Assembly: GCF_900103285.1 (NCBI RefSeq)
Contig: NZ_FNGS01000011.1
Coordinates: 124,001 to 188,000 of the forward strand
DNA length: 64,000 nt
Direction: 5' to 3'
DNA from: Siphonobacter aquaeclarae
GTDB lineage: Bacteria > Bacteroidota > Bacteroidia > Cytophagales > Spirosomataceae
Shown: piece after piece, positions 1-64,000 of the stretch
How positions within the stretch are numbered: position 1 is the first letter of the stretch
How the letters are laid out: the number at the start of each line of letters is the position of its first letter
The notes under the pieces: generated by a model
Told to the model about the DNA's origin: nothing
Seen by the model: the letters and a program-made list of their open reading frames with translations, nothing else
Database searches by the model: none
Program-made: the position numbers and the translations under genes

Positions 1-189
1 ATCCTTTCCAGCTCTATCAGCATGCAACTGAACCCTGTTGTTCTCTATGCTGACCCTGCTACGGAAGTGACGGACCTGGTCTTTAAGAAAATGGGCATCG
101 ATCCCGAAGCACTGAAGAAGGCTGCACAACAACCGGCTGCTACCACTCCGGCGACGAACCCAAAACCTGCAGCTCCGAAAAAGAACTAA
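1..189 (+). CDS. OmpH/Skp-family periplasmic chaperone, C-terminal end (partial)
   Basis: The first 63 codons of the window are the tail of an open frame that ends at TAA 187-189. The segment VVLYADPATEVTDLVFKKMG resembles the C-terminal strand and helix of Skp/OmpH proteins, which hold unfolded outer membrane proteins in the periplasm and usually end in a 'TDLTDxVIKKM'-like helix. An Ala/Pro/Lys-rich tail follows. The start and signal peptide lie outside the window. The gene is followed at once by a strong terminator. The family assignment rests on a short stretch. Confidence 0.6.
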   Translation: MLSSSISMQLNPVVLYADPATEVTDLVFKKMGIDPEALKKAAQQPAATTPATNPKPAAPKKN

Positions 190-208
190 TCCCTTCTTTT
201 CAGGAGAC

Positions 209-243
209 AAAAAAGAACGGCCGATATCGGTCGTTCTTTTTTT
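209..243 (+). terminator. Intrinsic terminator of the OmpH-like gene
   Basis: A 9-bp stem with a GC-rich inner palindrome (ccgatatcgg) runs straight into a T tract about 20 bases after the stop codon. Confidence 0.85.
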
Positions 244-249
244 GTTGGG

Positions 250-558
250 GCGGTAGGTGGTAAGCTATAGGCAGTAAGCTATAGGCAATAGGCAGTAGGC
301 TGCTGTGTTTCGTCGGTTGCTTCTAATCATCTGCTTCCGTTAAAGCCGGGATCTGTTCTCATTTATGTCTTGCACCTACCCTGCAAAACAGCATCTCTGT
401 ACGGCCTTACAGGCTATAGCCTATAGCTTAGCGCCTACTGCCTATAGCTCACCGCCGGGTATATATTCTCCCCATCAAAAAGAGCGACCCGCCTTGCGAA
501 TCGCTCTTGTATCAGCTTACTGCCTGTTACCGAAGGCTTACTGCCTATCGCCACCTAC
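250..558. repeat. Gap with 'TAGGCAGTAAGC' word repeats in inverted orientation
   Basis: This gene-free stretch holds repeated words of the type ctataggcagtaag at about 252-301. Their reverse complements lie at about 405-457 and 512-558, so the two sides can pair around a central segment. The words recur at 40.1 kb and 43.8-44.2 kb in this window. No gene is visible between the OmpH-like stop and the lspA stop, apart from the lspA terminator inside the repeat area. Confidence 0.7.
478..509 (-). terminator. Terminator of lspA
   Basis: An 8-bp stem (aagagcga/tcgctctt) is followed on the minus strand by a T tract, downstream of the lspA stop. It sits inside the word-repeat region. Confidence 0.7.
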
Positions 559-562
559 CCTC

Positions 563-1228
563 TTAGGCTCCCTGCTCTCTCTCCTCTCCCTTTTCATCCG
601 GGCTGACCGGTTCGTCGGAAAGCGGCTCCGTCGGAAGTTCCGGCGTGGTATCCGTCGGTTTCTCGTTGAAGAAACGGGACTGAAACAGCAGAATAAAAAC
701 AACCCCGAGGAAGATGGAAGAATCCGCCACGTTGAAAACCGGGTTGGCGTAATATTGCCCGCCCCAAACGGGCAGCCAGTCCGGAAAATACCCCTCCCAC
801 GGGTTGATCAGGATCATGTCTATCACCTGACCGTGGAACCAGGGAGACGGCGCGTCCGGCGGTGCATTGTCCAGCAAAACACCGTAGAAAGTCGAATCAA
901 TAACATTACCGATGGCTCCGGCGAGAATCGCAGCGATGCACCAGAGCAGGCCATCGGGCGCGCCCTTTTTCGCAAGACGAATCAGGTATACGGCAATCAC
1001 TACCATGGCTACCAGGCGGAAGGTCGTCAGGATCAGCTTTCCATACTGGTGATCGAGCTGCATCCCAAACGCCATCCCGGGATTCAGGACATAATGGATA
1101 CTGAGCCAATCGCCCAGCAGGGGGATATTCTCGCCGATATACATGTTCCGGTACACCAGCAGCTTCACCGTCTGATCCAGCAGAATGATAAACAGCGTAA
1201 GCAAAAAGAACTTAATGGGATTCTTCAT
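563..1228 (-). CDS. lspA: Lipoprotein signal peptidase LspA (signal peptidase II)
   Basis: This 221-residue inner-membrane aspartic protease cleaves the signal peptide of diacylglyceryl-prolipoproteins. Four hydrophobic segments are visible, with the family's LDQTVK motif near residue 18, the GNVID block (Asp111) and the FNVAD block (Asp169); the two Asp residues are the expected catalytic dyad. The stretch between them (about 58 residues) is longer than in typical proteobacterial LspA, and an acidic Pro/Glu-rich tail follows residue 190. The frame stays open far upstream, but the ATG at 1228 begins a proper first membrane segment (MKNPIKFF). A minus-strand -7 match lies at 1305-1312. Confidence 0.93.
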   Translation of the reverse strand: MKNPIKFFLLTLFIILLDQTVKLLVYRNMYIGENIPLLGDWLSIHYVLNPGMAFGMQLDHQYGKLILTTFRLVAMVVIAVYLIRLAKKGAPDGLLWCIAAILAGAIGNVIDSTFYGVLLDNAPPDAPSPWFHGQVIDMILINPWEGYFPDWLPVWGGQYYANPVFNVADSSIFLGVVFILLFQSRFFNEKPTDTTPELPTEPLSDEPVSPDEKGEEREQGA

Positions 1229-1304
1229 CAACAAGTCTGAAACTATCCGGCCGGAAGGCCTCGTGATTTTCTCCGGACTACCCTTCCGGGCAACGGGCTT
1301 CCTG

Positions 1305-1312
1305 CAAAGGTA
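1305..1312 (-). promoter_or_regulatory. Promoter -7 element (TAnnTTTG) for lspA
   Basis: On the minus strand the bases read TACCTTTG, an exact match to the Bacteroidota -7 consensus. They lie about 75 bases before the lspA start and just after the terminator of the preceding gene. No clear -33 element was identified. Confidence 0.5.
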
Positions 1313-1325
1313 AGCAGCCAAACGC

Positions 1326-1355
1326 AAAAAGCCCCGCTCTTTACCGGAGCGGGGC
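1326..1355 (-). terminator. Terminator of the proline dehydrogenase gene
   Basis: A perfect 9-bp GC stem (gccccgctc/gagcggggc) has a 7-base loop and then five T on the minus strand. It lies 7 bases after the stop of the proline dehydrogenase gene. Confidence 0.88.
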
Positions 1356-1361
1356 CAGGAA

Positions 1362-2609
1362 TCAGGCTGCCTTTTTCGGCGTACTCCGCCGCAGCGCGCG
1401 TTTGCGTCGCCGCATTTCTTTTTTGATGAGCATATACTCCCGGCTGGCCTGTCCGGCAACTGAAGTATTTTCCTCTGCGCGGCGGAAGAGATACGGCATG
1501 ACGGCCTCGACCGGTCCGTAAGGCACGTATTTCGCAACATTATAACCGGCTTTGGCGAGGTTATAACTGATGTTGTCACTCATGCCGTACAACTGTGCAA
1601 ACCAGAAGTGCGGATCTTTGTGGTCAATGCCCAGCTCGTGCATCTTTTCAGCGAGGAGCAGGCAGGAATATTCGTTGTGCGTACCGAGGCAAATCGAAAG
1701 GATATCCCGGTTTTCGAGACAATAGCCAATGGCTTTATTGTAATCGTGATCGGTCTCTTCCTTCGTAGCGTGAATCGGATCACAGTATTCCATTTCGTGG
1801 GACCGCTGGCGCTCTTTTTCGATGTAGGCGCCGCGGACAAGTTTGACACCCAGCGTATAGCCCTTTTCACGTGCCGTTTCGGTTGCCTGAACGAGGTTAT
1901 CGTAACTTTCCAAACGATACATCTGATACGTATTCCAGACAATGCAGGCAGTCCGGTTATACTTCTCCATCATATCGTAAGTGAGGGCGTCGATGGTATC
2001 CTGAATCCAGGTTTCCTCGGCGTCGACAAAAATCCGGACGTTTCGATCGGCAGCAGCGCGGCAAAGGGTATCCAGACGCTCTTCTACCTTGTCAAATGCC
2101 TGTTGCTCTTCTTCGGAAAGCTCCTGCCCGGCCTGTACTTTTTCCAGCAATTCGGTGCTGGCTATGCCGGTGATTTTGAAGACGGAGAACGGAATGGACG
2201 TCATTTCTGCCGCCTTCTCGATGGTCAGCAGAATCTCGTGAACGGTGTCGTCGAAACTTTTTTCGCTGTCCTCTCCTTCTACCGAATAATCGAGAATCGT
2301 ACCGATGCGGGACTTCTCCAGGTGGCGGATGGTGCTCTCACATCCGGCGATGGTTTCTCCTCCGCAGAAATGCTCAAAGATGGTGTCCCGAATGGCCCAT
2401 TTAATTGGAAATTTGAGCATTAGGAACAATTTGATAAAAAACGTACCTATCTTTACAAGCCAATTTCGATTCATCGAAGCGAAAATGAAATAGGTCTTCT
2501 TGAGTTGCCAGTCGGATTGATGAGCGAAAGCTACCGAGGTGTCATCGAAGGAAATACTGATTTCGTGATGTTGTCGTTTCGGAGCTTTCAGAATATCCAG
2601 TTTGGACAT
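1362..2609 (-). CDS. Proline dehydrogenase (FAD-dependent)
   Basis: This 415-residue enzyme oxidises proline to pyrroline-5-carboxylate with FAD, feeding electrons to the quinone pool, and is expected at the inner membrane face. The TIM-barrel core shows the family's KLVRGAYIEKER strand-helix near the middle and a C-terminal RRAEENTSVAGQ segment that binds substrate and flavin. It is a monofunctional form without the P5C dehydrogenase domain of PutA. The ATG at 2609 (MSKLDILKAPKR) was chosen over an upstream in-frame extension because the latter is low-complexity and lacks family features. A promoter match lies at 2772-2779, giving a leader of about 155 nt. Confidence 0.9.
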   Translation of the reverse strand: MSKLDILKAPKRQHHEISISFDDTSVAFAHQSDWQLKKTYFIFASMNRNWLVKIGTFFIKLFLMLKFPIKWAIRDTIFEHFCGGETIAGCESTIRHLEKSRIGTILDYSVEGEDSEKSFDDTVHEILLTIEKAAEMTSIPFSVFKITGIASTELLEKVQAGQELSEEEQQAFDKVEERLDTLCRAAADRNVRIFVDAEETWIQDTIDALTYDMMEKYNRTACIVWNTYQMYRLESYDNLVQATETAREKGYTLGVKLVRGAYIEKERQRSHEMEYCDPIHATKEETDHDYNKAIGYCLENRDILSICLGTHNEYSCLLLAEKMHELGIDHKDPHFWFAQLYGMSDNISYNLAKAGYNVAKYVPYGPVEAVMPYLFRRAEENTSVAGQASREYMLIKKEMRRRKRALRRSTPKKAA

Positions 2610-2982
2610 GGGAAGTGAACCGTTAGTGGGAACAATGAAAGTTGCTGAAAAGCAGGCTCGTTGATTCGTTGGTGAATGTGTCGTTCGGCTGACCTCATCC
2701 TTTCCGTCGGCCCGGGTGATCCCGGAAGAAAAAAAGCGGCGGCGGGTTCCGGTCTTCTCGAAAAGTGGCAACAAAGTTAAGGGCAATCCCTTCTCAAATT
2801 TGCAAGCCGGGTGGTTTTTTTTTCCGGTTTTATGCTTTTCGCCTGAACCTAAGTTCCTGAACAGTAGTCATTTACGTTTTTTTGAAACATATAAGATTTG
2901 GTTTTACAGGTTCGCTTCATCATAAAAAACTGCTCCCCGGCTTTTTGAACAAATAAACGCTTACTAATTAACGATTTACAAC
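2610..2982. other. Divergent promoter gap between proline dehydrogenase and DAHP synthase
   Basis: This 373-base gap carries no credible gene. It holds the long leader and promoter of the minus-strand gene and an A/T-rich stretch (about 2860-2980) directly upstream of the plus-strand gene. On the plus strand only an imperfect -7-like string (taagatttg, one base too long) was seen. Confidence 0.6.
2772..2779 (-). promoter_or_regulatory. Promoter -7 element for proline dehydrogenase
   Basis: The minus strand reads TAACTTTG, an exact TAnnTTTG match, with TTG-like triplets roughly 15-25 bases upstream. Confidence 0.5.
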
Positions 2983-4083
2983 ATGAGTGCGACGCTGGAT
3001 ATTGTGCCTTTGCAGGATTGGATCAACACCAACGGCAAGCCTTTGATGATTGCGGGTCCCTGTAGTGCAGAAACAGAAGAACAGGTTTGGGAAACGGTGA
3101 CCCAAATCGCCAAAGAAGGATATGCTCACGTGATCCGCGCGGGCGTATGGAAGCCCCGTACCCGCCCCGGAAGCTTTGAAGGCATGGGCGAAGCGGCTCT
3201 TCCGTGGCTGCAGGCGGTCAAGAAAGAAACCGGTCTTCCGGTGGCCGTCGAAGTAGCTACCCCCGAGCACATCGAACTGGCTCTCAAATACGGCGTCGAC
3301 ATTCTCTGGATCGGTGCCCGGACGACGGTAAACCCCTTTAACGTTCAGGAAATCGCTGACGCCCTCAAAGGGGTGGACGTGCCGGTTCTGGTGAAAAACC
3401 CGGTGAACCCCGACGTCGCGCTCTGGATCGGTGCATTTGAGCGTCTCCAGAACGCAGGTCTGAAGAAGCTGGCGGCTATCCACCGCGGGTTTTCCAACAT
3501 GCAGGAAACCAAGTACCGGAACTCTCCGATGTGGCAGATTGCCCTCGAACTGAAGCGTCAGGTACCCAACCTGCCCCTCATCGGTGACCCCAGCCACATG
3601 GCCGGCAAGCGCGCCTACCTGGCTGAGCTGACCCAGCGATTCCTCGACCTCGATTACGACGGTCTCATCATCGAAACCCACCGCGACCCGGATAAGGCAT
3701 GGTCAGATGCTTCCCAGCAGCTGACGCCGGCAGCCCTCGGCGAAATGCTTCGCCAGCTGCAGGTCCGCGAACCGGATTCCGCAGATACCCTTTACCACAG
3801 CCACATGGACGAGCTCCGCGCGAAGATCGATAACATCGACCGCGAACTCCTCGAAGTACTGGCTGCCCGGATGGCGATCGTGGAAAAAATGGGTGAATAC
3901 AAGCGCGACAACAGCGTGACGATCTTCCAGATCGACCGCTGGAAGCAGGTTCACGCTTCCCGCGCCGAAATGGCGAAGAAACTCGGTCTCTACTCCGATC
4001 TCGTAGAAGACCTGTACCGCCTGATCCACGAGGCATCGATCCGGAAGCAAACGGAAGTGATGAACTCGGTTTCCCAGGCATAA
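2983..4083 (+). CDS. Bifunctional DAHP synthase / chorismate mutase
   Basis: This 366-residue fusion works at two steps of aromatic amino acid synthesis. Residues 1 to about 265 are a type I-beta DAHP synthase (condensing phosphoenolpyruvate and erythrose-4-phosphate), shown by AGPCSAE at about 24-30, the RAGVWKPRTRPGSF loop, IGARTTVNPF and GDPSHMAGKR. Residues from about 272 are an AroQ-type chorismate mutase (MDELRAKIDNIDRELLEVLAARM, KMGEYKR, and a C-terminal helix). The same order is known in Porphyromonas and other Bacteroidota, where the mutase domain carries feedback inhibition by prephenate. The gene stands alone and ends in a terminator. Confidence 0.95.
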   Translation: MSATLDIVPLQDWINTNGKPLMIAGPCSAETEEQVWETVTQIAKEGYAHVIRAGVWKPRTRPGSFEGMGEAALPWLQAVKKETGLPVAVEVATPEHIELALKYGVDILWIGARTTVNPFNVQEIADALKGVDVPVLVKNPVNPDVALWIGAFERLQNAGLKKLAAIHRGFSNMQETKYRNSPMWQIALELKRQVPNLPLIGDPSHMAGKRAYLAELTQRFLDLDYDGLIIETHRDPDKAWSDASQQLTPAALGEMLRQLQVREPDSADTLYHSHMDELRAKIDNIDRELLEVLAARMAIVEKMGEYKRDNSVTIFQIDRWKQVHASRAEMAKKLGLYSDLVEDLYRLIHEASIRKQTEVMNSVSQA

Positions 4084-4100
4084 TCCGGTACCCCCGATCA

Positions 4101-4133
4101 ATGAGGTCGTTCAGCAGAACGGCCTCATTTTTT
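4101..4133 (+). terminator. Terminator after DAHP synthase/chorismate mutase
   Basis: A 12-bp stem (one G-T pair) with a 3-base loop is followed by six T, 18 bases after the stop codon. Confidence 0.88.
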
Positions 4134-4230
4134 ATATCCCTGGTTTCGTCGTTGTTTTCCGGCGCCCGGTCGGGACAAACGCGCAGGTACCTCCCCTATT
4201 TGCTTCCTTTGCGTTCTCATTCTTCCGGTC

Positions 4231-5472
4231 ATGTCTCAACACGATCCCTTTGCAGCCCTCCGCTACCGCGAATTCACTTTTTTCGGCCTTGGCAGCTTTC
4301 TGCTGACAACCGCGCTCCTCATCCAGGAAGTAGTTCTGGGTTATGAGATCTACCGGATCACGCATGACCCGCTGGCGCTGGGCCTCGTAGGCCTTGCAGA
4401 AGCGATTCCGTACATGTCGCTGGCGCTGTTTGGCGGGCACTATGCCGACCGGTACGATAAAAAACGGATCATGCAGATCAGCCTCGTCGTGATTCTGGCC
4501 GGATCGGGGGTACTGCTTTGGGCGACGCTGCCGGAAACGCGCCGGATCCACGACGATCGTTTCCTGCTTGGGATTATCTATTCCGTCGTCGCGCTCATCG
4601 GGTTTGCCCGGGGCTTTTTCAGCCCGGCTTCTTCTTCGATGAAGGCCTTTCTGACACCCAGGGAAGTATATGCCAATGCCGCAACCTGGTACAGTTCATT
4701 CTGGCAGGCCGGGGCGATTCTCGGACCCGGCCTCGCCGGTTTTCTTTATGCCTGGATGGGGATGTCGGGTACGCTCTGGCTGGTAATTGCGCTGATGGTA
4801 TGCGTCCTGCTGCTGATCTCCCTGATCGCACGAAAACCGATTCCGATGGCCAGTCACGAAACGGGAAGTGTCTGGGCCAGTATCCGCGAGGGTATCGGGT
4901 TCGTTTTCGGAAATAAATTGCTGCTGTATTCGATTTCACTGGATCTCGTAGCAGTACTCTTCGGCGGAGTGGTCGCCATACTGCCGGTATTTGCGCAGGA
5001 TGTACTGCACGTAGGGGCAGAAGGCCTCGGAGTACTCCGCGCTGCACCGTCTATCGGCGCCGTACTGACATTACTGGGTACCGCGGTGTGGTCTCCCGTG
5101 CGGAAGGCGTGGCTCAATATGTTGATCGCAGTAGCTGGTTTCGGCCTTGCAACGCTGGTTTTCGCGGTATCTACGCACTTCTGGCTATCGGTGGCGATGC
5201 TGTTTCTGACGGGGGCGTTTGACAGTATCAGCGTCGTCATCCGGCAGGCTATCCTGCAATTGGTACCACCCGATGAGATCCGGGGACGGGTTATCTCGGT
5301 CAACAGTATCTTCGTCAGCGCCTCCAACGAAATCGGGGCGTTTGAATCGGGACTGCTGGCGAAAGTATTCGGAGCGGTACCGTCGGTACTGCTTGGCGGT
5401 GGACTGACGCTGCTGATCGTCGGTTTTGTCTGGGTGCGCTCCCGGGAGCTTATTCATGTCAGACTGATCTGA
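4231..5472 (+). CDS. MFS transporter (multidrug/siderophore exporter-like)
   Basis: This 413-residue inner-membrane protein has about 12 hydrophobic segments. It carries the MFS loop 2-3 motif as GGHYADRYDKKR near residue 70, and the family's helix pattern continues to the C-terminus. It resembles the MFS_3/EntS group of drug or siderophore exporters; the substrate cannot be read from the sequence. No partner gene lies beside it. The ATG follows a near-consensus -7 string (ttcctttg, one mismatch) by about 20 bases. The gene ends at a perfect hairpin. Confidence 0.85.
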   Translation: MSQHDPFAALRYREFTFFGLGSFLLTTALLIQEVVLGYEIYRITHDPLALGLVGLAEAIPYMSLALFGGHYADRYDKKRIMQISLVVILAGSGVLLWATLPETRRIHDDRFLLGIIYSVVALIGFARGFFSPASSSMKAFLTPREVYANAATWYSSFWQAGAILGPGLAGFLYAWMGMSGTLWLVIALMVCVLLLISLIARKPIPMASHETGSVWASIREGIGFVFGNKLLLYSISLDLVAVLFGGVVAILPVFAQDVLHVGAEGLGVLRAAPSIGAVLTLLGTAVWSPVRKAWLNMLIAVAGFGLATLVFAVSTHFWLSVAMLFLTGAFDSISVVIRQAILQLVPPDEIRGRVISVNSIFVSASNEIGAFESGLLAKVFGAVPSVLLGGGLTLLIVGFVWVRSRELIHVRLI

Positions 5473-5473
5473 T

Positions 5474-5507
5474 AAAGAAGAAGGCGCCCTCTGGCGCCTT
5501 CTTCTTT
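5474..5507. terminator. Bidirectional terminator between MFS gene and small membrane protein gene
   Basis: A perfect 15-bp stem with a 4-base loop lies between two convergent genes. The arms begin with an A run and end with a T run, so it can act on both strands. It overlaps the stop codon of the small minus-strand gene. Confidence 0.88.
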
Positions 5508-5643
5508 ATTCAAAAATCTTAAAGCCGAAGTAGCCTACGGCCAGCCAGATCAATCCTTTTATCAGGAAAAAGAAAAAGCCGGCCCAACCCAACCGCTTGA
5601 TCCATGCCTTCCATTTCGGCACGCCGGGTTCCTGCGTTTCCAT
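5506..5643 (-). CDS. Small 45-residue membrane protein
   Basis: The frame starts at ATG 5643 (METQEPGVPKWKAW...) and ends at TAA 5506. It has a short soluble N-terminus with Lys/Arg residues and one or two hydrophobic stretches rich in Phe, Trp and Gly (LGWAGFFFFLIKGLIWLAVG). Aromatic, basic-start single-span proteins of this size recur in Bacteroidota but have no assigned function. The gene is too short for usual ORF cut-offs. The composition is clearly protein-like and the stop lies in the shared terminator, which supports a real gene. Confidence 0.6.
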   Translation of the reverse strand: METQEPGVPKWKAWIKRLGWAGFFFFLIKGLIWLAVGYFGFKIFE

Positions 5644-5710
5644 GTTTGTGTCGTTCTACTTAGTCTAATTCCAATTGAATTTCAAAAAAAGGAATCCTTC
5701 GGGAAAGAAC

Positions 5711-7174
5711 CTACTTTTTTATGTCCGGAGGCAGCAGATACCGGGCAAAAAAGCTCTCCGAACGCCCCATGTATTGATTGGCCAGGACGCGGTCGCCTGT
5801 GGCATTATACCGGGCGAGGTCCGGCCAGCGGCTTCCGATTTCGGATAAGCGGGAAGAAGGAAGTACACTTACCCGCTGGTATTGCCCTCCCGGGACCAGC
5901 AGCAGGATCTTGGCTGCGTATTGCGTGGAAAGTAGCAATACTATCCACATCACGGTTCTTCCCTTCTTTCCGAAGAAAGCAAACTCCCAACTCCCCAGCC
6001 AGACGACCCAAAGCGTCGCCAACGCAAACCGATTGCCAAAATCATTGACATTGCTGATGTATATACTGCCACCGGTAATCAGGCAAAGTGCCGTCCATCC
6101 GGCGAACGGAAAGGTATAGAAGGTAAGCATTGTCTGCTTTCGAACGAAAACATAATAAATACCCCAGGTCAGCAGCAGAAAGATCAGCGCCTTTTCAGCG
6201 GATACCCCGGCGTAAAAGAAGCCGGACTGATTCAGCGGCATATGGCCCTGAAAATACGCGCCGAGAATCAGCAATGCCGGTAAACAGGCCAGTGCTGTGA
6301 TCGTTTCGGTCTTCTGTACTTTCGGATTTTTCAGGAAAAGGAACAGCAGCCAGGGCAGAAAACCGATACTTGCGACGGTCGACCAGAACGGCAATGCCAG
6401 TCCGGCCGGTATTACCCATTTCCGGGAAATCTGACCCGTCCATGCCGCTCCCCAGATCCCCATCGCCACCCAGATACCCAGTTGGTGCTGGGGAATCCAG
6501 AGCAGTCCTGCCGCTGCCGAATCGAAGGTCAGCGGAACCGAACCGGCAGGTACCAGCGCATTCAGGAAATGGCCGTTGCCTCGCCAGGCATTCGCCAGTC
6601 CCTGACCGTTGAATAATGCCAGCAGTCCCTGCGGCGCCTTAACCAGCCAAAGCAGGTTTCCGGAAAGCATAAAACACACCGGCAGCCAGGCATTTCTCCG
6701 ACCCAGTATGTACAACCAGGCAAAACTCAGCCACAAGCCGAGGGTTGTCCAGCCGAAACACACAAGCAATGCCGCGCGGATACCGGCCAGTTTTCCCGCC
6801 AGCGCAGGCACCAGATAAAATGCGATGTAGTAGCAGAGATAGAATCCGTCGCCTTCTGCGTAGCGAACCGGCCAGGGGCGTACAATCAGATCGTGGAGTA
6901 CGAGGTTATGCTTTTCCCAGTCGCCGACCTGTAACACCCACTCTCCCGCGCCGGATAGTGCCGCCCAGCCGACTGCCGGAATAAGCAGCCACCACAGCGG
7001 CGCCGGCGGCAATTGGCCTTCGGGCTGCAACCGGCGATAACCCATTGCAACAGAAGCGATTGTCGACAAAAGTGCTGCAAAGGACACTGCCGGCTGCAAC
7101 CATCCACCGAAAAACAACCCCAGGGGAAGCAGCAGGTATAACAGGCTCAGAGCCAGCAGCGTCCGGATTTTCAA
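5711..7174 (-). CDS. Polytopic membrane protein, GT-C glycosyltransferase-like
   Basis: This 487-residue protein has 11 or more hydrophobic spans. An early extracytoplasmic loop, about residues 80-105 (EKHNLVLHDLIVRPWPVRY), resembles loop 1 of GT-C-fold transferases and DUF2298-like proteins, where a charged D/E/H cluster follows helix 1. No enzyme function can be assigned with confidence. Its ATG overlaps the argE stop by 4 bases (ATGA), so it is probably translated together with argE, although it has no obvious role in arginine synthesis. Confidence 0.7.
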   Translation of the reverse strand: MKIRTLLALSLLYLLLPLGLFFGGWLQPAVSFAALLSTIASVAMGYRRLQPEGQLPPAPLWWLLIPAVGWAALSGAGEWVLQVGDWEKHNLVLHDLIVRPWPVRYAEGDGFYLCYYIAFYLVPALAGKLAGIRAALLVCFGWTTLGLWLSFAWLYILGRRNAWLPVCFMLSGNLLWLVKAPQGLLALFNGQGLANAWRGNGHFLNALVPAGSVPLTFDSAAAGLLWIPQHQLGIWVAMGIWGAAWTGQISRKWVIPAGLALPFWSTVASIGFLPWLLFLFLKNPKVQKTETITALACLPALLILGAYFQGHMPLNQSGFFYAGVSAEKALIFLLLTWGIYYVFVRKQTMLTFYTFPFAGWTALCLITGGSIYISNVNDFGNRFALATLWVVWLGSWEFAFFGKKGRTVMWIVLLLSTQYAAKILLLVPGGQYQRVSVLPSSRLSEIGSRWPDLARYNATGDRVLANQYMGRSESFFARYLLPPDIKK

Positions 7175-8253
7175 GGCAGGATTACGCGTTTGAGCATTTC
7201 CGTATACAGACGGATGCCCTCTTCGATTTCATGAAGGTAAATGAACTCGTCGGCCTGGTGCGAGCGCGCCGAATCGCCGGGTCCCATTTTCAGCGACGCA
7301 CAGCCAATGACGGCCTGGTCGGACGTCGTCGGCGAACCATACGTATTCCGACCCATCGCCACGCCGGCCTGTACGATGGGATGCTCCATCGGGATGCTCG
7401 ACGGGCGCAGCCGTACGGAACGGGCCTGCACCTCCGACTTCATATTGGCCTGGATGATTTCACAGGCTTCTTCGAGGGTATACTGATCGGTCACACGGAC
7501 GTCGATCGTGAACTGGCAACTGGCCGGTACGACATTGTGCTGCCGGTTTTCGGTGCTGATGACCGTCGCCGACATTTTCATTTTCCCGAGCGTCGGCGAA
7601 ACTTTCGGAAATTCGTAGGAACGGATCCAGGCAATATCGTCAAGAGCCTTGTACAAGGCATTTTCCCCTTCTTCGCGCGCGGCATGGCCGGCTTTGCCCT
7701 GGGCCAGGCAATCGAGTACCAGCAGGCCTTTTTCGGCTACGGCAAGGTGCATCTGGGTCGGCTCGCCAACAATAGCGAACTCAATTTCTCCCAGCTCTCC
7801 GGAACTCCAGAGTAGCTCCATACCGTCTTTGCCCGATACTTCCTCTTCAGAAGAGGCAGCGAATACTACGTTGTATGTCAGGTCAGTACGGCCGTAAAAG
7901 TAGCAGAACGCAGCCAGAAGGGATACCAGGCATCCGCCGGCGTCATTGGAACCGAGTCCGTATAATTTTCCGTCTTCGACGAGCGCCTTGAACGGGTCCA
8001 TCGTCCACTTCGGATTGGGCTTGACGGTATCATGGTGGGAATTCAGAAGCACCGTCGGCAGAGCCGGATTAAAATGCTGGTTCCGTGCCCACAGGTTATT
8101 CTTCAACCGGCGGAAGGGCATTGCCCTTTCGCGGAAAAATTCTTCAATCAGGTAAGCCGTATTTTCTTCTTCCCGACTGAAGGAAGGGGTCTCTATCAGG
8201 CGTTTAAGCAGGGTGATGGCATCCGCGGTGAGCGCGTCAAGCAATTGCGTCAT
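7171..8253 (-). CDS. argE: M20-family acyl-ornithine (or acyl-citrulline) deacylase, ArgE-type
   Basis: This 360-residue zinc amidohydrolase shows the M20 metal and catalytic motifs in order: NSHHDTV (metal His and catalytic Asp), GLGSNDAGG (bridging Asp), SSEEEVSG (catalytic Glu-Glu) and IVGEPT. The dimerisation domain occupies about residues 170-270. In Bacteroidota that use acylated intermediates, this enzyme removes the acetyl or succinyl group after the carbamoyl transfer. The gene lies 6 bases after the DraG-like gene and overlaps the next gene by 4 bases, consistent with one operon. The acyl-group preference cannot be read directly. Confidence 0.85.
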   Translation of the reverse strand: MTQLLDALTADAITLLKRLIETPSFSREEENTAYLIEEFFRERAMPFRRLKNNLWARNQHFNPALPTVLLNSHHDTVKPNPKWTMDPFKALVEDGKLYGLGSNDAGGCLVSLLAAFCYFYGRTDLTYNVVFAASSEEEVSGKDGMELLWSSGELGEIEFAIVGEPTQMHLAVAEKGLLVLDCLAQGKAGHAAREEGENALYKALDDIAWIRSYEFPKVSPTLGKMKMSATVISTENRQHNVVPASCQFTIDVRVTDQYTLEEACEIIQANMKSEVQARSVRLRPSSIPMEHPIVQAGVAMGRNTYGSPTTSDQAVIGCASLKMGPGDSARSHQADEFIYLHEIEEGIRLYTEMLKRVILP

Positions 8254-8259
8254 GGCAAA

Positions 8260-9240
8260 TCAGTTAAAAGGAGCCCCATTGGCGGGGGGAAGGAGGCTGG
8301 CGGTAAACCGGTCGGACAGCTGTCGAATATCTTCCTTACGGGCCAGGGGAGCCAGCCATTCGGCAGGGATTCCGTCTGTTCCGTAATACAGGCCGGCCAG
8401 GCCGCCCGTTACAGAACCGGTGGTATCGGCATCTCCAGCCAGGTTAACTCCGCGCAGCAGCGCCTCCTGAAAAGATGAAGTAGTCAAAAGACTCCACAAA
8501 CTCGCTTCGAGGGAATGGAGAACATATCCCGAAGAGTAAATATCGCTCTCCGGAAACGATGCCAGGTCTTCGGCCAGAATGCGGTGAAAAAGCTCCAGTT
8601 CGTCGGCCGGAGCCTGGGTTTCCAGAAAAGCAGGTAACCCGGACTGAATACCGGCAAAGGCAGCTTCTTTGGAAAGACCGTCGAGCAACAGACCCGCAAA
8701 TTCGACAAGAATGAAACAGGCAATAGCAGAGCGGATATGCCCGTGTGTAATCGAGGATACATTCCGGACAAGCTGGAAACGTTCGGCTTGTGAGAAGCCG
8801 GCGCCGTGAACGCTGCGGAAGAAAAAGGCCAGGGGCAGAATCCGCATGAGCGAGCCGTTTCCGTTGCACAACTCGTGGGTTTCGCCGGCAAGAATGGGTT
8901 CTACTCCCTGTTCAAGCCTGTCCAGCGCGTTCCGGGTGGCAATTCCGACATCGAAAACGGTGCCGTTGGCCGTCCAGTGGGCATACAGGTACCAATTGAG
9001 AAATCGCTGAGCGAGTCCGGCATAATCGATTTGACCGCCAATCAGGCTTTCTGTCGTCTGGTAGGTCAAGGCACTGTCGTCCGACCAGGTACCCGGCGGC
9101 TGGTGATGCGTGCCGTAGCCCCGCATACCGGACACAGGCTTCTCCTTTAGAAACTTGCGGGTCGTGAACTCAACGGGAACCCCCATTGCGTCTCCGACCG
9201 CAGTACCCAGTAAAAAACCCTGTATCTGAGTTGGAGTCAT
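8260..9240 (-). CDS. ADP-ribosylglycohydrolase family protein (DraG-like)
   Basis: This 326-residue protein belongs to the family that removes ADP-ribose from proteins or small molecules with two bound Mg ions. Metal-site motifs are visible: GTAVGDAMG near the N-terminus, TWSDDSAL near residue 55, NGNGSLMR and SSITHGH in the middle, and NLAGDADTTG near the C-terminus. A longer reading would need a TTG start; ATG 9240 (MTPTQIQG) fits the usual family start better. It is embedded between argB and argE on the same strand with very short gaps, an unexpected place for this family. Its target is unknown. Confidence 0.87.
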   Translation of the reverse strand: MTPTQIQGFLLGTAVGDAMGVPVEFTTRKFLKEKPVSGMRGYGTHHQPPGTWSDDSALTYQTTESLIGGQIDYAGLAQRFLNWYLYAHWTANGTVFDVGIATRNALDRLEQGVEPILAGETHELCNGNGSLMRILPLAFFFRSVHGAGFSQAERFQLVRNVSSITHGHIRSAIACFILVEFAGLLLDGLSKEAAFAGIQSGLPAFLETQAPADELELFHRILAEDLASFPESDIYSSGYVLHSLEASLWSLLTTSSFQEALLRGVNLAGDADTTGSVTGGLAGLYYGTDGIPAEWLAPLARKEDIRQLSDRFTASLLPPANGAPFN

Positions 9241-9284
9241 ACGGTGTTGCAAATTTTGGACGTCTGCAAATTACGAAAACTTCG

Positions 9285-10067
9285 TCACAGGCGTATACGC
9301 GTACCGGCCGTTCCGGTCGCGACCGCGCCGCGGATATCTTCGGCATGACAGATCGTGACCTGGCGGACGCCGTCCGACAACGCCTTGAAGGCATTGTCCA
9401 GCTTCGGAATCATCCCGGCCGAAATCACGCCGGAGACTTTGTGCTCAGCGAAGAGCGAAGGCGTCAGTTCCGGGATTACCGTCGAATCGTCGTCCGGATC
9501 CACGAGTACGCCTTTTTTCTCGAAGCAATACACCAGGTTTATGTCAAACAGCTGGCTAAGCGCAACGGCAATAGCCTGTGCCTGGGTATCCGCGTTGGTA
9601 TTGAGCATCGACGCGAGGGTCGCATCGAACGTCAGCGGGGCAAAAACCGGCACAAAACCGGCCTCCAGCAAGCGGGCAATCTGCCCGGCATCTACTGCTT
9701 CAATGTCTCCGACAAAACCATAGTCGACCGACCAGCCCGTCCGTTTCTTCGAGCGGATGACTGCGCCGTCGGCACCCGTCAGCCCGAACGCATTGCAGCC
9801 GTTTGCCTGCAGCCAGGCGACGAGCTGTTTGTTAACCAGACCGCCATAAACCATGGTCACGACGTCAAGCATGGCGGCGTCCGTTACCCGGCGACCTTCC
9901 ACCATCACAGTCTCAACTCCCAGTTTTACCGCTACCTGCGTGGCAATCTTGCCGCCGCCGTGAACGAGAATCTTCGGTCCTTCCAACGCCGCGAAGTCCT
10001 GCAGAAACTGCTGCCGCAACCCGGGGTTATCGACGACGTTTCCGCCTATTTTGATGACTGATAACAT
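9285..10067 (-). CDS. argB: Acetylglutamate kinase
   Basis: This 260-residue amino-acid kinase-fold enzyme phosphorylates N-acetyl (or N-succinyl) glutamate in arginine synthesis. Visible motifs are KIGGN at the start, the HGGGK loop, EGRRVTD, GLTGADG, NTNADT and GMIPKL near the C-terminus. It is short and lacks the N-terminal helix that makes arginine-inhibited hexameric forms, so direct arginine feedback on this enzyme is not expected (inference). A 27-bp word-repeat hairpin separates it from the upstream carbamoyltransferase gene. Confidence 0.93.
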   Translation of the reverse strand: MLSVIKIGGNVVDNPGLRQQFLQDFAALEGPKILVHGGGKIATQVAVKLGVETVMVEGRRVTDAAMLDVVTMVYGGLVNKQLVAWLQANGCNAFGLTGADGAVIRSKKRTGWSVDYGFVGDIEAVDAGQIARLLEAGFVPVFAPLTFDATLASMLNTNADTQAQAIAVALSQLFDINLVYCFEKKGVLVDPDDDSTVIPELTPSLFAEHKVSGVISAGMIPKLDNAFKALSDGVRQVTICHAEDIRGAVATGTAGTRIRL

Positions 10068-10071
10068 GTGA

Positions 10072-10154
10072 AATCGTTTTCGGTTTTCGGTTTTCTGTTT
10101 TCAGTCATCCGTGTCAGGCAACAGAAAACTGAAAACAGAAAACCGAAAACGATT
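10072..10154. repeat. Inverted word repeat (TTTTCGG/CTGTTTTC family) between argF' and argB
   Basis: The left arm 10072-10105 and right arm 10128-10154 pair over about 27 bp; the left arm carries one extra cggttttc unit. The arms are made of the words ttttcgg and ttttctg. No T tract follows, so it is probably not a plain terminator. The same words form hairpins at 11127-11204 and 16419-16501. Confidence 0.85.
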
Positions 10155-10156
10155 AA

Positions 10157-11107
10157 TCAACGGATAGCCGTCAACATTTGCTTGATCACCGCCTGCGCCG
10201 CCCAAACCCGGTTACCGGCTTCGTGGATGACAATGGAGTTGGGAGAATCGAGGACGGCGTCGTCGACGACCACATTGCGGCGCACCGGCAGGCAGTGCAT
10301 GAATTTGGCGTCGTTTGTCAGCGCCATTTTCTCCGTTGTCACGCGCCATGCCGGATCGCTGTTGATGATTTTTCCATATTCCCGGTAGGAAGACCAGTTT
10401 TTGGCGTAGATGAAATCGGCGCCTTCAAAGGCTTCGTTCTGATTATAGGTCACTTTTGCATTACCGGAAAACTGGGGGGCCAGTTCGTAACCTTCGGGGT
10501 GGGTAATGACAAAGTCCACGTCCGCCACGTTCATCCACTCCGCAAAGGAGTTGGGCACTGCCTGCGGAAGGGCCTTCACGTGCGGCGCCCAAGTCAGGAC
10601 TACTTTCGGACGGGGTTTTGTTTTGTATTCTTCGATGGTGACGAGGTCGGTCAGCGATTGCAGCGGGTGTCGGGTAGACGATTCCAGGCTGAGAATCGGC
10701 CGGCCGGCGTACTTCACAAACTGGTTGACAACTTCTTCGCTATAGTCTTTTTCGCGGTCGTTCAATGTCGGGAAGCTGCGTACACCGATAATGTCACAAT
10801 ACTGCCCGATGACGGCGGCGGCTTCCTTCACATGCTCCGCCTTGTTCCCGTTCATAATGGCGCCGTCTTCGAACTCCAGTCCCCAGGAATCTGCGGTGAC
10901 GTTCATCACCATGACCTTCATGCCCAGGTTTTCGGCTGCTTTCTGCGTACTCAGCCGTGTCCGCAGACTGGAATTAAAAAACAGGAGGCCAATGGTTTTA
11001 TGGTGGCCCAGGTGCTCGTCCCCAAACGGGTTCTGCTTCTGACGGAGCGCTTCCTGAACCAATCCCGAGAGGTCCGGGACATCATGAACGGAAAGAAATT
11101 GTTTCAT
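10157..11107 (-). CDS. argF': N-acyl-L-ornithine carbamoyltransferase (acetyl/succinyl type)
   Basis: This 316-residue enzyme transfers a carbamoyl group to acylated ornithine. It has the carbamoyl-phosphate motif FNSSLRTRLST (about residues 44-54) and the C-terminal HCLPVRRNVVV block typical of the acyl-ornithine rather than the free-ornithine enzymes. The residue at position 90 is Ala, in ...NGNKAEHVKEAA. In my memory of the literature this position is Glu92 in the acetylornithine enzyme of Xanthomonas and Pro90 in the succinylornithine enzyme of Bacteroides fragilis. A non-acidic residue here points to succinyl-ornithine (inference). The ATG at 11107 is preferred because the upstream extension runs through a repeat hairpin. 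Confidence 0.9.
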   Translation of the reverse strand: MKQFLSVHDVPDLSGLVQEALRQKQNPFGDEHLGHHKTIGLLFFNSSLRTRLSTQKAAENLGMKVMVMNVTADSWGLEFEDGAIMNGNKAEHVKEAAAVIGQYCDIIGVRSFPTLNDREKDYSEEVVNQFVKYAGRPILSLESSTRHPLQSLTDLVTIEEYKTKPRPKVVLTWAPHVKALPQAVPNSFAEWMNVADVDFVITHPEGYELAPQFSGNAKVTYNQNEAFEGADFIYAKNWSSYREYGKIINSDPAWRVTTEKMALTNDAKFMHCLPVRRNVVVDDAVLDSPNSIVIHEAGNRVWAAQAVIKQMLTAIR

Positions 11108-11126
11108 CGAGGATATCAGTTGGGGG

Positions 11127-11204
11127 TTTTCAGTTTTCGGTTTACCGTTTTCAGTTGACATACTCCCCACCGAAAACCGTAAACCGAAAACCGAAAACTG
11201 AAAA
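11127..11204. repeat. Inverted word repeat (TTTTCGG/TTTACGG family) between argD and argF'
   Basis: Arms at about 11127-11154 and 11170-11204 are built from the words ttttcag, ttttcgg and tttaccg and can fold back on each other. It lies in the middle of the arginine operon. The right arm ends 6 bases before the argD stop. Confidence 0.8.
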
Positions 11205-11210
11205 TTTTAC

Positions 11211-12341
11211 TTATACACTCACCGCCAGCACCTGCTCCAGCGCTTCGAGGAACTGATCGCTTTCGGCCTGGCCGATGGCCAGACTCGGCAGCAGACGCAG
11301 GGTATGTTTGCCGGCGTATCCGCAGAAGATTTTGTGTTCAAACAGGAGGCTGTCGCGGATTTTATCGACAGGCTGTTCGAATTCAATACCAATCATCAGT
11401 CCGCGGCCGCGCAGTTCCTTGATACCGTTGATACCCTTCAGCTGCTCCATCAGGTACGCGCCCTGCTTTTCTGCGTTGGCGATGAGGCTCTCGTTTTTCA
11501 TGATATCGAGTACCGCAACCGCCGCCGCACAAGCCAGGTGGTTACCGCCGAAAGTCGTTCCGAGCATGCCGAATTTGGCCTGGAACTTCGGGGAGATCAG
11601 TACGCCGCCGATCGGAAATCCGTTGCCCATACCTTTGGCAGTCGTGATCACATCCGGATCAATACCTGCAAACTGGTGGGAGAAGAACTTACCGGTACGT
11701 CCATAGCCGCACTGAACCGAATCGAGAATCAGCACGGAGCCGAACTGGTCACAGAGGCGACGGGCTTCCTGCAAAAATTCGGTGGAGGTTACCTGAATCC
11801 CGCCTACTCCCTGGATCCCTTCCACAATCACTGCACAAATCTCTTCGCTCATCTCCGCCTTCAAAGCTTCGATGTCGTTGAAGGGGATAAATGTCACGTG
11901 AGAACGGTCATTGATCGGAGCCGCAATGGCGGGGTTGTCGGTAACCGCTACTGCGCCGGCCGTCCGGCCGTGAAACGAGTTTTTGAACGCGATGACTTTC
12001 TTGCGGCCGTTGTAAAACGATGCCAGTTTCAACGCGTTTTCATTCGCCTCTGCGCCGGAGTTCACCAGAAACAACGAATAGTCAGGGTAGCCGGACAATT
12101 CGCCAAGCTTCTGCCCCAATTCCTTCTGAATCGGAATCTGCACCGAGTTGGAGTAGAATCCGATCTGGGAAAGCTGCCGGGTCAATGCCTCGACGTAATA
12201 CGGGTGGGTATGGCCGACAGAAATGACGGCGTGACCGCCGTAAAGGTCCAGGTAGCGGTCCCCGTTCTTATCCCAGAGGTAGCTTCCCTGCGCCTTTACC
12301 GGCTCGATGTCGTATAGCGGATATACATTGAATGGCTGCAT
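11211..12341 (-). CDS. argD: Acetylornithine aminotransferase (class III, PLP)
   Basis: This 376-residue fold-type I aminotransferase acts on acyl-glutamate semialdehyde. Visible features are NSGAEANENALKLA, FHGRTAGAVA, VEGIQGVGG, the PLP-Asp segment ILDSVQCGYGRTG, the PLP lysine in TTAKGMGNG, and GTTFGGNHLA. The usual Asp-Glu-Val-Gln at the PLP-Asp site reads Asp-Ser-Val-Gln; the Asp that contacts the pyridine nitrogen is kept. Gap to argC is 12 bases. Preference for acetyl or succinyl substrate cannot be read by eye. Confidence 0.9.
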   Translation of the reverse strand: MQPFNVYPLYDIEPVKAQGSYLWDKNGDRYLDLYGGHAVISVGHTHPYYVEALTRQLSQIGFYSNSVQIPIQKELGQKLGELSGYPDYSLFLVNSGAEANENALKLASFYNGRKKVIAFKNSFHGRTAGAVAVTDNPAIAAPINDRSHVTFIPFNDIEALKAEMSEEICAVIVEGIQGVGGIQVTSTEFLQEARRLCDQFGSVLILDSVQCGYGRTGKFFSHQFAGIDPDVITTAKGMGNGFPIGGVLISPKFQAKFGMLGTTFGGNHLACAAAVAVLDIMKNESLIANAEKQGAYLMEQLKGINGIKELRGRGLMIGIEFEQPVDKIRDSLLFEHKIFCGYAGKHTLRLLPSLAIGQAESDQFLEALEQVLAVSV

Positions 12342-12353
12342 GATCTTCAGAAA

Positions 12354-13310
12354 TTAGAACCCGACAGATTTCAGCTTCAGCCCGGTGGTTTCGTCCAGGC
12401 CGAAAAGCAAATTCATGTTTTGGACAGCTTGCCCGGAAGCACCTTTGGTAAGGTTATCGATGATACTGGTAATCAATAATTTACCTTCGTGTACTTCGAG
12501 GTGGAGCAGTCCTTTATTGGTATTGACGACCTGCTTGAGGTCAATGCCCGCTTCGCTGACATGCGTAAACGGATGCGCGGTGTAGTAATCGGAGTACAGA
12601 CGTTTAGCGTCTTCCTGAGTACCATCAAAAGCCGTGTAGACGTTTGCCATGATTCCCCGGGTGAAATTGCCCCGGTAAGGAATGAAGTTAACCTCCCGGG
12701 TAAAGTCCGGCTGCCCTTTCCGTAGTACCATGCCGATTTCCGTCAGGTGCTGGTGGGAAAATGCCTTGTAGATACTCAGGTTGTTGTTCCGCCAGCTGAA
12801 ATGACTGGTAGCGCTGAGAGATTGCCCGGCGCCGGTGCTTCCGGTCACGGCCGAAACATGTACCTCATCACGCAGCAGACCTGCCTGCGCCAGGGGAAGC
12901 AGCGCCAGCTCAATACTGGTCGCAAAACAACCGGGGTTCGCAATTTTCTGCGCGCCGCGGATCGTATCCCGCTGCAGTTCCGGCAAACCGTACACGAAGC
13001 CATTGGATTCGTCCCGGAAATCCGTGCTCAGGTCAATGATTCGTACCTGTTCGAATTCCGGCTGCGCGGCCAGAAATTTCTTTGATTCACCGTGTCCGGA
13101 GCAGAGGAAAACCACGTCGACGTCGGTATGGAATTCTTCCGAAAAACGAAGATCCGTATCGCCGAAGAGATCGGTATGCGTCGAAGCCACCGGCTTACCG
13201 GCCTGGCTTTTCGAATGTGCATACGCGATGGTAGCCTCCGGGTGATGTATGAGAATGCGGAGCAATTCACCGCCGGTATAGCCGGCCGCTCCGATGATGC
13301 CTACTTTCAT
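12354..13310 (-). CDS. argC: N-acetyl-gamma-glutamyl-phosphate reductase
   Basis: This 318-residue NADPH-dependent reductase has a Rossmann N-terminus (VGIIGAAGYTGGELLRIL) and the active-site Cys in NPGCFATSIELALLPL. The substrate loop reads GSTGAGQSLSATSHF. The chain contains the family's C-terminal KGASGQAVQNMN signature. It makes the semialdehyde used by ArgD. It sits between argG and argD in the same orientation; the 55-base gap to argG carries a single ggggcatggggc word, also seen at 31.5 kb. Confidence 0.93.
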   Translation of the reverse strand: MKVGIIGAAGYTGGELLRILIHHPEATIAYAHSKSQAGKPVASTHTDLFGDTDLRFSEEFHTDVDVVFLCSGHGESKKFLAAQPEFEQVRIIDLSTDFRDESNGFVYGLPELQRDTIRGAQKIANPGCFATSIELALLPLAQAGLLRDEVHVSAVTGSTGAGQSLSATSHFSWRNNNLSIYKAFSHQHLTEIGMVLRKGQPDFTREVNFIPYRGNFTRGIMANVYTAFDGTQEDAKRLYSDYYTAHPFTHVSEAGIDLKQVVNTNKGLLHLEVHEGKLLITSIIDNLTKGASGQAVQNMNLLFGLDETTGLKLKSVGF

Positions 13311-13365
13311 AACATGTGGCGTGGGGCATGGGGCACAGGGGATAAGCTCCTTTGCTCCAGGCTGC

Positions 13366-14565
13366 CTACGCGTTGAGTTCCGTAATCTTGCGGTGAATCA
13401 TCGTCTGGTTGGACGCTACTTTAGAGAACCCGCGGACGTCGTCTCCGGTCCAGGCGTTGTTCATTTCTCCGTAGCTGCCGAAGACGTTGCTCATCAGGTC
13501 GTAAGGTGATTCGATACCCGTCACCACGAAGCGGTACGGCTGTAGTAACACGTTGACTTTTCCGGTCACATGTTCCTGAGTACTTTGAAGGAATGTCTCT
13601 ACGTCACGCATAGCCGGTTCGAGGAACTGGCCTTTGTGCAGCAGCGTACCGTAGTTTCCGGAGAGCAGTTCCTTGAAATAAATCTGCTGTTCGGTGAGGA
13701 CGTGCTTTTCAAGTGCGTGGTGCGACTTGATGATGATCAGGGGAGCCGCCGCTTCGAAACCGACCCGGCCTTTGATGCCGATAATCGTGTCACCGACGTG
13801 AATGTCACGACCTACGGCAAAAGGCGCTGCGATAGACTGAAGCTTGCGGATCGCGTCTACCGGGTTTTCGAAGGTTTCGCCGTTAACGCCCTTGAGTTCG
13901 CCTTGTACAAATTCGAGGGTTACTTTTTCCGTATCCTGGCGTTCGAGTTGCGTCGGCCAGGCTTCTTCCGGCAGGTAGCCATCGGAAGTCAGGGTTTCTT
14001 TTCCGCCGACAGACGTCCCCCAGAGTCCTTTGTTGATCGAGTAAGCCGACTTGGTCCAGTCGCGCTGTACACCTTTTTCCGTGAGGTATTCGATTTCCGC
14101 TTCGCGGCTGAGGCGCAGGTCACGGATCGGAGTGATGATTTCCACGTCGGGAACGACGATCCGGAATACCATATCGAAACGAACCTGGTCGTTGCCTGCG
14201 CCGGTACTGCCGTGCGCAACAGCCTTCGCACCGATCTGCTTGGCGTATTCTGCCACAGCCAATGCCTGGAATACCCGTTCCGCACTGACGGAAAGAGGAT
14301 AGGTATTGTTTTTCAGGACGTTTCCGAATACCAGGTACTTCAGACAGTTGTCGTAATAATCGTTGACGACATCGAGGGTCGCGTGGCTGGCTACGCCCAG
14401 TTCGTAGGCGTTCCGTTCAACAGTCTGGAGTTCGGCCAGCGTAAAGCCGCCGGTATCTACCAGGACGGAGTGTACTTCGTAGCCCCGGTCTTCTGCCAGG
14501 TACTTGACACAGAAAGAGGTATCGAGACCGCCACTATACGCCAGCACAACTTTCGGTTTACTCAT
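13366..14565 (-). CDS. argG: Argininosuccinate synthase
   Basis: This 399-residue ATP-dependent ligase joins citrulline and aspartate. The N-terminal ATP pyrophosphatase loop reads VVLAYSGGLDTSF (residues 5-17), and GSTGAGNDQVRF and the KETLTSDGYLPEEAW block follow. It is the first gene of the tight minus-strand series argG-argC-argD-argF'-argB. A terminator-like hairpin upstream (14659-14690) and an exact -7 match at 14607-14614 suggest that it starts its own transcript about 35 bases before the ATG. The lyase that would follow (argH) is not in this window. Confidence 0.94.
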   Translation of the reverse strand: MSKPKVVLAYSGGLDTSFCVKYLAEDRGYEVHSVLVDTGGFTLAELQTVERNAYELGVASHATLDVVNDYYDNCLKYLVFGNVLKNNTYPLSVSAERVFQALAVAEYAKQIGAKAVAHGSTGAGNDQVRFDMVFRIVVPDVEIITPIRDLRLSREAEIEYLTEKGVQRDWTKSAYSINKGLWGTSVGGKETLTSDGYLPEEAWPTQLERQDTEKVTLEFVQGELKGVNGETFENPVDAIRKLQSIAAPFAVGRDIHVGDTIIGIKGRVGFEAAAPLIIIKSHHALEKHVLTEQQIYFKELLSGNYGTLLHKGQFLEPAMRDVETFLQSTQEHVTGKVNVLLQPYRFVVTGIESPYDLMSNVFGSYGEMNNAWTGDDVRGFSKVASNQTMIHRKITELNA

Positions 14566-14606
14566 TGATCTAGGGATTTTAGGGATGCCGGGCTTGAAAG
14601 CCGGTG

Positions 14607-14614
14607 CAAAAGTA
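14607..14614 (-). promoter_or_regulatory. Promoter -7 element for the argG operon
   Basis: The minus strand reads TACTTTTG, an exact TAnnTTTG match, between the upstream terminator-like hairpin and argG. The -33 element is not clear. Confidence 0.5.
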
Positions 14615-14658
14615 CGTCCGGACGAGCCTGAAAACGAATCTGCGGACGGCGGTTATAC

Positions 14659-14690
14659 AAAAAAACGGGCGGGGGACATCCCCTACCCGT
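14659..14690 (-). terminator. Terminator or attenuator between GNAT gene and argG
   Basis: On the minus strand a GC stem (acgggtagggg/ccccccgcccgt, with a small internal mismatch) runs into seven T. It lies 43 bases after the GNAT stop, before the argG promoter. It could end the GNAT transcript or attenuate read-through into argG. Confidence 0.75.
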
Positions 14691-14732
14691 CTGGATTCAA
14701 CACGATACAGGTCAGCCATACCGGCCGACACA

Positions 14733-15401
14733 TCAAAGGACGGGTTCTTCGATTTCCTCGTTTTCGTCATGCCTGAGCAGCAGGCGTTGCTTGATCCTGT
14801 TCCAGCGTTCGTAAATCTTCGCATTCTTGAGGAAGTTCCAGGAAGGTTTACGCTCCTTTTCCTTTTCCCACGAAGGATCAAACATCATACCGGTGCAGAG
14901 GCAGTGCTTCCGCCCCGTCCGGGTCAGGACGTCAAAGTTTACGCAGGACGAGCAGCCTTTCCAGAAGGCTTCGTCTACGGGAAGTTCGCTGAAGGTAGTC
15001 GGCTTATATCCCAGGTCCGAGTTGATCTTCATCACGGCGAGGCTGGTCGTGATGCCAATAATACGGGCATTCGGGTATTTCGTCCGGGAAAGCTGAAATG
15101 CTTTCTCCTTGATCATTTTCGCGATACCGCTCTTGCGGTGATCGGGGTGGACGATCAGGCCCGAGTTGGCCACAAACTTGCCGTGGTCCCAGGTTTCGAT
15201 GTAACAAAAGCCTACCCATTGCCCGCTGACGGTCATGGCTACAATGGCCTTCCCTTCCTCCATCTTGCGACGGATGTACTCGGGCGAACGTTTGGCAATA
15301 CCGGTCCCGCGTTGCTTGGCACTTTCTTCCATGTGCCAGCAAATCTCCTCGGCAAGGTACAGATGCTCTTTCGAGGCTATCTGGACTTTATATTCGTTCA
15401 T
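14733..15401 (-). CDS. GNAT-family N-acyltransferase, candidate first enzyme of arginine synthesis
   Basis: This 222-residue protein has a GNAT core at about residues 40-125, with the acceptor/CoA motif VHPDHRKSGIAKMIK near 84-98. A C-terminal extension carries four cysteines (150, 153, 167, 169; CxxC-x13-CxC) that could bind a metal. No classical argA or argJ is present in the window. In Bacteroidota a GNAT gene commonly sits next to argG and is the best candidate for N-acyl-glutamate synthase; that role is inference. A hairpin with T tract separates it from argG, so it may be its own unit. Confidence 0.8.
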   Translation of the reverse strand: MNEYKVQIASKEHLYLAEEICWHMEESAKQRGTGIAKRSPEYIRRKMEEGKAIVAMTVSGQWVGFCYIETWDHGKFVANSGLIVHPDHRKSGIAKMIKEKAFQLSRTKYPNARIIGITTSLAVMKINSDLGYKPTTFSELPVDEAFWKGCSSCVNFDVLTRTGRKHCLCTGMMFDPSWEKEKERKPSWNFLKNAKIYERWNRIKQRLLLRHDENEEIEEPVL

Positions 15402-15785
15402 TGTATTACTAACGGAAAAAAAACGGCGTTGAATGAAAGGTTACAGTTGACTGCTTGTCAGACAGCCTTGCTTAACGACCCATTACAACCAGAAAAGGAA
15501 GAGAAAAGTGTGCCGGACGGCGAAAAAATCACAGACGTACCGGCCTCCGTCGCTCAGGCCTGAAGAAAGGCTGCCTCGGAAGCTTGGTATTGAAGAAAGG
15601 CTCGATGATGCCCCGTGATTTCATTTTTCCTTTGAGAAAGATGTTGTTCCTTAAAACGACGCAAAGTTTAAAAAAATCGCGTTACTTCACACAAGCAACC
15701 CAAGATTTTTTTGTCTATCTTAGACTGACGGTTGGATGACAGGACGGCCGGCAGGTTTAATGGACCGCCGCATCCCGGGACGATT
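15402..15785. other. Divergent gap between GNAT and aat genes
   Basis: This 384-base gap has no credible gene. The GNAT-side half (15402-15640) could be a long leader. An A/T-rich core near 15650-15720 contains only imperfect -7-like strings on both strands (taaactttg on minus, tatcttag on plus). No riboswitch fold was recognised. Confidence 0.55.
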
Positions 15786-16415
15786 ATGACGAATAAACTC
15801 ACTTCGGAAGACCTTATCTACGGCTATATGAACGGAATTTTTCCGATGGCCGATTCGGACGGCACGTTGTACTGGTATTCTCCCGATCCCCGCGCTGTTA
15901 TCCCCATTGAAACATACAAACCGGCCAAATCGCTCCGGCCGGTTCTCAATCGCAAAACATTTGATATACGTGTCAACACCGATTTCGAAGGTGTCATGCG
16001 GGGCTGCGCCCGTACCCGCTCCGACGGCGAAGGCACCTGGATTTCGGAAGAAATCATCGAGGCCTATACCGACCTCCACCGCTACGGTTTCGCCCATTCG
16101 GTGGAAGCGTACCTCGACGATGAGCTCGTCGGCGGTCTGTACGGCGTAGCCATCGGCGGGGCCTTTTTCGGAGAATCGATGTTCTATTCTGTCCCCAACG
16201 CTTCCAAAGTAGCTTTTCACCACCTCATCGAACGCCTGAAAGACCGGCATTACTCCCTGCTGGATACCCAGTTTATCAACGACAATGTCCGCCGCTACGG
16301 CGCTGTCGAAATCGCCCGGGCCGAATACATGTTCCGCCTCCGTATCGCCCTCGACCTCCGCTGCCAGTTTGCGGACGGGGTGCCGGAGTATGCGATTGTG
16401 TTTCAGGAAAAATGA
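15786..16415 (+). CDS. aat: Leucyl/phenylalanyl-tRNA--protein transferase
   Basis: This 209-residue enzyme adds Leu or Phe to the N-terminus of proteins beginning with Lys or Arg, marking them for the ClpAP N-end rule pathway. Family motifs are YGYMNGIFPM near the start, WYSPDPRAVIP, GCARTRSDGEGTWI, VGGLYGVAIGGAFFGESMF and LLDTQFINDN. ATG 15786 gives the normal length; an upstream extension is not supported. A word-repeat hairpin follows the stop codon. Confidence 0.93.
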   Translation: MTNKLTSEDLIYGYMNGIFPMADSDGTLYWYSPDPRAVIPIETYKPAKSLRPVLNRKTFDIRVNTDFEGVMRGCARTRSDGEGTWISEEIIEAYTDLHRYGFAHSVEAYLDDELVGGLYGVAIGGAFFGESMFYSVPNASKVAFHHLIERLKDRHYSLLDTQFINDNVRRYGAVEIARAEYMFRLRIALDLRCQFADGVPEYAIVFQEK

Positions 16416-16418
16416 GCA

Positions 16419-16501
16419 GGTTTTCGGTTTTTGGTTTTCAGTTGGCTGGGCTGAGATTTCCGCTCACCCCAACTGAAAACCAAAAACTATAAACTGAAAA
16501 C
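16419..16501. repeat. Inverted word repeat (TTTTCGG/TTTTTGG family) between aat and GIN gene
   Basis: Arms at 16419-16444 and 16470-16501 pair over about 24 bp, built from the words ttttcgg, tttttgg and ttttcag. The gap lies between two convergent genes, and the right arm reaches the stop codon of the minus-strand gene. Confidence 0.82.
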
Positions 16502-17190
16502 TAATTTCTCTTATGCACATCACTCCCCCCCGACTTATGCACCTGCACGTTGCGGGCTTTGCCGGAGTAATAGACGTCGCTGCCGCCGGAGGCGTCAATA
16601 ATGGCTTCTTCGTTGGCGTGGATGTAGGCGTCTGAACCGCCGGAGGCGTCCACCGCGACGCGGTCCGCTTCGAGGTCACTGGCCTTCAGGTCGGAGCCGC
16701 CGCTGCATTTCGCGTCAAACCGGGCTACTTTTCCGGAAAGAATCAGATCGGAACCGCCGGTAGCGGAGGCAGTAAGCCGGTCTGCTGTCAGGGCGAGTTT
16801 GGCGTCAGAACCACCACCCAGATCCAGTACCAGTTCTTTGAAGTTCAGCGTACCTTCGGAGAAAACGTCTGAACCGCCGCCGGCACGAAGCTTGTTGAAG
16901 CTCTTGAATGTCAGATAGGCTTTGACGGAGTTATTCCGCTTCCAGCCGACGCCGTCACGGTCAATACGCAGAATCAGGGTGCCGTCTTTCACTTCCGAAA
17001 TCACTTCCTTTTCCTCCAGTCCTTTTACCTCGAACGTGAGCGATTCCGTGTTTCCCTGTTTCAGGTAAATATCAATTCCATGGCTGACCTGAATACCGGA
17101 AAAACCGGATACGGACCGTGATTTTTTCCATTCCTGGGCGTGCGCCTGCGCGGCGACCAGCATAGCGGTAAGGGCGAGTAGTTTTTTCAT
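16501..17190 (-). CDS. Exported GIN/DUF2807 beta-helix protein with seven GGSD turns
   Basis: This 229-residue protein has a signal peptide (residues 1-19) and then the DUF2807 'head GIN' fold. Seven GGSD tetrapeptides lie at residues 105, 126, 145, 164, 184, 202 and 221, spaced 18-21 residues, marking regular turns of a beta-solenoid. The family is named as putative adhesin head domains but its role is unproven. Its ATG overlaps the stop of the upstream M48 protease gene by one base (TGATG), suggesting translational coupling and a shared function at the cell envelope. Confidence 0.85.
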   Translation of the reverse strand: MKKLLALTAMLVAAQAHAQEWKKSRSVSGFSGIQVSHGIDIYLKQGNTESLTFEVKGLEEKEVISEVKDGTLILRIDRDGVGWKRNNSVKAYLTFKSFNKLRAGGGSDVFSEGTLNFKELVLDLGGGSDAKLALTADRLTASATGGSDLILSGKVARFDAKCSGGSDLKASDLEADRVAVDASGGSDAYIHANEEAIIDASGGSDVYYSGKARNVQVHKSGGSDVHKRN

Positions 17191-19343
17191 CAGGGATGTT
17201 GGTTTTGGGAAAGAGATGCGGAAGATGGGGGAAACGTTGCAGCCGTTCCGAAAGAAACCAGTGCGGCCTGCCTTTCAAGTGATGTTTTCTGGGCCTTTCC
17301 TTCAAGAAAGCGCAGGCGTTGGTAGACATCAAACCGCAGCTTGACGATTTCCGAAACGGTGCGAAAGTCGACATGCCATTGGTCATCAAGGTACTTCGGA
17401 GCAGTCTCCACATAAGCACGGACCTGCCCGATCAATTCTCCGTCCGTGTCGTTTTCCCTCTCTTTTTGAAGCAATGGAAGAATCTCGCCAAAAGCACACC
17501 TGACATCGTTTTCCTTTTCTTCCAACGCCTGAATCTCCCGAATCCATTGGTTTTGCGTGGCCGATTCCGGTTCCTCCACCATTGCGTTGAGACGGGTACC
17601 TATTTCTTCCGTTTCAGTTACAAAACGCTGGCGGGCAGCTGTACAAGCAAACAGTTCGCGGTAGGCGTTTGTCAGTTCCTGATTTGGCCCGTCCTTACTT
17701 TTGGCAAACAGGTAAATCGCCCGGTCTGCTTCTTTCCGGGTTGTTTTAAGCTCCTCAATTTCCTTTTCCAGTTCCCGTTGAAGGGTGAAAGCACCTTCCG
17801 CTCTATAGCGTCTGCCATCAAAATCAAACGTCCGGATTTCCTTTGCGTTGGTTTGAATAAAGCCAAGTAGGTTGTAATCCTCTTCATCACTGCTGATCCA
17901 GTCTGAAAGTCCCTGTACCTCATCGGAAAAAACGGATACCCAGTCTTCCCCGGCTATCCCCCCCTCCAGGTCGAACGACTCGATCACGCGGTTGTTGTAA
18001 TACGTTCCAAACAGCCTGGGGAAACCGTATTTCTCTTCGTCTTCTTCAACCAGTTTTACGTAGCCGGCATGATCCAGGACTACAGGCGTTTCTTCAAATT
18101 TTACAGGGGCGTAGAGAAGATCGGTCATTGCGTGCTGAAACTTCTCCGGTTGTGTGAACAAAACCCATGCCGGTTCGGTATAACTCTCTGAAGGAATACT
18201 GAGTTTTCTCAGGTATTTTTCCCGCTCTTCACGTGCGGGGTGAGAGGCCCATTGATTCTTGAAATTAACCCGACCGGTAATAAGTCGGGCAAGGTCTTCG
18301 TCTTCCACCCGAACCATCCCGTTCGCAAAGGCAATTCCTTTTTCACGGGCAATATTCTCCATTACCCAGCTTTGGTTCCGGTAGGCATTAGCTGACCTGT
18401 ATTTCAGTCCGATGAGGGCGTTTAACTGCTGGATCATCGCATCATAAGCAGCGGATGCTACCTCTATTTTCCGCAGCGCCTGAATCTGCTGTTCGCTCCC
18501 GGCCACGCTTGCTCCTACTGCATCGGCATCGAATTCCATTTCACGGGAAAGGCCCATGTTCGTTTTTGCAAGCAGGTTATGAACGGACCGGAGAACGCGA
18601 ATGCACTGGGTAACAAACCAGCGGGTCAAACCTGCGAAAATGGCGAAAACAGAATGCCACTCACCCCAGGTATGAAGCAGATTCAACCAGCCGTCGTTTT
18701 CATACAGAAGGTTATAAATGATCTTGTTCGTTTGGTATACATAAGAGCCCAGGCGCGTGCTCTTTTGCGAAAAATGCCCGAATTCATGCCCGACAACTGC
18801 CTTCAATTCACTGATTGTCAAAGCATTTACCAGACCAAGGCCGATAATCAGGTTTTTTCGGACGGGAAGAAACATACTCCAGAAAGTGGAGTCATAAAAC
18901 ACCGCAGCATTGACTTCCGGAGAAAGGAATATCTTCCTGGGCAGCGGCGCATGCGCTTCCCGGGCAGTTCGGTATACAAACTCAAACAGGAGCGGCTCGT
19001 CGGCTTCCCGAATCTCAATCATACCTGACACGTCGGTTTTTTGCCAGGTAAACAGAAATTTAATCAGGAAAAACAGGGTCATTCCACCGAACCCGAGCAA
19101 TCCCACCCAGGCGAATAGAAGAAGACTGATACGGGAATTCTCGGTGAGAAATACAAGCAGCCACCAAAGCGCAGCGAATAGCACAATTGCAGCCACAAGC
19201 ACCAGAAAGTACGTCAGTATAAAAAGTAGAATCCCGCCAATAACCTTTCTGACGTGCTTCTTGTACTCAGGAGACGGTTGATTTAAGTCGGCAGGAATAG
19301 AAGAGGGCGCAGGCGGATAAAGTCCGTTGAGTTGATCAGGCAT
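17190..19343 (-). CDS. M48-family membrane metalloprotease, large form
   Basis: This 717-residue protein has two strong membrane spans (about residues 35-62 and 75-98) and then an M48 peptidase domain with the zinc motif VVGHEFGHFSQ and the third ligand in EMEFDADAVGA. A long C-terminal part rich in charged helices follows and is not recognised. M48 enzymes (HtpX/Ste24-like) cleave membrane proteins. The ATG at 19343 was preferred over 19403 because the extra 20 codons lie inside a terminator hairpin of the upstream gene. The stop codon overlaps the start of the GIN protein gene. Confidence 0.83.
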   Translation of the reverse strand: MPDQLNGLYPPAPSSIPADLNQPSPEYKKHVRKVIGGILLFILTYFLVLVAAIVLFAALWWLLVFLTENSRISLLLFAWVGLLGFGGMTLFFLIKFLFTWQKTDVSGMIEIREADEPLLFEFVYRTAREAHAPLPRKIFLSPEVNAAVFYDSTFWSMFLPVRKNLIIGLGLVNALTISELKAVVGHEFGHFSQKSTRLGSYVYQTNKIIYNLLYENDGWLNLLHTWGEWHSVFAIFAGLTRWFVTQCIRVLRSVHNLLAKTNMGLSREMEFDADAVGASVAGSEQQIQALRKIEVASAAYDAMIQQLNALIGLKYRSANAYRNQSWVMENIAREKGIAFANGMVRVEDEDLARLITGRVNFKNQWASHPAREEREKYLRKLSIPSESYTEPAWVLFTQPEKFQHAMTDLLYAPVKFEETPVVLDHAGYVKLVEEDEEKYGFPRLFGTYYNNRVIESFDLEGGIAGEDWVSVFSDEVQGLSDWISSDEEDYNLLGFIQTNAKEIRTFDFDGRRYRAEGAFTLQRELEKEIEELKTTRKEADRAIYLFAKSKDGPNQELTNAYRELFACTAARQRFVTETEEIGTRLNAMVEEPESATQNQWIREIQALEEKENDVRCAFGEILPLLQKERENDTDGELIGQVRAYVETAPKYLDDQWHVDFRTVSEIVKLRFDVYQRLRFLEGKAQKTSLERQAALVSFGTAATFPPSSASLSQNQHP

Positions 19344-19364
19344 ACGATGGGTTAATTTTCCGCA

Positions 19365-19396
19365 AAAAACGAAAGGCTCCGGATATTTCCGAAGCC
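19365..19396 (-). terminator. Terminator of the NAD(P)-binding oxidoreductase gene
   Basis: The minus strand carries a 9-bp stem (ggcttcgga/tccggagcc, one mismatch) and then a T-rich run, 52 bases after the stop. It supports the shorter start of the M48 gene. Confidence 0.72.
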
Positions 19397-19447
19397 CGTT
19401 CATTTTCCTTTTTTAAATTATTTCTACGGGTATACCTGCGCCGTCGC

Positions 19448-20080
19448 CTACTTCCCCGACAACGCCGGATACCGGTATAATGCCGTCGGTTTTTCCGCCT
19501 GCCGGATCAAAAAATCCGCCACATCCGCCCGGCTGACCGCGCCAATACCCATGCCTTTGTATAGCTCCGTTTCAACGCGGTAGTGGCCGGTAAAGGGGCC
19601 GTCTGTCAGTCGCCCGGGACGGACAATTACCCACTTCATCGCCGAGTTGGCGACGACGGATTCCATCCGGGTCTTGTCTGCATATACGTCGCCAAGTATT
19701 AGCCGGAACAGCAACCGCATCGGCAGGGAATTGAAGGCAGCACTATCCCCCGCTCCGAATCCGGTCAGTACCACCACCGGTATCTGAAAATTCAATTCAT
19801 TCTTCACTTCGATGAGCAGACAGGCGAAATCGGAATACAGCGTCGTAGCCCCGGTATTGCGGCCTGTGCCGAGGGTAACAATTACCGCGTCGGCGCCGGC
19901 TATTACATCCATAAGATCGATTTTCTCAAGCGCGCTGCCTTTCCGGTCAGTGAGGTCCGGATGGGCAGGCAGTCCCGTTCCGGAGCGCGACAGGGCCGTT
20001 ACCCGGTGTCCCCGGTCCAACGCCTGCCTGACCGTTTCCTGCCCCACGCCGGCAGACGCCCCGATGATGGTCAGATTCAT
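19448..20080 (-). CDS. NAD(P)H-binding SDR-like oxidoreductase
   Basis: This 210-residue protein begins with a nucleotide-binding GASAGVGQETVRQAL loop and has the atypical SDR/NmrA-like features VIVTLGTG, VVVLTGFGAGD and WVIVRPGRLTDG. The substrate is unknown. It is transcribed away from an HxlR-type regulator with a 97-base intergenic space, and such neighbours are often regulator and target. An exact -7 match at 20104-20111 gives a very short leader. Confidence 0.83.
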   Translation of the reverse strand: MNLTIIGASAGVGQETVRQALDRGHRVTALSRSGTGLPAHPDLTDRKGSALEKIDLMDVIAGADAVIVTLGTGRNTGATTLYSDFACLLIEVKNELNFQIPVVVLTGFGAGDSAAFNSLPMRLLFRLILGDVYADKTRMESVVANSAMKWVIVRPGRLTDGPFTGHYRVETELYKGMGIGAVSRADVADFLIRQAEKPTALYRYPALSGK

Positions 20081-20103
20081 ATTATTCCCGTTTTTTCTTT
20101 TCC

Positions 20104-20111
20104 CAAAGCTA
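20104..20111 (-). promoter_or_regulatory. Promoter -7 element for the SDR-like gene
   Basis: The minus strand reads TAGCTTTG, an exact TAnnTTTG match, 24 bases before the start codon. Confidence 0.5.
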
Positions 20112-20133
20112 AAACGGGGCGTCCGGCGACTGT

Positions 20134-20141
20134 TAATTTTG
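20134..20141 (+). promoter_or_regulatory. Promoter -7 element for the HxlR regulator
   Basis: The plus strand reads TAATTTTG, an exact match, about 37 bases before the GTG start. It lies back to back with the divergent promoter, a layout in which one bound HxlR dimer could affect both. Confidence 0.5.
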
Positions 20142-20177
20142 GCGGCAGAAACAACTACCTTTCAGGATACCACCGTC

Positions 20178-20525
20178 GTGAAAAACAAACACAAGCAGGG
20201 ACAGCTCCGGGACGTGCAGGACGTCATTGACATCATCGGCGGGCGCTGGCGGGGCGCCATTCTCGCCAGTCTGTGCGACCGCGAAAAACGCTTCAACGAC
20301 CTTCGGCGCGACGTTGGCGAGATTACCCCGCGTATCCTTATCAAGGAGCTGAAGTACCTCGAACTGAACAAACTCATCGGCCGGAACGAAGAAGCGCCGA
20401 CGAAAGTCTCCTACTACATGACGCCGCACGGGAAATCCCTCGAACCGCTGATCGGCGCGATTGTGGCCTGGGGACGAAAACACCGCGAGGTTATTCTCTC
20501 TGAACCGCTCGAAGTTACCCCATAA
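20178..20525 (+). CDS. HxlR-family winged-helix transcription regulator
   Basis: The 115-residue reading from GTG 20178 covers the complete HxlR domain: DVIGGRW-type start (VIDIIGGRWRGAILASL), RFNDLRR, ITPRILIKELKYLELNKLI, and the wing with SYYMTPHGKSLEPLI. HxlR proteins are dimers that often sense electrophiles or redox stress and control a divergent oxidoreductase, as may be the case here. The longer in-frame reading enters the divergent gene, so GTG is the best start. Confidence 0.85.
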   Translation: MKNKHKQGQLRDVQDVIDIIGGRWRGAILASLCDREKRFNDLRRDVGEITPRILIKELKYLELNKLIGRNEEAPTKVSYYMTPHGKSLEPLIGAIVAWGRKHREVILSEPLEVTP

Positions 20526-20552
20526 AAAAAGTCCCGGAGGTATCCCCGGGAC
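20524..20552 (-). terminator. Terminator of the Hint-domain protein gene
   Basis: The minus strand has a GC hairpin (gtcccgg...ccgggac) followed by seven T, about 20 bases after the stop of the minus-strand gene. It directly adjoins the HxlR stop on the other side. Confidence 0.8.
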
Positions 20553-20571
20553 CTGCCTGTTTGCGTTCAGG

Positions 20572-21519
20572 TTACTTGGTCATGACTACTGTTCCGTTGA
20601 CGACATAGGTACCCTTGTCTGTCACCAGGTTGTATACGGTTTCTGTCGACCGGCTATGGCTCTGTGTCAGAAATACTTCATAGTTTTTCAGGGTACCGTT
20701 TTCGGCTACATACAGGGTATCCCCTACCCGTACCTCTTCCATACGCATCGCGCCGCGGGCAGTCAGTACCGGGTGATTGGCCGTAGCTTCCAGGCGGGTA
20801 GTCGCCCAGCCGGTCGCAGCAGATGCCGTTACCCGCGCCGCGGGATCGATCAGCGTCAACTGTGTCAGGGAGAAAGACCGGCCGGTATGTACGTCTGTTC
20901 CGAGAACCGTCGCGGTTTCAGACAGCTTCGTCTGCGCATGGATACTCAGGATTTTTTCACCTTTCTGAATTGTTGAAATTGCCTGCTGCGAGCCATCTGC
21001 CAGCGTTACCAGCGCGTCAGCAGGGAAGCAGTACTCGATCTTTTCGCCTTCCTTCGCGGCTGCCGGTGTGCCGCCTGCGCCCGACTTCGTCAACGCGAAG
21101 GCGATGCAGGACGCCATGCCTTTCATCGCTTCTTCACCATACTTGAGGTCGTCGATGTACTTGCCCCATACCTCGCCCGGCGCATCCGGACTCGGCATCG
21201 GGAAGGCGCGGAACTTGCCGTCTTTGGGCGTCGTATAGATCACGTACATGCCCAGTTCGGCCATTTTCTCCGTTTCGAAGAGCTTGAAGAGGTATACACG
21301 GCGTTCGGTCCCGTCGGAAAACTTGAACACGAAGGGATCGCCGCTGCGGTCGAGGATAAAGCTTCCGGCCTTGACGTAGGTATCCTTTTCCAGGTTTTTG
21401 ACCGTGATCTTTTTCGCGGCTTCGTATTCAGCTGCCGTGATGGGGCGCTTTTCACCGTCCTGGGCAACAGCCTGCAGCATCAGTGAGCAGGCAAGAAGAG
21501 TAAAGAATGTTTTTTTCAT
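20572..21519 (-). CDS. Exported protein with C-terminal Hint (hedgehog/intein) domain
   Basis: This 315-residue protein has a signal peptide (1-19), an unrecognised N-terminal part (20-160) and a Hint domain from Cys164 (CFPADALVTLADGSQ). The TxxH motif is at Thr246-His249 (TANHPVLT), and the final strands include VYNLVTDKGTYVVNG. There is no His-Asn dipeptide or C-extein at the end, so it resembles hedgehog-type cleavage more than splicing. Autoprocessing would release residues 20-163 outside the membrane (inference). It starts 21 bases after the flavin amine oxidase gene and closes that operon. Confidence 0.8.
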   Translation of the reverse strand: MKKTFFTLLACSLMLQAVAQDGEKRPITAAEYEAAKKITVKNLEKDTYVKAGSFILDRSGDPFVFKFSDGTERRVYLFKLFETEKMAELGMYVIYTTPKDGKFRAFPMPSPDAPGEVWGKYIDDLKYGEEAMKGMASCIAFALTKSGAGGTPAAAKEGEKIEYCFPADALVTLADGSQQAISTIQKGEKILSIHAQTKLSETATVLGTDVHTGRSFSLTQLTLIDPAARVTASAATGWATTRLEATANHPVLTARGAMRMEEVRVGDTLYVAENGTLKNYEVFLTQSHSRSTETVYNLVTDKGTYVVNGTVVMTK

Positions 21520-21540
21520 AACGAGATAAGAAAGAGTGAT

Positions 21541-23094
21541 TTATCCGGCAGAAACGCGCTTGTGAAGCATGTCAACGGCATAGCGGGCCGATTCGAAGGC
21601 CCCTGCCATCCACGCCGGGAGGTTGCTGGCGTGCTCGCCGGCAAAGTAGATTTCATCGTCGTTGCGGGTCATGACCGGGTACAGACGCTGCCGGGCCGAA
21701 TCGGAGTATACGCCCCAGCCGCCCTTCGAATACGGGATTTTGTGCCACGCCAGGGAAAAGGCATTTTCAAACTCCTGCGCGTATTGCGGGTGAATTCTGG
21801 CCCCTTGCTCCAGCGCGAGCTTCTGCCGTTCGGCGAGGGAGAGCGCGCCGACTTTCTTCGCCGTTCCGTGGAAATTGTACATACCCTTCAGGACCCCTTT
21901 CGGGCCGAGCATGCCGTGTACGGGGTAGAAGATCTGGGTAATGTCCATGTTGGTTTTGGAGATTCCCCCGAAAATACCGTCGTCTTCTTCCCAGAAACGC
22001 CGCTTGAACTGAATACCAATTTTGCAGGTCTCCATGTACGGCACGAAATCGGCCGCGCGCTGTACTTCACCGGATAGGTCGGAAGCGATGCCCTTCAGCA
22101 TGGGTAGCGGCAGGGTGCAGATGCAGTAGTCTCCTTTCATTTCCTGCTTCTGCCCGGTTTTTTTGTCGAGATAGACGATCCGGACGCCCGGTTGTGTCTT
22201 CCGGATTTCGAGGATTTCACAGGAAAGCCGGATTTTGTCCCCAAGCAGTTTCGTAAACGCCCGGGGGATCATGTCCATCCCGCCGACCGGCTGGAGGAGT
22301 ATCGGCTGCTGATTGAAGGTATACTCCCCGACGTTTGCAAAGGCCGGATGTGTCAGCCCCGATTCCACAATGTCCTTCAGCGCATACGGCTCGGCGATTT
22401 TACCGGCCTGAAGGCCCGCTGCCGCCGGTGTCGCGTAGCCGTGGCGTTCGGAGCCTTTGTATTTTTTGTTGAGATCGAGATCGCCTTCTTCCCGGAGCCA
22501 GGCGACGTACCGTTCAACGTCCTCGGCGCTCATCGGCAGGTCGAGCGCTTTCTGATCTACCGCCTTGGCAACCAGTTCAGTGAGGTAGCCGCGCATGTCG
22601 GCGTGTACTTCCCGGGCGCGAACGCGCTTGTTAGCCAGTGCTCCCCGGGTACTTTCGGAGAAATAATAGCCGGCTTCGTTGAGGTTGCCGAATATTTCGA
22701 CCGGCACCTTGAGCTCGCGGCAATACTGAACCGTCAGGTGGTGGTGATGCGGAATCCGGGCGGCGCCGGCGTTGAGGTAGTACCCTTCGTCGAACTGACA
22801 GACTTGTTTTTCGCCGCCGATTTCGGTTTCGGAAGTACCCTTCCGGACAGTCCAGATACGTCCGCCGGTGCGGTCGCGGGCTTCGAGAAGCGTGCAATCG
22901 TATCCCAGCTTGCCGAGTTCATATGCGGCTGACATGCCTGCCAGACCGGCGCCGAGGATGACGATTTTCTTGCCGTTGGGTTTTTCGTTTCGGGGGAGAT
23001 GAAAAGGCTTTGCGGGTGCTTCCGGAAGAAAACCCAACGCCGCCATCGCCAGGTAGCTGTTACCCGACTTTTCGATAAATTCTCTTCTCGTCAT
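21541..23094 (-). CDS. Exported flavin monoamine/L-amino acid oxidase
   Basis: This 517-residue FAD protein has a twin-arginine-like export start (MTRREFIEKSGNSYLAMAAL). A Rossmann fold follows (VILGAGLAGMSAAYELG, LLEARDRTGGRIWT), and the C-terminal FAD segment is YFAGEHASNLPAWMAGAFESAR. It belongs to the amine oxidase family that deaminates amines or L-amino acids, making hydrogen peroxide and ammonia. The ATG at 23094 is fixed by the RR signal. It lies between an exported aminotransferase and an exported Hint protein. The physiological substrate is unknown. Confidence 0.86.
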   Translation of the reverse strand: MTRREFIEKSGNSYLAMAALGFLPEAPAKPFHLPRNEKPNGKKIVILGAGLAGMSAAYELGKLGYDCTLLEARDRTGGRIWTVRKGTSETEIGGEKQVCQFDEGYYLNAGAARIPHHHHLTVQYCRELKVPVEIFGNLNEAGYYFSESTRGALANKRVRAREVHADMRGYLTELVAKAVDQKALDLPMSAEDVERYVAWLREEGDLDLNKKYKGSERHGYATPAAAGLQAGKIAEPYALKDIVESGLTHPAFANVGEYTFNQQPILLQPVGGMDMIPRAFTKLLGDKIRLSCEILEIRKTQPGVRIVYLDKKTGQKQEMKGDYCICTLPLPMLKGIASDLSGEVQRAADFVPYMETCKIGIQFKRRFWEEDDGIFGGISKTNMDITQIFYPVHGMLGPKGVLKGMYNFHGTAKKVGALSLAERQKLALEQGARIHPQYAQEFENAFSLAWHKIPYSKGGWGVYSDSARQRLYPVMTRNDDEIYFAGEHASNLPAWMAGAFESARYAVDMLHKRVSAG

Positions 23095-23110
23095 AATGGG
23101 AAAGGAAAGG

Positions 23111-23178
23111 ACGAAGACCGCCCGGCTGCCGAGCCGGGAAACCACAGACCAGTGCGACTCCCGCCGGGCAGTCTTCGT
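23111..23178 (-). other. Intercistronic RNA hairpin with two alternative folds
   Basis: Outer arms 23111-23125 and 23164-23178 match at 14 of 15 positions. Inside, 23121-23127 pairs perfectly with 23132-23138 around a 4-base loop. The two folds share bases and cannot form together. No T tract follows, so this is likelier an mRNA processing or stability element than a terminator. Confidence 0.55.
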
Positions 23179-23187
23179 TCGGAAAAA

Positions 23188-24387
23188 TCAGGAAGCGACT
23201 TTGGTGAACGCCTCCGTAAAGGCCTTCATTTCATCCATGGTACCGATCGAAACCCGGCACCAGTGCTGGCCGTCGAAAAACCAGTTCCGGACCATGACGC
23301 CTTCGTTCATCAGCTTGGCATTCAGTTCGGAACCTTTCATATTGACCGGAAACAGCATGAAATTGGCATACGACGGTATGACCTTGTACCCCGCTTTGGT
23401 GAGGAAGTCCATGGCATATTTCTTGGACTCGGCGGTCTTTGTCAATACCATCTTCTGGTTGTCGGCATCGGCAAAGGCGGCGATTGCGCCGCGGATCGTC
23501 GGGAGGGACAGCCCGAAGCCGTTCATCGTGTATTTGGAAATATCCTGGAGCAGCTCGGGCTTGCCGAGGGCATAGCCCAGGCGCATGCCCGCGAAGGCAT
23601 ACAGCTTGGAAAGCGTGCGAAGTACGATAACATTCTTGCCTTCCTTCACCTTGTCGACCATGCAATCCGTTTTCGGGTCCGTGGCGTAGTCGATGTAGGC
23701 TTCGTCAACCAGCACGGGTACCTTCGGCGATACCTCGTCGATAAACTTCCGCAGCTTATCGGGCGGAAGCATATTACCGGTCGGGTTATTCGGATTGCAG
23801 ATATAGATGAGGCTGTGTTTGGCCGGATCGGCTTTAGCCGCCATCGCGTCGAGGTCGTACTGGTAATCGGCAGTCAGTTTGACTTTGTCGATCGGGAATT
23901 TCTCGTCGTTACCCGAGATGTAGCACGGATCGCCGACCATGATCGTCCCTTTCGTAGCAAAGTGCATCAGGCTGGCGTTGAGCAGTTCGGTCGAACCGCA
24001 GCCAAGCTTGATGAAGCTTTTCGACGGGCCGCCCCATCCGCCGGCAGCTGCCTGGGGCATGGGAACGCCGTCTTTTTCGGAGATGGCCTTGTAGAGATCC
24101 ATCGTAGCCCGCATGGCGTAGCGGTTCGCTTCCAGGAGCGAGTCGCCGACGGCCTGCTTCGTTTTGGCGGAAAGTCCCCACGGATTTTCATTCGCCCCAA
24201 GCCGGGCCTTTACGGCCGCCGGAGGCAGTGCGTCGGCTGCCAGGGCCGCGCGGAACTCATGAGAAAGGTCCAGGTACAACTCCTGTCTTGCCACAGGATC
24301 CGCATAGGCCTTTTGCAGCAACGAAGGCAGCGCGGTTGCACCTACAGTCAAAGCAGCTGAATTCTTAAGCCATAGACGACGGTTCAT
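23188..24387 (-). CDS. Exported class I PLP aminotransferase (HisC-like)
   Basis: This 399-residue fold-type I aminotransferase starts with a twin-arginine-type leader (MNRRLWLKNSAAL) and about 30 residues of export signal. The histidinol-phosphate aminotransferase-like core has ARLGANENPWG, CNPNNPTG (PLP ring contact), DEAYIDYA and the PLP-lysine segment TLSKLYAFAGMRLGY. A cytoplasmic HisC would lack the leader, so this is a secreted or periplasmic relative with unknown substrate. It is the first gene of a three-gene minus-strand unit of exported proteins. PLP enzymes outside the cytoplasm usually fold before Tat export, which fits the RR motif. Confidence 0.84.
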   Translation of the reverse strand: MNRRLWLKNSAALTVGATALPSLLQKAYADPVARQELYLDLSHEFRAALAADALPPAAVKARLGANENPWGLSAKTKQAVGDSLLEANRYAMRATMDLYKAISEKDGVPMPQAAAGGWGGPSKSFIKLGCGSTELLNASLMHFATKGTIMVGDPCYISGNDEKFPIDKVKLTADYQYDLDAMAAKADPAKHSLIYICNPNNPTGNMLPPDKLRKFIDEVSPKVPVLVDEAYIDYATDPKTDCMVDKVKEGKNVIVLRTLSKLYAFAGMRLGYALGKPELLQDISKYTMNGFGLSLPTIRGAIAAFADADNQKMVLTKTAESKKYAMDFLTKAGYKVIPSYANFMLFPVNMKGSELNAKLMNEGVMVRNWFFDGQHWCRVSIGTMDEMKAFTEAFTKVAS

Positions 24388-24729
24388 CTTTTGTAAAGGT
24401 TTTGATAGTGAAGTGTGCGTGCGGCCTAAATGGGACTATGAGAAGACGGAGTAGAAAATTTTCTAAAATATACCAAATTCTGAAAATTTATTTCCCGTTC
24501 TGAGGTTAAAAATAGGGTTTCATTTGGGAGATTCCAAGCAACCCCAAACACTCATTTTTCTAATTTTTACAATTTATGTCTCCATTTGTCGTCATTTCGT
24601 AACTTAAAAAATGATCATTCGACAAAATTTTCATCCAAATCGTCTTTTTTAAAACCTATTTTCAGACAATCCGACAAAAGTGCCTTGCAGACCGGTTTTC
24701 GGGTCCGGATTCCTACCTTTGCCGGGCGT
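24388..24729. other. A/T-rich divergent gap upstream of proB
   Basis: This 342-base stretch holds no credible gene. It is markedly A/T-rich between 24450 and 24670. The proB promoter element lies at its right end. No exact -7 match was found for the leftward aminotransferase gene. Confidence 0.6.
24714..24721 (+). promoter_or_regulatory. Promoter -7 element directly before proB
   Basis: TACCTTTG matches TAnnTTTG exactly and ends 8 bases before the ATG. If used, the transcript would begin at or within a base or two of the start codon, so proB would be leaderless or nearly so. Confidence 0.55.
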
Positions 24730-25761
24730 ATGAAACCCATTCTCGTCATCAAGTTCGGCACGGCGAGCCTGACCAGATCAAACGGCGAAATTGACGAAGC
24801 CGTCATCCTGGAAATAGCCCGCCAGGTCGCCCGTTTGCACCAGCACTACCACGTCGTCATCGTGTCATCCGGAGCCGTCGGCGCCGGAAAAGCATACCTC
24901 CGCGATTACCGCGGAGAACTGTCCCAACGGAAAGCCGCAGCCGCAATCGGAAACCCGCTGTTGCTCGGTCTCTACGCCAAGTACTTCGGAGCGTTTGGTA
25001 TTCCGGTGGCACAAAGCCTTTGCGAACGCGGGCATTTTGCCAACCGGCCGCAGTTTCTCCAGTTGAAACAGACCTATGAAACGCTTTGGGAAAGCGGCGT
25101 CATTCCGATCGCGAACGAAAACGACGTAGTCTCCGATCTGGAGCTCAAGTTTTCGGATAACGATGAACTGGCTACATTGCTCGCCGCCGGCCTCGGCGCC
25201 GATACGCTGCTGTTCAGTACGTCTGTCGGCGGACTGCTCGACAAACAGGGCCAAATCGTTCCCCGCGTCGAAAAAATTGATGAAAACATCCTCGGCATGG
25301 CCGATACCTCGAAAACGGCCGTCGGCCTCGGCGGTATGGTCTCCAAGCTGAGCTTTGCCAAGCGGGCCGTCCGCATGGGTATCCGGGCTGTTATTTTCGG
25401 CATACACACGCCGGAAGGCATCCTGAAAGCCCTGGAGGAAACAACCGGAACCGTTTTCGTCCCTGAAAACGTTACGATGAACGCCCGGCAAAAGTGGCTT
25501 GGCACCGGCGGTTTAGTGGCCGGGCAGGTGGCGGTGGACGACGGAGCTGTGAAGGCGCTGCTCTCCCGACGGAGCCTTCTGGCCGTCGGTATCACGCAGG
25601 TTCATTCCGATTTTGACAAAGGCGAAGTCATTGAAATTACCGACCCGGCGGGGCAGATTATTGCGGTGGCGAAAGCCCGCGAGTCGTCGTCGACGGTCAT
25701 TTCCAACCTGAAAACCCAGAATTTTGAAGTAGCTCACGCAGACGATATCGTACTGCTTTAA
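24730..25761 (+). CDS. proB: Glutamate 5-kinase
   Basis: This 343-residue enzyme is the first step of proline synthesis. The amino-acid kinase domain shows ILVIKFGTASLT at the start, VIVSSGAVGAGK, IANENDVVSD (substrate Asp), FSDNDELAT and VGLGGMVSK. The C-terminal third (from about residue 265) is a PUA domain (QKWLGTG...GVKALLSRRSLLAVGI). ATG 24730 is the standard start; an in-frame extension to 24586 lies upstream of the promoter element. proA follows after 12 bases, so they form one unit. Confidence 0.93.
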   Translation: MKPILVIKFGTASLTRSNGEIDEAVILEIARQVARLHQHYHVVIVSSGAVGAGKAYLRDYRGELSQRKAAAAIGNPLLLGLYAKYFGAFGIPVAQSLCERGHFANRPQFLQLKQTYETLWESGVIPIANENDVVSDLELKFSDNDELATLLAAGLGADTLLFSTSVGGLLDKQGQIVPRVEKIDENILGMADTSKTAVGLGGMVSKLSFAKRAVRMGIRAVIFGIHTPEGILKALEETTGTVFVPENVTMNARQKWLGTGGLVAGQVAVDDGAVKALLSRRSLLAVGITQVHSDFDKGEVIEITDPAGQIIAVAKARESSSTVISNLKTQNFEVAHADDIVLL

Positions 25762-25773
25762 CCGAAAGGCCCC

Positions 25774-27039
25774 ATGACCTCTCAGGAAACCGAAACCATC
25801 CTTCCTCTGCTCGAAGCCACCCATGCTGCCGCTCCTGCCGTTCGCCGGCTGAGCGGTGAGCAAAAAGCCGCGATTTTGCTCCGGCTGGCTGATGTCATCC
25901 TCGAAAATACGTCCGCTATCATGGCCGAAAACCGGCTGGACCTCGACCGGATGCCGCAGACGGACCCAAAATGGGACCGGCTTCTCCTGAATGAAAAGCG
26001 TATTGAGGGTCTGGCACAAAGCCTCCGCGACGTGGCCGCGCTCCCCGACCCTACCGGCCAGGTATTGCTCGAACGTACCCTGCCCAACGGCCTTCGCCTC
26101 AGCAAGATCGCGGTATCGCTGGGTGTTGTCGGCGTAATCTATGAATCCCGGCCGAACGTAACCGTCGATGTAACAGCACTATGCCTGCGCTCCGGGAATG
26201 CCGTAGTACTGCGCGGCGGTTCGGATGCCTGGCACTCGAATGTGTACCTGGTCAGCCTGGTACATCAGGTTCTCCGGGAGTTCAACGTACCCCAAGCAGC
26301 GATCACGCTCCTGCCCACCGACCGGGAACTGATGAAAGAGCTACTCACTGCCACGCGGTATGTAGATATCATCATTCCCCGGGGGTCAGACAAGCTCATT
26401 CAATATGTGCGGCAGCATTCCCTGGTACCGACGATCGAAACGGGCGCCGGCGTCGTCCATACCTATGTGCACGAAGAAGCCGATCTCGCAAAAGCGAAGG
26501 ATATCGTCGTGAATGCCCGGGTTTCCCGGCCATCGGTTTGTAATTCATTGGACTCCCTGCTGGTCGACCAAGCCATAGCCGAAGCGTTCTTACCCCGGCT
26601 GACAGAAGATTTCCTGAAATGGAATGTTGAAGTATATGCCGATGAAGCCGCTTACCGCGTGCTCCACCAGGCCGGATACCCCCTGCTTTTCCATGCGCAA
26701 CCGGAAGATTTCGGCAAGGAATGGCTGGACTACAAGATCAGTATCAAGACGGTCAACGATGCCGATGAGGCGCTGGAACATATCCGGGTCAACTCATCCC
26801 GCCACTCAGAGGCCATTTTGACAGAGAATAAGGAAGTAGGTCGTCGTTTTCTGGAAGAAGTAGATGCCGCGGCGGTTTACGTCAACGCTTCTACCCGCTT
26901 TACCGACGGCGGAGAGTTCGGTCTCGGCGCCGAAATCGGCATCAGTACCCAGAAACTTCACGCCCGCGGGCCGTTTGCCCTCGAAAAACTCGTCACCGAA
27001 AAATGGGTGATCGAAGGCGACGGACAGGTACGCTGGTAG
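25774..27039 (+). CDS. proA: Glutamate-5-semialdehyde dehydrogenase (gamma-glutamyl phosphate reductase)
   Basis: This 421-residue member of the aldehyde dehydrogenase superfamily reduces glutamyl-5-phosphate with NADPH. Conserved parts are GVVGVIYESRPNVTVD, LRGGSDAWHSN, IPRGSDKLIQYV, the catalytic Cys in RPSVCNSLDSLLV and NASTRFTDGGEFGLGAEIGISTQ. Next step: the semialdehyde closes to pyrroline-5-carboxylate, which ProC reduces (not in the window). It is co-oriented with proB and ends in a terminator. Confidence 0.94.
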   Translation: MTSQETETILPLLEATHAAAPAVRRLSGEQKAAILLRLADVILENTSAIMAENRLDLDRMPQTDPKWDRLLLNEKRIEGLAQSLRDVAALPDPTGQVLLERTLPNGLRLSKIAVSLGVVGVIYESRPNVTVDVTALCLRSGNAVVLRGGSDAWHSNVYLVSLVHQVLREFNVPQAAITLLPTDRELMKELLTATRYVDIIIPRGSDKLIQYVRQHSLVPTIETGAGVVHTYVHEEADLAKAKDIVVNARVSRPSVCNSLDSLLVDQAIAEAFLPRLTEDFLKWNVEVYADEAAYRVLHQAGYPLLFHAQPEDFGKEWLDYKISIKTVNDADEALEHIRVNSSRHSEAILTENKEVGRRFLEEVDAAAVYVNASTRFTDGGEFGLGAEIGISTQKLHARGPFALEKLVTEKWVIEGDGQVRW

Positions 27040-27058
27040 TTCCGGGACCTTACCCACC

Positions 27059-27090
27059 ACAAAAAGCTGCTCCAACGGGCGGCTTTTTGT
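27059..27090 (+). terminator. Terminator of the proBA operon
   Basis: A 12-bp stem (acaaaaagctgc/gcggctttttgt, one G-T pair) has an 8-base loop and carries its T run in the right arm. It lies 19 bases after the proA stop. Confidence 0.85.
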
Positions 27091-27114
27091 ATTTTCAGGG
27101 AATCTTCTGAACCG

Positions 27115-27921
27115 ATGCGAAAAACGTTTCTTTTTCTTCTTTTGCTGGTCATTGCCGGGAAGAGCTATGCCCAGCATTTCCGGGTACTCGCTTTTTTTAC
27201 CGGAAAAAATGACCGGGCGCATGTCAGTTTTGTGCAGGAAGCGAACCGGTGGTTTCCGGAAATGGGCCGGAAATACGGGTTTTCGTATGACACGACGAGC
27301 GACTGGTCCCGCATGACCACCGAAACCCTTTCCCGGTACCAGGTAATCCTTTTTCTGGATACCCGGCCGGAACTACCTGTCCAACGCGCTGCTTTTGAGA
27401 CGTATATGAAGAACGGAGGCGCCTGGATGGGCTTTCACTTCGCAGCGTTCGCGCTGACGCCGTCCAAATACCCGCAAGATTGGGATTGGTACCATACTAC
27501 CTTCCTCGGTTCGGGGGAATACAAGGGGAATACGTGGCGGCCGACGTCTGCCCGGCTAAAAATCGAGAATCACAACCATCCTGCTACTCAGGGCCTTCCC
27601 GGCATCGTCGTCACGACGCCCAACGAATGGTATAGCTGGAAAAACAACCTCCGGCAAAACCCGAATATCGACGTATTGCTGTCGGTCGACCCGTCGAGCT
27701 TTCCGCTCGGAACCGGCCCCAAACCGCATGAAATCTGGCATGAGGGCGACTACCCCGTCGTCTGGACGAACCGCAAATTCCGCATGCTGTACCTCAACAT
27801 GGGGCATAACGACATTGACTACGAGCACGGAACGAATAAGGAGCTTTCGTTTACGTTCGCATCAGAAGACCAGAATAAACTGATAATCAATGGCCTACTG
27901 TGGCTGGGACGAACGAAATGA
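27115..27921 (+). CDS. Exported ThuA-like domain protein
   Basis: This 268-residue protein has a signal peptide (1-19, ending AYAQ-like) and then a ThuA (trehalose utilisation) flavodoxin-like domain. Visible features are VLAFFTGKNDRAHVSF at the start, VILFLDTRPELP, GGAWMGFHFAAF, HNHPATQGLP, PVVWTNRKFRMLYLNMGHND and a final LLWLGRTK helix. In Bacteroidota such domains accompany carbohydrate-active or dehydrogenase proteins; no such partner is next to it here, and its function is unknown. It converges on the next gene with one base between stop codons. Confidence 0.86.
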   Translation: MRKTFLFLLLLVIAGKSYAQHFRVLAFFTGKNDRAHVSFVQEANRWFPEMGRKYGFSYDTTSDWSRMTTETLSRYQVILFLDTRPELPVQRAAFETYMKNGGAWMGFHFAAFALTPSKYPQDWDWYHTTFLGSGEYKGNTWRPTSARLKIENHNHPATQGLPGIVVTTPNEWYSWKNNLRQNPNIDVLLSVDPSSFPLGTGPKPHEIWHEGDYPVVWTNRKFRMLYLNMGHNDIDYEHGTNKELSFTFASEDQNKLIINGLLWLGRTK

Positions 27922-27922
27922 A

Positions 27923-28375
27923 TCAGCTTGCCTCCCGCTTCAGTTTTGCCTCGGTATCCTTATATGCCTCTTCGATTGAGTGCGATTTCCGTAAGTCACT
28001 TGCTTTCCGGGTCAGCTCGGCGAGGGTTTCGTAGTGTTTGCTGAGAATATCCAGTTCTTCTTCGTTGAGCGATTCAACGGCGACGAGGCGGTTGCTCGCG
28101 CCGTTGGTAGCGGCGATGAGTTCATTGAGTTTCAGCTGGATAGATATCGAGTCCCGGTTCTGGGCTTTCTGAATCACAAAGACCATGAGGAATGTGACGA
28201 TCGTCGTACCGGTATTGATAACCAGCTGCCAGGTTTCGGAATAGTCAAAAAGCGGACCCGTAACGGCCCAGGCAAGCACCGTAGCCAGCGCGGTGAAGAA
28301 AGCCGCCGGACTGCCCGTAGCCCGGGTAATGATCGAAGAAAAGCGTTCAAAAAACGAGAGGTGATTTTTTTTCAT
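27923..28375 (-). CDS. Low-affinity iron permease-family membrane protein
   Basis: This 150-residue protein has two predicted membrane spans (about residues 20-42 and 50-72; FFTALATVLAWAVTGPLF and WQLVINTGTTIVTFLMVFVIQKAQNRD) and a charged helical tail. The pattern WQLxINTxTTIxTFLMVFxIQxxQNRD is the signature of the small 'low affinity iron permease' family, whose transport role in bacteria is unproven. ATG 28375 places the first residues right at the domain start. Confidence 0.8.
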   Translation of the reverse strand: MKKNHLSFFERFSSIITRATGSPAAFFTALATVLAWAVTGPLFDYSETWQLVINTGTTIVTFLMVFVIQKAQNRDSISIQLKLNELIAATNGASNRLVAVESLNEEELDILSKHYETLAELTRKASDLRKSHSIEEAYKDTEAKLKREAS

Positions 28376-28421
28376 GACGGAGAAGATTTGATTTCCTTCA
28401 GAAAAAAGTAATTCCACCCCA

Positions 28422-28450
28422 ATAAAAAACCCGCCGTACAGGGCGGGTTT
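28422..28450 (-). terminator. Terminator of the CBS-domain gene
   Basis: A perfect 9-bp stem (aaacccgcc/ggcgggttt) with a 6-base loop is followed by a T run on the minus strand. Confidence 0.85.
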
Positions 28451-28453
28451 CGA

Positions 28454-29119
28454 TCAGATATTCAGGTATTTGAGAAGCATTTCCAATCGCTCGCGATCGG
28501 TATTGTCGAGTGGCTCGGTGGTAAAGACCGAGTCTATGTTGTAGCTGTACCGTTCAAAGGTAGCGACGACGGTCCGGATATCCCGACGGTTGAGCTTAAG
28601 GGTCAGTTTACCCGGCTCACCGGAGTCATAATCACCGGATTTGAAGTAGCTGCTGATAATCTTGACATCATTGGATTCGACGAGGCGGCTTACTTCCGCC
28701 ATCGAATAATCCCGGTCTTCCATTTTCAGGACGATCACGGCGCCCTCCTCCTGTGTTCCCATGTCTTCCGAGAACTTCCGGAGCAGATCGTTGACCGAGA
28801 TACTACCCGAAAAATGTTGTTCTTCGTCGACAACCGGCAGTACTTCGAGCTGGTATACCTGCGACGTCCGCAGCAGGTCAAACAAATGCTGATAGGGCTG
28901 GACAGATACTTCGGCGTGTTCGGGCTGTATTTCCGACAACGCTACATCCTCGTCGGCATTCATCAGGCGTTCCTCGGATAAGAGTCCTGCATAATGCTCG
29001 CCGTCCGCCAGTACCAGCTGGGGAATACGGAATTCCTGCATCCAGTCAAGCGCCTTGCCGACGGTGTCAGTCGGGCGAAGCGTAGGCAACAGGGGGTCTA
29101 TTAAGTCTTCAGCGAGCAT
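28454..29119 (-). CDS. CBS-domain pair protein with C-terminal ACT-like region
   Basis: This 221-residue cytosolic protein has two CBS repeats (about residues 1-55 and 65-120; e.g. VGKALDWMQEFRIPQLVLAD and VYQLEVLPVVDEEQHFSGSISVNDLL), which normally bind adenine nucleotides. A C-terminal ACT-like region (from about 135, VIVLKMEDRDYSMAEVSRLVESNDVKI) usually binds amino acids. The combination occurs in sensory or regulatory proteins of unknown target in Bacteroidota. It lies next to an alpha/beta hydrolase gene with a 79-base gap. Confidence 0.82.
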   Translation of the reverse strand: MLAEDLIDPLLPTLRPTDTVGKALDWMQEFRIPQLVLADGEHYAGLLSEERLMNADEDVALSEIQPEHAEVSVQPYQHLFDLLRTSQVYQLEVLPVVDEEQHFSGSISVNDLLRKFSEDMGTQEEGAVIVLKMEDRDYSMAEVSRLVESNDVKIISSYFKSGDYDSGEPGKLTLKLNRRDIRTVVATFERYSYNIDSVFTTEPLDNTDRERLEMLLKYLNI

Positions 29120-29198
29120 GATGAATCATTCTTTCTAAATAACCGATCAGGATTTGCGGGTTAGACGGGTTTACAGGCCAAACGATTTATCCGGACGA

Positions 29199-29978
29199 TC
29201 AGTTCTCGACGAGGGCGACGTCTTTCGTCCGCTGAAGGAATCCGGCCAGTATCTGGTTGAATTCCACGGGGTGTTCCATCATCGGGGCATGGCAGCATTT
29301 GTCGATAAAATGCAGCTCCGAGTTCGGAATCAGGCGGTTGAATTCGTGCGCCACGGTCGGCGGCGTGATCGTGTCGTTCAGGCCCCAGATCAGCAGCGTC
29401 GGTACCTGAATGCCCGGCAGGTCTTTGCCGACATTGTTTCGTTGGGCCGACTTGGCAATCTGAACGATACTCATACATTTCGGAATGCTGTTCGTGATTT
29501 CGAAGCATTCTTCGATGAGCTCCGGCGTGGCGACGTTCGGATCGTAAAAGGTATAGGAGACGCGCTCCTTGATGTACTCGTAGCTTCCACGTTTCGGGTA
29601 GCTGCCGCCCATGGCGTTTTCGAACAGACCGGAACTGCCCGTCAGCACAAGGCGCTTGACGTTTTCCGGGTTCTTGATCGTGTACAGCAGGGCGATGTGA
29701 CCGCCGAGCGAATTTCCGACCAGGGTCAGTTCACTCAGGTGGCGATCGGTGACAAATTTTTCGATAAAGGCGGTCAGGCCTTCCACGCCGGCTTCGCGCG
29801 GGGGCATTTCATAAACCGGCATCAGCGGGATAATCACCCGATACTGATCCCGAAATGTATTGATGACCGCATCCCAGTTGGACAGCGCGCCGAAAAGGCC
29901 ATGAAGCATCATGACGATCTCGCCCTGTCCTTCGTCGATAAACTGGTATCCGTCTTCGTGCTTGATTGAATAGTTCAT
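29199..29978 (-). CDS. Alpha/beta-fold hydrolase
   Basis: This 259-residue hydrolase has the oxyanion HGLFGALSNW motif, nucleophile Ser in GNSLGG, acid Asp in GLNDTITPP and catalytic His in KCCHAPMMEHP, so the triad is complete. Substrate unknown; the fold covers esterases, C-C hydrolases and others. ATG 29978 fits the family's usual start, and an alternative 13 codons upstream is not supported. It runs in the same direction as the CBS gene and may be co-transcribed with it. Confidence 0.86.
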   Translation of the reverse strand: MNYSIKHEDGYQFIDEGQGEIVMMLHGLFGALSNWDAVINTFRDQYRVIIPLMPVYEMPPREAGVEGLTAFIEKFVTDRHLSELTLVGNSLGGHIALLYTIKNPENVKRLVLTGSSGLFENAMGGSYPKRGSYEYIKERVSYTFYDPNVATPELIEECFEITNSIPKCMSIVQIAKSAQRNNVGKDLPGIQVPTLLIWGLNDTITPPTVAHEFNRLIPNSELHFIDKCCHAPMMEHPVEFNQILAGFLQRTKDVALVEN

Positions 29979-30113
29979 TTCCCGGTTTAAGACAATCGTT
30001 GAGGCAAAATAAAGCAAATTTTCTTTGAAAGATTCAAAACGGGAGGGGTGGTTTTTTTTTGAACTGAAACTAAAATAGGCGTTTCACCGGAGAAAGTCAA
30101 TGCGGAAGCGTCG

Positions 30114-30121
30114 TAGCTTTG
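30114..30121 (+). promoter_or_regulatory. Promoter -7 element for the rRNA methyltransferase
   Basis: TAGCTTTG is an exact TAnnTTTG match, about 37 bases before the ATG. Confidence 0.5.
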
Positions 30122-30157
30122 TTCGTTCCGGCAGGTATCCATCGCCGCCCCAGTGTC

Positions 30158-31504
30158 ATGCAACTTCCTGATTCCCTGTTACAATCCCTGGCTGAAGAAG
30201 CCGGTTTCGACCGAAAAAGTTTCCTGGAGGCCCATGCGCTTCCGGCGCCGGTTTCGATCCGGTTAAATTCTCTTAAAAAGACAGAACCGCCGGCCGCAGC
30301 GACGCCGGTTCCCTGGACAGCTACCGGTTTTTACCTGCCGGAGCGCCCCGTGTTTACACTGGATCCGCTTTTTCATGCCGGCGCATACTACGTGCAGGAA
30401 GCAAGTTCCATGTTTCTGGAGCGCCTGCTGACCGCTTTTCTGCCGGACGAAGGGCTGCGGGTACTCGACCTCTGCGCTGCGCCCGGCGGTAAGAGTACGT
30501 TGATCGCCAACGTGTTGCCCGAAGAATCGCTTCTTGTTGCGAATGAAGTCATCCGGCCGCGGTCGGGTGTACTGGCCGATAACCTGACCAAATGGGGACG
30601 AACGGATACGTTTGTCACCAATAATGATCCACGGGATTTTCAGCGGTTACCGGGATTTTTCGATGCCGTCGTCGTGGATGCTCCCTGCTCCGGTTCCGGG
30701 CTTTTCCGGAAAGATCCGGCGGCAATCAGCGAGTGGTCAGACGACAACGTAGCCCTCTGTGCCCAACGGCAGCAGCGGATTCTCGCGGATATCTGGCCGG
30801 CGCTGCGGGAAGACGGCCTGCTCATCTATTCCACCTGCTCCTATTCCCGCGCCGAAAACGAAGCGATTCTGGACTGGCTGAGCAGTCATTTCTCCGTGGA
30901 ACCGCTGGCCCTGGATCAGCTGCCGACGGGTGTAGTCGAAACCCATACCGCCCGTGGCAATACCGGCTACCGTTTCTGGCCGGATAAAGTACAGGGCGAA
31001 GGATTCTTTATCGCAGCCTTCCGGAAAACGGCACAGGAAGCCGAATTACGCCTCCGGAATCTTCCGAAAAACAAGCGAAAGGAGGAGAGCCTTTTTTCTC
31101 CCTGGATAGCGGATGTCTCCGATTATACGTGGGTCGAAAAAAACGGTGATTACTTCCTGCTCCAACCCGAACATACAGCAGCTTTTGACGCGCTGAGCCA
31201 GCACCTGTACCTGCGAAAGGCCGGCGTCCGCCTCGGAAAACTGGCCGGGAAAGAGCTCCTTCCCGACCACGAACTGGCGCTGAGTGTTGCAGTAAATACG
31301 TCGGTGCCGACACTACCGGTTGACCGCGACGCCGCCCTCCGCTACCTCAAACGTGAAGAATTTGACTACGACGCAACCGGCCGCGGCTGGCAACTGGTGA
31401 CCTTCGACGGGCTGGGCCTGGGCTGGGTCAAGGTACTCCCCAACCGCCTCAACAACTACCTGCCGAAGGATTGGCGGATTTTGATGGATATCAGAGAAAA
31501 TTAG
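30158..31504 (+). CDS. rRNA cytosine-C5 methyltransferase (RsmB/RsmF-like)
   Basis: This 448-residue SAM-dependent NOL1/NOP2/Sun-type enzyme methylates C5 of cytosine in rRNA. The SAM site is CAAPGGKS, the first catalytic Cys region is DAPCSGSG, and the second is YSTCSYSRAENE. A C-terminal domain (from about residue 300) resembles the RsmF extension. The frame is open upstream, but ATG 30158 (MQLPDSLL) gives a typical start. Specific target positions cannot be told from sequence alone. Confidence 0.9.
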   Translation: MQLPDSLLQSLAEEAGFDRKSFLEAHALPAPVSIRLNSLKKTEPPAAATPVPWTATGFYLPERPVFTLDPLFHAGAYYVQEASSMFLERLLTAFLPDEGLRVLDLCAAPGGKSTLIANVLPEESLLVANEVIRPRSGVLADNLTKWGRTDTFVTNNDPRDFQRLPGFFDAVVVDAPCSGSGLFRKDPAAISEWSDDNVALCAQRQQRILADIWPALREDGLLIYSTCSYSRAENEAILDWLSSHFSVEPLALDQLPTGVVETHTARGNTGYRFWPDKVQGEGFFIAAFRKTAQEAELRLRNLPKNKRKEESLFSPWIADVSDYTWVEKNGDYFLLQPEHTAAFDALSQHLYLRKAGVRLGKLAGKELLPDHELALSVAVNTSVPTLPVDRDAALRYLKREEFDYDATGRGWQLVTFDGLGLGWVKVLPNRLNNYLPKDWRILMDIREN

Positions 31505-31510
31505 CAGGGG

Positions 31511-31562
31511 GCATGGGGCAAAGGGCATGGGGTAATCAATGCCCTTTGCCCCATGCTTTTTT
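31511..31562 (+). terminator. Terminator hairpin built from GGGGCATGGGGC words
   Basis: A perfect 18-bp stem (31511-31528 with 31539-31556) runs into six T, just after the methyltransferase stop. The words gcatggggcaaagggcat are the same type as a single copy near 13319-13347. Confidence 0.88.
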
Positions 31563-31595
31563 CCCCCAGCCGTACCATTTCGCCCCAAACCGTAT

Positions 31596-31603
31596 TATAC
31601 TTG
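31596..31603 (+). promoter_or_regulatory. Promoter -7 element for tRNA-Gly
   Basis: TATACTTG matches TAnnTTTG with one mismatch and lies about 10 bases upstream of the tRNA, as expected for a short-leader tRNA transcript. Confidence 0.4.
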
Positions 31604-31612
31604 CAGTCCCAA

Positions 31613-31685
31613 GCGGGAGTAGCTCAGTTGGTAGAGCGGCAGCTTCCCAAGCTGCAGGCCGCGGGTTCGAGACCCGTTTCCCGCT
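31613..31685 (+). tRNA. tRNA-Gly, anticodon CCC
   Basis: The 73-base cloverleaf has acceptor stem gcgggag paired with ttcccgc (last pair G-T), D-arm gctcagttggtagagc, anticodon stem gcagc/gctgc around loop ttcccaa, and T-arm with gttcgag. The loop places CCC as anticodon, reading GGG glycine codons. The 3' CCA is not encoded. A terminator follows 9 bases later. Confidence 0.95.
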
Positions 31686-31693
31686 CAGGTTCG

Positions 31694-31727
31694 AAACTAC
31701 CTTTCATCCGGAAGGTAGTTTTTTTTT
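31694..31727 (+). terminator. Terminator of tRNA-Gly
   Basis: A perfect 10-bp stem (aaactacctt/aaggtagttt) with an 8-base loop is followed by a long T run, directly after the tRNA. Confidence 0.9.
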
Positions 31728-31855
31728 ATTTTTTCTTCCTCAGCATCAGGCTATTCCCTCCTTATTCCGGACTTTTTTCAAAAAAAGTCTTCGGGATGCT
31801 GTAACGAATCGGCGGCTGCGCGTACTAACTGTTCAGAATCTCAATCAATAGAACA

Positions 31856-32710
31856 ATGAAAAACGCCATCGCCTTCTTTACGATCTGTATCTGCCTCATC
31901 GCCGGAAACGGAAATGCCAAAGAAAAACCGCAATCACTTCTCTGGAAAATAACGGGAAAAGGACTTACTACTCCGTCCTATCTCTTCGGCACCATTCACA
32001 TGATTTGCGAGGATAATTACCTCTTCCGGGAAAAGGTAACCCGCGCCTTTGATGAGAGTGAAAAGCTTTATTTTGAAATCAATTATGACGACCCGGCGGA
32101 AATAGCGGAAATGCAGAAAGGAATGACATCCACCGGATCATGGACAAATAACCTCAGTCCCGAAAAAAAAGCCAGACTGGAAGACGCGTTGAAGAAATAC
32201 TACGGCATGACCATCCAACAGGCCGACAAACTTTCTCCCTCGATGATGATCAGCTATCTTTCGTATAAATCCGTCGGTTGCACCAAATTCCGCTCCTACG
32301 AAATGGAGCTTTCCAAGCTGGCCAAATCCAGAAACAAACCGATGGGCGGGCTGGAAAAAGTAGCCGCGCAAATGGATGCTATCCGGCAAAGTTATACTCC
32401 GGATGACCTGGTATCCCAGCTATCCCTGACGCCGGAATACACGAGTCTGATCGCCGAGGCACAAAAAGCCTACAAGGCAGAAGAGCTCGACAAAGTTGGG
32501 GAATTGCTGAACGATTCCCGTTTCATGAACCCGGAAATCCGGAAAGTATCGCTCGACGGACGCAATCAAAACTGGGCAGACCGTATTCCCGCTCTCATGC
32601 AGCAAAATACCTCCTTTTTTGCAGTAGGCGCAGCGCATCTTTCCGGAAAAAAAGGCCTCATTCAACTCCTCCGAAAAAAAGGATACACCGTGACCCCCGT
32701 GCTGGAATAA
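31856..32710 (+). CDS. TraB/GumN (Tiki-like) family exported protein
   Basis: This 284-residue protein has a signal peptide (1-20) and the TraB/GumN fold: LLWKITGKGLTTPSYLFGTIH (Gly-Thr-Ile-His pair) at the start, a middle LSYKSVGCTKF region, and a second motif FFAVGAAHLSGKKGLIQLL near the end. In the wider family (Tiki, EreA/ChaN-like) conserved His/Glu residues form a metal-dependent hydrolase site. It is the first gene of a unit with an ECF sigma factor 12 bases downstream. Confidence 0.85.
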   Translation: MKNAIAFFTICICLIAGNGNAKEKPQSLLWKITGKGLTTPSYLFGTIHMICEDNYLFREKVTRAFDESEKLYFEINYDDPAEIAEMQKGMTSTGSWTNNLSPEKKARLEDALKKYYGMTIQQADKLSPSMMISYLSYKSVGCTKFRSYEMELSKLAKSRNKPMGGLEKVAAQMDAIRQSYTPDDLVSQLSLTPEYTSLIAEAQKAYKAEELDKVGELLNDSRFMNPEIRKVSLDGRNQNWADRIPALMQQNTSFFAVGAAHLSGKKGLIQLLRKKGYTVTPVLE

Positions 32711-32722
32711 CCGCAACCGCCT

Positions 32723-33229
32723 GTGAATAACCGCGAAAAGGAGTTTTTAGCTCACATCGACAAACACAAGGGCATTATCCATAAAGTAGCGCGGATGTAT
32801 ATGGATCATCCCGAAGACCGGGAAGATCTGTTCCAGGAAATCATCCTTCAATTATGGAAATCCTATGATCATTTTCAGGGCGAAAGCCTGTTTTCCTCCT
32901 GGATGTACAAAGTTTCGCTCAACACCGCACTCACCTATTTCAAAAAAGAAAAACGGAAGCCCGACCGCCACGGATTATCTCCCGAAATGGAAGTCGCCGA
33001 AGACAAATCCGACAGTGAAAAAGAAACACAGCTGGATTACTTCTACCGCGCCGTACAGGAATTATCTCCGGTTGAAAAAGCACTCATTTTTCTCTTTCTC
33101 GAAGGACAATCACATAAAGATATCGCAGTCAATCTGGGTATTACGGAAGGAAATGCCCGCGTCAAACTTACCCGGACCAAAGAGCGACTTCAGGAAATCA
33201 TTAAACGCCAAGGCTATGAATTTAGATGA
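32723..33229 (+). CDS. ECF-type RNA polymerase sigma factor
   Basis: This 168-residue sigma-70 factor has region 2 at about residues 10-75 (HPEDREDLFQEIILQLWKSYDHFQGES, DNA melting and -10 contact) and region 4 at about 110-165 (LSPVEKALIFLFLEGQSHKDIAVNLGITEGNARVKLTRTKERL, helix-turn-helix). The start is GTG 32723. It overlaps the following membrane protein gene by 14 bases, so expression is linked; that protein is the likely anti-sigma or regulator. Confidence 0.9.
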   Translation: MNNREKEFLAHIDKHKGIIHKVARMYMDHPEDREDLFQEIILQLWKSYDHFQGESLFSSWMYKVSLNTALTYFKKEKRKPDRHGLSPEMEVAEDKSDSEKETQLDYFYRAVQELSPVEKALIFLFLEGQSHKDIAVNLGITEGNARVKLTRTKERLQEIIKRQGYEFR

Positions 33230-33848
33230 TCTTCAAAAACAGTGGCAGCAGCAGCCCGACGAACATATTCAACTCCCTGTTCAACTCGATTCACTCAAAA
33301 AAGCCCGTAATCCCGTGGAAAAGATTCGCCAAAACATGAAAAATGAATTCTGGTTTCAACTCATTGGTTTGCTGGTGATCAGCCTGGCACCGGCGCTGAT
33401 GAAATCGTCCAGAGAATTCCTAGTCATCTATTACTCGTTTCTGCCTGTGGTGCTCGCGATTTCCGGCTATTACCTCACCCGGTTCTTTCGGTTTTACCGG
33501 GATACCATCCGGATGGACATGGATACGCGAAAGAACCTGTACCGGTTTTACTTCGAAATGAAGCTGAATATTGAAGCATACAAAGCCTTCAATTATTGTA
33601 TTGGTATTTTCCTGATTCCGCTGGGATTACTGTTTGCTCTTCAGGACAAATTTCCCGATCCCTTCCTCTCCATTCACCGGTATATGAGTACCCACACAAT
33701 CGGAACAGAGCAGGTTATTATCGTCGCCGTAGTATTACTGACAGCCGTCGTTGTGATTGACCTTATCGCCCGGGTATGGGTGGAGAAATACTACGCACCC
33801 TATGTCCGCCAGATCGAAGCCGTACTGAACGAACTGGAAGCGGAATAA
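33216..33848 (+). CDS. Membrane protein downstream of ECF sigma factor, probable anti-sigma factor
   Basis: This 210-residue protein has a soluble N-terminus of about 45 residues (MNLDDLQKQWQQQPDEHIQLP) and four hydrophobic spans (about 48-68, 70-88, 125-145, 168-188). Its gene overlaps the sigma gene by 14 bases, the classic layout for a sigma/anti-sigma pair. The N-terminus lacks an obvious zinc-binding ZAS motif, so the anti-sigma role rests on position and topology. It ends at a good terminator. Confidence 0.7.
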   Translation: MNLDDLQKQWQQQPDEHIQLPVQLDSLKKARNPVEKIRQNMKNEFWFQLIGLLVISLAPALMKSSREFLVIYYSFLPVVLAISGYYLTRFFRFYRDTIRMDMDTRKNLYRFYFEMKLNIEAYKAFNYCIGIFLIPLGLLFALQDKFPDPFLSIHRYMSTHTIGTEQVIIVAVVLLTAVVVIDLIARVWVEKYYAPYVRQIEAVLNELEAE

Positions 33849-33879
33849 ATAGCTATCAGCACAGATTCCATTGAAAGTT

Positions 33880-33925
33880 GCGACTATTCCCGAACAGCGG
33901 TCTTCGGAGAATAGTCGCTTTTTTT
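33880..33925 (+). terminator. Terminator of the TraB-sigma operon
   Basis: A perfect 10-bp stem (gcgactattc/gaatagtcgc) with a 19-base loop is followed by seven T. Confidence 0.86.
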
Positions 33926-33976
33926 ATCGACAAACAGGTTTCGGGAAAAATACGGTGAAAAACTCCGTAAAAAGCC

Positions 33977-34015
33977 CATTGTCAACCACAATCAGGCCAC
34001 CTAGTTTTGACAATG
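33977..34015 (+). promoter_or_regulatory. Promoter with embedded 9-bp inverted repeat for the caspase gene
   Basis: TTG at 33979-33981 and TAGTTTTG at 34002-34009 (exact TAnnTTTG) are 20 bases apart, a standard Bacteroidota promoter layout. The arms cattgtcaa (33977-33985) and ttgacaatg (34007-34015) form a perfect 9-bp inverted repeat with a 21-base spacer. It covers both promoter elements, as expected if a dimeric repressor or activator binds here. The start codon is 16 bases after the right arm. Confidence 0.6.
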
Positions 34016-34030
34016 TCAATATGATCCGGA

Positions 34031-35098
34031 ATGAAAAAATCGATCCGATTAACATCTGCTTTGCTCTTGATTTTGAGTATCGGCAAGGCTCAAATTCCCA
34101 GGCCATCCGCCGGATTCGCCTTACTTGTTGGTGTAAAGAAAACAACCGCGCCTGCACGGCCGGGAAGCTCCTATCCTGACGACGCAACCAAAGGTTCTGC
34201 GTTCGACGCCCAGTGCTTCGCCGCGGCACTCAAAGAACGAGGTTTCAAGCCGGAAAATATTACAGTACTGACCACGCCGGAAGAAACGAAGGCGGATTCT
34301 ATACTTAGTACTCTCCGGCTTTTGGTACAAAAGGCATCTCAAACGCGAGATTTCGTTTTTTTCTATTTTTCGGGACATGGAGATCAGGTACCGGATCAGC
34401 CTCCATACGACGAGATAGATGGTGCGGACGAGGTTTTGATCGCATCCGACAAAGCGATTCGCGACGATGACCTTCGGTCTGCCTGGACCCAATTCGCACC
34501 CGGCGTCAAACTAATAATGCTTGTCGATGCCTGCCACTCCGGTACAACGTTTGGTATAATGGACTTTGCACATAAACCAACACCGGCCGGCTTTCATGGT
34601 ATTTGGGCTAATGAAACGCGGCTCAGAAAAATTGTAGAAGCGGAGGAAGAATGGCGTACCCGAATGCGTACCACCAATACTCCAATTACACACCCGGAAC
34701 CCCCTTTTATCCGTATCAACGGGTCGCAGAGAGGTTCTGAACTTAGACCCGACTCCGTGCGCTTCTTCGCCGAATACGGCTTCGACAAGTCTGCACATTC
34801 CGAAGATAATTGCATCAGTATTTTCCGCCAACCGACCGAACCATATCAAATGGTGTACATCGGCGCTTGTTATGACAAGGGTACTATTCCTGGAGGGGAT
34901 GAAAAGGGCAGTCCATTTACTCAAAAATTGCTGTTCTTCCTTTCGCCAAATTCGCCGGCAAGGGGAACTGTGAGCTCCTATAGGGAATGGTGCCGGTACG
35001 TTGCCGACAATTGCCCCGCCAGTATTAGCTACGCTGAATTGGGTCCCGTCAGCCGGGAATTTATAACAAATCCTCCATTCTATTTCGATACTAAATAA
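34031..35098 (+). CDS. Exported caspase-family (C14-like) protease
   Basis: This 355-residue protein has a signal peptide (1-20) and a caspase/metacaspase fold. The catalytic His is His116 in FYFSGHGDQ and the catalytic Cys is Cys168 in MLVDACHSGT, with the expected Asp-rich loop DEIDGADEVLI between them. The C-terminal third (from about 210) is not recognised. Bacterial caspase-like proteases cleave after Lys/Arg or Asp and can act in cell death or defence; here export suggests a periplasmic or surface role. The gene is more A/T-rich than its neighbours and is followed 12 bases later by a lipoprotein-like gene. Confidence 0.85.
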   Translation: MKKSIRLTSALLLILSIGKAQIPRPSAGFALLVGVKKTTAPARPGSSYPDDATKGSAFDAQCFAAALKERGFKPENITVLTTPEETKADSILSTLRLLVQKASQTRDFVFFYFSGHGDQVPDQPPYDEIDGADEVLIASDKAIRDDDLRSAWTQFAPGVKLIMLVDACHSGTTFGIMDFAHKPTPAGFHGIWANETRLRKIVEAEEEWRTRMRTTNTPITHPEPPFIRINGSQRGSELRPDSVRFFAEYGFDKSAHSEDNCISIFRQPTEPYQMVYIGACYDKGTIPGGDEKGSPFTQKLLFFLSPNSPARGTVSSYREWCRYVADNCPASISYAELGPVSREFITNPPFYFDTK

Positions 35099-35110
35099 CC
35101 CCATCGTCCT

Positions 35111-35968
35111 ATGAGCAGTACTACACGCTTTGGCCTTTCGCTTTTCCTCCTGATTGCAACAATCGGATGCGGGAAAATAGTTGTCTCACCTGTTAGAGAT
35201 ACAGACACGTTTGAAAGCTTCGGTGGCGGCGTTTTTTATGCACTTCCAATGACAATGATCACACTCGAAATTCCCGTCACGAAAATTGAAAGGAAAGTAG
35301 TCCATTTTCCGGATTCAACATTATTGGCGTCCAGTCCATTAGGTCACAACAACCCAGACGCACTCATAACTACTTATGATTTGGGAGACATTGCTATCTC
35401 CAGCCGGCCAGTACCTGACGCTGAAAAAATTTTCAACGTAGCCATTAAAGGCAATTGGAAAAAAACGCAGGCTCTTCAATTATCTATGAATGATTTAGGC
35501 ATATTATCAAAAGCCGAAGCGGAAGTCGAAGACCATACGTTTGACATTGTCATCCAGGCTGCGCAGAGTATCGCTGGCATCACGCAGGCTTTAGTCTCTT
35601 TCAAAGGCTCAGATCCAGCAAAAATGACAAAAGATTCCTGCCAAATCAGCAAATACAAAGCGGAATTAAGGCAGATACGAGAAGCTCGTTTTTCTCTTTT
35701 AAAATCTGACGGGAATCTGGGATACGGGCATATGCCGGAAGGAGCACTTCGCCTTCGGTTGGATGAGCTGAAACGTCAAGAAGAAAACCTGATATCTTTA
35801 ATGACATATGCTGAAACAAAGACAAAACTCCTCATCCGTAAGGACATTTTGATCAGGAACCCTGAAGATATTGCCAATCTTTCAGAAAATCCGGTTTTCT
35901 GGTTCGATAAATCCTCCGGGTTGATGTTACCTGAGGACGAAAAACCGCCTGTCGGCTCAAACCTCTGA
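35111..35968 (+). CDS. Lipoprotein-like DUF4831-type protein, N-terminal part before in-frame TGA
   Basis: This 285-residue frame begins with an export signal and a possible lipobox Cys20 (IATIGC; the -3 residue is unusual). It contains FESFGGGVFYALPMTMITLEIP, which resembles the first half of DUF4831-type proteins. It stops at TGA 35966-35968, and the very next codons continue in the same frame into the 165-residue gene below, which carries the matching second half. It is therefore likely the front part of one interrupted gene. The two genes share A/T-rich codon use with the caspase gene. Confidence 0.65.
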   Translation: MSSTTRFGLSLFLLIATIGCGKIVVSPVRDTDTFESFGGGVFYALPMTMITLEIPVTKIERKVVHFPDSTLLASSPLGHNNPDALITTYDLGDIAISSRPVPDAEKIFNVAIKGNWKKTQALQLSMNDLGILSKAEAEVEDHTFDIVIQAAQSIAGITQALVSFKGSDPAKMTKDSCQISKYKAELRQIREARFSLLKSDGNLGYGHMPEGALRLRLDELKRQEENLISLMTYAETKTKLLIRKDILIRNPEDIANLSENPVFWFDKSSGLMLPEDEKPPVGSNL

Positions 35969-35992
35969 ATTTATAAGAGTTTCCGTAAAAAA

Positions 35993-36490
35993 ATGGGAGA
36001 CACACGTTCCAGCAACGGATATTACCTGCATGTGCTGGCATCCCCAAGAAATTCCATCGAAAGCGCCTTCAGCCATTTCACCATGGCGGATCTCCGCAAC
36101 CGAAAAACCCGCACCGGGCTGGTATACAATCTTCCCTCATGGTTTGCAATCAAGCTTACTGAGGGTAAAGCTACTGACTCTGCAGCAGTTGCAGGTGCCA
36201 ATTTACCGATGCCACAGCTCGGAAAGATTGCGTTCCTCAGTCCCAAAGTTTCGACGAATTCCATCGAACTGGATCCCGCGACCGGAGCTCTGAGGTCGGT
36301 CAGTATGAAGACGTCCGGAATCACAGGAGATCAGGTAAAAAATGCCGGTGCTGCCCTCTCGTCAGGAGCAGCCCTGTTAAAACCACAGACCCCACTGGAG
36401 AAACTTCAGAACAGCAGGGCTCTGCTGGAAGAACAGGAGAAAATTCTGAAACTGAGATTATCCCTCGACAGTCTCGATCGGCAACGATAG
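35993..36490 (+). CDS. DUF4831-type protein, C-terminal part after in-frame TGA
   Basis: This 165-residue frame starts at ATG 35993, in the same frame as the preceding CDS and 24 bases after its stop. It contains TRTGLVYNLPSWFAIKL and LGKIAFLSPKVSTN...LDPATGALRSV, the kind of C-terminal block found in DUF4831 proteins, followed by a Leu/Glu-rich helix. If the TGA is real, this may be an inactive remnant or a separately made fragment. It has no export signal of its own. Confidence 0.55.
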   Translation: MGDTRSSNGYYLHVLASPRNSIESAFSHFTMADLRNRKTRTGLVYNLPSWFAIKLTEGKATDSAAVAGANLPMPQLGKIAFLSPKVSTNSIELDPATGALRSVSMKTSGITGDQVKNAGAALSSGAALLKPQTPLEKLQNSRALLEEQEKILKLRLSLDSLDRQR

Positions 36491-36523
36491 GATTTTCACC
36501 ACTCTCCCGGGCGGAAAAACAAG

Positions 36524-36552
36524 AAGTCCTGCAGGAGTCATCTGCAGGACTT
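36524..36552. terminator. Bidirectional terminator between lipoprotein and beta-barrel genes
   Basis: A perfect 11-bp stem (aagtcctgcag/ctgcaggactt) has a 7-base loop, flanked by aaacaa and ttgttt that extend the fold. It lies between convergent genes. Confidence 0.72.
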
Positions 36553-36570
36553 TATTGTTTAAAATTGAAA

Positions 36571-37218
36571 TCAGCGTCGGCTCGGAGTAAACTTACCGCT
36601 ACTCGGCGTGTACTTGCCAAGCGGGAAGCTGACACCTACATTGACGCCCCAGTTCTTGTTGTAAACTGACACATTCGGATTCTTTACGACATCCACCAGC
36701 CCCAGGCCATAGCGCACATCGGCATTAAGCCACATGTGGTTATTGAGGCGATAGTTCAGCCCACCGCCGAGGGTCAAGCCTGCGTCCATTCCGGTAAACT
36801 GCTTGTTGTTGGAATCGGCGTTGAGGTTGTCACCGTTCTGGTTGCGGGCAGCGACGAGGAAGCCTACGTGCGGTCCGACGAACAGTTTCGGCCGGAGGGC
36901 ATTCCCGCGCCCGTTGAGGTAGAACGTCGCCAGAATCGGCACCTGGATGTAATTCAGGCGGGTTTCTGCGTCACTGTTTTTCACCTTCGCACCCAATTGG
37001 GTATAGAGCAGTTGCCCGCCGAGACCAAACCGGTCAACAATCGAGTAGTTGATAAACAAGCCACCCGTGAATCCGGTTTTCCAGGCGGTATTCGAAACAT
37101 CGCCCCGGAAATTGGAGACAGAAACGCCGGCCATCGGGCCCCAGGAAAGGTTGTCTTGTGCAAAGGAGGCCGTTGAAAGGGCAGAAAGGAGGAAAGTAAT
37201 CAGCAGATACTTTTTCAT
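36571..37218 (-). CDS. Outer membrane beta-barrel protein (porin-like)
   Basis: This 215-residue protein has a signal peptide (MKKYLLITFLLSALSTASFAQ) and an 8-stranded barrel pattern of alternating strands, ending in the typical aromatic strand WGVNVGVSFPLG. It fits the OMP_b-brl/porin family of Bacteroidota; no ligand can be inferred. ATG 37218 was chosen over 37236 to give a normal signal peptide. Confidence 0.85.
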   Translation of the reverse strand: MKKYLLITFLLSALSTASFAQDNLSWGPMAGVSVSNFRGDVSNTAWKTGFTGGLFINYSIVDRFGLGGQLLYTQLGAKVKNSDAETRLNYIQVPILATFYLNGRGNALRPKLFVGPHVGFLVAARNQNGDNLNADSNNKQFTGMDAGLTLGGGLNYRLNNHMWLNADVRYGLGLVDVVKNPNVSVYNKNWGVNVGVSFPLGKYTPSSGKFTPSRR

Positions 37219-37296
37219 GTGAAAGTGTGTTTTCATCGCTCGTTGTAAAAAGAAGCGTACGAAAACACATACGGCTGAAAACGCGTAGAAAGTTTT

Positions 37297-38253
37297 CTAC
37301 ACTGATGAATTTTCTTCCGACACGAAGCGCAGGTTTCGGACAAATCCTTCCCATTTCGCGCGTTTCAGCGGGGATTTTTGAAAAATCCGGCGAAAGGTTT
37401 CCTCCGTCATTTCCTGCCAGTCACGCCGTCCGAATGACTTCAGCTCTTCCGGCAGCAGAAAGGCCGTTTCCCGGTGCGGGCGGGAGAAGCGGTTCCAGGG
37501 ACATACGTCCTGGCAAATATCACAGCCAAAGATCCAGTTGTCTGTTTTTCCCTGAAAATCACCAGGAATAGCTTCTTTCAATTCGATGGTCAGGTAGCTG
37601 ATGCAGCGGCTGCCGTCGACTGAATAAGGCTCGGAAAGGGCATCCGTCGGGCAGGCGTCAATGCACCGGGTACAGGTGCCACAGTAGTCGGTAATAGGAC
37701 CATCCGGCTCCAGATCGAGATCGATGATGAGTTCTGCCAGGAAGAAGAAACTGCCGATTTCCCGGGTGATGAGATTGCTGTTTTTTCCGACCCAGCCGAG
37801 CCCTGCTTTTTTTGCCCAGGCTTTTTCCATCACCGGCGCGGAGTCAACAAAACAGCGGCCGTCTACCTCCCCGATTTCGACGCGTATCCGATCCAGAAAA
37901 GCCTTCAGTTTATCCCGGATGACGAAGTGGTAGTCGGTCCCGTACGCATACTTGGCCAGTTTGAAATCTTCCTCTCCTTCCGGCAGGCGTTCGGGCGGGT
38001 AGTAGTTGTAAAGCAGGGAAACGACTGACTTTGCCCCTTCGACGAGCAGCGTGGGGTCCAGGCGCTTGTCGAAATGGTTTTCCATGTACAACATTTTCCC
38101 GTGGCGGCCGCGGCGAAGCCAGTTTTCGAGGCGCGGCGCTTCCTCTTCCAGAAATCCGGCCGCGGAAATTCCGCAGAAATCGAACCCGAGGTCCCGGGCG
38201 ATTTCCTTCACGGAAGCGGTATGCCGTTGCCGGACAAGGTCTGAAACAGTCAT
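37297..38253 (-). CDS. queG: Epoxyqueuosine reductase
   Basis: This 318-residue cobalamin- and iron-sulphur-dependent enzyme reduces epoxyqueuosine to queuosine in tRNA. Two ferredoxin-type cysteine clusters are visible: [12 protein letters not shown] (about 193-204) and [13 protein letters not shown] (about 247-259), with the N-terminal [10 protein letters not shown] and the [17 protein letters not shown] block. A C-terminal HEAT repeat extension seen in some homologues is absent. It is transcribed away from grpE. Confidence 0.92.
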
Positions 38254-38309
38254 GCAGGACGGGAGAATCCTCCCCGGAAAAATGTCAATCTGTCAGCGAA
38301 ACGGCCTGT

Positions 38310-38326
38310 GGCAAAGTAATTTTGCC
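38310..38326. promoter_or_regulatory. Palindrome GGCAAA-N5-TTTGCC and -7 element upstream of grpE
   Basis: A 6-bp-arm inverted repeat contains the plus-strand -7 element TAATTTTG (38317-38324, exact TAnnTTTG), 34 bases before grpE. The arm ends also give a near -7 match for queG on the minus strand. Confidence 0.45.
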
Positions 38327-38357
38327 TGCCGTTTAACAGCATAAAGGTACGAACGAC

Positions 38358-38921
38358 ATGACGAATCCGGAATTCACGCAACCCGAAGAGACTGAACAAT
38401 CACAGGCTACTGACAACGTTTCCGACGCACAGGAAGCATCCGCAGGTGCAATCGCCGCAGAAACCGAAGTCAGCCCGGACGAGAAGTTTCAGGCCGAACT
38501 GACGGAGCTGAAAGATAAATACATCCGGCTGGCCGCCGAATTTGACAATTTCCGCAAGCGGACGCTGAAGGAAAAAACCGAGCTGGTCAAAACAGCCTCG
38601 GAAGACGTAATCAAGGCTATTCTTCCCATCCTGGACGACATCGACCGCGCCCAGGCCATTTTTGCCGCTTCGGAAGACGGCAAGGTCGAAAAAGAAGGTA
38701 TTGAACTGATTTTCAATAAACTGGCCAAGACCATCTCTTCCAAAGGCCTCAAGCCGATGGAAGCCAAAGGCCAGGTATTCAACCCGGATCTTCACGAGAG
38801 CATTACGCAGTTCCCGGCTCCGTCCGAAGACCTCAAAGGCAAAGTCATTGACGAAGTGGAAAAGGGTTACTACCTCGGCGACAAGGTTATCCGGTTCGCC
38901 AAGGTGGTGGTTGGAGCATGA
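38358..38921 (+). CDS. grpE: Nucleotide exchange factor GrpE
   Basis: This 187-residue cofactor releases ADP from DnaK. It has an acidic, variable N-terminus (1-50), then the long dimerising coiled coil ELTELKDKYIRLAAEFDNFRKRTLKEK and the beta domain with GKVIDEVEKGYYLGDKVIRFAKVVVG. dnaJ follows after 68 bases that contain an inverted word repeat. dnaK itself is not in this window. Confidence 0.95.
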   Translation: MTNPEFTQPEETEQSQATDNVSDAQEASAGAIAAETEVSPDEKFQAELTELKDKYIRLAAEFDNFRKRTLKEKTELVKTASEDVIKAILPILDDIDRAQAIFAASEDGKVEKEGIELIFNKLAKTISSKGLKPMEAKGQVFNPDLHESITQFPAPSEDLKGKVIDEVEKGYYLGDKVIRFAKVVVGA

Positions 38922-38930
38922 CGTAATTGC

Positions 38931-38977
38931 GGATGATAGGATGAATCATTCCTGTCATTTTTTCATTCTATCATTCC
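38931..38977. repeat. Inverted word repeat (ATGATAGGATGAA family) between grpE and dnaJ
   Basis: Arms 38931-38945 and 38962-38977 (words ggatgata and aggatgaat) pair over about 14 bp with small mismatches. It sits between two co-directional genes and has a short run of T in the loop. Confidence 0.7.
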
Positions 38978-38989
38978 CCTGTTAAGAAG

Positions 38990-40135
38990 ATGGCACAAAA
39001 AAGAGACTATTACGAAGTACTGGGCGTGTCGAAGTCGGCCTCGGATGACGAGATCAAAAAGGCCTACCGCAAGCTCGCCATCAAGTACCACCCCGATAAG
39101 AACCCCGATAATCCGGAAGCCGAAGAAAAGTTCAAGGAAGCCGCCGAGGCGTACGAAGTACTGTCTGACGGCAACAAACGCGCCCGCTACGACCAATACG
39201 GCCATGCGGGTATGGGCGGTAGCGCCGGGCCCCAGAACATGGACGATATCTTCTCCCAATTCGGAGATATTTTCGGGGAAGGAAGTCCGTTCGGTAGCTT
39301 CTTCGGAGGCGGATTTGGCGGAGGCGGACGGCAACAACGCGTCCGGAAAGGCTCCGACCTTCGGATCAAGCTCAAGCTCGACCTGCAGGAAATCGCCAAC
39401 GGTGTCGAAAAGAAGATCAAAGTCAAGCGCCACGTGACCTGTCAGGCCTGCGGCGGCAACGGTTCCAAACACGGTACTTCGCTCCGCACCTGTCCTACCT
39501 GTAACGGGAACGGCCAGGTACGCCGCGTGCAGCAGACGATGCTCGGCCAGATGGTCACGTCTTCTACCTGCCCGACCTGTAACGGCGAAGGCAAGATTGT
39601 CGACGCGAAGTGCGACGTCTGCGTAGGCGAAGGACGTACCCTGGCAGAAGAGGTTATCTCCATCAAAATTCCGGCCGGTGTAGCCGACGGCATGCAACTG
39701 TCAATGGGCGGCAAAGGAAACGTTCCGCCACGCGGCGGCGTTGCCGGCGATCTGCTCATCGTCGTCGAAGAAGAAGAACACCCGGACCTGAAGCGGGATG
39801 GCAACAACGTTGTGTACGAACTGTATGTGAATTTTGTTGACGCCGCGCTGGGTACCTCGATGGAAGTTCCGACAATCGACGGACGCGCCAAGATCACCCT
39901 CGAACCCGGCACACAATCCGGCAAGATCCTCCGCATGAAAGGCAAGGGTATCCCTCACCTCAACAGCTACGGAAAAGGCGATCAACTTATTTATGTGAAC
40001 GTCTGGACGCCGCGGGTACTTTCTTCGGAAGAGAAAGGTATTCTTGAAAAACTGCGCAGCTCGCCTAATTTCCAACCCCGTCCGACGAAGAACGATAAGT
40101 CGTTTTTTGAGAAGATGAAGGATTTTTTTAATTGA
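38990..40135 (+). CDS. dnaJ: Chaperone protein DnaJ (type I)
   Basis: This 381-residue DnaK co-chaperone has all type I domains in order: J domain with HPDKNPD (about 33-39), Gly/Phe-rich linker (about 75-115), the zinc-finger domain with four CxxC motifs ([32 protein letters not shown]) and the substrate-binding C-terminal domains. The fourth finger reads CDVCVGEG rather than CxxCxGxG with a second Gly. It is adjacent to grpE and likely co-regulated. Confidence 0.95.
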
Positions 40136-40136
40136 G

Positions 40137-40350
40137 CGATAGGCTGTAAGCTTTAGGCTATAAGCAAAAGAGCGCGTCCCGAAGATGGGACGCGCTCTTT
40201 TGCTTATATGCTTTCTGTGTATTCTGTGTTTTCTGTGAGAAATAAAAAATCAAGTTCTCACAGAAAACACAGAATACACAGAAACTATTTAGATCGGGTT
40301 GTTACGGCTTCCCGCTGCGGGTACCTGCTTAAAGCCTATTGCCTACAGCC
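40137..40350. repeat. Nested hairpins with three word families after dnaJ
   Basis: This gene-free stretch between convergent genes contains a perfect 21-bp stem (40160-40180 with 40187-40207), a perfect 30-bp stem (40212-40241 with 40255-40284, word ctgtgtattctgtg) and outer arms (about 40137-40166 and 40327-40350) of the taggctataagc family that can enclose both. The first hairpin has a modest T run and can serve as the dnaJ terminator. Confidence 0.85.
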
Positions 40351-40362
40351 CAAAGTCCACAA

Positions 40363-42567
40363 CTATTTCACCTCGTTCAATTCCAGAATAACGCTGGTAC
40401 GGCCATTGTTGACAACGGGATTGAACCCGGCTGTCATCAGAAAATCACCGGTAAATACCGATTCCGATGCAATGGCTGAACGTTTGCCCGGATACAGGTT
40501 GATTTCCTTCACGCTGTATTTCCTGGCCGGATCCAGTCCGCCGAATTTCACCGGAATTTTGGAACCCGCGCCGTAACGGTTGCTCACGAGGTAGTTGAAT
40601 ACCACCGAGCGGGTCTTCTGCTTATTCACAAACATCAGCGACGCAAAGTCGTTTTCCCGGGGATTGACGAGCCGGTACAGGTCGCCATGCCAGACCACAT
40701 CGCTGATCGACTTATACGTTTCAACAGACTGCTGACTGAATTTGAGGTCGTCCGGACTCAGGTGACTGACCACAATATCATAGCCCATTTTACCCATCAT
40801 CGCTACGTCGGTCCGGAATTTGAGCGGTTGTTTGCCCCAGTCCGTAACGTGATCGCAGTGGGTAATCGCCGGGAAGAAGTACGAGTATTCCCATTGCAGA
40901 AATACACGTTCGAGGGGATCGGTATTGTCGCTCGGCCAGAATTCCGTGAAGTACTTCAGGGCTTCGTAGTCCACCCGGCCGCCGCCGCCCGAGCACAGCA
41001 TCATCGGTACTTTCGGGTACTTGGCACGCAGGCGGTCGAGGACTTTATACAAACCAAAAACATAGTCTACATACAGTTTCGACTCCGCCTGCTTGGTCTT
41101 TTTCAGGTATTCTGACTGCGCATTGTAGATAACTGCGTTGCAGTCCCACTTGATAAATGCCAGATCGGGATTTTTGGTAAAAAGGTCATCCAGAATACCA
41201 AAAACAAAATCCTGCACCTGGGGATTTGACAGGTCCAGTACCAGCTGATTCCGGAAGTAATGTTCGGGGCGCTCCGGCTGGCGGATAACCCAATCCGGAT
41301 GCTTTTCATACAGCTCGCTCTTCGGGTTGACCATCTCCGGTTCCACCCAGATGCCAAATTTAACCCCGGCTTTCTGGGCTTCCTTCACGAGATAGCCGAT
41401 GCCATGCGGGAGTTTTTTGGCGTTTTCTTTCCAGTCGCCGAGCCCTGCATTGTCGCCGTTGCGGGGGTACTTATTGCCAAACCAGCCATCGTCGAGCAAA
41501 AACAGGTCTACGCCGAGCTTTTTGCCATCAGCGAAGAGACCCGTCAATTTCGTCTCATCAAAATCAAAATAGGTAGCCTCCCAGTTATTGAGGAGGGTCA
41601 GGCGGGAGCCTTCGCCCTCGAGCACACGGTACTTGCGTGCCCAGTCGTGCAGGTTGCGGGAAGCTTCGCCTTTTCCTTTGTCGGAATAGGTAAAGAGGAA
41701 AGAGGGCGTTTTGAACTCCTTACCCGGCTCCAACGGATACTCCGACGCATGCGGGTTGATACCGGCGATCAGGCGGAGGTTATCGTACGAATCGACTTCG
41801 AAGTCAATCTTGAAATTACCCGACCAGCCGAGGGTACCGAGGAGTACTTCGCCTTCGTCTTCCGTCGCCGGCTTGTTGAACGAAAGCTGAAAGGTCGGCG
41901 GCTGAAACAGGTTCGCACGCGTACCGAGCTTGGAATCGAGGGAGAGAATCCCGGCCTTGAGCTGCGTCGTTTCCGGGTTCATTTCCCGCGCCCAGCCGCC
42001 GTGGTAATGGGTGAGGTGGTACTGTCCGGCAGCAAAGTACAGGTTGGCCGACGCATACTTGTGCATGACGATCGGCGCCTTTTCCTGGTGGCGGATGGTA
42101 CTCCACTGCTCCACCACGTTTTCTTTCCGGTAAACCTTGTAGAACAACGTCACCTCAACCGGATACACGGGATCTTTGAGCCGGATGATTGTTTGCGTTA
42201 CATTATCATTCAGCTGCTGTACTTCGTGGCTTTGGTAAAGTAGTTCGAGGGAGGTATTCCCGTCGGCGTGGGTTACCCGGATAGCCGGCTCCGAAAGGCT
42301 GACGGTTCCGCTGGGCGTATACGGAGACGCATAGATACCGGCATTGCCATCATCCTGGCGGTACTGACCGGGGACGGAGGCGTATTCACCGGGCTGCGTC
42401 AGTTTCCGTCCAAAATAGACAATATTGAGGCGATTGTTTTTATCCGTTTGCAGCACCAGGGCATTGCGGCCGGTCTCGATCGGGATAGTGACTTTTTGCT
42501 GGGCAAAGAGGCTGGTTGCGGCAAGAGATAAGAGCAATGCCGAAAAAAAGCGGTTCAGAGATTTCAT
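40363..42567 (-). CDS. Exported alpha-galactosidase (GH36)
   Basis: This 734-residue glycoside hydrolase has a signal peptide (MKSLNRFFSALLLSLAATSLFAQ), an N-terminal beta domain and a TIM barrel. The nucleophile Asp is in FIKWDCN and the acid/base Asp in WPSDNTDPLERV; LFLLDDGWFG, PEMVNPKSELY and LCSGGGGRVD are further GH36 marks. It removes terminal alpha-linked galactose outside the cytoplasm. ATG 42567 was chosen for the signal peptide. No SusC/SusD pair is in the window. Confidence 0.92.
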   Translation of the reverse strand: MKSLNRFFSALLLSLAATSLFAQQKVTIPIETGRNALVLQTDKNNRLNIVYFGRKLTQPGEYASVPGQYRQDDGNAGIYASPYTPSGTVSLSEPAIRVTHADGNTSLELLYQSHEVQQLNDNVTQTIIRLKDPVYPVEVTLFYKVYRKENVVEQWSTIRHQEKAPIVMHKYASANLYFAAGQYHLTHYHGGWAREMNPETTQLKAGILSLDSKLGTRANLFQPPTFQLSFNKPATEDEGEVLLGTLGWSGNFKIDFEVDSYDNLRLIAGINPHASEYPLEPGKEFKTPSFLFTYSDKGKGEASRNLHDWARKYRVLEGEGSRLTLLNNWEATYFDFDETKLTGLFADGKKLGVDLFLLDDGWFGNKYPRNGDNAGLGDWKENAKKLPHGIGYLVKEAQKAGVKFGIWVEPEMVNPKSELYEKHPDWVIRQPERPEHYFRNQLVLDLSNPQVQDFVFGILDDLFTKNPDLAFIKWDCNAVIYNAQSEYLKKTKQAESKLYVDYVFGLYKVLDRLRAKYPKVPMMLCSGGGGRVDYEALKYFTEFWPSDNTDPLERVFLQWEYSYFFPAITHCDHVTDWGKQPLKFRTDVAMMGKMGYDIVVSHLSPDDLKFSQQSVETYKSISDVVWHGDLYRLVNPRENDFASLMFVNKQKTRSVVFNYLVSNRYGAGSKIPVKFGGLDPARKYSVKEINLYPGKRSAIASESVFTGDFLMTAGFNPVVNNGRTSVILELNEVK

Positions 42568-42588
42568 CAGGCAGGAATATAGGAATCC

Positions 42589-42596
42589 CAAAAATA
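42589..42596 (-). promoter_or_regulatory. Promoter -7 element for the alpha-galactosidase
   Basis: The minus strand reads TATTTTTG, an exact TAnnTTTG match, 22 bases before the ATG. Confidence 0.45.
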
Positions 42597-42642
42597 CACG
42601 GTAAGGTGTATTCCCTGCCCTGTTTCCGATACAAATCGCGGA

Positions 42643-43089
42643 TTAGTCGGCGACGTTTTTCTTTTGAAGCGTTTTGTGGAGGCGGGGCGTTTCGATCAGT
42701 GCGGCCGAACCGTACCAGGGATGCAGCTCCAGCGCGAAGATGCCGGCTTTGACGCCGGGATCGGATTCGGCCAGTTTCTGGGCTTCTTCCATGCTCTCGA
42801 CGTTGAAGATCAGGATACCCTTGTTTTCCTTTCCGTCAAGAAACGGCCCGGCTACGATCAGCTTGCCTTCTTCGGCGAGGCGGTTCATGTTGCGGAGGTG
42901 TTCCTTCTGGACTTTCATCCGCTCGTTTTTGTCTTCGATTTTGACAGAACCGGTTTTGAGGAAGGCCAGTACGTATTTTTTCATTCCGTACTCGTCGGCG
43001 CCGAGTTTTCGGGCCAGCGGCTCGTCATAGGTCGTTTGCGCCGAAGCGCCGGTGGCGCACAGCAGGAGCAGAAGCAGTACTTTTTTCAT
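42643..43089 (-). CDS. Exported YCII-related domain protein
   Basis: This 148-residue protein has a signal peptide (1-18) and a YCII-like ferredoxin-fold domain: EYGMKKYVLAFLKTG, LRNMNRLAEEGKLIVAGPFLDGKENKGILIFNV, EEAQKLAESDPGVKAGIFALELHPW. The wider family includes dehydrochlorinase-like and DNA-binding-adjacent enzymes of unknown role. Its His and Asp residues at about HPW and SDP are kept. Function unassigned. Confidence 0.85.
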   Translation of the reverse strand: MKKVLLLLLLCATGASAQTTYDEPLARKLGADEYGMKKYVLAFLKTGSVKIEDKNERMKVQKEHLRNMNRLAEEGKLIVAGPFLDGKENKGILIFNVESMEEAQKLAESDPGVKAGIFALELHPWYGSAALIETPRLHKTLQKKNVAD

Positions 43090-43104
43090 TGTATCAGGTA
43101 GTTT

Positions 43105-43806
43105 TCAGTCGAATTCCATGGATAACTGGTTCTGCTCCCGTTTGGGATGGACGTACTTCTTCCGCTTTTTGAGGGTCTCGTCGAGGATCAGTACCTCCGT
43201 TACCTTCTCCAGTACGCTCCGCTGGGTGAGCACTCCTTTCAGCGCCATGCCGCTGACGAACTCTATTTCACGCTTCCGGATGGTTTCGCGGAAGGCGTTG
43301 TCTTTTAGATTGAATTCGATGACTTCTCCCTGATACAGACCCTTCCAGGCAAATTTCCCGCCTTTTAGTACGGGGGCAATCAGGTCGATCACCGCTTCAG
43401 GGTCACTGACGACCGGATCAGGCGTCAGCCACCGGGCAAACTCCTTGCGCACGATGGTCTGCTCTTCTCCTTCTTCCGGCTCGGCGCCATACCAGCGGAA
43501 GATCACACCTGTCACTTTCGGGTAGTACTTCAGGCGGCGGTAGAAATTCCGGCGGGCTTCACGAAGCGGTACCGGGAGATCTTCGGTCGTCGTCCAGGCC
43601 CTGAATACCTGACGTACAATACCCTCCGAGCCTTCTTCCGCACTGATTCTCCATGTGTTCGGCGTCTCTGTACTTTCGAGCTCCGCGTGTCTCTCTCCGA
43701 TCAGCCCCGTCAGCAGCAGCAGGATATCCCGCTCCCCTTCGTTCCGGACGAGCGCGTCCATCACCGGGGAAGCATCTGTCAATACATACTGAAGCTGAAA
43801 AAACAT
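43105..43806 (-). CDS. Hypothetical protein, 233 residues
   Basis: No family was recognised. The frame from ATG 43806 (MFFQLQYVLTDASPVM) codes for a soluble, charged protein without signal peptide. There are many Glu/Arg/Lys residues, an IVRQVFRAW helix, and a Lys/Arg-rich C-terminus (KKRKKYVHPKREQNQLSMEFD). It lies 15 bases upstream of the YCII protein gene on the same strand, so they are probably co-transcribed. Confidence 0.6.
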   Translation of the reverse strand: MFFQLQYVLTDASPVMDALVRNEGERDILLLLTGLIGERHAELESTETPNTWRISAEEGSEGIVRQVFRAWTTTEDLPVPLREARRNFYRRLKYYPKVTGVIFRWYGAEPEEGEEQTIVRKEFARWLTPDPVVSDPEAVIDLIAPVLKGGKFAWKGLYQGEVIEFNLKDNAFRETIRKREIEFVSGMALKGVLTQRSVLEKVTEVLILDETLKKRKKYVHPKREQNQLSMEFD

Positions 43807-43830
43807 AGGGTACGGGTGAATGGGATGGTG

Positions 43831-44200
43831 GAGAGCTTTAGGCAATACGTTGTAGGCTTTAGGCTGTATGCTTTAGGCTATAGGCTTTAGGCCGCTGGCA
43901 ACGTGTTTCAGCCCTCTCTTGCTTATAGCTTACAGCATAAAGCTTATCGCTTACGGTATGGGCTTTATGCCACATGCAACGTGTTTCAGCCTCTTGCTTA
44001 TAGCTTACAGCATAAAGCTTATCGCTTACGGTATGGGCTTTATGCCACATGCAACGTGTTTCAGCCTCCTGCTTATAGCTTAAAGCATAGAGCTTATCGC
44101 TTGCGGTATAGGCTTTATGCCGTAGGCAATGTGTTTCAGCCTCTTGCTTATAGCTTACAGCCTAAAGCTTATCGCCCAAAAACTACAGCTTATCGCCCAA
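43831..44200. repeat. Tandem repeat with exact 75-bp period
   Basis: The marker string gcttatagct occurs at 43921, 43996, 44071 and 44146, exactly 75 bases apart. Three full units and partial units on both ends are present, with a few base changes. Each unit contains taggc/gcctatt-type words and inverted words such as agcttatag and ctataagct. Reading frames through the unit are an effect of 75 being 25 codons. It lies in a 475-base gap between two genes on the minus strand. Confidence 0.92.
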
Positions 44201-44230
44201 AACCTGCCGCTCCCCCTCCCCGAAAGATAC

Positions 44231-44264
44231 AAAAAAGCCGGATCAGCCTGCACCGATCCGGCTT
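44231..44264 (-). terminator. Terminator of secA
   Basis: A perfect 10-bp stem (aagccggatc/gatccggctt) with a 10-base loop runs into six T on the minus strand, about 17 bases after the secA stop. Confidence 0.86.
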
Positions 44265-44281
44265 CAAAACCAGGGGAAAGC

Positions 44282-47200
44282 TTAGTCGATGACCACGCAG
44301 AGACCGCGTTTTACATCTTCCTCTACTTTCTTGAATTTCACGTCGCGTTCGATACGGCCGTCCATATACTGTACCGAAACCCGCTGGTTGGGCTCGATCT
44401 TGTGGGAACGGATCGGCTGCTGACGCGGGCGGTCTTCGATAGCCGGACCGGCAAGGGCTTCAAGCTCCTCGGCGGTTGGCGCGCTGCCTCCGGTGATGCC
44501 GGCGACGTCGTCCTTGCTGGTTTGCAGCTTCTGCTGCGGCGGAGCCTGCCGGGGCGCCTGCGGAGCGGCCGGGGCTTCGTCTACCTGCAATTCCGGAACA
44601 TCATAGCGCATCAGCAACTGTACGATATCGAAATTGACTTTATTGACAAACTGCTGGAAGAGTTCGATCGACTCGAATTTGTAAATCAGCAGCGGGTCTT
44701 TCTGTTCGAAAACGGCGTTTTGTACCGACTGCTTCAGGTCGTCCATGTCGCGGAGGTGTTCCTTCCACTCCTGGTCGATGACAGAAAGCGCGATTGACTT
44801 CTCGATTTCCCGCGTGACGTCGCGGCCTTCGCTGTGCAGCGCCTTCAGGAAGTTGACCTGGAAGCCCATGAGGTGCTCGCCGTCGGTAAAGGGCAGGCCA
44901 ATGACCGACTGGTCGTTGACATTGCCGCGGTTGGCGTCAAACAACTGCTGGAAGAACGGCAGCATCCGGTGTGCGATATCGCGGCTCTTGGCATTGTAGT
45001 GGCCTTCTGCCGCGGCGTGGAGCTGCTGGGTACGCTGTTCGGGCCGCAGACGGGAGAATTCGTCTTTCGAGAACGGAACCTGGATGGACAACGACTCGAT
45101 GACGCGCAGTTCGAACTCTTCGTAAGACGGGTTATTCTTCACCAGCTCCTCGCATACGTCAAACAGAATATTGGCGAGGTCAAGGGCCAGCCGGTCTCCG
45201 AAGAGCGCGTTCCGGCGGCGCTTGTAAATCGCCTCCCGCTGGTAGTTCATGACGTCGTCGTATTCCAGCAGGCGCTTCCGGATACCGAAGTTGTTTTCTT
45301 CGACTTTCTTCTGCGCCCGTTCGATCGACGAGGTAATCATCGAGTGCTGGATTACTTCTCCTTCTTCCATCCCCATCCGGTCCATCACCTTCGCGATCCG
45401 CTCGGAACCGAACAGACGCATCAGGTTATCTTCCAGCGAAACGAAAAACTGAGAAGAACCCGGGTCACCCTGGCGACCGGCACGACCACGCAGCTGGCGG
45501 TCTACCCGCCGGGATTCGTGGCGCTCGGTACCGATGATGGCAAGTCCGCCCGCCGCCTTGGACTCCGGCGTCAGCTTGATATCCGTACCCCGGCCCGCCA
45601 TGTTGGTGGCGATGGTTACGTTACGGGGCTGACCGGCGCTGGCGACGATCTCCGCTTCGCGCTGGTGGTACTTGGCATTGAGGACCTGGTGCTGAATACC
45701 CCGCATGCGGAGCAGACGGCTCAGGATTTCGGAGTTTTCGACGGAGGTTGTACCGACGAGTACCGGGCGACCGGCTTTCACCAGTTCGTCGATCTCCTGA
45801 ACAACCGCGTTGTATTTCTCCCGAACGGTCTTGTATACTTTATCTTCCTGGTCGGCGCGGACGATCTTGAGGTTCGTCGGAATCGCGACAACGTCCAGTT
45901 TGTAGATCTGCCAGAATTCGCCGGCTTCCGTTTCCGCTGTACCGGTCATACCGCCCAGCTTGTGATACATCCGGAAGTAGTTTTGCAGCGTTACCGTCGC
46001 ATAGGTCTGGGTAGCGTCTTCGACTTTCACCTTTTCCTTTGCTTCGATGGCCTGGTGAAGCCCGTCCGAATACCGGCGGCCTTCCATGATCCGGCCCGTC
46101 TGCTCATCGACGATCTTGATCTTCCCGTCCATGATGACGTATTCCACGTCGCGCTCAAACAGGGTATGTGCCTTGAGGAGCTGGCTGACAGTGTGGATAC
46201 GTTGTGTTTTGATGGAATAGTCGCGGATAATCTCGTCTTTCCGGTGGATTTTTTCCGTTTCGGGAAGATCGGATTTGTCTACGCGGTTGAGCTCGATCGA
46301 CAGGTCAGGCAGGATGAAGAAGTTCGGATCTTCGTTTTTCGACGTCATGACATCGATTCCCTTTTCTGTCAGTTCGACCGAGTTGTTTTTCTCTTCAATG
46401 ACGAAAAACAGCGGCGCATCGGCTTCCGGCATACGCTTGCCCTGCTCCTGGAGGTAGTCGTTTTCGGTCGCCCGCATGATCGCCTGATTCCCCTGTTCGC
46501 TGAGGAACTTGATGAGGGGCTTGTACTTCGGCAGACCGCGGTGCGCACGGAACAGCGCCAGACCACCTTCTTTCGTATTGCCGGCGGCAATGAGGCGGCG
46601 GGCGTCTGTCAGGAAGCCCTGAACGAGCTTCTGCTGCTCTTCGACCAGCTTGTGGATGCGGGGATTGAGTACCTCAAACTCCTGTACGTCGTCGTCTTTC
46701 ACAATCGGACCGCTGATAATCAATGGGGTCCGGGCGTCATCGATGAGGACGGAGTCCACTTCATCGACCATCGCGAAGTGGTGCTTGCGCTGGACGAGCT
46801 CTTCCGGGCTCCGTGCCATGTTGTCACGGAGGTAGTCGAACCCGAATTCGTTATTGGTACCGTACGTAATGTCAGCCAGATAAGCGTTGCGGCGTGCCTG
46901 GGTATTCGGCTCATGGCGGTCGATGCAATCGACGGTCAGGCCGTGGAACTCAAACAGCGGCGCATTCCACTCGGAGTCACGCTTGGCGAGGTAGTCGTTG
47001 ACCGTGACAATGTGTACCCCTTTGCCGCCGAGGGCATTCAGGAACGACGGCAGCGTCGAAACGAGCGTCTTACCTTCCCCCGTCGCCATTTCGGAAATCT
47101 TACCCTGGTGCAGTACCACGCCGCCGATGAGCTGTACGTCGTAATGGACCATGTTCCAGGTAATCGGCTGGCCGACTACGTCCCAGGTGTTTTTCCAGAT

Positions 47201-47659
47201 GGCCTTGTCGCCGTCGATGACGACGTTCGATTTCTTCGAAGCAATAAAGCGGTCGTGAACCGTTGCGGTGACGGCAAGCTGCCCGTTTTCGGTATACCGG
47301 CGGGCGGTTTCCTTCACGAGCGCAAAAGCCCGGGGCAGAATCTCGAGCAATACCTCTTCGAGCTTCTGATCCGACTGTATTTCGAGGGCGTCGAGCTGCT
47401 TGAACAGGGAGTCCTTTTCGTTGATATCCAGGTCCGCTTCTACGTCAATGCGCTGACGGATGGCATCGGCCTGTTCCTGAATGGGAGCCAGACGTTCTTT
47501 GATAACTGCCTTCAAATCAGCGGATTGCTGGCGGATATCATCGTCAGATAAATCCTTTAACCTGGCAAATTCGGCATTAATCTTTCCGACGTAGGGATAC
47601 AGTTCTTTCAGGTCCCGATCGGATTTCGTGCCGAAAATTTTGGTGATGAGTTTAAGCAT
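44282..47659 (-). CDS. secA: Preprotein translocase ATPase SecA
   Basis: This 1125-residue motor drives protein export through SecYEG. It shows Walker A SEMATGEGKT, Walker B in MVDEVDSVLIDDARTPLIISGP, GTAETEAGEFW and the second nucleotide fold VLVGTTSVENSE ... ATNMAGRGTDIKL ... RRVDRQLRGRAGRQGDPGSSQFFVSLEDNLMRLFG. The C-terminus ends in a basic YMDGRIERDVKFKKVEEDVKRGLCVVID segment and has no CxCx8CH zinc motif, the usual state in Bacteroidota. ATG 47659 is the normal start. Confidence 0.96.
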   Translation of the reverse strand: MLKLITKIFGTKSDRDLKELYPYVGKINAEFARLKDLSDDDIRQQSADLKAVIKERLAPIQEQADAIRQRIDVEADLDINEKDSLFKQLDALEIQSDQKLEEVLLEILPRAFALVKETARRYTENGQLAVTATVHDRFIASKKSNVVIDGDKAIWKNTWDVVGQPITWNMVHYDVQLIGGVVLHQGKISEMATGEGKTLVSTLPSFLNALGGKGVHIVTVNDYLAKRDSEWNAPLFEFHGLTVDCIDRHEPNTQARRNAYLADITYGTNNEFGFDYLRDNMARSPEELVQRKHHFAMVDEVDSVLIDDARTPLIISGPIVKDDDVQEFEVLNPRIHKLVEEQQKLVQGFLTDARRLIAAGNTKEGGLALFRAHRGLPKYKPLIKFLSEQGNQAIMRATENDYLQEQGKRMPEADAPLFFVIEEKNNSVELTEKGIDVMTSKNEDPNFFILPDLSIELNRVDKSDLPETEKIHRKDEIIRDYSIKTQRIHTVSQLLKAHTLFERDVEYVIMDGKIKIVDEQTGRIMEGRRYSDGLHQAIEAKEKVKVEDATQTYATVTLQNYFRMYHKLGGMTGTAETEAGEFWQIYKLDVVAIPTNLKIVRADQEDKVYKTVREKYNAVVQEIDELVKAGRPVLVGTTSVENSEILSRLLRMRGIQHQVLNAKYHQREAEIVASAGQPRNVTIATNMAGRGTDIKLTPESKAAGGLAIIGTERHESRRVDRQLRGRAGRQGDPGSSQFFVSLEDNLMRLFGSERIAKVMDRMGMEEGEVIQHSMITSSIERAQKKVEENNFGIRKRLLEYDDVMNYQREAIYKRRRNALFGDRLALDLANILFDVCEELVKNNPSYEEFELRVIESLSIQVPFSKDEFSRLRPEQRTQQLHAAAEGHYNAKSRDIAHRMLPFFQQLFDANRGNVNDQSVIGLPFTDGEHLMGFQVNFLKALHSEGRDVTREIEKSIALSVIDQEWKEHLRDMDDLKQSVQNAVFEQKDPLLIYKFESIELFQQFVNKVNFDIVQLLMRYDVPELQVDEAPAAPQAPRQAPPQQKLQTSKDDVAGITGGSAPTAEELEALAGPAIEDRPRQQPIRSHKIEPNQRVSVQYMDGRIERDVKFKKVEEDVKRGLCVVID

Positions 47660-48014
47660 AGCTCTGTGCTAAAGCACCGTTAATCGTGGTTAGTCAACCA
47701 TGTGACACGCTGACTTTCAATACAAATCGGTTGTGACGGCTTCAAACAAAAAGCCCCCACCGGGGGTCGGACAACAGGCAGAAGACAAATTTACGCTATT
47801 CTCCGCACCCGAAAGCAAAAAAAAAGTTCCCAAACACCGCTTTGGACCCGAAAGCGGCCAAAAGGTTTTGCAGATCGGACAAATTGACAGAAAATCAGAA
47901 GCAGTCGGACAGGTCCGCCTTTTTTGACCAAAAAAACGGTCAGTGAACGGGTTTTCTTTTCTCACCCGCCCTATAACTACTATATTAGTTCGTTTTTTCA
48001 ACGTCATCAGCGCT
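47660..48014. other. Divergent gap upstream of secA with hairpin in the leader
   Basis: This 355-base gap has no credible gene. On the minus strand there is a promoter (47786-47818), followed at about 10 bases by a GC hairpin with T run (about 47749-47770) and then about 90 bases to the secA ATG. A/T-rich sequence near 47970-48000 precedes the plus-strand gene. Confidence 0.6.
47786..47818 (-). promoter_or_regulatory. Promoter for secA (TTG-N22-TAAATTTG)
   Basis: On the minus strand TTG at 47818-47816 and the exact -7 match TAAATTTG at 47793-47786 are 22 bases apart. The inferred start near 47779 gives a leader of about 120 nt that opens with a stable hairpin. Confidence 0.55.
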
Positions 48015-48494
48015 ATGAGCGACCAACAGGAAGAGAATCCCTACTACCGCCGCGTTCACAAGGAGCGGCCCAAGATGAAAATACCCGGCCTGGGCAGTAT
48101 CGGCGCGGGCAAAGGTCAGGGAGATATCTATACCCGCCTGCTTCCCCTTGTCATAATTGCGTTTATCGGTTACGCGGTGTACGATACGTTCGTGTCGATC
48201 AACCGAAAGAAAAAAGACGTAGTAGACGGCGCCGACGCCATCCGGGAAATGACCTGGAATCAGGAAAAGGTATTCAAGAAGTACGCGGATATGGGCAAGA
48301 AGGCCAAACACTTTTACCTCGTGATTGGAAAACCGGGCGCAACCAAAACCATCGACTTCGGCGAGGAAACGTCCGGCTTCTGGGATCAGGTCGACCCGTA
48401 CAACCACCTGACCAAAGCACCGGGCAGTCTGAAAGTGACGGTAGACGCCTACGACAACAGCCGTGACCGTACCATTGAAATGAAATTTGAATAA
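48015..48494 (+). CDS. Single-span membrane protein, 159 residues, unknown function
   Basis: No family was recognised. The protein has a hydrophilic N-terminus (1-45), one hydrophobic span (about 46-62, LLPLVIIAFIGYAVYDTF) and a charged C-terminal domain ending with VTVDAYDNSRDRTIEMKFE. Such proteins are often periplasmic or cytosolic domain anchors. ATG 48015 gives the simplest start; an upstream extension is not supported. A terminator follows. Confidence 0.65.
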   Translation: MSDQQEENPYYRRVHKERPKMKIPGLGSIGAGKGQGDIYTRLLPLVIIAFIGYAVYDTFVSINRKKKDVVDGADAIREMTWNQEKVFKKYADMGKKAKHFYLVIGKPGATKTIDFGEETSGFWDQVDPYNHLTKAPGSLKVTVDAYDNSRDRTIEMKFE

Positions 48495-48523
48495 GGGCTC
48501 ATTTCCTACCTGACCCAAATAGA

Positions 48524-48557
48524 AAAAGGGATTTCCGGCCAGGAAATCCCTTTTTTA
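48524..48557. terminator. Bidirectional terminator between convergent genes
   Basis: A 14-bp perfect stem (aaaaagggatttcc/ggaaatcccttttt) with a 5-base loop has T/A runs on both sides, so it can act on both strands. Confidence 0.9.
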
Positions 48558-48573
48558 TGCTTGTCTGTTTGAA

Positions 48574-49518
48574 TCAGGCTTCCACCAGCATCGCCCCGAA
48601 CGAGTAGCCGCCGCCGAAGGTCGTGACGACAATCTTGTCTCCTTTCTGGAAACGGTACTTGTTTTCATCCAGCCCGATGGCGCAGCCGGCACAGCCGGTA
48701 TTGCCGAGGTACTGAATGTTGGAAAGCAGCTTGTCCATCGGCAGGCCGAGCTCTTCCATGACTTTTTTCGAAATCCGGAAGTTGGCCTGGTGCGGAAGTA
48801 CCCAATCCACGTCGTCGAGGGTCATGCCGTTGCGACCGAGGATCTGCCGGCTCGCACGGGGCATATACACAACAGCGTTGATGAATACGTCGCGACCGTT
48901 GGGCATGACAAACCCGCCGTCTTTCGGCTTCAGGACGACGCCTTCCATAGCCTTACCGGCCGTGGCAGCTCCGCCTGTCAGAATGTCTACGATCTTGAAA
49001 TCTCCTTCGGATACGCGGTCTGCCGAGAGAAACAACGCCGCAGCGCCGTCTCCCCAGAGGTGACCGGCAACTTTGTCTTCGTCATTGCTGTAAGCGGTGT
49101 TATTGTCAGACACCACTACCAGCGCACGCGTCGCTTTTTTCATGCAGAAATATCCCTGCACTACCTCGAGGGCATTCAGCAGGGACGAGCACGCCGAAGA
49201 AACCGACACCACCGGAATATCCGGAATCTGGAGGTCATGCTGGACAGCATGGGCCAGGGAAACGATGGTATCATACGGCGTATAGGTGGCCCCAACAATC
49301 AGGTCAATTTCCTGAACCGGGTAAGGCAGCAACGCCAGTCCCTGGCGTACGGCCTCGATGGCCATGGTATTCGTGTTTTCGTGAGGGGCGGCTTTCCGAC
49401 GTTCTCGGATGCCCGTCCGCTCCACAATCCACTGGTCAGACAATCCATTCAGTCGGGCGAAGTGTTCATTCGTAACAACTTGCTCCGGCAGATAGCTACT
49501 TATCGCGTTGATATACAT
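48574..49518 (-). CDS. 3-oxoacyl-ACP synthase III family protein (FabH-like)
   Basis: This 314-residue thiolase-fold enzyme has the FabH-type triad: Cys in VSSACSSLLNAL, His in VLPHQANFRI and Asn in YLGNTGCAGCAIG. It fits initiation of fatty-acid or related polyketide chains from acyl-CoA plus malonyl-ACP. The usual partner genes are not next to it, so it may be a specialised paralogue. An ATG at 49518 replaces a TTG-led extension. Two copies of a 22-bp palindrome lie about 225-295 bases upstream. Confidence 0.87.
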   Translation of the reverse strand: MYINAISSYLPEQVVTNEHFARLNGLSDQWIVERTGIRERRKAAPHENTNTMAIEAVRQGLALLPYPVQEIDLIVGATYTPYDTIVSLAHAVQHDLQIPDIPVVSVSSACSSLLNALEVVQGYFCMKKATRALVVVSDNNTAYSNDEDKVAGHLWGDGAAALFLSADRVSEGDFKIVDILTGGAATAGKAMEGVVLKPKDGGFVMPNGRDVFINAVVYMPRASRQILGRNGMTLDDVDWVLPHQANFRISKKVMEELGLPMDKLLSNIQYLGNTGCAGCAIGLDENKYRFQKGDKIVVTTFGGGYSFGAMLVEA

Positions 49519-49742
49519 AAGGGTCAAGCGGGGAAAGCTCGCATTTGCACTTTGCCGTGATTTATTGCACTATGCAAAGAATGTGTTTTGTATTGAACTA
49601 CGCAAATGGATCACAGAATATTCATAGAAGCTATTGATATAATCATACGTAAATTTACAATCTCTTCCTATTCGGTGTAACGTAAGGCTCGCATGCGCTG
49701 TATAAACCTTGCGTCCTCCGAAAAGTTCTCTCCAAAAAATTA

Positions 49743-49764
49743 AATAGTATGCTTGCATAATATT
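49743..49764. promoter_or_regulatory. Operator-type palindrome, site A
   Basis: AATAGTATG-CTTG-CATAATATT is a 22-base near-perfect inverted repeat (9-bp arms, one mismatch). It matches site C before the acyl-CoA dehydrogenase at 21 of 22 positions in reverse complement, and site B 50 bases away. Confidence 0.7.
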
Positions 49765-49784
49765 AGGTATGCATTCTATCTTTG
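49753..49784 (+). promoter_or_regulatory. Promoter TTG-N21-TATCTTTG reading into the DUF3857 intergenic side
   Basis: TTG at 49753-49755 and TATCTTTG at 49777-49784 (exact TAnnTTTG) have a 21-base spacing. The -33 part lies inside operator site A, and the predicted start near 49791 is just before site B. Downstream there is no gene on this strand for over 100 bases. Confidence 0.55.
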
Positions 49785-49792
49785 AGCATCCC

Positions 49793-49814
49793 AATAGTAT
49801 GTAAGCATACTATT
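49793..49814. promoter_or_regulatory. Operator-type palindrome, site B (perfect arms)
   Basis: AATAGTATG-TAAG-CATACTATT has perfect 9-bp arms around a 4-base centre. It lies exactly 50 bases from site A start to start, about five helical turns, on the same face. Confidence 0.7.
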
Positions 49815-49864
49815 ACCGTATGTCGGAATTATGAATTTCATCGCGTAAAACTAAAAACCAGATC

Positions 49865-49911
49865 ACCCGTCAGGATGAGGCGAAGGCAGCCCCTTCCCTC
49901 ATCCAACGGGT
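49865..49911. terminator. Bidirectional hairpin at the end of the DUF3857 gene
   Basis: The stem pairs acccgt and ggatgagg with cctcatcc and acggg(t), with a 16-base loop and a small bulge. A T run follows on the plus strand, and a T run lies a few bases after it on the minus strand. The right arm reaches the DUF3857 stop. Confidence 0.6.
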
Positions 49912-51806
49912 CATTTTTCTTTCCAGACAGCCTGTACGCGATCGGCTTTTGCTACTTTTTTCCAGAAATCAATCCATGCTGCATAATCGGACGCGGGCCT
50001 TCGGACCGGCAGCACCTGCAACGTGCGGATATAGGTAAGTCCCTCCGGCCCTGCCATTGTTTTTGCGCGGTACGTCCCGAACTGGGTTTTGATTTCCACC
50101 GCCTCCGGAAGCCCCTCCAGCTGGTATCCTTCCGGTACGTGGCAGGTAACGGTATCCGCGTCCGTGAATCCCCGCTTCCAGATAAGGTCGTGTACGCGCG
50201 GTACCGTCGCATCCGGAACCGGCATCTTCCGGGAAAACTGAGCCAGCGGAACAAACAGGCGGTGATCGGTCAGCGTTCCTGCCTGCCGCATATCCAGGGT
50301 CAGTTCTTCCGTCATAACCGGACCGGCCGGCAGCGATGCATCTGACAGCTGAAAACGAACCAGGTCGAACGAAGCCAGGTGAATCTGTTGCAGCATCCAT
50401 TTCCGCAGATCCTCTCCGGACGTAGTCTCCTTCACCTCCCGCAGGGTTTCCTGCTGAATACCGGTGTAGCGCGTTGCCATGTCCACCCGGGCGCTGCCCT
50501 TTGCATCCAGGCGTACGTTCACACGCCGGAATACGCCGTTTTGTTGCTCCTGATAGTCGGGCGTCCGGACCAGTTTACCCCCCGCCGGGGTTTCCAGCAA
50601 GGCATACCTTCCGCCGGTGAAACTGCCCATGTACCCCGGCTGGCCGTACTGGTCGGTACACTCCAGCCATACGGTATCCTTTTCCAGCGGCACACAAAGT
50701 ACCTCGTGGTTGAATACCACCGACGGAAAGTCCGGCAAAATATCCGGCCGGCTTTTCCCCGCTGTAATGGACGCCGTAAACGATTGAATACCAGCCACTT
50801 TCAACATTCCTTTCAGGTAGTTGGAAAGCGCCTTGCAATCGCCGTACCCCTTTTCCGCAACGGTGGACGCGGGAAACGTCTGCCAGCCGCCGATTCCCAC
50901 CTGAATACTGACATAACGGGTAGACTGCTGCAGGTGCCGGTATAGTCTGGCAATTTTGACGCGGGTATCTTTTTCATCCCTGACCAATTGCAGAACGGCT
51001 TGTTTCGTCGTTTCGGGCAATTCATCGCGTCCGGCATTCAGGTCATAAAAAAACTGACCGATTTCTTTCCAGGAAGCGGCGGAGCCTTTGTATCCCTCCA
51101 TCTGAAAAGCATTCGGAGCCATCAGTACCGCCGGCCCGCAAACGGCATACGGATCCGTATAAGGTTCTTTTTCTCTCGGAGACAGGTTTCGAACCTCCCA
51201 GGTTTGAGTAAGGATGCCGGCTTCCTCCGTCTTCCGAAGCAGCTTCGCTCCGTTCAGCTCCCGGTACCGGACGCCGAGAGACGCGGGCACGCGCACCGTC
51301 AGGGACGACTGCTCCACGGCCGCCTCCTCATCCTGTTGCGGAAACCAGTACGGATAGAAGGCCGTAGACTTCGAAACAAGCTCATAGGCGAACTCTACCG
51401 TAAACGGGTAGACAGCATACCGGAAGGTTGCCTGCCGTACTTTGGAGTCGTCGTATAGCGAGTAGCTCGCGTGGGCGGAAGCATCGACGATATCCGATTT
51501 CTTCAGCCGTTTCTGCTCCTTGCCGGAGGCGTCGAGCAGTCGGCCTTCGAAGGACCGGATCCGGGCGTTTTTGTTGTAAAACACTTCTTTGGAGGCATAA
51601 TCGAGCCCCCGTTCATCAAAAATCGTCACCACCTCCCGGACGCGCTCGACAGCCTCTCCCGCCGCCGTAATTTCAAATTCCTCTTCGCGGAGGCGGATAA
51701 CCGCTCCTGCATCCCGCTTCAGCTCCGGACGGACACTGAAGGCGGGGTATTGCTGAGCCTGCGCCCAAAACGGCAGGCAACCCAGCAGCAACCAGATCAG
51801 ACGCAT
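49911..51806 (-). CDS. Exported DUF3857 / transglutaminase-like protein (intact triad)
   Basis: This 631-residue protein has a signal peptide (1-17), the DUF3857 beta-domain (about 20-220) and a transglutaminase-like papain fold. The catalytic Cys is Cys324 in GYGDCKALSNYL; candidate His and Asp lie in VFNHEVLCV and LECTDQYG. The cluster of two DUF3857 genes with one base between them is common in Bacteroidota envelopes; substrate unknown. The neighbouring paralogue has Ser in place of the catalytic Cys. Confidence 0.84.
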   Translation of the reverse strand: MRLIWLLLGCLPFWAQAQQYPAFSVRPELKRDAGAVIRLREEEFEITAAGEAVERVREVVTIFDERGLDYASKEVFYNKNARIRSFEGRLLDASGKEQKRLKKSDIVDASAHASYSLYDDSKVRQATFRYAVYPFTVEFAYELVSKSTAFYPYWFPQQDEEAAVEQSSLTVRVPASLGVRYRELNGAKLLRKTEEAGILTQTWEVRNLSPREKEPYTDPYAVCGPAVLMAPNAFQMEGYKGSAASWKEIGQFFYDLNAGRDELPETTKQAVLQLVRDEKDTRVKIARLYRHLQQSTRYVSIQVGIGGWQTFPASTVAEKGYGDCKALSNYLKGMLKVAGIQSFTASITAGKSRPDILPDFPSVVFNHEVLCVPLEKDTVWLECTDQYGQPGYMGSFTGGRYALLETPAGGKLVRTPDYQEQQNGVFRRVNVRLDAKGSARVDMATRYTGIQQETLREVKETTSGEDLRKWMLQQIHLASFDLVRFQLSDASLPAGPVMTEELTLDMRQAGTLTDHRLFVPLAQFSRKMPVPDATVPRVHDLIWKRGFTDADTVTCHVPEGYQLEGLPEAVEIKTQFGTYRAKTMAGPEGLTYIRTLQVLPVRRPASDYAAWIDFWKKVAKADRVQAVWKEK

Positions 51807-51807
51807 G

Positions 51808-53745
51808 TTATTTCTTTTTGAGGACGACCTTCTCGGTATGTTTCGCGATAACCATGTCCATCAGCTGTTTGAGGTAAGGGTATTCGTCGGAGGTATAAAC
51901 AGGCTTTTTAAGTTGCAGGCGGCTCACGAAGAGTAACTGCTTGTCTTCCGCGAGCTGCATCTGAAAAGTAAACCGGCCGCCGTCTTCCGGCAGCACGATT
52001 ACCTTCGGCGCCGGAAGCGCCTCGGGAAGATACCCTTCCGGCAGGTTCACGGTAGCCATGACGACCTGCTCGGTCGGATGGCCAAAGTCGACCGGATACA
52101 ACCGCGTAGCATGCTTGAACTGGTTGCGGGAAATCGCCCGGCCGAGGGACGGGTCCAGGTACAGCCTGTCGCCGGTACGGGTGCAGGCGTCCTCGTACGC
52201 GATCTCCGCCGAAAAGACGAAGCTTTTGGCCGGATCCTCGAGGAATTCCGCCTTTGCGTTTGAGACCGACCCTTCGCCCGACTGGCCTAATATCCAGGAA
52301 CGTGCCAGTTTTTCCGTGCTGCTTTTTATTAACTCATGCCGACGGTTAAGCGCTTCATAACCCGACCAGGTATACGCTATTTTACCGGTCAGGCTGGCGT
52401 CGGCTTTGAGGTTGTACTCCAGGGAGATAACCTCCCGGCTCGTTACCGGTGCGAGGTAAATCCAGTCAGCCTTGTCCCTGTCTACAATGCGGCCTACTTT
52501 ATTCAGACAGCGGTACGGCAGCGTGCCTAGCGGAAGATAGGCGTCGGTTGCGTCAAGAAAAACCGGCTTTCCGCCGATGTACGTGACGCCTACCACTTCG
52601 TTGAAATAGCTGAGCATCGGAAATTCGAGGAAGACCATACCGTTGTCACGGGTACTGAGCAGAACCGGAAATACCGGCAGATTCAATTCCCGTACCAGCC
52701 CGATCAGCAGCAGGTTAATTTCGGCCGAGTTACCTGTTTTCTGTTCGAAAATTGTCTTCGGCGTACTTTCAGACCAAAACCGTGATTTACCGTTCCAGGT
52801 CATCAGCTGGCGAATCGTTTTCTGGGCTTCCGCCACCATTCCGAGCGTATCCGGATGCGCCGCGCGAATAGCCTGGGCAAGCTCTTTCAGAAAACTGGTT
52901 TTCCGGAGATACCGGCCTACCTGATCGTCGTTAATGAGGCTTTTGTCAATGTCGGTCCAGCGGTTGGAGTAGCTCTTGACGATCCCATCGAGCGCACTGC
53001 GTTCGAGCTCAAACCGTAACCGGGCAAGGTAGTCTTCCGGGTTGGTAGTATAGGGTTCGGTGCGGATCGCCGGGACGTCTTCGACCACATACTGAAAATT
53101 CATACCATACCGGTCATCGTTGTCTGTCTTGTTGACTTTCAGCGGTCTGGGATTCTGGAAGATCGTACGGTAGTAGAGTTTAGGCGGAAAAAATCCGGCA
53201 CATTCGCTTCGACGAACCGGAATATCGGATTGAAAAAACCAGTCTTTCGGTTGAAAAATAAAGTCCGACGCCAGCTCATACTGATACTCAATAATACATC
53301 CTTCCTGCACGTGGGGAAGGGTAAATTTAGTCAGGTACAGGCGGTCACCTGCTTTCGATTCAAACAGGGCCGATTTCCGGAATTCTTCCGATTGAATGAC
53401 GCCGTTTTCCAGCCAATAGGTCCGCCCTCTTACGTTCACAACAAACTCTTCTGACCGGTTTCCGTTCCGGTATTGGGGGATGGAAATAGTCGCTCGCTCA
53501 TATGCTGATTTCCGGAAGATTTTAATACGCCGGAAGAACTCCTGGCGGATTTTGTAGTATCCACCCTCCGGCTCCGGGAGGTTCAGGTAGGTGTAATCAT
53601 CCAGAATAGCGGCATCCGCCGACGAATCGCCGGGATACACCGTCATCCGGAGATCATCCGCTGTAATCTTGGGAACAGATCGCTTCTGCGCAAAGGCAAT
53701 ACATCCTGAAAAAAGAGACAGGACGAGTACTAAAAAAAGTCTCAT
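51808..53745 (-). CDS. Exported DUF3857 / transglutaminase-fold protein lacking the catalytic Cys
   Basis: This 645-residue protein has a signal peptide (1-19) and the same domain order as its downstream neighbour. The position of the catalytic Cys is Ser340 in KTGNSAEINLLLIGLV, so it is likely a non-catalytic partner. LSTRDNGMVFLEFP and PVFLDATDAYLPLG are typical of this subgroup. It lies one base upstream of the intact paralogue in the same operon, and the two may act together. The start at 53745 (MRLFLVLVLSLF) is fixed by the signal peptide. Confidence 0.83.
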   Translation of the reverse strand: MRLFLVLVLSLFSGCIAFAQKRSVPKITADDLRMTVYPGDSSADAAILDDYTYLNLPEPEGGYYKIRQEFFRRIKIFRKSAYERATISIPQYRNGNRSEEFVVNVRGRTYWLENGVIQSEEFRKSALFESKAGDRLYLTKFTLPHVQEGCIIEYQYELASDFIFQPKDWFFQSDIPVRRSECAGFFPPKLYYRTIFQNPRPLKVNKTDNDDRYGMNFQYVVEDVPAIRTEPYTTNPEDYLARLRFELERSALDGIVKSYSNRWTDIDKSLINDDQVGRYLRKTSFLKELAQAIRAAHPDTLGMVAEAQKTIRQLMTWNGKSRFWSESTPKTIFEQKTGNSAEINLLLIGLVRELNLPVFPVLLSTRDNGMVFLEFPMLSYFNEVVGVTYIGGKPVFLDATDAYLPLGTLPYRCLNKVGRIVDRDKADWIYLAPVTSREVISLEYNLKADASLTGKIAYTWSGYEALNRRHELIKSSTEKLARSWILGQSGEGSVSNAKAEFLEDPAKSFVFSAEIAYEDACTRTGDRLYLDPSLGRAISRNQFKHATRLYPVDFGHPTEQVVMATVNLPEGYLPEALPAPKVIVLPEDGGRFTFQMQLAEDKQLLFVSRLQLKKPVYTSDEYPYLKQLMDMVIAKHTEKVVLKKK

Positions 53746-54043
53746 ACAACTCGGAATACAAATTTCGGACAGCAGGTTAACGGAGGATAAAAAAGGAAAG
53801 CAGCGAAAGAAGCTACCGCAGGTAGTTTAGTGGAAAGGGGACATGTGTTATGGGGTTAAGGATCGTCGGACAAATAAAGAAAGAAGCCGGCTATTCCTGC
53901 ATTTTCCCGTATGGAATATTTTCAAATGAATCCGTTTCATCAATTCGTGATTTTCTGCCGGCTGATCTTAACAATTTGTTGATTCATTGGCCGGAGAAAT
54001 CTCTGCTTTCCCGCGGATTTTTGCCGGTTCAAACCGAACCACC
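53746..54043. other. Divergent gap before the alkaline phosphatase gene
   Basis: About 300 bases with no credible gene. A/T-rich sequence at 53850-53980 is the likely promoter area, but no exact -7 match was seen on either strand. Confidence 0.5.
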
Positions 54044-55105
54044 ATGTTTCGTTCTTTCTTTCTCTTGTTTTCTATGCTGGCGGTAGCTGCCTCGGCACAA
54101 ACCGCCAAACGACCCAAAAACGTCATCCTGCTGATAGGCGACGGAATGGGCGTCAACCATGTGTATGCGGCCCAACTGGCGAACAAAGCGCCGATTCACC
54201 TCAACCGCTTCCCGTACCTGGGGCTGTCGACCACCCACCCTATCCGGGACTTCGTCACCGACTCCGGCGCCGGCGGCACTGCGCTCGCCATCGGGGTGAA
54301 GACGAAAAACGGCGCTGTCGGAGTCGATTCTTCCGGTACCCCCCACCCGTCCCTGGCCGAGCTCGCCAAACAACACAAACTTGCGACGGGTATCGTCACC
54401 ACGTGCGACATCACCGATGCTACTCCGGCCGATTTCTACGCACACGTCAAATCCCGGAACGAACACGAAGCCATTGCAGGTCAGATGGTTAAGTCCGGAC
54501 TTGACGTCGTCATCGGCGGAGGCATGAAGTACTTTGTTCAACGGAAAGACGGCCAGAATCTCCTCGAAACGTTTCGCAAAAATGGCTATACCGTAGCCGA
54601 TACCTCAGCTGATTTTACAACGGCGAAGGGTGGAAAGCTCGTCGCATTTACGGCTTTTGTCAACCCGAAGAAAGTACTGGAAGGCCGCGGCCCCGAGCTT
54701 CGGCAGGGAGTCGAAAAGGCGCTTACTGTTCTCAACCAGAACAAAAACGGCTTTTTCCTGATGGCAGAAGGCTCGCAGATCGACTGGGGCGGCCATGCCA
54801 ACGACCTGAAGTATATCCTGACCGAGACGCTCGATTTTGACCAGGCAGTAGGTGCAGCGCTTGACTTCGCTGAGAAAGACGGTGAAACCCTCGTCATTGT
54901 GACCGCCGACCACGAAACAGGCGGACTTTCATTGACCAACGGCGACTGGCGCAACGGCGTCGTAGAAGGCAAATTCACGTGGACGAACCATACCGCCAAC
55001 CCGGTACCGGTATTTGCCTTTGGTCCCGGCGCGGAATTGTTCCGGGGTATCTTCCCGAATACGGATGTTCACCAGAAAATCCGTACCGCATGGTGGGGTA
55101 AATAA
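54044..55105 (+). CDS. Exported alkaline phosphatase
   Basis: This 353-residue metalloenzyme hydrolyses phosphomonoesters outside the cytoplasm. After a signal peptide (1-19) it shows VILLIGDGMGVNH (metal Asp), TDSGAGGTALAIG (nucleophile Ser in the DSxAG loop), SQIDWGGHAND and VTADHETGGL (metal His/Asp). It is shorter than E. coli PhoA and lacks that enzyme's disulphide-rich crown insert. ATG 54044 gives the signal peptide; the longer frame is not supported. Confidence 0.92.
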   Translation: MFRSFFLLFSMLAVAASAQTAKRPKNVILLIGDGMGVNHVYAAQLANKAPIHLNRFPYLGLSTTHPIRDFVTDSGAGGTALAIGVKTKNGAVGVDSSGTPHPSLAELAKQHKLATGIVTTCDITDATPADFYAHVKSRNEHEAIAGQMVKSGLDVVIGGGMKYFVQRKDGQNLLETFRKNGYTVADTSADFTTAKGGKLVAFTAFVNPKKVLEGRGPELRQGVEKALTVLNQNKNGFFLMAEGSQIDWGGHANDLKYILTETLDFDQAVGAALDFAEKDGETLVIVTADHETGGLSLTNGDWRNGVVEGKFTWTNHTANPVPVFAFGPGAELFRGIFPNTDVHQKIRTAWWGK

Positions 55106-55120
55106 TCCCTATCGGATACA

Positions 55121-55155
55121 AAAAAAGTCCTCCGGATGCACCGGAGGACTTTTTT
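55121..55155. terminator. Bidirectional terminator between alkaline phosphatase and acyl-CoA dehydrogenase
   Basis: A perfect 15-bp stem (aaaaaagtcctccgg/ccggaggactttttt) with a 5-base loop lies between convergent genes. Confidence 0.92.
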
Positions 55156-55167
55156 ATAGTATCAGGA

Positions 55168-56967
55168 TCAGAAAGGATATCCTCCCGCTTCCAGTGCCGC
55201 GTGAGCAATCCTGCGCCGGGCTTCCTTCAGGTTATACGGATCGATCTTCGTAAACCGCTTCAAGCCGAGCAGCATTACATTTTGCTCGTCTCCTTCTGCA
55301 AAGCTCGTAATCGCCTGACGACCAGCCCAGGCTACTTTTTCGACCGCTTCGTGGAGGTATACCAGCGCAGCTTCCTTCTGCACGGCTACGGCATTTTCGC
55401 CCTTGATACCGATCAGTTTTTCAACCCGCAACAGCGCCGATTCCGCGGCATATACTTCGATCAGCATATCGGCCAGGTTCATGATGATTTCCTGTTCCTT
55501 GTCAAACGCCATCATGAATTTCTGCACGGCTGCTCCGGCTGTCATCAATACTGCCTTTTTCAGGTTTTTGATGACTTTCTTTTCCTTGATAAACAGGCCT
55601 TCCTCTTCTTCTGCACCGAAATCCGGGATACTCATGATTTCCTTCGAAACAGCCATAGCGGGTCCGAGGATATCGAGCTGCCCCTTCATGGCCCGCTTCA
55701 GAATCATATCCACCGTCAGCAGGCGGTTGATTTCGTTCGTGCCTTCAAAAATCCGGTTGATGCGGCTGTCACGGTACGCCCGCTCCATCGGCGCGTCGGC
55801 GGAGTAGCCCATCCCACCGTAGATCTGTACGCCTTCGTCCACGACATAATCCAGAACTTCCGATCCGTGTACCTTGAGGATAGCGCATTCGATGGCGAAT
55901 TGCTCTACCCCCTTGAGCTTGGCTTCAGATTCGGGCATGCCTTCGGCGATGAGGGCCTGAATGGCGTCGTCGATGTTTTGACCGGCCCGATAGGTAGCTG
56001 ATTCAGAAGCGAATAGCTTCACAGCCATCTCCGCAATCTTATGCTGAATCGCGCCGAAGCTGGCGATCGCCGTTCCGAACTGCTTGCGTTCCTTCGCATA
56101 TTGAATGGCCTGGGCTGCAACGGCTTTAGCGCCACCGATACAGGCCGCCGACAGCTTGATACGCCCGATATTCAGGATATTGACAGCAATTTTGAAGCCG
56201 CCTTCCCGCTGGTACAGCAGGTTTTCAACCGGTACCTGGCAATCGTTGAAGAAAATCTGACGGGTATCAGACGATTTGATGCCCAGCTTGTGCTCGGGCT
56301 CGTTCATGGTGATACCGCCGAAGTCACGCTCGACGATAAACGCCGTCAGGTTTTTGTCGTTATCAATTTTTGCAAAAACGATGTAGATATCGGCAAAACC
56401 GCCGTTGGTAATCCACATCTTCTGCCCGTTGAGGACGTAATGCTTGCCATCGGCCGACAACACCGCCTTCGTCTTGCCCGAATTGGCATCCGAGCCGCTG
56501 TCGGGTTCGGTGAGGCAATATGCCGCTTTCCACTCGCCGGTGGCCAGTTTGGGCAGGTATTTGGCCTTCTGCTCTTCGTTTCCGTAGTAGAGAATCGGCA
56601 GGGTGCCGATTCCGGTGTGCGCCGACAGCGCGACGGCAAAGCCTCCGGACGCGCCGATTTTGTCGGTCACGAGCATGGACGTATTGAAATTCATCCCGAA
56701 ACCGCCGTACTCTTCCGGAATCGACGTCGCCAGCAGGCCGAGCTCGCCGGCTTTGTTGAGTAATCCGACGATGGGTTCGTAGCTTTTGGCTTCGTCCAGT
56801 TCTTTCATCCGCGGGAGTACCTCGCGATTCAGAAATTCTTCGCAGGTTGCGGCAACCATCCGTTGCTCTTCTCCGAATTCTTCCGGAATGAACACCGAAT
56901 CCGCCGGAATGTCCTGAATGAGAAACTCTCCTCCTTTTATAGAAGCTCCTGGCTTGGTAGCGATCAT
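55168..56967 (-). CDS. Acyl-CoA dehydrogenase (long/very-long-chain type with C-terminal extension)
   Basis: This 599-residue FAD enzyme has the dehydrogenase core (about 30-430) with LTEPDSGSDA, WITNGGFADIYIVFAK and the catalytic region IFEGTNEINRLL, plus a C-terminal domain of about 160 residues like VLCAD/FadE types. It starts beta-oxidation of fatty acyl-CoA. A 22-bp palindrome (57013-57034) 46 bases upstream suggests control by the same regulator as the FabH-like region. Confidence 0.93.
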   Translation of the reverse strand: MIATKPGASIKGGEFLIQDIPADSVFIPEEFGEEQRMVAATCEEFLNREVLPRMKELDEAKSYEPIVGLLNKAGELGLLATSIPEEYGGFGMNFNTSMLVTDKIGASGGFAVALSAHTGIGTLPILYYGNEEQKAKYLPKLATGEWKAAYCLTEPDSGSDANSGKTKAVLSADGKHYVLNGQKMWITNGGFADIYIVFAKIDNDKNLTAFIVERDFGGITMNEPEHKLGIKSSDTRQIFFNDCQVPVENLLYQREGGFKIAVNILNIGRIKLSAACIGGAKAVAAQAIQYAKERKQFGTAIASFGAIQHKIAEMAVKLFASESATYRAGQNIDDAIQALIAEGMPESEAKLKGVEQFAIECAILKVHGSEVLDYVVDEGVQIYGGMGYSADAPMERAYRDSRINRIFEGTNEINRLLTVDMILKRAMKGQLDILGPAMAVSKEIMSIPDFGAEEEEGLFIKEKKVIKNLKKAVLMTAGAAVQKFMMAFDKEQEIIMNLADMLIEVYAAESALLRVEKLIGIKGENAVAVQKEAALVYLHEAVEKVAWAGRQAITSFAEGDEQNVMLLGLKRFTKIDPYNLKEARRRIAHAALEAGGYPF

Positions 56968-57012
56968 AGTCTGTTTGATTTAGATAGATATCCGAAAGTT
57001 CGACAAAGAAGT

Positions 57013-57034
57013 ATTATTATGCAAGCATACTATT
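57013..57034. promoter_or_regulatory. Operator-type palindrome, site C (acyl-CoA dehydrogenase)
   Basis: ATTATTATG-CAAG-CATACTATT, read on the minus strand, is AATAGTATG-CTTG-CATAATAAT: 21 of 22 bases identical to site A. It lies 46 bases before the ATG of the acyl-CoA dehydrogenase. Confidence 0.72.
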
Positions 57035-57143
57035 TTACTATTTTCAGAAGACGTCGCAGATACGGCTCCCAGCCCTATTTTTCTTTTCGGAGAAAACTTT
57101 TGCCGGCGCTTGCGCGTTACCTTCTTCCCTCCTCTTATGAACC

Positions 57144-57641
57144 ATGATGAAAACCCTGCAACTCCGCATCCAGGTAAACGCCTACTCCACCGAAACTGAG
57201 CTGTCGGCGCCCGAGCAAACGCTGCTGGAACGTGCCCGAGAAGCCACTTACCAGGCTTATGCCCCGTATTCCCGTTTCCACGTAGGCGCGGCGGTATTGC
57301 TGGACGACGGCACCATTTTCACTGCCAATAACCAGGAAAACGCCGCCTTTCCCTCCGGCTCCTGCGCCGAGCAATCCGCCATCTTCTGGATCGGCGCCAA
57401 CCATCCCGAGCGGAAAATCCTATCGATTGCCGTAGTAGCCCGGCCGGGAGACGACCGGATTTTCAAACCCGTATCGCCCTGTGGCGCCTGCCGGCAGGCT
57501 TTGCTGGAATACGAACACCGGCAAAAGCAGCCTATCCGGCTCCTCATGCTGCAACCCGGTGGCGGCGTGCTGGCTATGAACGCCATCGCTGATCTGCTGC
57601 CGGTGAAATTTGATGCGGATGATTTGTTTGACCGGGCCTAG
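57144..57641 (+). CDS. cdd: Cytidine deaminase
   Basis: This 165-residue zinc enzyme deaminates cytidine and deoxycytidine. The active-site Glu and first Cys lie in SGSCAEQSAIFW, and the remaining zinc Cys are in PVSPCGACRQALLEY. The N-terminal substrate region reads AYAPYSRFHVGAAVLLDDGTIFTANNQENAAFPSG. ATG 57144 is followed by a second ATG; either could start. Its stop overlaps the stop of the convergent GH106 gene (ctag). Confidence 0.94.
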   Translation: MMKTLQLRIQVNAYSTETELSAPEQTLLERAREATYQAYAPYSRFHVGAAVLLDDGTIFTANNQENAAFPSGSCAEQSAIFWIGANHPERKILSIAVVARPGDDRIFKPVSPCGACRQALLEYEHRQKQPIRLLMLQPGGGVLAMNAIADLLPVKFDADDLFDRA

Positions 57642-60151
57642 CGACGCAGAACAACCGGTCCCAGCAACCCGGAAGGTTCCGGCTCCCATTTCGAGGCGTC
57701 GAACGGTTCGTACCGGATGCTGACAAAATTGATATCATAAAACTTCCGCCAGGGAAATTTCTCCGCATCCAGCGCGCGGATGCGGTTGGCGGACAGATTG
57801 GTGACGTCTACTTCCAGTTTGTTTTCTGCCTTCAGCAAGCCCGACGGAAGCCGGAGCCGGTGCGGGAGGCACCAGGTTTTACCGACTACCTGATCGTTCA
57901 GCCGAACCACCGCCGATTCCCGTACTTCTCCCAGGTCGATGTAGCCGTCTTTCTGGCCTTTCCAGGCTGCGGGCAGCCGGAACGAAAGCGTGTACCGGGC
58001 CGTGCCGCTGAAGGCTTCGCTTTCGACGTGATCGAGCTCCGTCCACGATACCAGCCGGGACGTACCCAGCGCAGGCGGCATTTTCGGCTCTCCTTCCAGA
58101 AAATCAATCTGCCAGATACCTGTAAGATTCAGCGAGTCTTTGAAAACGGGCGTCTCCGGCCAGGGTATTCCTTTGCGGCGTGACGGGTAGGTCTGAATGA
58201 AGACCGACTCGCCCGGTTCGAGCGCGAGCTCCAGCGACAGCGTACTGTCTGCCTGCTGCGCCACCGGCACATAGCCGGCACGCCCGTGAAGCGGGTCAAA
58301 CAACTGGGCAGACAGGCCGGTTGTAGCCAGTCCAATCGGTCCACGGTGGAAGGAATCCGATAAGTTTGTAATAAAATAGATCGTTCCTTCGGCATTTTTC
58401 TTCCGGATAAAGGACAGACCCGGCAAGCGTTCGGCTTTCACACCCAAACCGGTCAGTCCCGAAACCACATCCGGACGGATCGTTACGAGCGGCCGCAATG
58501 CCTCTCTGCGCGTCTTGAATGCCTGTTCATCACGACGATACCCCGCCGTTTTAGCGGGAATATCCTGTTCAAAAAGAATGCGGGCGCCAGCCTTCGCCAG
58601 TCGCTCGAGCGTCCGCAGGGTTTCGTCCGGGAGGAATTCCGCAGCCGGAACAACCAATACCCGGTAGCTCGCACCACCGCCGGATACCAGCTTTCCTTCT
58701 TTCACCGAAAAACTTTCCAGCAAATGATCGGAAACAAAATCAGTTTGGTAACCTGCCTGGCGCAGGTGTGACGCAGTCGCGCCAAAGGGCGTATCGTTCA
58801 GCCAGCGGCGGGAATTGGCATGTACATCAAACAGAAAAGGCGCCTCTCCGGCCGCTACGCCGTGCCAGATATCCTGAATCGGGAAGTACAGCAATACCTG
58901 TGCATCGGGTTTTGCGGCCTGCAGGCGGGTCTGGCATTCGGTGATATACCGGTTCAGTTCCGGCAGATCTTTCCAGAAATGGCTTTGCTGATTGTAGTTG
59001 GTGGAGGCATAAAACAGCCAGCCCGGCCATTTTTCCCCCGGCGGGGAATAGGGAATACCGTGATAAAAGATGTGGTTTACTCCACCCGTAAACAACTCAT
59101 CCACAATCGGTTTGATCTGAGAAAGCGATACCCGGAAATGCTCCCCCAGCCAGGTGGACGTTTCGGAGGAGACCAACGGCCGGCCTGTCAGGTGCGCGGC
59201 TGATGACGCAAACTGCATCGTCAGCGTACCCGGCACGCCGAAGCGCGTCGAATCATAGGCTTTGTCCAGCCGGTAGCCGGGAATCCGGTATTGTTTGCTG
59301 CCGAAGTATTCGGTTTCAGGAATATCAGCCAGCGCGTAGAGATCGAGAATATTGGCCGGCGAACCGTGAGCCTGATCACGGGTTACCTTTCCCTGCGTAC
59401 GGGTCCAGTCGGTCCACTGTTTCGTAAACCGATCGTGAAGCAGTTCAGAAAATGTCGTATGGTAGTCGGCCCACATCCGGCGATCCTCCTCCGACAGGTC
59501 TTTCTTCTTTTGGAGGACAGACATGGGAAGCCTGTATCCCCGTCGGCGCTGAAATTCAGCAGCAAAATCGTTCGTCCAGTTTGCGCCATATACTTCATAG
59601 GAATCATTGTAGTACGACCGGATGCCGTTTCCGGCGGGGAGATTGGCCATGAAATGAGCCAGGTACCGGTCTACCGCTCCGGCGTCATACGGATTAACGA
59701 CGAGGCCTTCGCCGCCCGGCGCTGCCCGTTTGACTTTTTGTCCGGTAGGTACAATCTGCAGGGAATCGTTCCGGAATTCGAACTTCCGCGCACCATCGGC
59801 TGTGGGTACCCACGGCCCGCCGTACGGCCAGCCCGTCCCGAGTGACAGGTCGATGCCCATCCCCCGTTTGGCGGCTTCGCGGACGGTGAAGGTCAGCATA
59901 TCATTCCACTTCGGGCTGAGAAATGCGAGAAAGTCCTTTTCATATCCTTTGACCCCGTAGATGGGGATGATGTGCAGGCCTCCAAGCCCGGCTCCGGCGA
60001 AATCATCCAGGTTTTTCCGAATGCCTTCTTCGGTGACGGCGCTGCCCATCCACCACCAGTAGGCCCAGGGTTTGGCCGTGTTGACGGGGGTGGGAGACTG
60101 GGCCGTTGCGACGACCGAAAGGAACCAAAACAGGCAAACCAGGTACTTCAT
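57638..60151 (-). CDS. Exported alpha-L-rhamnosidase-like glycoside hydrolase (GH106)
   Basis: This 837-residue protein has a signal peptide (MKYLVCLFWFLSVVATAQ) and a long catalytic region. KPWAYWWWMGSAVTEEGIRKNLDDFAGAGLGG at the start of the mature chain and the GTGWPYGGPWV and NDSYEVYG segments are characteristic of GH106. A C-terminal beta-sandwich (from about 690, NLTGIWQIDF) ends the chain. It would cleave rhamnose from glycans outside the cytoplasm. ATG 60151 replaces a longer frame with no family similarity. Stop overlaps the cdd stop. Confidence 0.85.
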   Translation of the reverse strand: MKYLVCLFWFLSVVATAQSPTPVNTAKPWAYWWWMGSAVTEEGIRKNLDDFAGAGLGGLHIIPIYGVKGYEKDFLAFLSPKWNDMLTFTVREAAKRGMGIDLSLGTGWPYGGPWVPTADGARKFEFRNDSLQIVPTGQKVKRAAPGGEGLVVNPYDAGAVDRYLAHFMANLPAGNGIRSYYNDSYEVYGANWTNDFAAEFQRRRGYRLPMSVLQKKKDLSEEDRRMWADYHTTFSELLHDRFTKQWTDWTRTQGKVTRDQAHGSPANILDLYALADIPETEYFGSKQYRIPGYRLDKAYDSTRFGVPGTLTMQFASSAAHLTGRPLVSSETSTWLGEHFRVSLSQIKPIVDELFTGGVNHIFYHGIPYSPPGEKWPGWLFYASTNYNQQSHFWKDLPELNRYITECQTRLQAAKPDAQVLLYFPIQDIWHGVAAGEAPFLFDVHANSRRWLNDTPFGATASHLRQAGYQTDFVSDHLLESFSVKEGKLVSGGGASYRVLVVPAAEFLPDETLRTLERLAKAGARILFEQDIPAKTAGYRRDEQAFKTRREALRPLVTIRPDVVSGLTGLGVKAERLPGLSFIRKKNAEGTIYFITNLSDSFHRGPIGLATTGLSAQLFDPLHGRAGYVPVAQQADSTLSLELALEPGESVFIQTYPSRRKGIPWPETPVFKDSLNLTGIWQIDFLEGEPKMPPALGTSRLVSWTELDHVESEAFSGTARYTLSFRLPAAWKGQKDGYIDLGEVRESAVVRLNDQVVGKTWCLPHRLRLPSGLLKAENKLEVDVTNLSANRIRALDAEKFPWRKFYDINFVSIRYEPFDASKWEPEPSGLLGPVVLRR

Positions 60152-60299
60152 TCTGTTCAAATTAATCCCGCAAAAGAACAAAATAAAGCTGACAAAGCTG
60201 TCCGGCGCTGTCCCGATTCCCGGAAATGAAATAGGGTTTCTGTGGCGGAAACGAGGATTTCCTTCGAAAAACACAAAAGCCTATTGCGTTTACCTGACA

Positions 60300-60331
60300 C
60301 AAAAAAAGCCGGATACCTGACGGCATCCGGC
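60300..60331 (-). terminator. Terminator of the ROK kinase gene
   Basis: A stem gccggat/atccggc with a 10-base loop is followed by seven T on the minus strand. Confidence 0.8.
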
Positions 60332-60353
60332 CCTTTTCTTCATGGCCTGCTGT

Positions 60354-61295
60354 TTATTCTCCGGCACCGGCGCCGTCCTGTACATCGAAGCACAGGGAAG
60401 CGGCGCCCAGCAGTCCCGCGTCGTTACCGAGGGTGGCACGCGTGATCTGGAGGGTATTGAGGTTGTACGGCGTCAGCCAGTATTGCAGGCGACGGTGTAC
60501 CGCCGGCATGATGAATTCAAACGACGCCGACAGACCGCCTCCGATGAGGATCAGGTTAATATCGAGAATGCGGACGAGGGACGCGAGTCCGTCGCCGAGG
60601 ATTTCCCCTACTTTATCGAAGATCTTCAGCGCCAGGTCGTCTCCTTCAACCGCCGCGGCAACGAGGCCGGTGGTTGAGATAGAGCCGTCGCCGGGAAGCT
60701 GGGTTTCTCCGGTATACTCTGCCCGCATGTTTTCAGCGAGCTGGAGCAGTTCGTTTTTGCCAATATTCCGTTCGAGTACCTTTCCGTTGGCAGACGGGAT
60801 GTGGCCAGGCTCCATCGCATTGCCGTTACCACCCGTGAAGATGCGACGGTTGAGAATAGCCGCTCCGCCAACGCCCGTTCCGAGCGTGATGAAGATGTAG
60901 TTCTCGTCGATTTTCTCTTCGCCGAAGTAGAACTCTCCCAGCGCAGCTGCGTTAGCGTCGTTTTCCAGGAAAAACGAAACACCCGGAAACCGCTTGCTGA
61001 GGTACTCCACGAGGGGAATATTGTTCAGTTCGGGAATAGCTGTGATTTCAATGGGAGTTGTTCTTTTCCGGTTGATCATACCCGGAAGACCGATTCCGAC
61101 TTTCGTGATGGAGGGATGATCGAGCAGTTGCAGGGAAATTGCATCTCCGAGACGTTCCTCAAAGTGTCCCGACTGCCGCCAGCTGAGCGTATCGTGGCTG
61201 TAAAAGTTGGAAATTTTACCCGTGGTAGCATCTACGAGGCCCATTTTGACGTTCGTTCCACCAACGTCTATCCCTAGGTACTGATTATCGGCCAT
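60354..61295 (-). CDS. ROK-family sugar kinase (glucokinase-like)
   Basis: This 313-residue protein has the ATP phosphate-1 loop GIDVGGTNVKMGLVD, the catalytic ENDANAAALGE, and GTGVGGAAILN. The second ROK signature normally includes a CxCGxxGC zinc site before the catalytic His region; here MEPGHIPSANGK lacks the cysteines, though the His is kept. It probably phosphorylates glucose or N-acetyl-hexose, but substrate is not certain. ATG 61295 is the start. Confidence 0.87.
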   Translation of the reverse strand: MADNQYLGIDVGGTNVKMGLVDATTGKISNFYSHDTLSWRQSGHFEERLGDAISLQLLDHPSITKVGIGLPGMINRKRTTPIEITAIPELNNIPLVEYLSKRFPGVSFFLENDANAAALGEFYFGEEKIDENYIFITLGTGVGGAAILNRRIFTGGNGNAMEPGHIPSANGKVLERNIGKNELLQLAENMRAEYTGETQLPGDGSISTTGLVAAAVEGDDLALKIFDKVGEILGDGLASLVRILDINLILIGGGLSASFEFIMPAVHRRLQYWLTPYNLNTLQITRATLGNDAGLLGAASLCFDVQDGAGAGE

Positions 61296-61397
61296 GAATG
61301 AAGGAAACAGGTTTATTAAATTAATTTCAAAACTGGGGCGAAAATAGTGTTTTCTGCTTTTTATCCGGTTAAAATACGACGCCCCGCGTGAAAAAAC

Positions 61398-62129
61398 TTA
61401 CAGATCTCCCAGCTGCGGACGGACCAGAATTTCCTCTACCACAGCGGAAGGTGACAGATGGTAACACGTCCAGAGCAGTTCGGCCACATCCTCAGGCGCC
61501 ATGAAACGGCTTTCAGGCAGGTCGGTACCGGCCCAGCTGTTGGTAAAGGTAGCCCCCGGCAGAATCGCCGTCACTTTCACCTGGTGGGTTTTGAGTTCTT
61601 CGCGGAGGACTTTCGTCATCCCCAGCAAGGCATATTTCGAGATACAGTAAGACCCGCCGTTGGAATAGGCCGTGATACTCGCCGTAGAGCAGACGTTGAC
61701 GATGTAGCCTTTCTTCCGGCTGATCATCCCGCCGACGAGCGCGCGGGTGAGGTGGTAGGCAGAAGCGACGTTTACCTGCATGATGGTCTCAAAGGTCCCC
61801 TCCTCCTCGTTATGTACCTGTCCGGGCAGAAAAACGCCGGTATTGTTGACGAGGAAATCGACCGGACGGCCGAGGGAAGAGACAAACGCCGCGAACCGGT
61901 CCACGTCTTCCCGGCTACCCAGGTCGGCAGCCAGAATGAAAACCCTGCAACCCGGAAAGGCCGATTCCGTGTCCTGACGCAGGGTTTCGAGGTCGCTCCC
62001 ATGCCGGGCTGTAGTCACAACGTCGAAACCGCCGGCCGCAAAACGGCGCAGGATCGCCCGTCCGATCCCTTTGGTTCCGCCGGTCACGACCGCCAGCGGC
62101 CTTGCTTCGTTATTCACTAATTCACTCAT
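61398..62129 (-). CDS. SDR-family NAD(P)-dependent oxidoreductase
   Basis: This 243-residue classical short-chain dehydrogenase has VTGGTKGIGRAIL (cofactor loop), NNTGVF, STASITAYSNGGSYCISKYAL (Ser, Tyr-x-x-x-Lys catalytic residues) and PGATFTNSW. The substrate is not predictable. ATG 62129 was preferred over a TTG two codons earlier. It is transcribed away from the outer membrane protein gene. Confidence 0.9.
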   Translation of the reverse strand: MSELVNNEARPLAVVTGGTKGIGRAILRRFAAGGFDVVTTARHGSDLETLRQDTESAFPGCRVFILAADLGSREDVDRFAAFVSSLGRPVDFLVNNTGVFLPGQVHNEEEGTFETIMQVNVASAYHLTRALVGGMISRKKGYIVNVCSTASITAYSNGGSYCISKYALLGMTKVLREELKTHQVKVTAILPGATFTNSWAGTDLPESRFMAPEDVAELLWTCYHLSPSAVVEEILVRPQLGDL

Positions 62130-62237
62130 AGTCAATCAGTTAATTATCCGTTTGGTAACTTTCCCGAAAGATCGTCCGGAAAAGGGGATACAGAACGGGT
62201 CTACAATCGTTTAATTCGTAAAAAATTTAACCCCAAG

Positions 62238-62984
62238 ATGCGAAAATACGCCCTTCTGTCGGGTTTGTTGCTGGTCGCTTCCCTCGTTCACGCACAATCG
62301 GATTTCTTCATCAAGGTCGGGGCCGGCCTGAGCATTCCATACGGAAAATTCGAAGACGCTGAAACTCAGGACCTCGCAAAGCTGGTCCGGACGGGTCCGA
62401 ATATCGGACTGACGATCGGGCATGATTTCGGCCGTCACTGGGGCCTCGCACTGACCGGCGCCGTCTGGCAGCATGCCGTCCGGAATGAGCGGATGACAGA
62501 ATACCTCAAAGAGCAGTACCTGCCGGCGGCGTATCAGCCGTATGTCAAGTCGCTGGGTACTTCCTCCAACAATTTTCGCTTCGTCACCGGGTACCTCTCC
62601 CCCTATTACGCTTTTTACCTGGGAGAACGCCTGCGTGTAGATATCCGGCTCAACGGCGGTATCATGTATATGCAGTTTCCGGTTATCCGCGGAGACGGTA
62701 CGGCAACGAGCCCGCTCGACGGCAAGGACTATCCGCTGTCGGTTGTTACGGCTGAGTCGAGCGCTGCGTCGTTTACTTACGGAGCCGGCGGCAGCCTGAC
62801 GTACCACGTCACTGGAGCGTTTCGTGTGTTTGCGGATGTGGACGGACTACGCTCCCATCCGAAGTTTGACGATATTTCTGTCAAAGGCAGCCTCGGACCG
62901 GTGACCCTCGACACCGTCCGGCCAGGCTTTACCCAAACCGCCGGAACGCTGAGTATCCGCTTCGGAGCGGGGTTTTTCTTCTGA
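62238..62984 (+). CDS. Outer membrane beta-barrel protein
   Basis: This 248-residue protein has a signal peptide (MRKYALLSGLLLVASLVHAQ) and repeated alternating strands (e.g. RLRVDIRLNGGIMYMQFP, FRVFADVDGLR) ending in LSIRFGAGFFF, a typical barrel closing strand. It has no recognisable ligand domain. It lies 17 bases before the Mla-type permease and could be part of that unit. Confidence 0.83.
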   Translation: MRKYALLSGLLLVASLVHAQSDFFIKVGAGLSIPYGKFEDAETQDLAKLVRTGPNIGLTIGHDFGRHWGLALTGAVWQHAVRNERMTEYLKEQYLPAAYQPYVKSLGTSSNNFRFVTGYLSPYYAFYLGERLRVDIRLNGGIMYMQFPVIRGDGTATSPLDGKDYPLSVVTAESSAASFTYGAGGSLTYHVTGAFRVFADVDGLRSHPKFDDISVKGSLGPVTLDTVRPGFTQTAGTLSIRFGAGFFF

Positions 62985-63001
62985 ACTAATTGATTACAGC
63001 C

Positions 63002-63739
63002 ATGAATCTATTGACCAGACTGGGACGCTATTTTATTTTTCTGGGGATGTTGTTCCGGCGACGGGAAAAAGCTTCCGTCTATGCCCGGCAAACCCTGGAG
63101 GAGGCCGTCCTTCTCGGTATTGACTCCATTTTTATCGTTTCCATCGTATCGACGTTTATCGGAGCGGTAACCTGTGTGCAGACGGCCTACAACCTCGTCA
63201 GTCCATTTATTCCTGATTATGTCATTTCGCTGATTGTCCGGGACATGACGTTGCTGGAGCTGGCTCCGACCATCACATCCATCGTACTGGCCGGAAAGGT
63301 CGGTTCCAATATCGCCAGCGGTCTGGGTACCATGCGGATTTCGGAGCAGGTAGATGCCCTGGAGGTGATGGGTCTTAATTCGGTCTCCTACCTCGTCCTG
63401 CCGAAAATCCTGGCGGCGGTACTGGTTTTTCCGATGCTGATTACGATTGCCGGTTTTCTGTCCATCTGGGGAGGTTATGTAGCCGGTACACTCACCGGCG
63501 CGATCACCCCGGACGAATACATATACGGCATCCGGGCCGATTTTATCCCGTTCAACGTACCTTTCGCGCTGATCAAGACAGTGGTATTCGCGTTTCTGAT
63601 CACTTCTATTTCCGCGTTTCAGGGGTATTATACAGAAGGCGGCGCTCTGGAGGTCGGCAAGGCCAGTACCACAGCGGTAACCAACAGCTGTATCGCCATC
63701 CTTGTGGCCGACTACCTGCTCGCACAGCTCCTTCTTTAA
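63002..63739 (+). CDS. MlaE-family lipid ABC transporter permease
   Basis: This 245-residue membrane protein has the MlaE/YrbE features: FIGAVTCVQTAYNL, ELAPTITSIVLAGKVGSNIASGLGTMRISEQVDALEVMGLN (the conserved EQxDALxxMGxxP region) and a C-terminal TNSCIAILVADYLLAQL span. It belongs to ABC systems that move phospholipids between the inner and outer membranes. The ATG at 63002 is preferred to an upstream non-ATG start. The ATPase gene follows. Confidence 0.9.
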   Translation: MNLLTRLGRYFIFLGMLFRRREKASVYARQTLEEAVLLGIDSIFIVSIVSTFIGAVTCVQTAYNLVSPFIPDYVISLIVRDMTLLELAPTITSIVLAGKVGSNIASGLGTMRISEQVDALEVMGLNSVSYLVLPKILAAVLVFPMLITIAGFLSIWGGYVAGTLTGAITPDEYIYGIRADFIPFNVPFALIKTVVFAFLITSISAFQGYYTEGGALEVGKASTTAVTNSCIAILVADYLLAQLLL

Positions 63740-63774
63740 TAAAGCCATGTAACGGGCCCGGCCCGGATGATACC

Positions 63775-64000
63775 ATGATTGAAATTCAGAATGTAAGCAA
63801 AGCCTTTAACGGACGTCAGGTGCTCGACGGCATCTCCGGTAAGTTTGAACCGGGGAATTGCAGCCTGATCATCGGCGGATCGGGCACCGGGAAATCGGTG
63901 CTGCTGAAGTGCATCATCGGACTTTTTAAGCCGGAAGCCGGCAACGTGTTGTATGCCGGCCGGGATTTCTGGGAGGGCAACGCCGACGTCAAACGGGATA
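63775..64000 (+). CDS. MlaF-type ABC transporter ATP-binding protein (N-terminal part)
   Basis: The frame from ATG 63775 reads MIEIQNVSKAFNGRQVLDGIS and contains the Walker A loop GGSGTGKSVLLKCI at about residues 37-50. It runs off the right edge of the window after about 75 codons. It pairs with the MlaE-like permease just upstream. Confidence 0.9.
   Translation, partial: MIEIQNVSKAFNGRQVLDGISGKFEPGNCSLIIGGSGTGKSVLLKCIIGLFKPEAGNVLYAGRDFWEGNADVKRD

Follow-up and report, generated by a model that had tools for sequence, protein, structure and literature searches.

Palindromes in Siphonobacter aquaeclarae as probable operators of a MarR-family beta-oxidation regulon

Regulators of fatty-acid breakdown have been described for Proteobacteria, in which PsrA and FadP (TetR) and FadR (GntR) govern fatty-acid degradation regulons (PMC5343134). 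A second point of comparison is FabT, a protein of the MarR family that represses fatty-acid synthesis in streptococci, lactococci and enterococci and whose binding is enhanced by acyl-ACP (PMC9083066), and a third is offered by the KASIII enzymes PA3286 and RSp0194 (FabW), through which acyl-CoA arising from beta-oxidation enters synthesis (PMC4549310). For Bacteroidota, among the titles listed by our searches of the open-access literature, we recognised no regulator of fatty-acid breakdown and no report of a MarR fatty-acid degradation regulon. Here we describe a set of palindromes in Siphonobacter aquaeclarae which, with a probability that we put at about 87%, are the operators of one MarR-family regulator controlling beta-oxidation genes as a regulon, both in this genome and in the family to which it belongs. 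Such a regulon would resemble those of PsrA, FadP and FadR in placing several beta-oxidation operons under one local regulator, with lineage-specific expansions, and would differ from them in the family of the regulator (MarR) and in the phylum. With FabT it would share, as judged here from sequence, a regulator of the MarR family, palindromic operators that include one at the regulator's own promoter, and a role in lipid metabolism; FabT, however, controls synthesis genes, whereas the regulon described here comprises mainly degradation genes.

Siphonobacter is placed by NCBI in Cytophagales (Bacteroidota). The window analysed is a 64-kb stretch (C16:124001-188000) of the 6.19-Mb genome, and it holds three palindromes annotated, without strand, as predicted MarR sites: A (49743-49764; AATAGTATGCTTGCATAATATT), B (49793-49814; AATAGTATGTAAGCATACTATT) and C (57013-57034; AATAGTATGCTTGCATAATAAT on the minus strand). 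A sequence-only reading had placed them at these positions, and the window sequence agrees, as it does with the near-identity of A and C (one differing base in 22) and the spacing of A and B (50 bp, start to start); read on the minus strand, C departs at a single position from the formula proposed in that reading. With up to three mismatches allowed, this earlier pattern gives seven strand-matches in the window, where shuffled sequence leads one to expect 0.04; one of these matches, with 3 mismatches, falls between A and B. A refined pattern, AWTAKTATGCNNGCATAMTAWT, finds exactly A (0 mismatches), B (1 mismatch) and C, where 100 shuffles average 0.00; this fit is partly by construction, because the pattern was derived from the same genome's own matches to the earlier one. 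Downstream of site C, at a distance of 45 bp, is the ATG of a gene for a FadE-like acyl-CoA dehydrogenase (55168-56967, minus strand; 599 aa), a predicted regulon member identified by Pfam and by NCBIfam NF058590 (796 bits, cut-off 600). Sites A and B lie between the 3' end of a DUF3857 gene and a gene for a FabH-like (beta-ketoacyl-ACP synthase III-like) protein of 314 aa (48574-49518, minus strand), 224 and 274 bp, respectively, upstream of its ATG, which ends at 49518. The sites had been tied to the FabH-like/DUF3857 region and the acyl-CoA dehydrogenase; their upstream placement holds for the FabH-like and dehydrogenase genes, whereas none of the three sites has the DUF3857 gene downstream of it, and the orientation of that gene rules it out as a target.

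Over the 6.19-Mb genome the refined pattern occurs at nine places, against none for a reversed control, and the clustering at beta-oxidation and other lipid genes that had been suggested as a check is found there: six places precede beta-oxidation operons, two precede the FabH-like gene and one belongs to a TonB/DUF3089 pair. TATG and CATA are invariant in all nine. Besides A, B and C, the sites precede etfB-etfA (C7:226017), an EtfD-like Fe-S oxidoreductase gene followed by one for a CCG protein, with topoisomerase IB divergent (C18:87296), a MarR-DUF2721-3HCDH/ECH (fadB) operon (C7:802395), a thiolase-ECH/3HCDH pair (thiolase-fadJ; C19:33090) and a second acyl-CoA dehydrogenase gene (C18:261232), and the last, at C19:151540 (L031:9041-9062), lies between genes for a TonB receptor and a DUF3089 protein. 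The thiolase, MarR, second acyl-CoA dehydrogenase and TonB sites are the weaker ones (2-3 mismatches). With up to three mismatches the earlier pattern gives 11 places genome-wide, again against none for the reversed control; two of these fall within ORFs, and a third overlaps the stretch from A to B. A looser 16-bp core, allowed three mismatches, occurs at 189 places against 194 in the control, and this want of excess indicates that the outer bases matter. Matches to the earlier pattern at C8:270097 and C18:684235, and to the 16-bp core at C17:187784 and at two places on C14, overlap predicted ORFs, are absent from the refined set and were treated as chance. The EtfD-like oxidoreductase resembles PDB 9ojn ("iron-sulfur-binding reductase", E 3.7e-44), which we infer to be EtfD; it can be likened to the EtfD of mycobacteria (PMC13083937, available in part), from which it differs in that two genes (440 and 261 aa) stand here behind a MarR-type site.

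A search for a regulator gene with the motif nearby led to the MarR gene that heads the fadB operon, outside the window (G000:C7:801895-802338; 147 aa), whose own site lies 56 bp upstream of its start. This candidate regulator contains the MarR winged-helix domain (PF01047, E 8.9e-12, 45.2 bits against a cut-off of 24.6), and its Pfam matches are to MarR and other winged-helix models, with no sign of GntR or TetR membership; it falls below the NCBIfam FabT model (28.2 bits, cut-off 200) and is 88% identical to its counterpart in Siphonobacter sp. BAB-5405. The sequence-only reading had expected a TetR or MarR protein: MarR fits, and no TetR was found at any site. Its further proposal, that one fatty-acid regulator serves the sites, gains support from the genomic clustering and from a MarR gene with a site of its own, although the FabH-like gene can be counted, at best, as a member specific to the genus. 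Synthesis targets of the FabT type were not found, the sites lying mainly at degradation genes and the FabH-like gene being the single exception seen in this genome.

At the thresholds used, MarR gives one match per genome, in 32 of 39 relatives and in 54 of 296 sampled genomes of the phylum, and a regulator with a clear operator in so many genomes amounts to a directly testable switch. Of 80 named Cytophagales loci, 73 carry a site (up to three mismatches) within the 300 bp that precede the MarR homologue. Among the seven exceptions, three Runella loci (L105, L127 and L131) keep a TATGC-N2-ACATA palindrome and L074 has a 4-mismatch site, while upstream of MarR in L070, L101 and L145 nothing close to the motif was found. 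The arms of the palindrome vary symmetrically, as in the variant AATAGGATGCTTGCATCCTATT, which recurs among the 80 loci. By hand count, 24 of 30 relatives' MarR loci carry a site at four mismatches or fewer, as do, at three or fewer, 26 of 29 loci in a wider set through the class, scanned from 29 of the 54 matching genomes; the three sets of loci share some genomes. In the wider set fadB is found behind MarR in 27 of 28 loci, and among the 80 named loci the gene behind MarR is fadB in 29 and fadE in 18, with neither within 2.2 kb in 33, some of which end earlier. In three Arcicella-type loci (L071, L075 and L076) the main MarR site is closely followed, on its downstream side, by a further palindrome, TTATGCAAAGCATAA, whose spacer is 3 bp long.

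Autoregulation is one reading of a site before a regulator gene, but control by another protein fits equally well, and it is conceivable that the motif is owned by some other regulator which also controls the MarR gene, MarR itself having a different target. That the site stays before MarR while the next gene changes (from fadB to fadE, as above) argues against this, as does the distribution of the motif: at two mismatches or fewer the 39 relatives hold 168 sites against six in the control, of which 166 are in the 32 MarR-positive genomes and two in the seven MarR-negative ones, and order-level relatives taken alone have 13 sites in eight genomes with MarR and one in six without. Such co-occurrence could, on the other hand, merely reflect that MarR and motif both follow the family tree. 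Four MarR-positive genomes (G003, G005, G035 and G038) have no site at two mismatches or fewer genome-wide, and the retention of MarR without sites in G003 and G005 would suit another owner of the motif, except that in these same two genomes etfB, fadE and etfD were not detected either.

The same question can be asked of the pathway genes, where we considered the best 30 loci per protein (from 33 matching genomes for etfB, 35 for fadE and 32 for etfD). A site precedes etfB in 19 of 27 MarR-positive and 0 of 3 MarR-negative genomes, fadE in 21 of 27 and 0 of 3, and etfD in 14 of 26 and 0 of 4, the MarR-negative genomes giving 0 of 10 checks in four genomes, all of them order-level relatives. 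Within these loci the family members with MarR have the site at etfB in 18 of 20, at fadE in 20 of 22 and at etfD in 14 of 20, as against 1 of 7, 1 of 5 and 0 of 6 in the order-level relatives with MarR. Since the MarR-negative genomes all belong to the order-level group, in which MarR-positive genomes mostly go without sites too, the contrast between genomes with and without MarR is confounded by kinship, which lowers our confidence in MarR as the owner of the motif and raises it for another regulator; we nevertheless hold the latter to be very improbable and retain the MarR protein as the probable regulator. The motif, its genomic distribution and its placement before MarR and the pathway genes across the family are read directly from the genomes, and at the family level the sites precede several unlinked beta-oxidation operons, as in regulons of the FadR, PsrA and FadP type. 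As the order-level relatives with MarR are mostly without these sites, the genomes establish the broad regulon within the family alone, and beyond it they demonstrate mainly the MarR-fadB site.

The apparent absence of pathway genes in parts of the genus bears on the same relationship. No match to etfB, fadE or etfD was found in Siphonobacter G002, G003 and G005 (at E 1e-60, 1e-180 and 1e-60, respectively), although this absence is less sure in G002, which is 92% complete, and the motif counts of these three genomes at three mismatches (2, 2 and 2, against 3, 3 and 2 in the control) are at background level. In G001 and G004, where all three genes are present, the corresponding counts are 9 and 9 against 3 and 4. 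G003 still has a fadB-like gene (58%) behind MarR, without a site (locus L070), so that the pathway there is not wholly gone.

In eight of the 39 relatives, chosen because their sites had been listed, 46 site regions were inspected, the sites at their MarR genes being counted separately. A clear beta-oxidation gene adjoins 38 of them (ETF, EtfD-like, acyl-CoA dehydrogenase, enoyl-CoA hydratase, thiolase, fadB or AMP-binding acyl-CoA ligase genes, the ORF start being about 300-330 bp from the site in three), and a further region adjoins a probable acyl-CoA dehydrogenase whose Pfam match is below its cut-off. The others comprise an SDR, a fatty-acid hydroxylase protein, a TonB receptor, MnmE with an MPAB oxygenase, and three sites inside ORFs. 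Six of the 46 regions, namely three weak-looking sites and three of G018, account for the three in ORFs, one enoyl-CoA hydratase, the probable acyl-CoA dehydrogenase and the TonB receptor. The motif offers a route to missing lipid genes, such as those for the TonB receptor, DUF3089, SDR and fatty-acid hydroxylase proteins. A TonB receptor stands behind a site in locus L385 as well as at the TonB/DUF3089 site of S. aquaeclarae, which hints at lipid uptake. Paired sites 39-52 bp apart (up to four mismatches), an arrangement like that of A and B, precede fadE in 16 of 27 MarR-positive relatives (best 30 of 35 loci), and a 0-mismatch site precedes the orthologue of the gene behind C in two sister genomes; in S. 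aquaeclarae itself nothing close to the pattern was found as a second site within 333 bp upstream of fadE.

The arrangement suggests a mechanism in which MarR would bind the motif as a dimer, with one winged helix per TATGC half-site, paired sites presumably accommodating two dimers on one face of the DNA. Bound MarR would cover the promoter and repress it, until an acyl-CoA or other lipid signal released it, whereupon the acyl-CoA dehydrogenases, ETF, the EtfD-like link from ETF to quinone, the hydratase/dehydrogenase and the thiolase would rise together; through its own site MarR would also regulate itself, and in S. aquaeclarae, and perhaps two sister species, it may reach the FabH-like gene through A and B. 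Acyl-CoA-responsive regulators exist, and it is by analogy with these that we guess acyl-CoA to be the ligand; FabT, which binds better with acyl-ACP and controls synthesis, indicates that ligand and target may differ for the present MarR. Repression by occlusion appears the most likely mode of action. In a count that left out four loci near contig ends, the element TAnnTTTG, which we take to be the Bacteroidetes -7 motif, begins at a distance of 17-18 nt from the centre of the palindrome in 16 of 26 loci of the wider set, which fits occlusion, yet at the Cytophagales sites it has no fixed offset, occurring within 70 nt, at scattered positions, in 25 of 73 MarR, 3 of 19 etfB and 1 of 21 fadE cases. 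This scatter would be easier to accommodate if MarR were an activator or dual regulator bound upstream of the promoter rather than over it, as would the site-to-gene distances of about 30 to 290 bp (best 30 loci per protein) and the remoteness of A and B, which are separated from the ATG of the FabH-like gene by 224-274 bp, a stretch that includes a proximal segment shared by six Siphonobacter genomes as a conserved element. In view of the wider-set spacing we think an activating or dual role unlikely and prefer occlusion.

The FabH-like gene is one of three KASIII matches in the genome, and its product has the Cys-His-Asn triad of the KASIII fold (Cys110, His243 and Asn273 in an alignment with E. 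coli FabH 1hn9, read by eye). For the 21 MarR-positive genomes among the best 30 loci, its orthologue carries a site in one at two mismatches or fewer and in three at four or fewer, the remaining 18 having none even at four mismatches. As a conserved regulon member it was rejected outside Siphonobacter, where the orthologues are without the site, and it would be a genus-level addition at most. The rarity of the site makes it quite possible, though we lean the other way, that A and B have no effect on this gene, being either relics or sites that act on some short transcript missing from the annotation, the more so as its orthologue persists at 90% identity in the three genomes without detected etfB, fadE and etfD. 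Two strong paired sites are, however, unlikely as relics, and no ORF of 80 aa or more, apart from the FabH-like one, has a likely start facing A or B; moreover, in the two sisters with the pathway genes, G001 and G004, the aligned position upstream of the FabH-like orthologue is occupied by GTATG-N4-CATAC, a site with 4 mismatches, while in G002, G003 and G005 no site was found there. We therefore keep the FabH-like gene as a proposed, genus-specific target of A and B.

If so, a KASIII paralogue would be wired to a beta-oxidation regulator, which invites likening to PA3286 and RSp0194, with no orthology implied, and a PA3286-like return of acyl-CoA into synthesis is possible by analogy, giving a possible link between fatty-acid breakdown and synthesis. 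It differs from those enzymes in that its orthologue persists where etfB, fadE and etfD were not detected, so that its usual role does not need them, which argues against acyl-CoA return as its only role. On a more ambitious reading the MarR-operator pair would be a general beta-oxidation switch of much of the class Bacteroidia, a non-orthologous counterpart of FadR and PsrA that in the family includes the ETF-EtfD respiratory link and in Siphonobacter has captured a third KASIII, returning acyl-CoA from breakdown to synthesis under the same control; this we regard as rather doubtful, its odds being lowered by the general lack of sites at etfB, fadE and etfD outside the family.

Two further features of the FabH-like locus may be recorded. 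Just upstream of the gene, the segment 49519-49670 of the window shows strong conservation across six Siphonobacter genomes; within it are repeats of the TTTGCATAGTGCAA type, perhaps the site of another regulator. Downstream of the gene, positions 47985-48518 encode a 177-aa protein without a Pfam match, a counterpart of which, 28-34% identical, is found beside the FabH-like orthologue in the five other Siphonobacter genomes.
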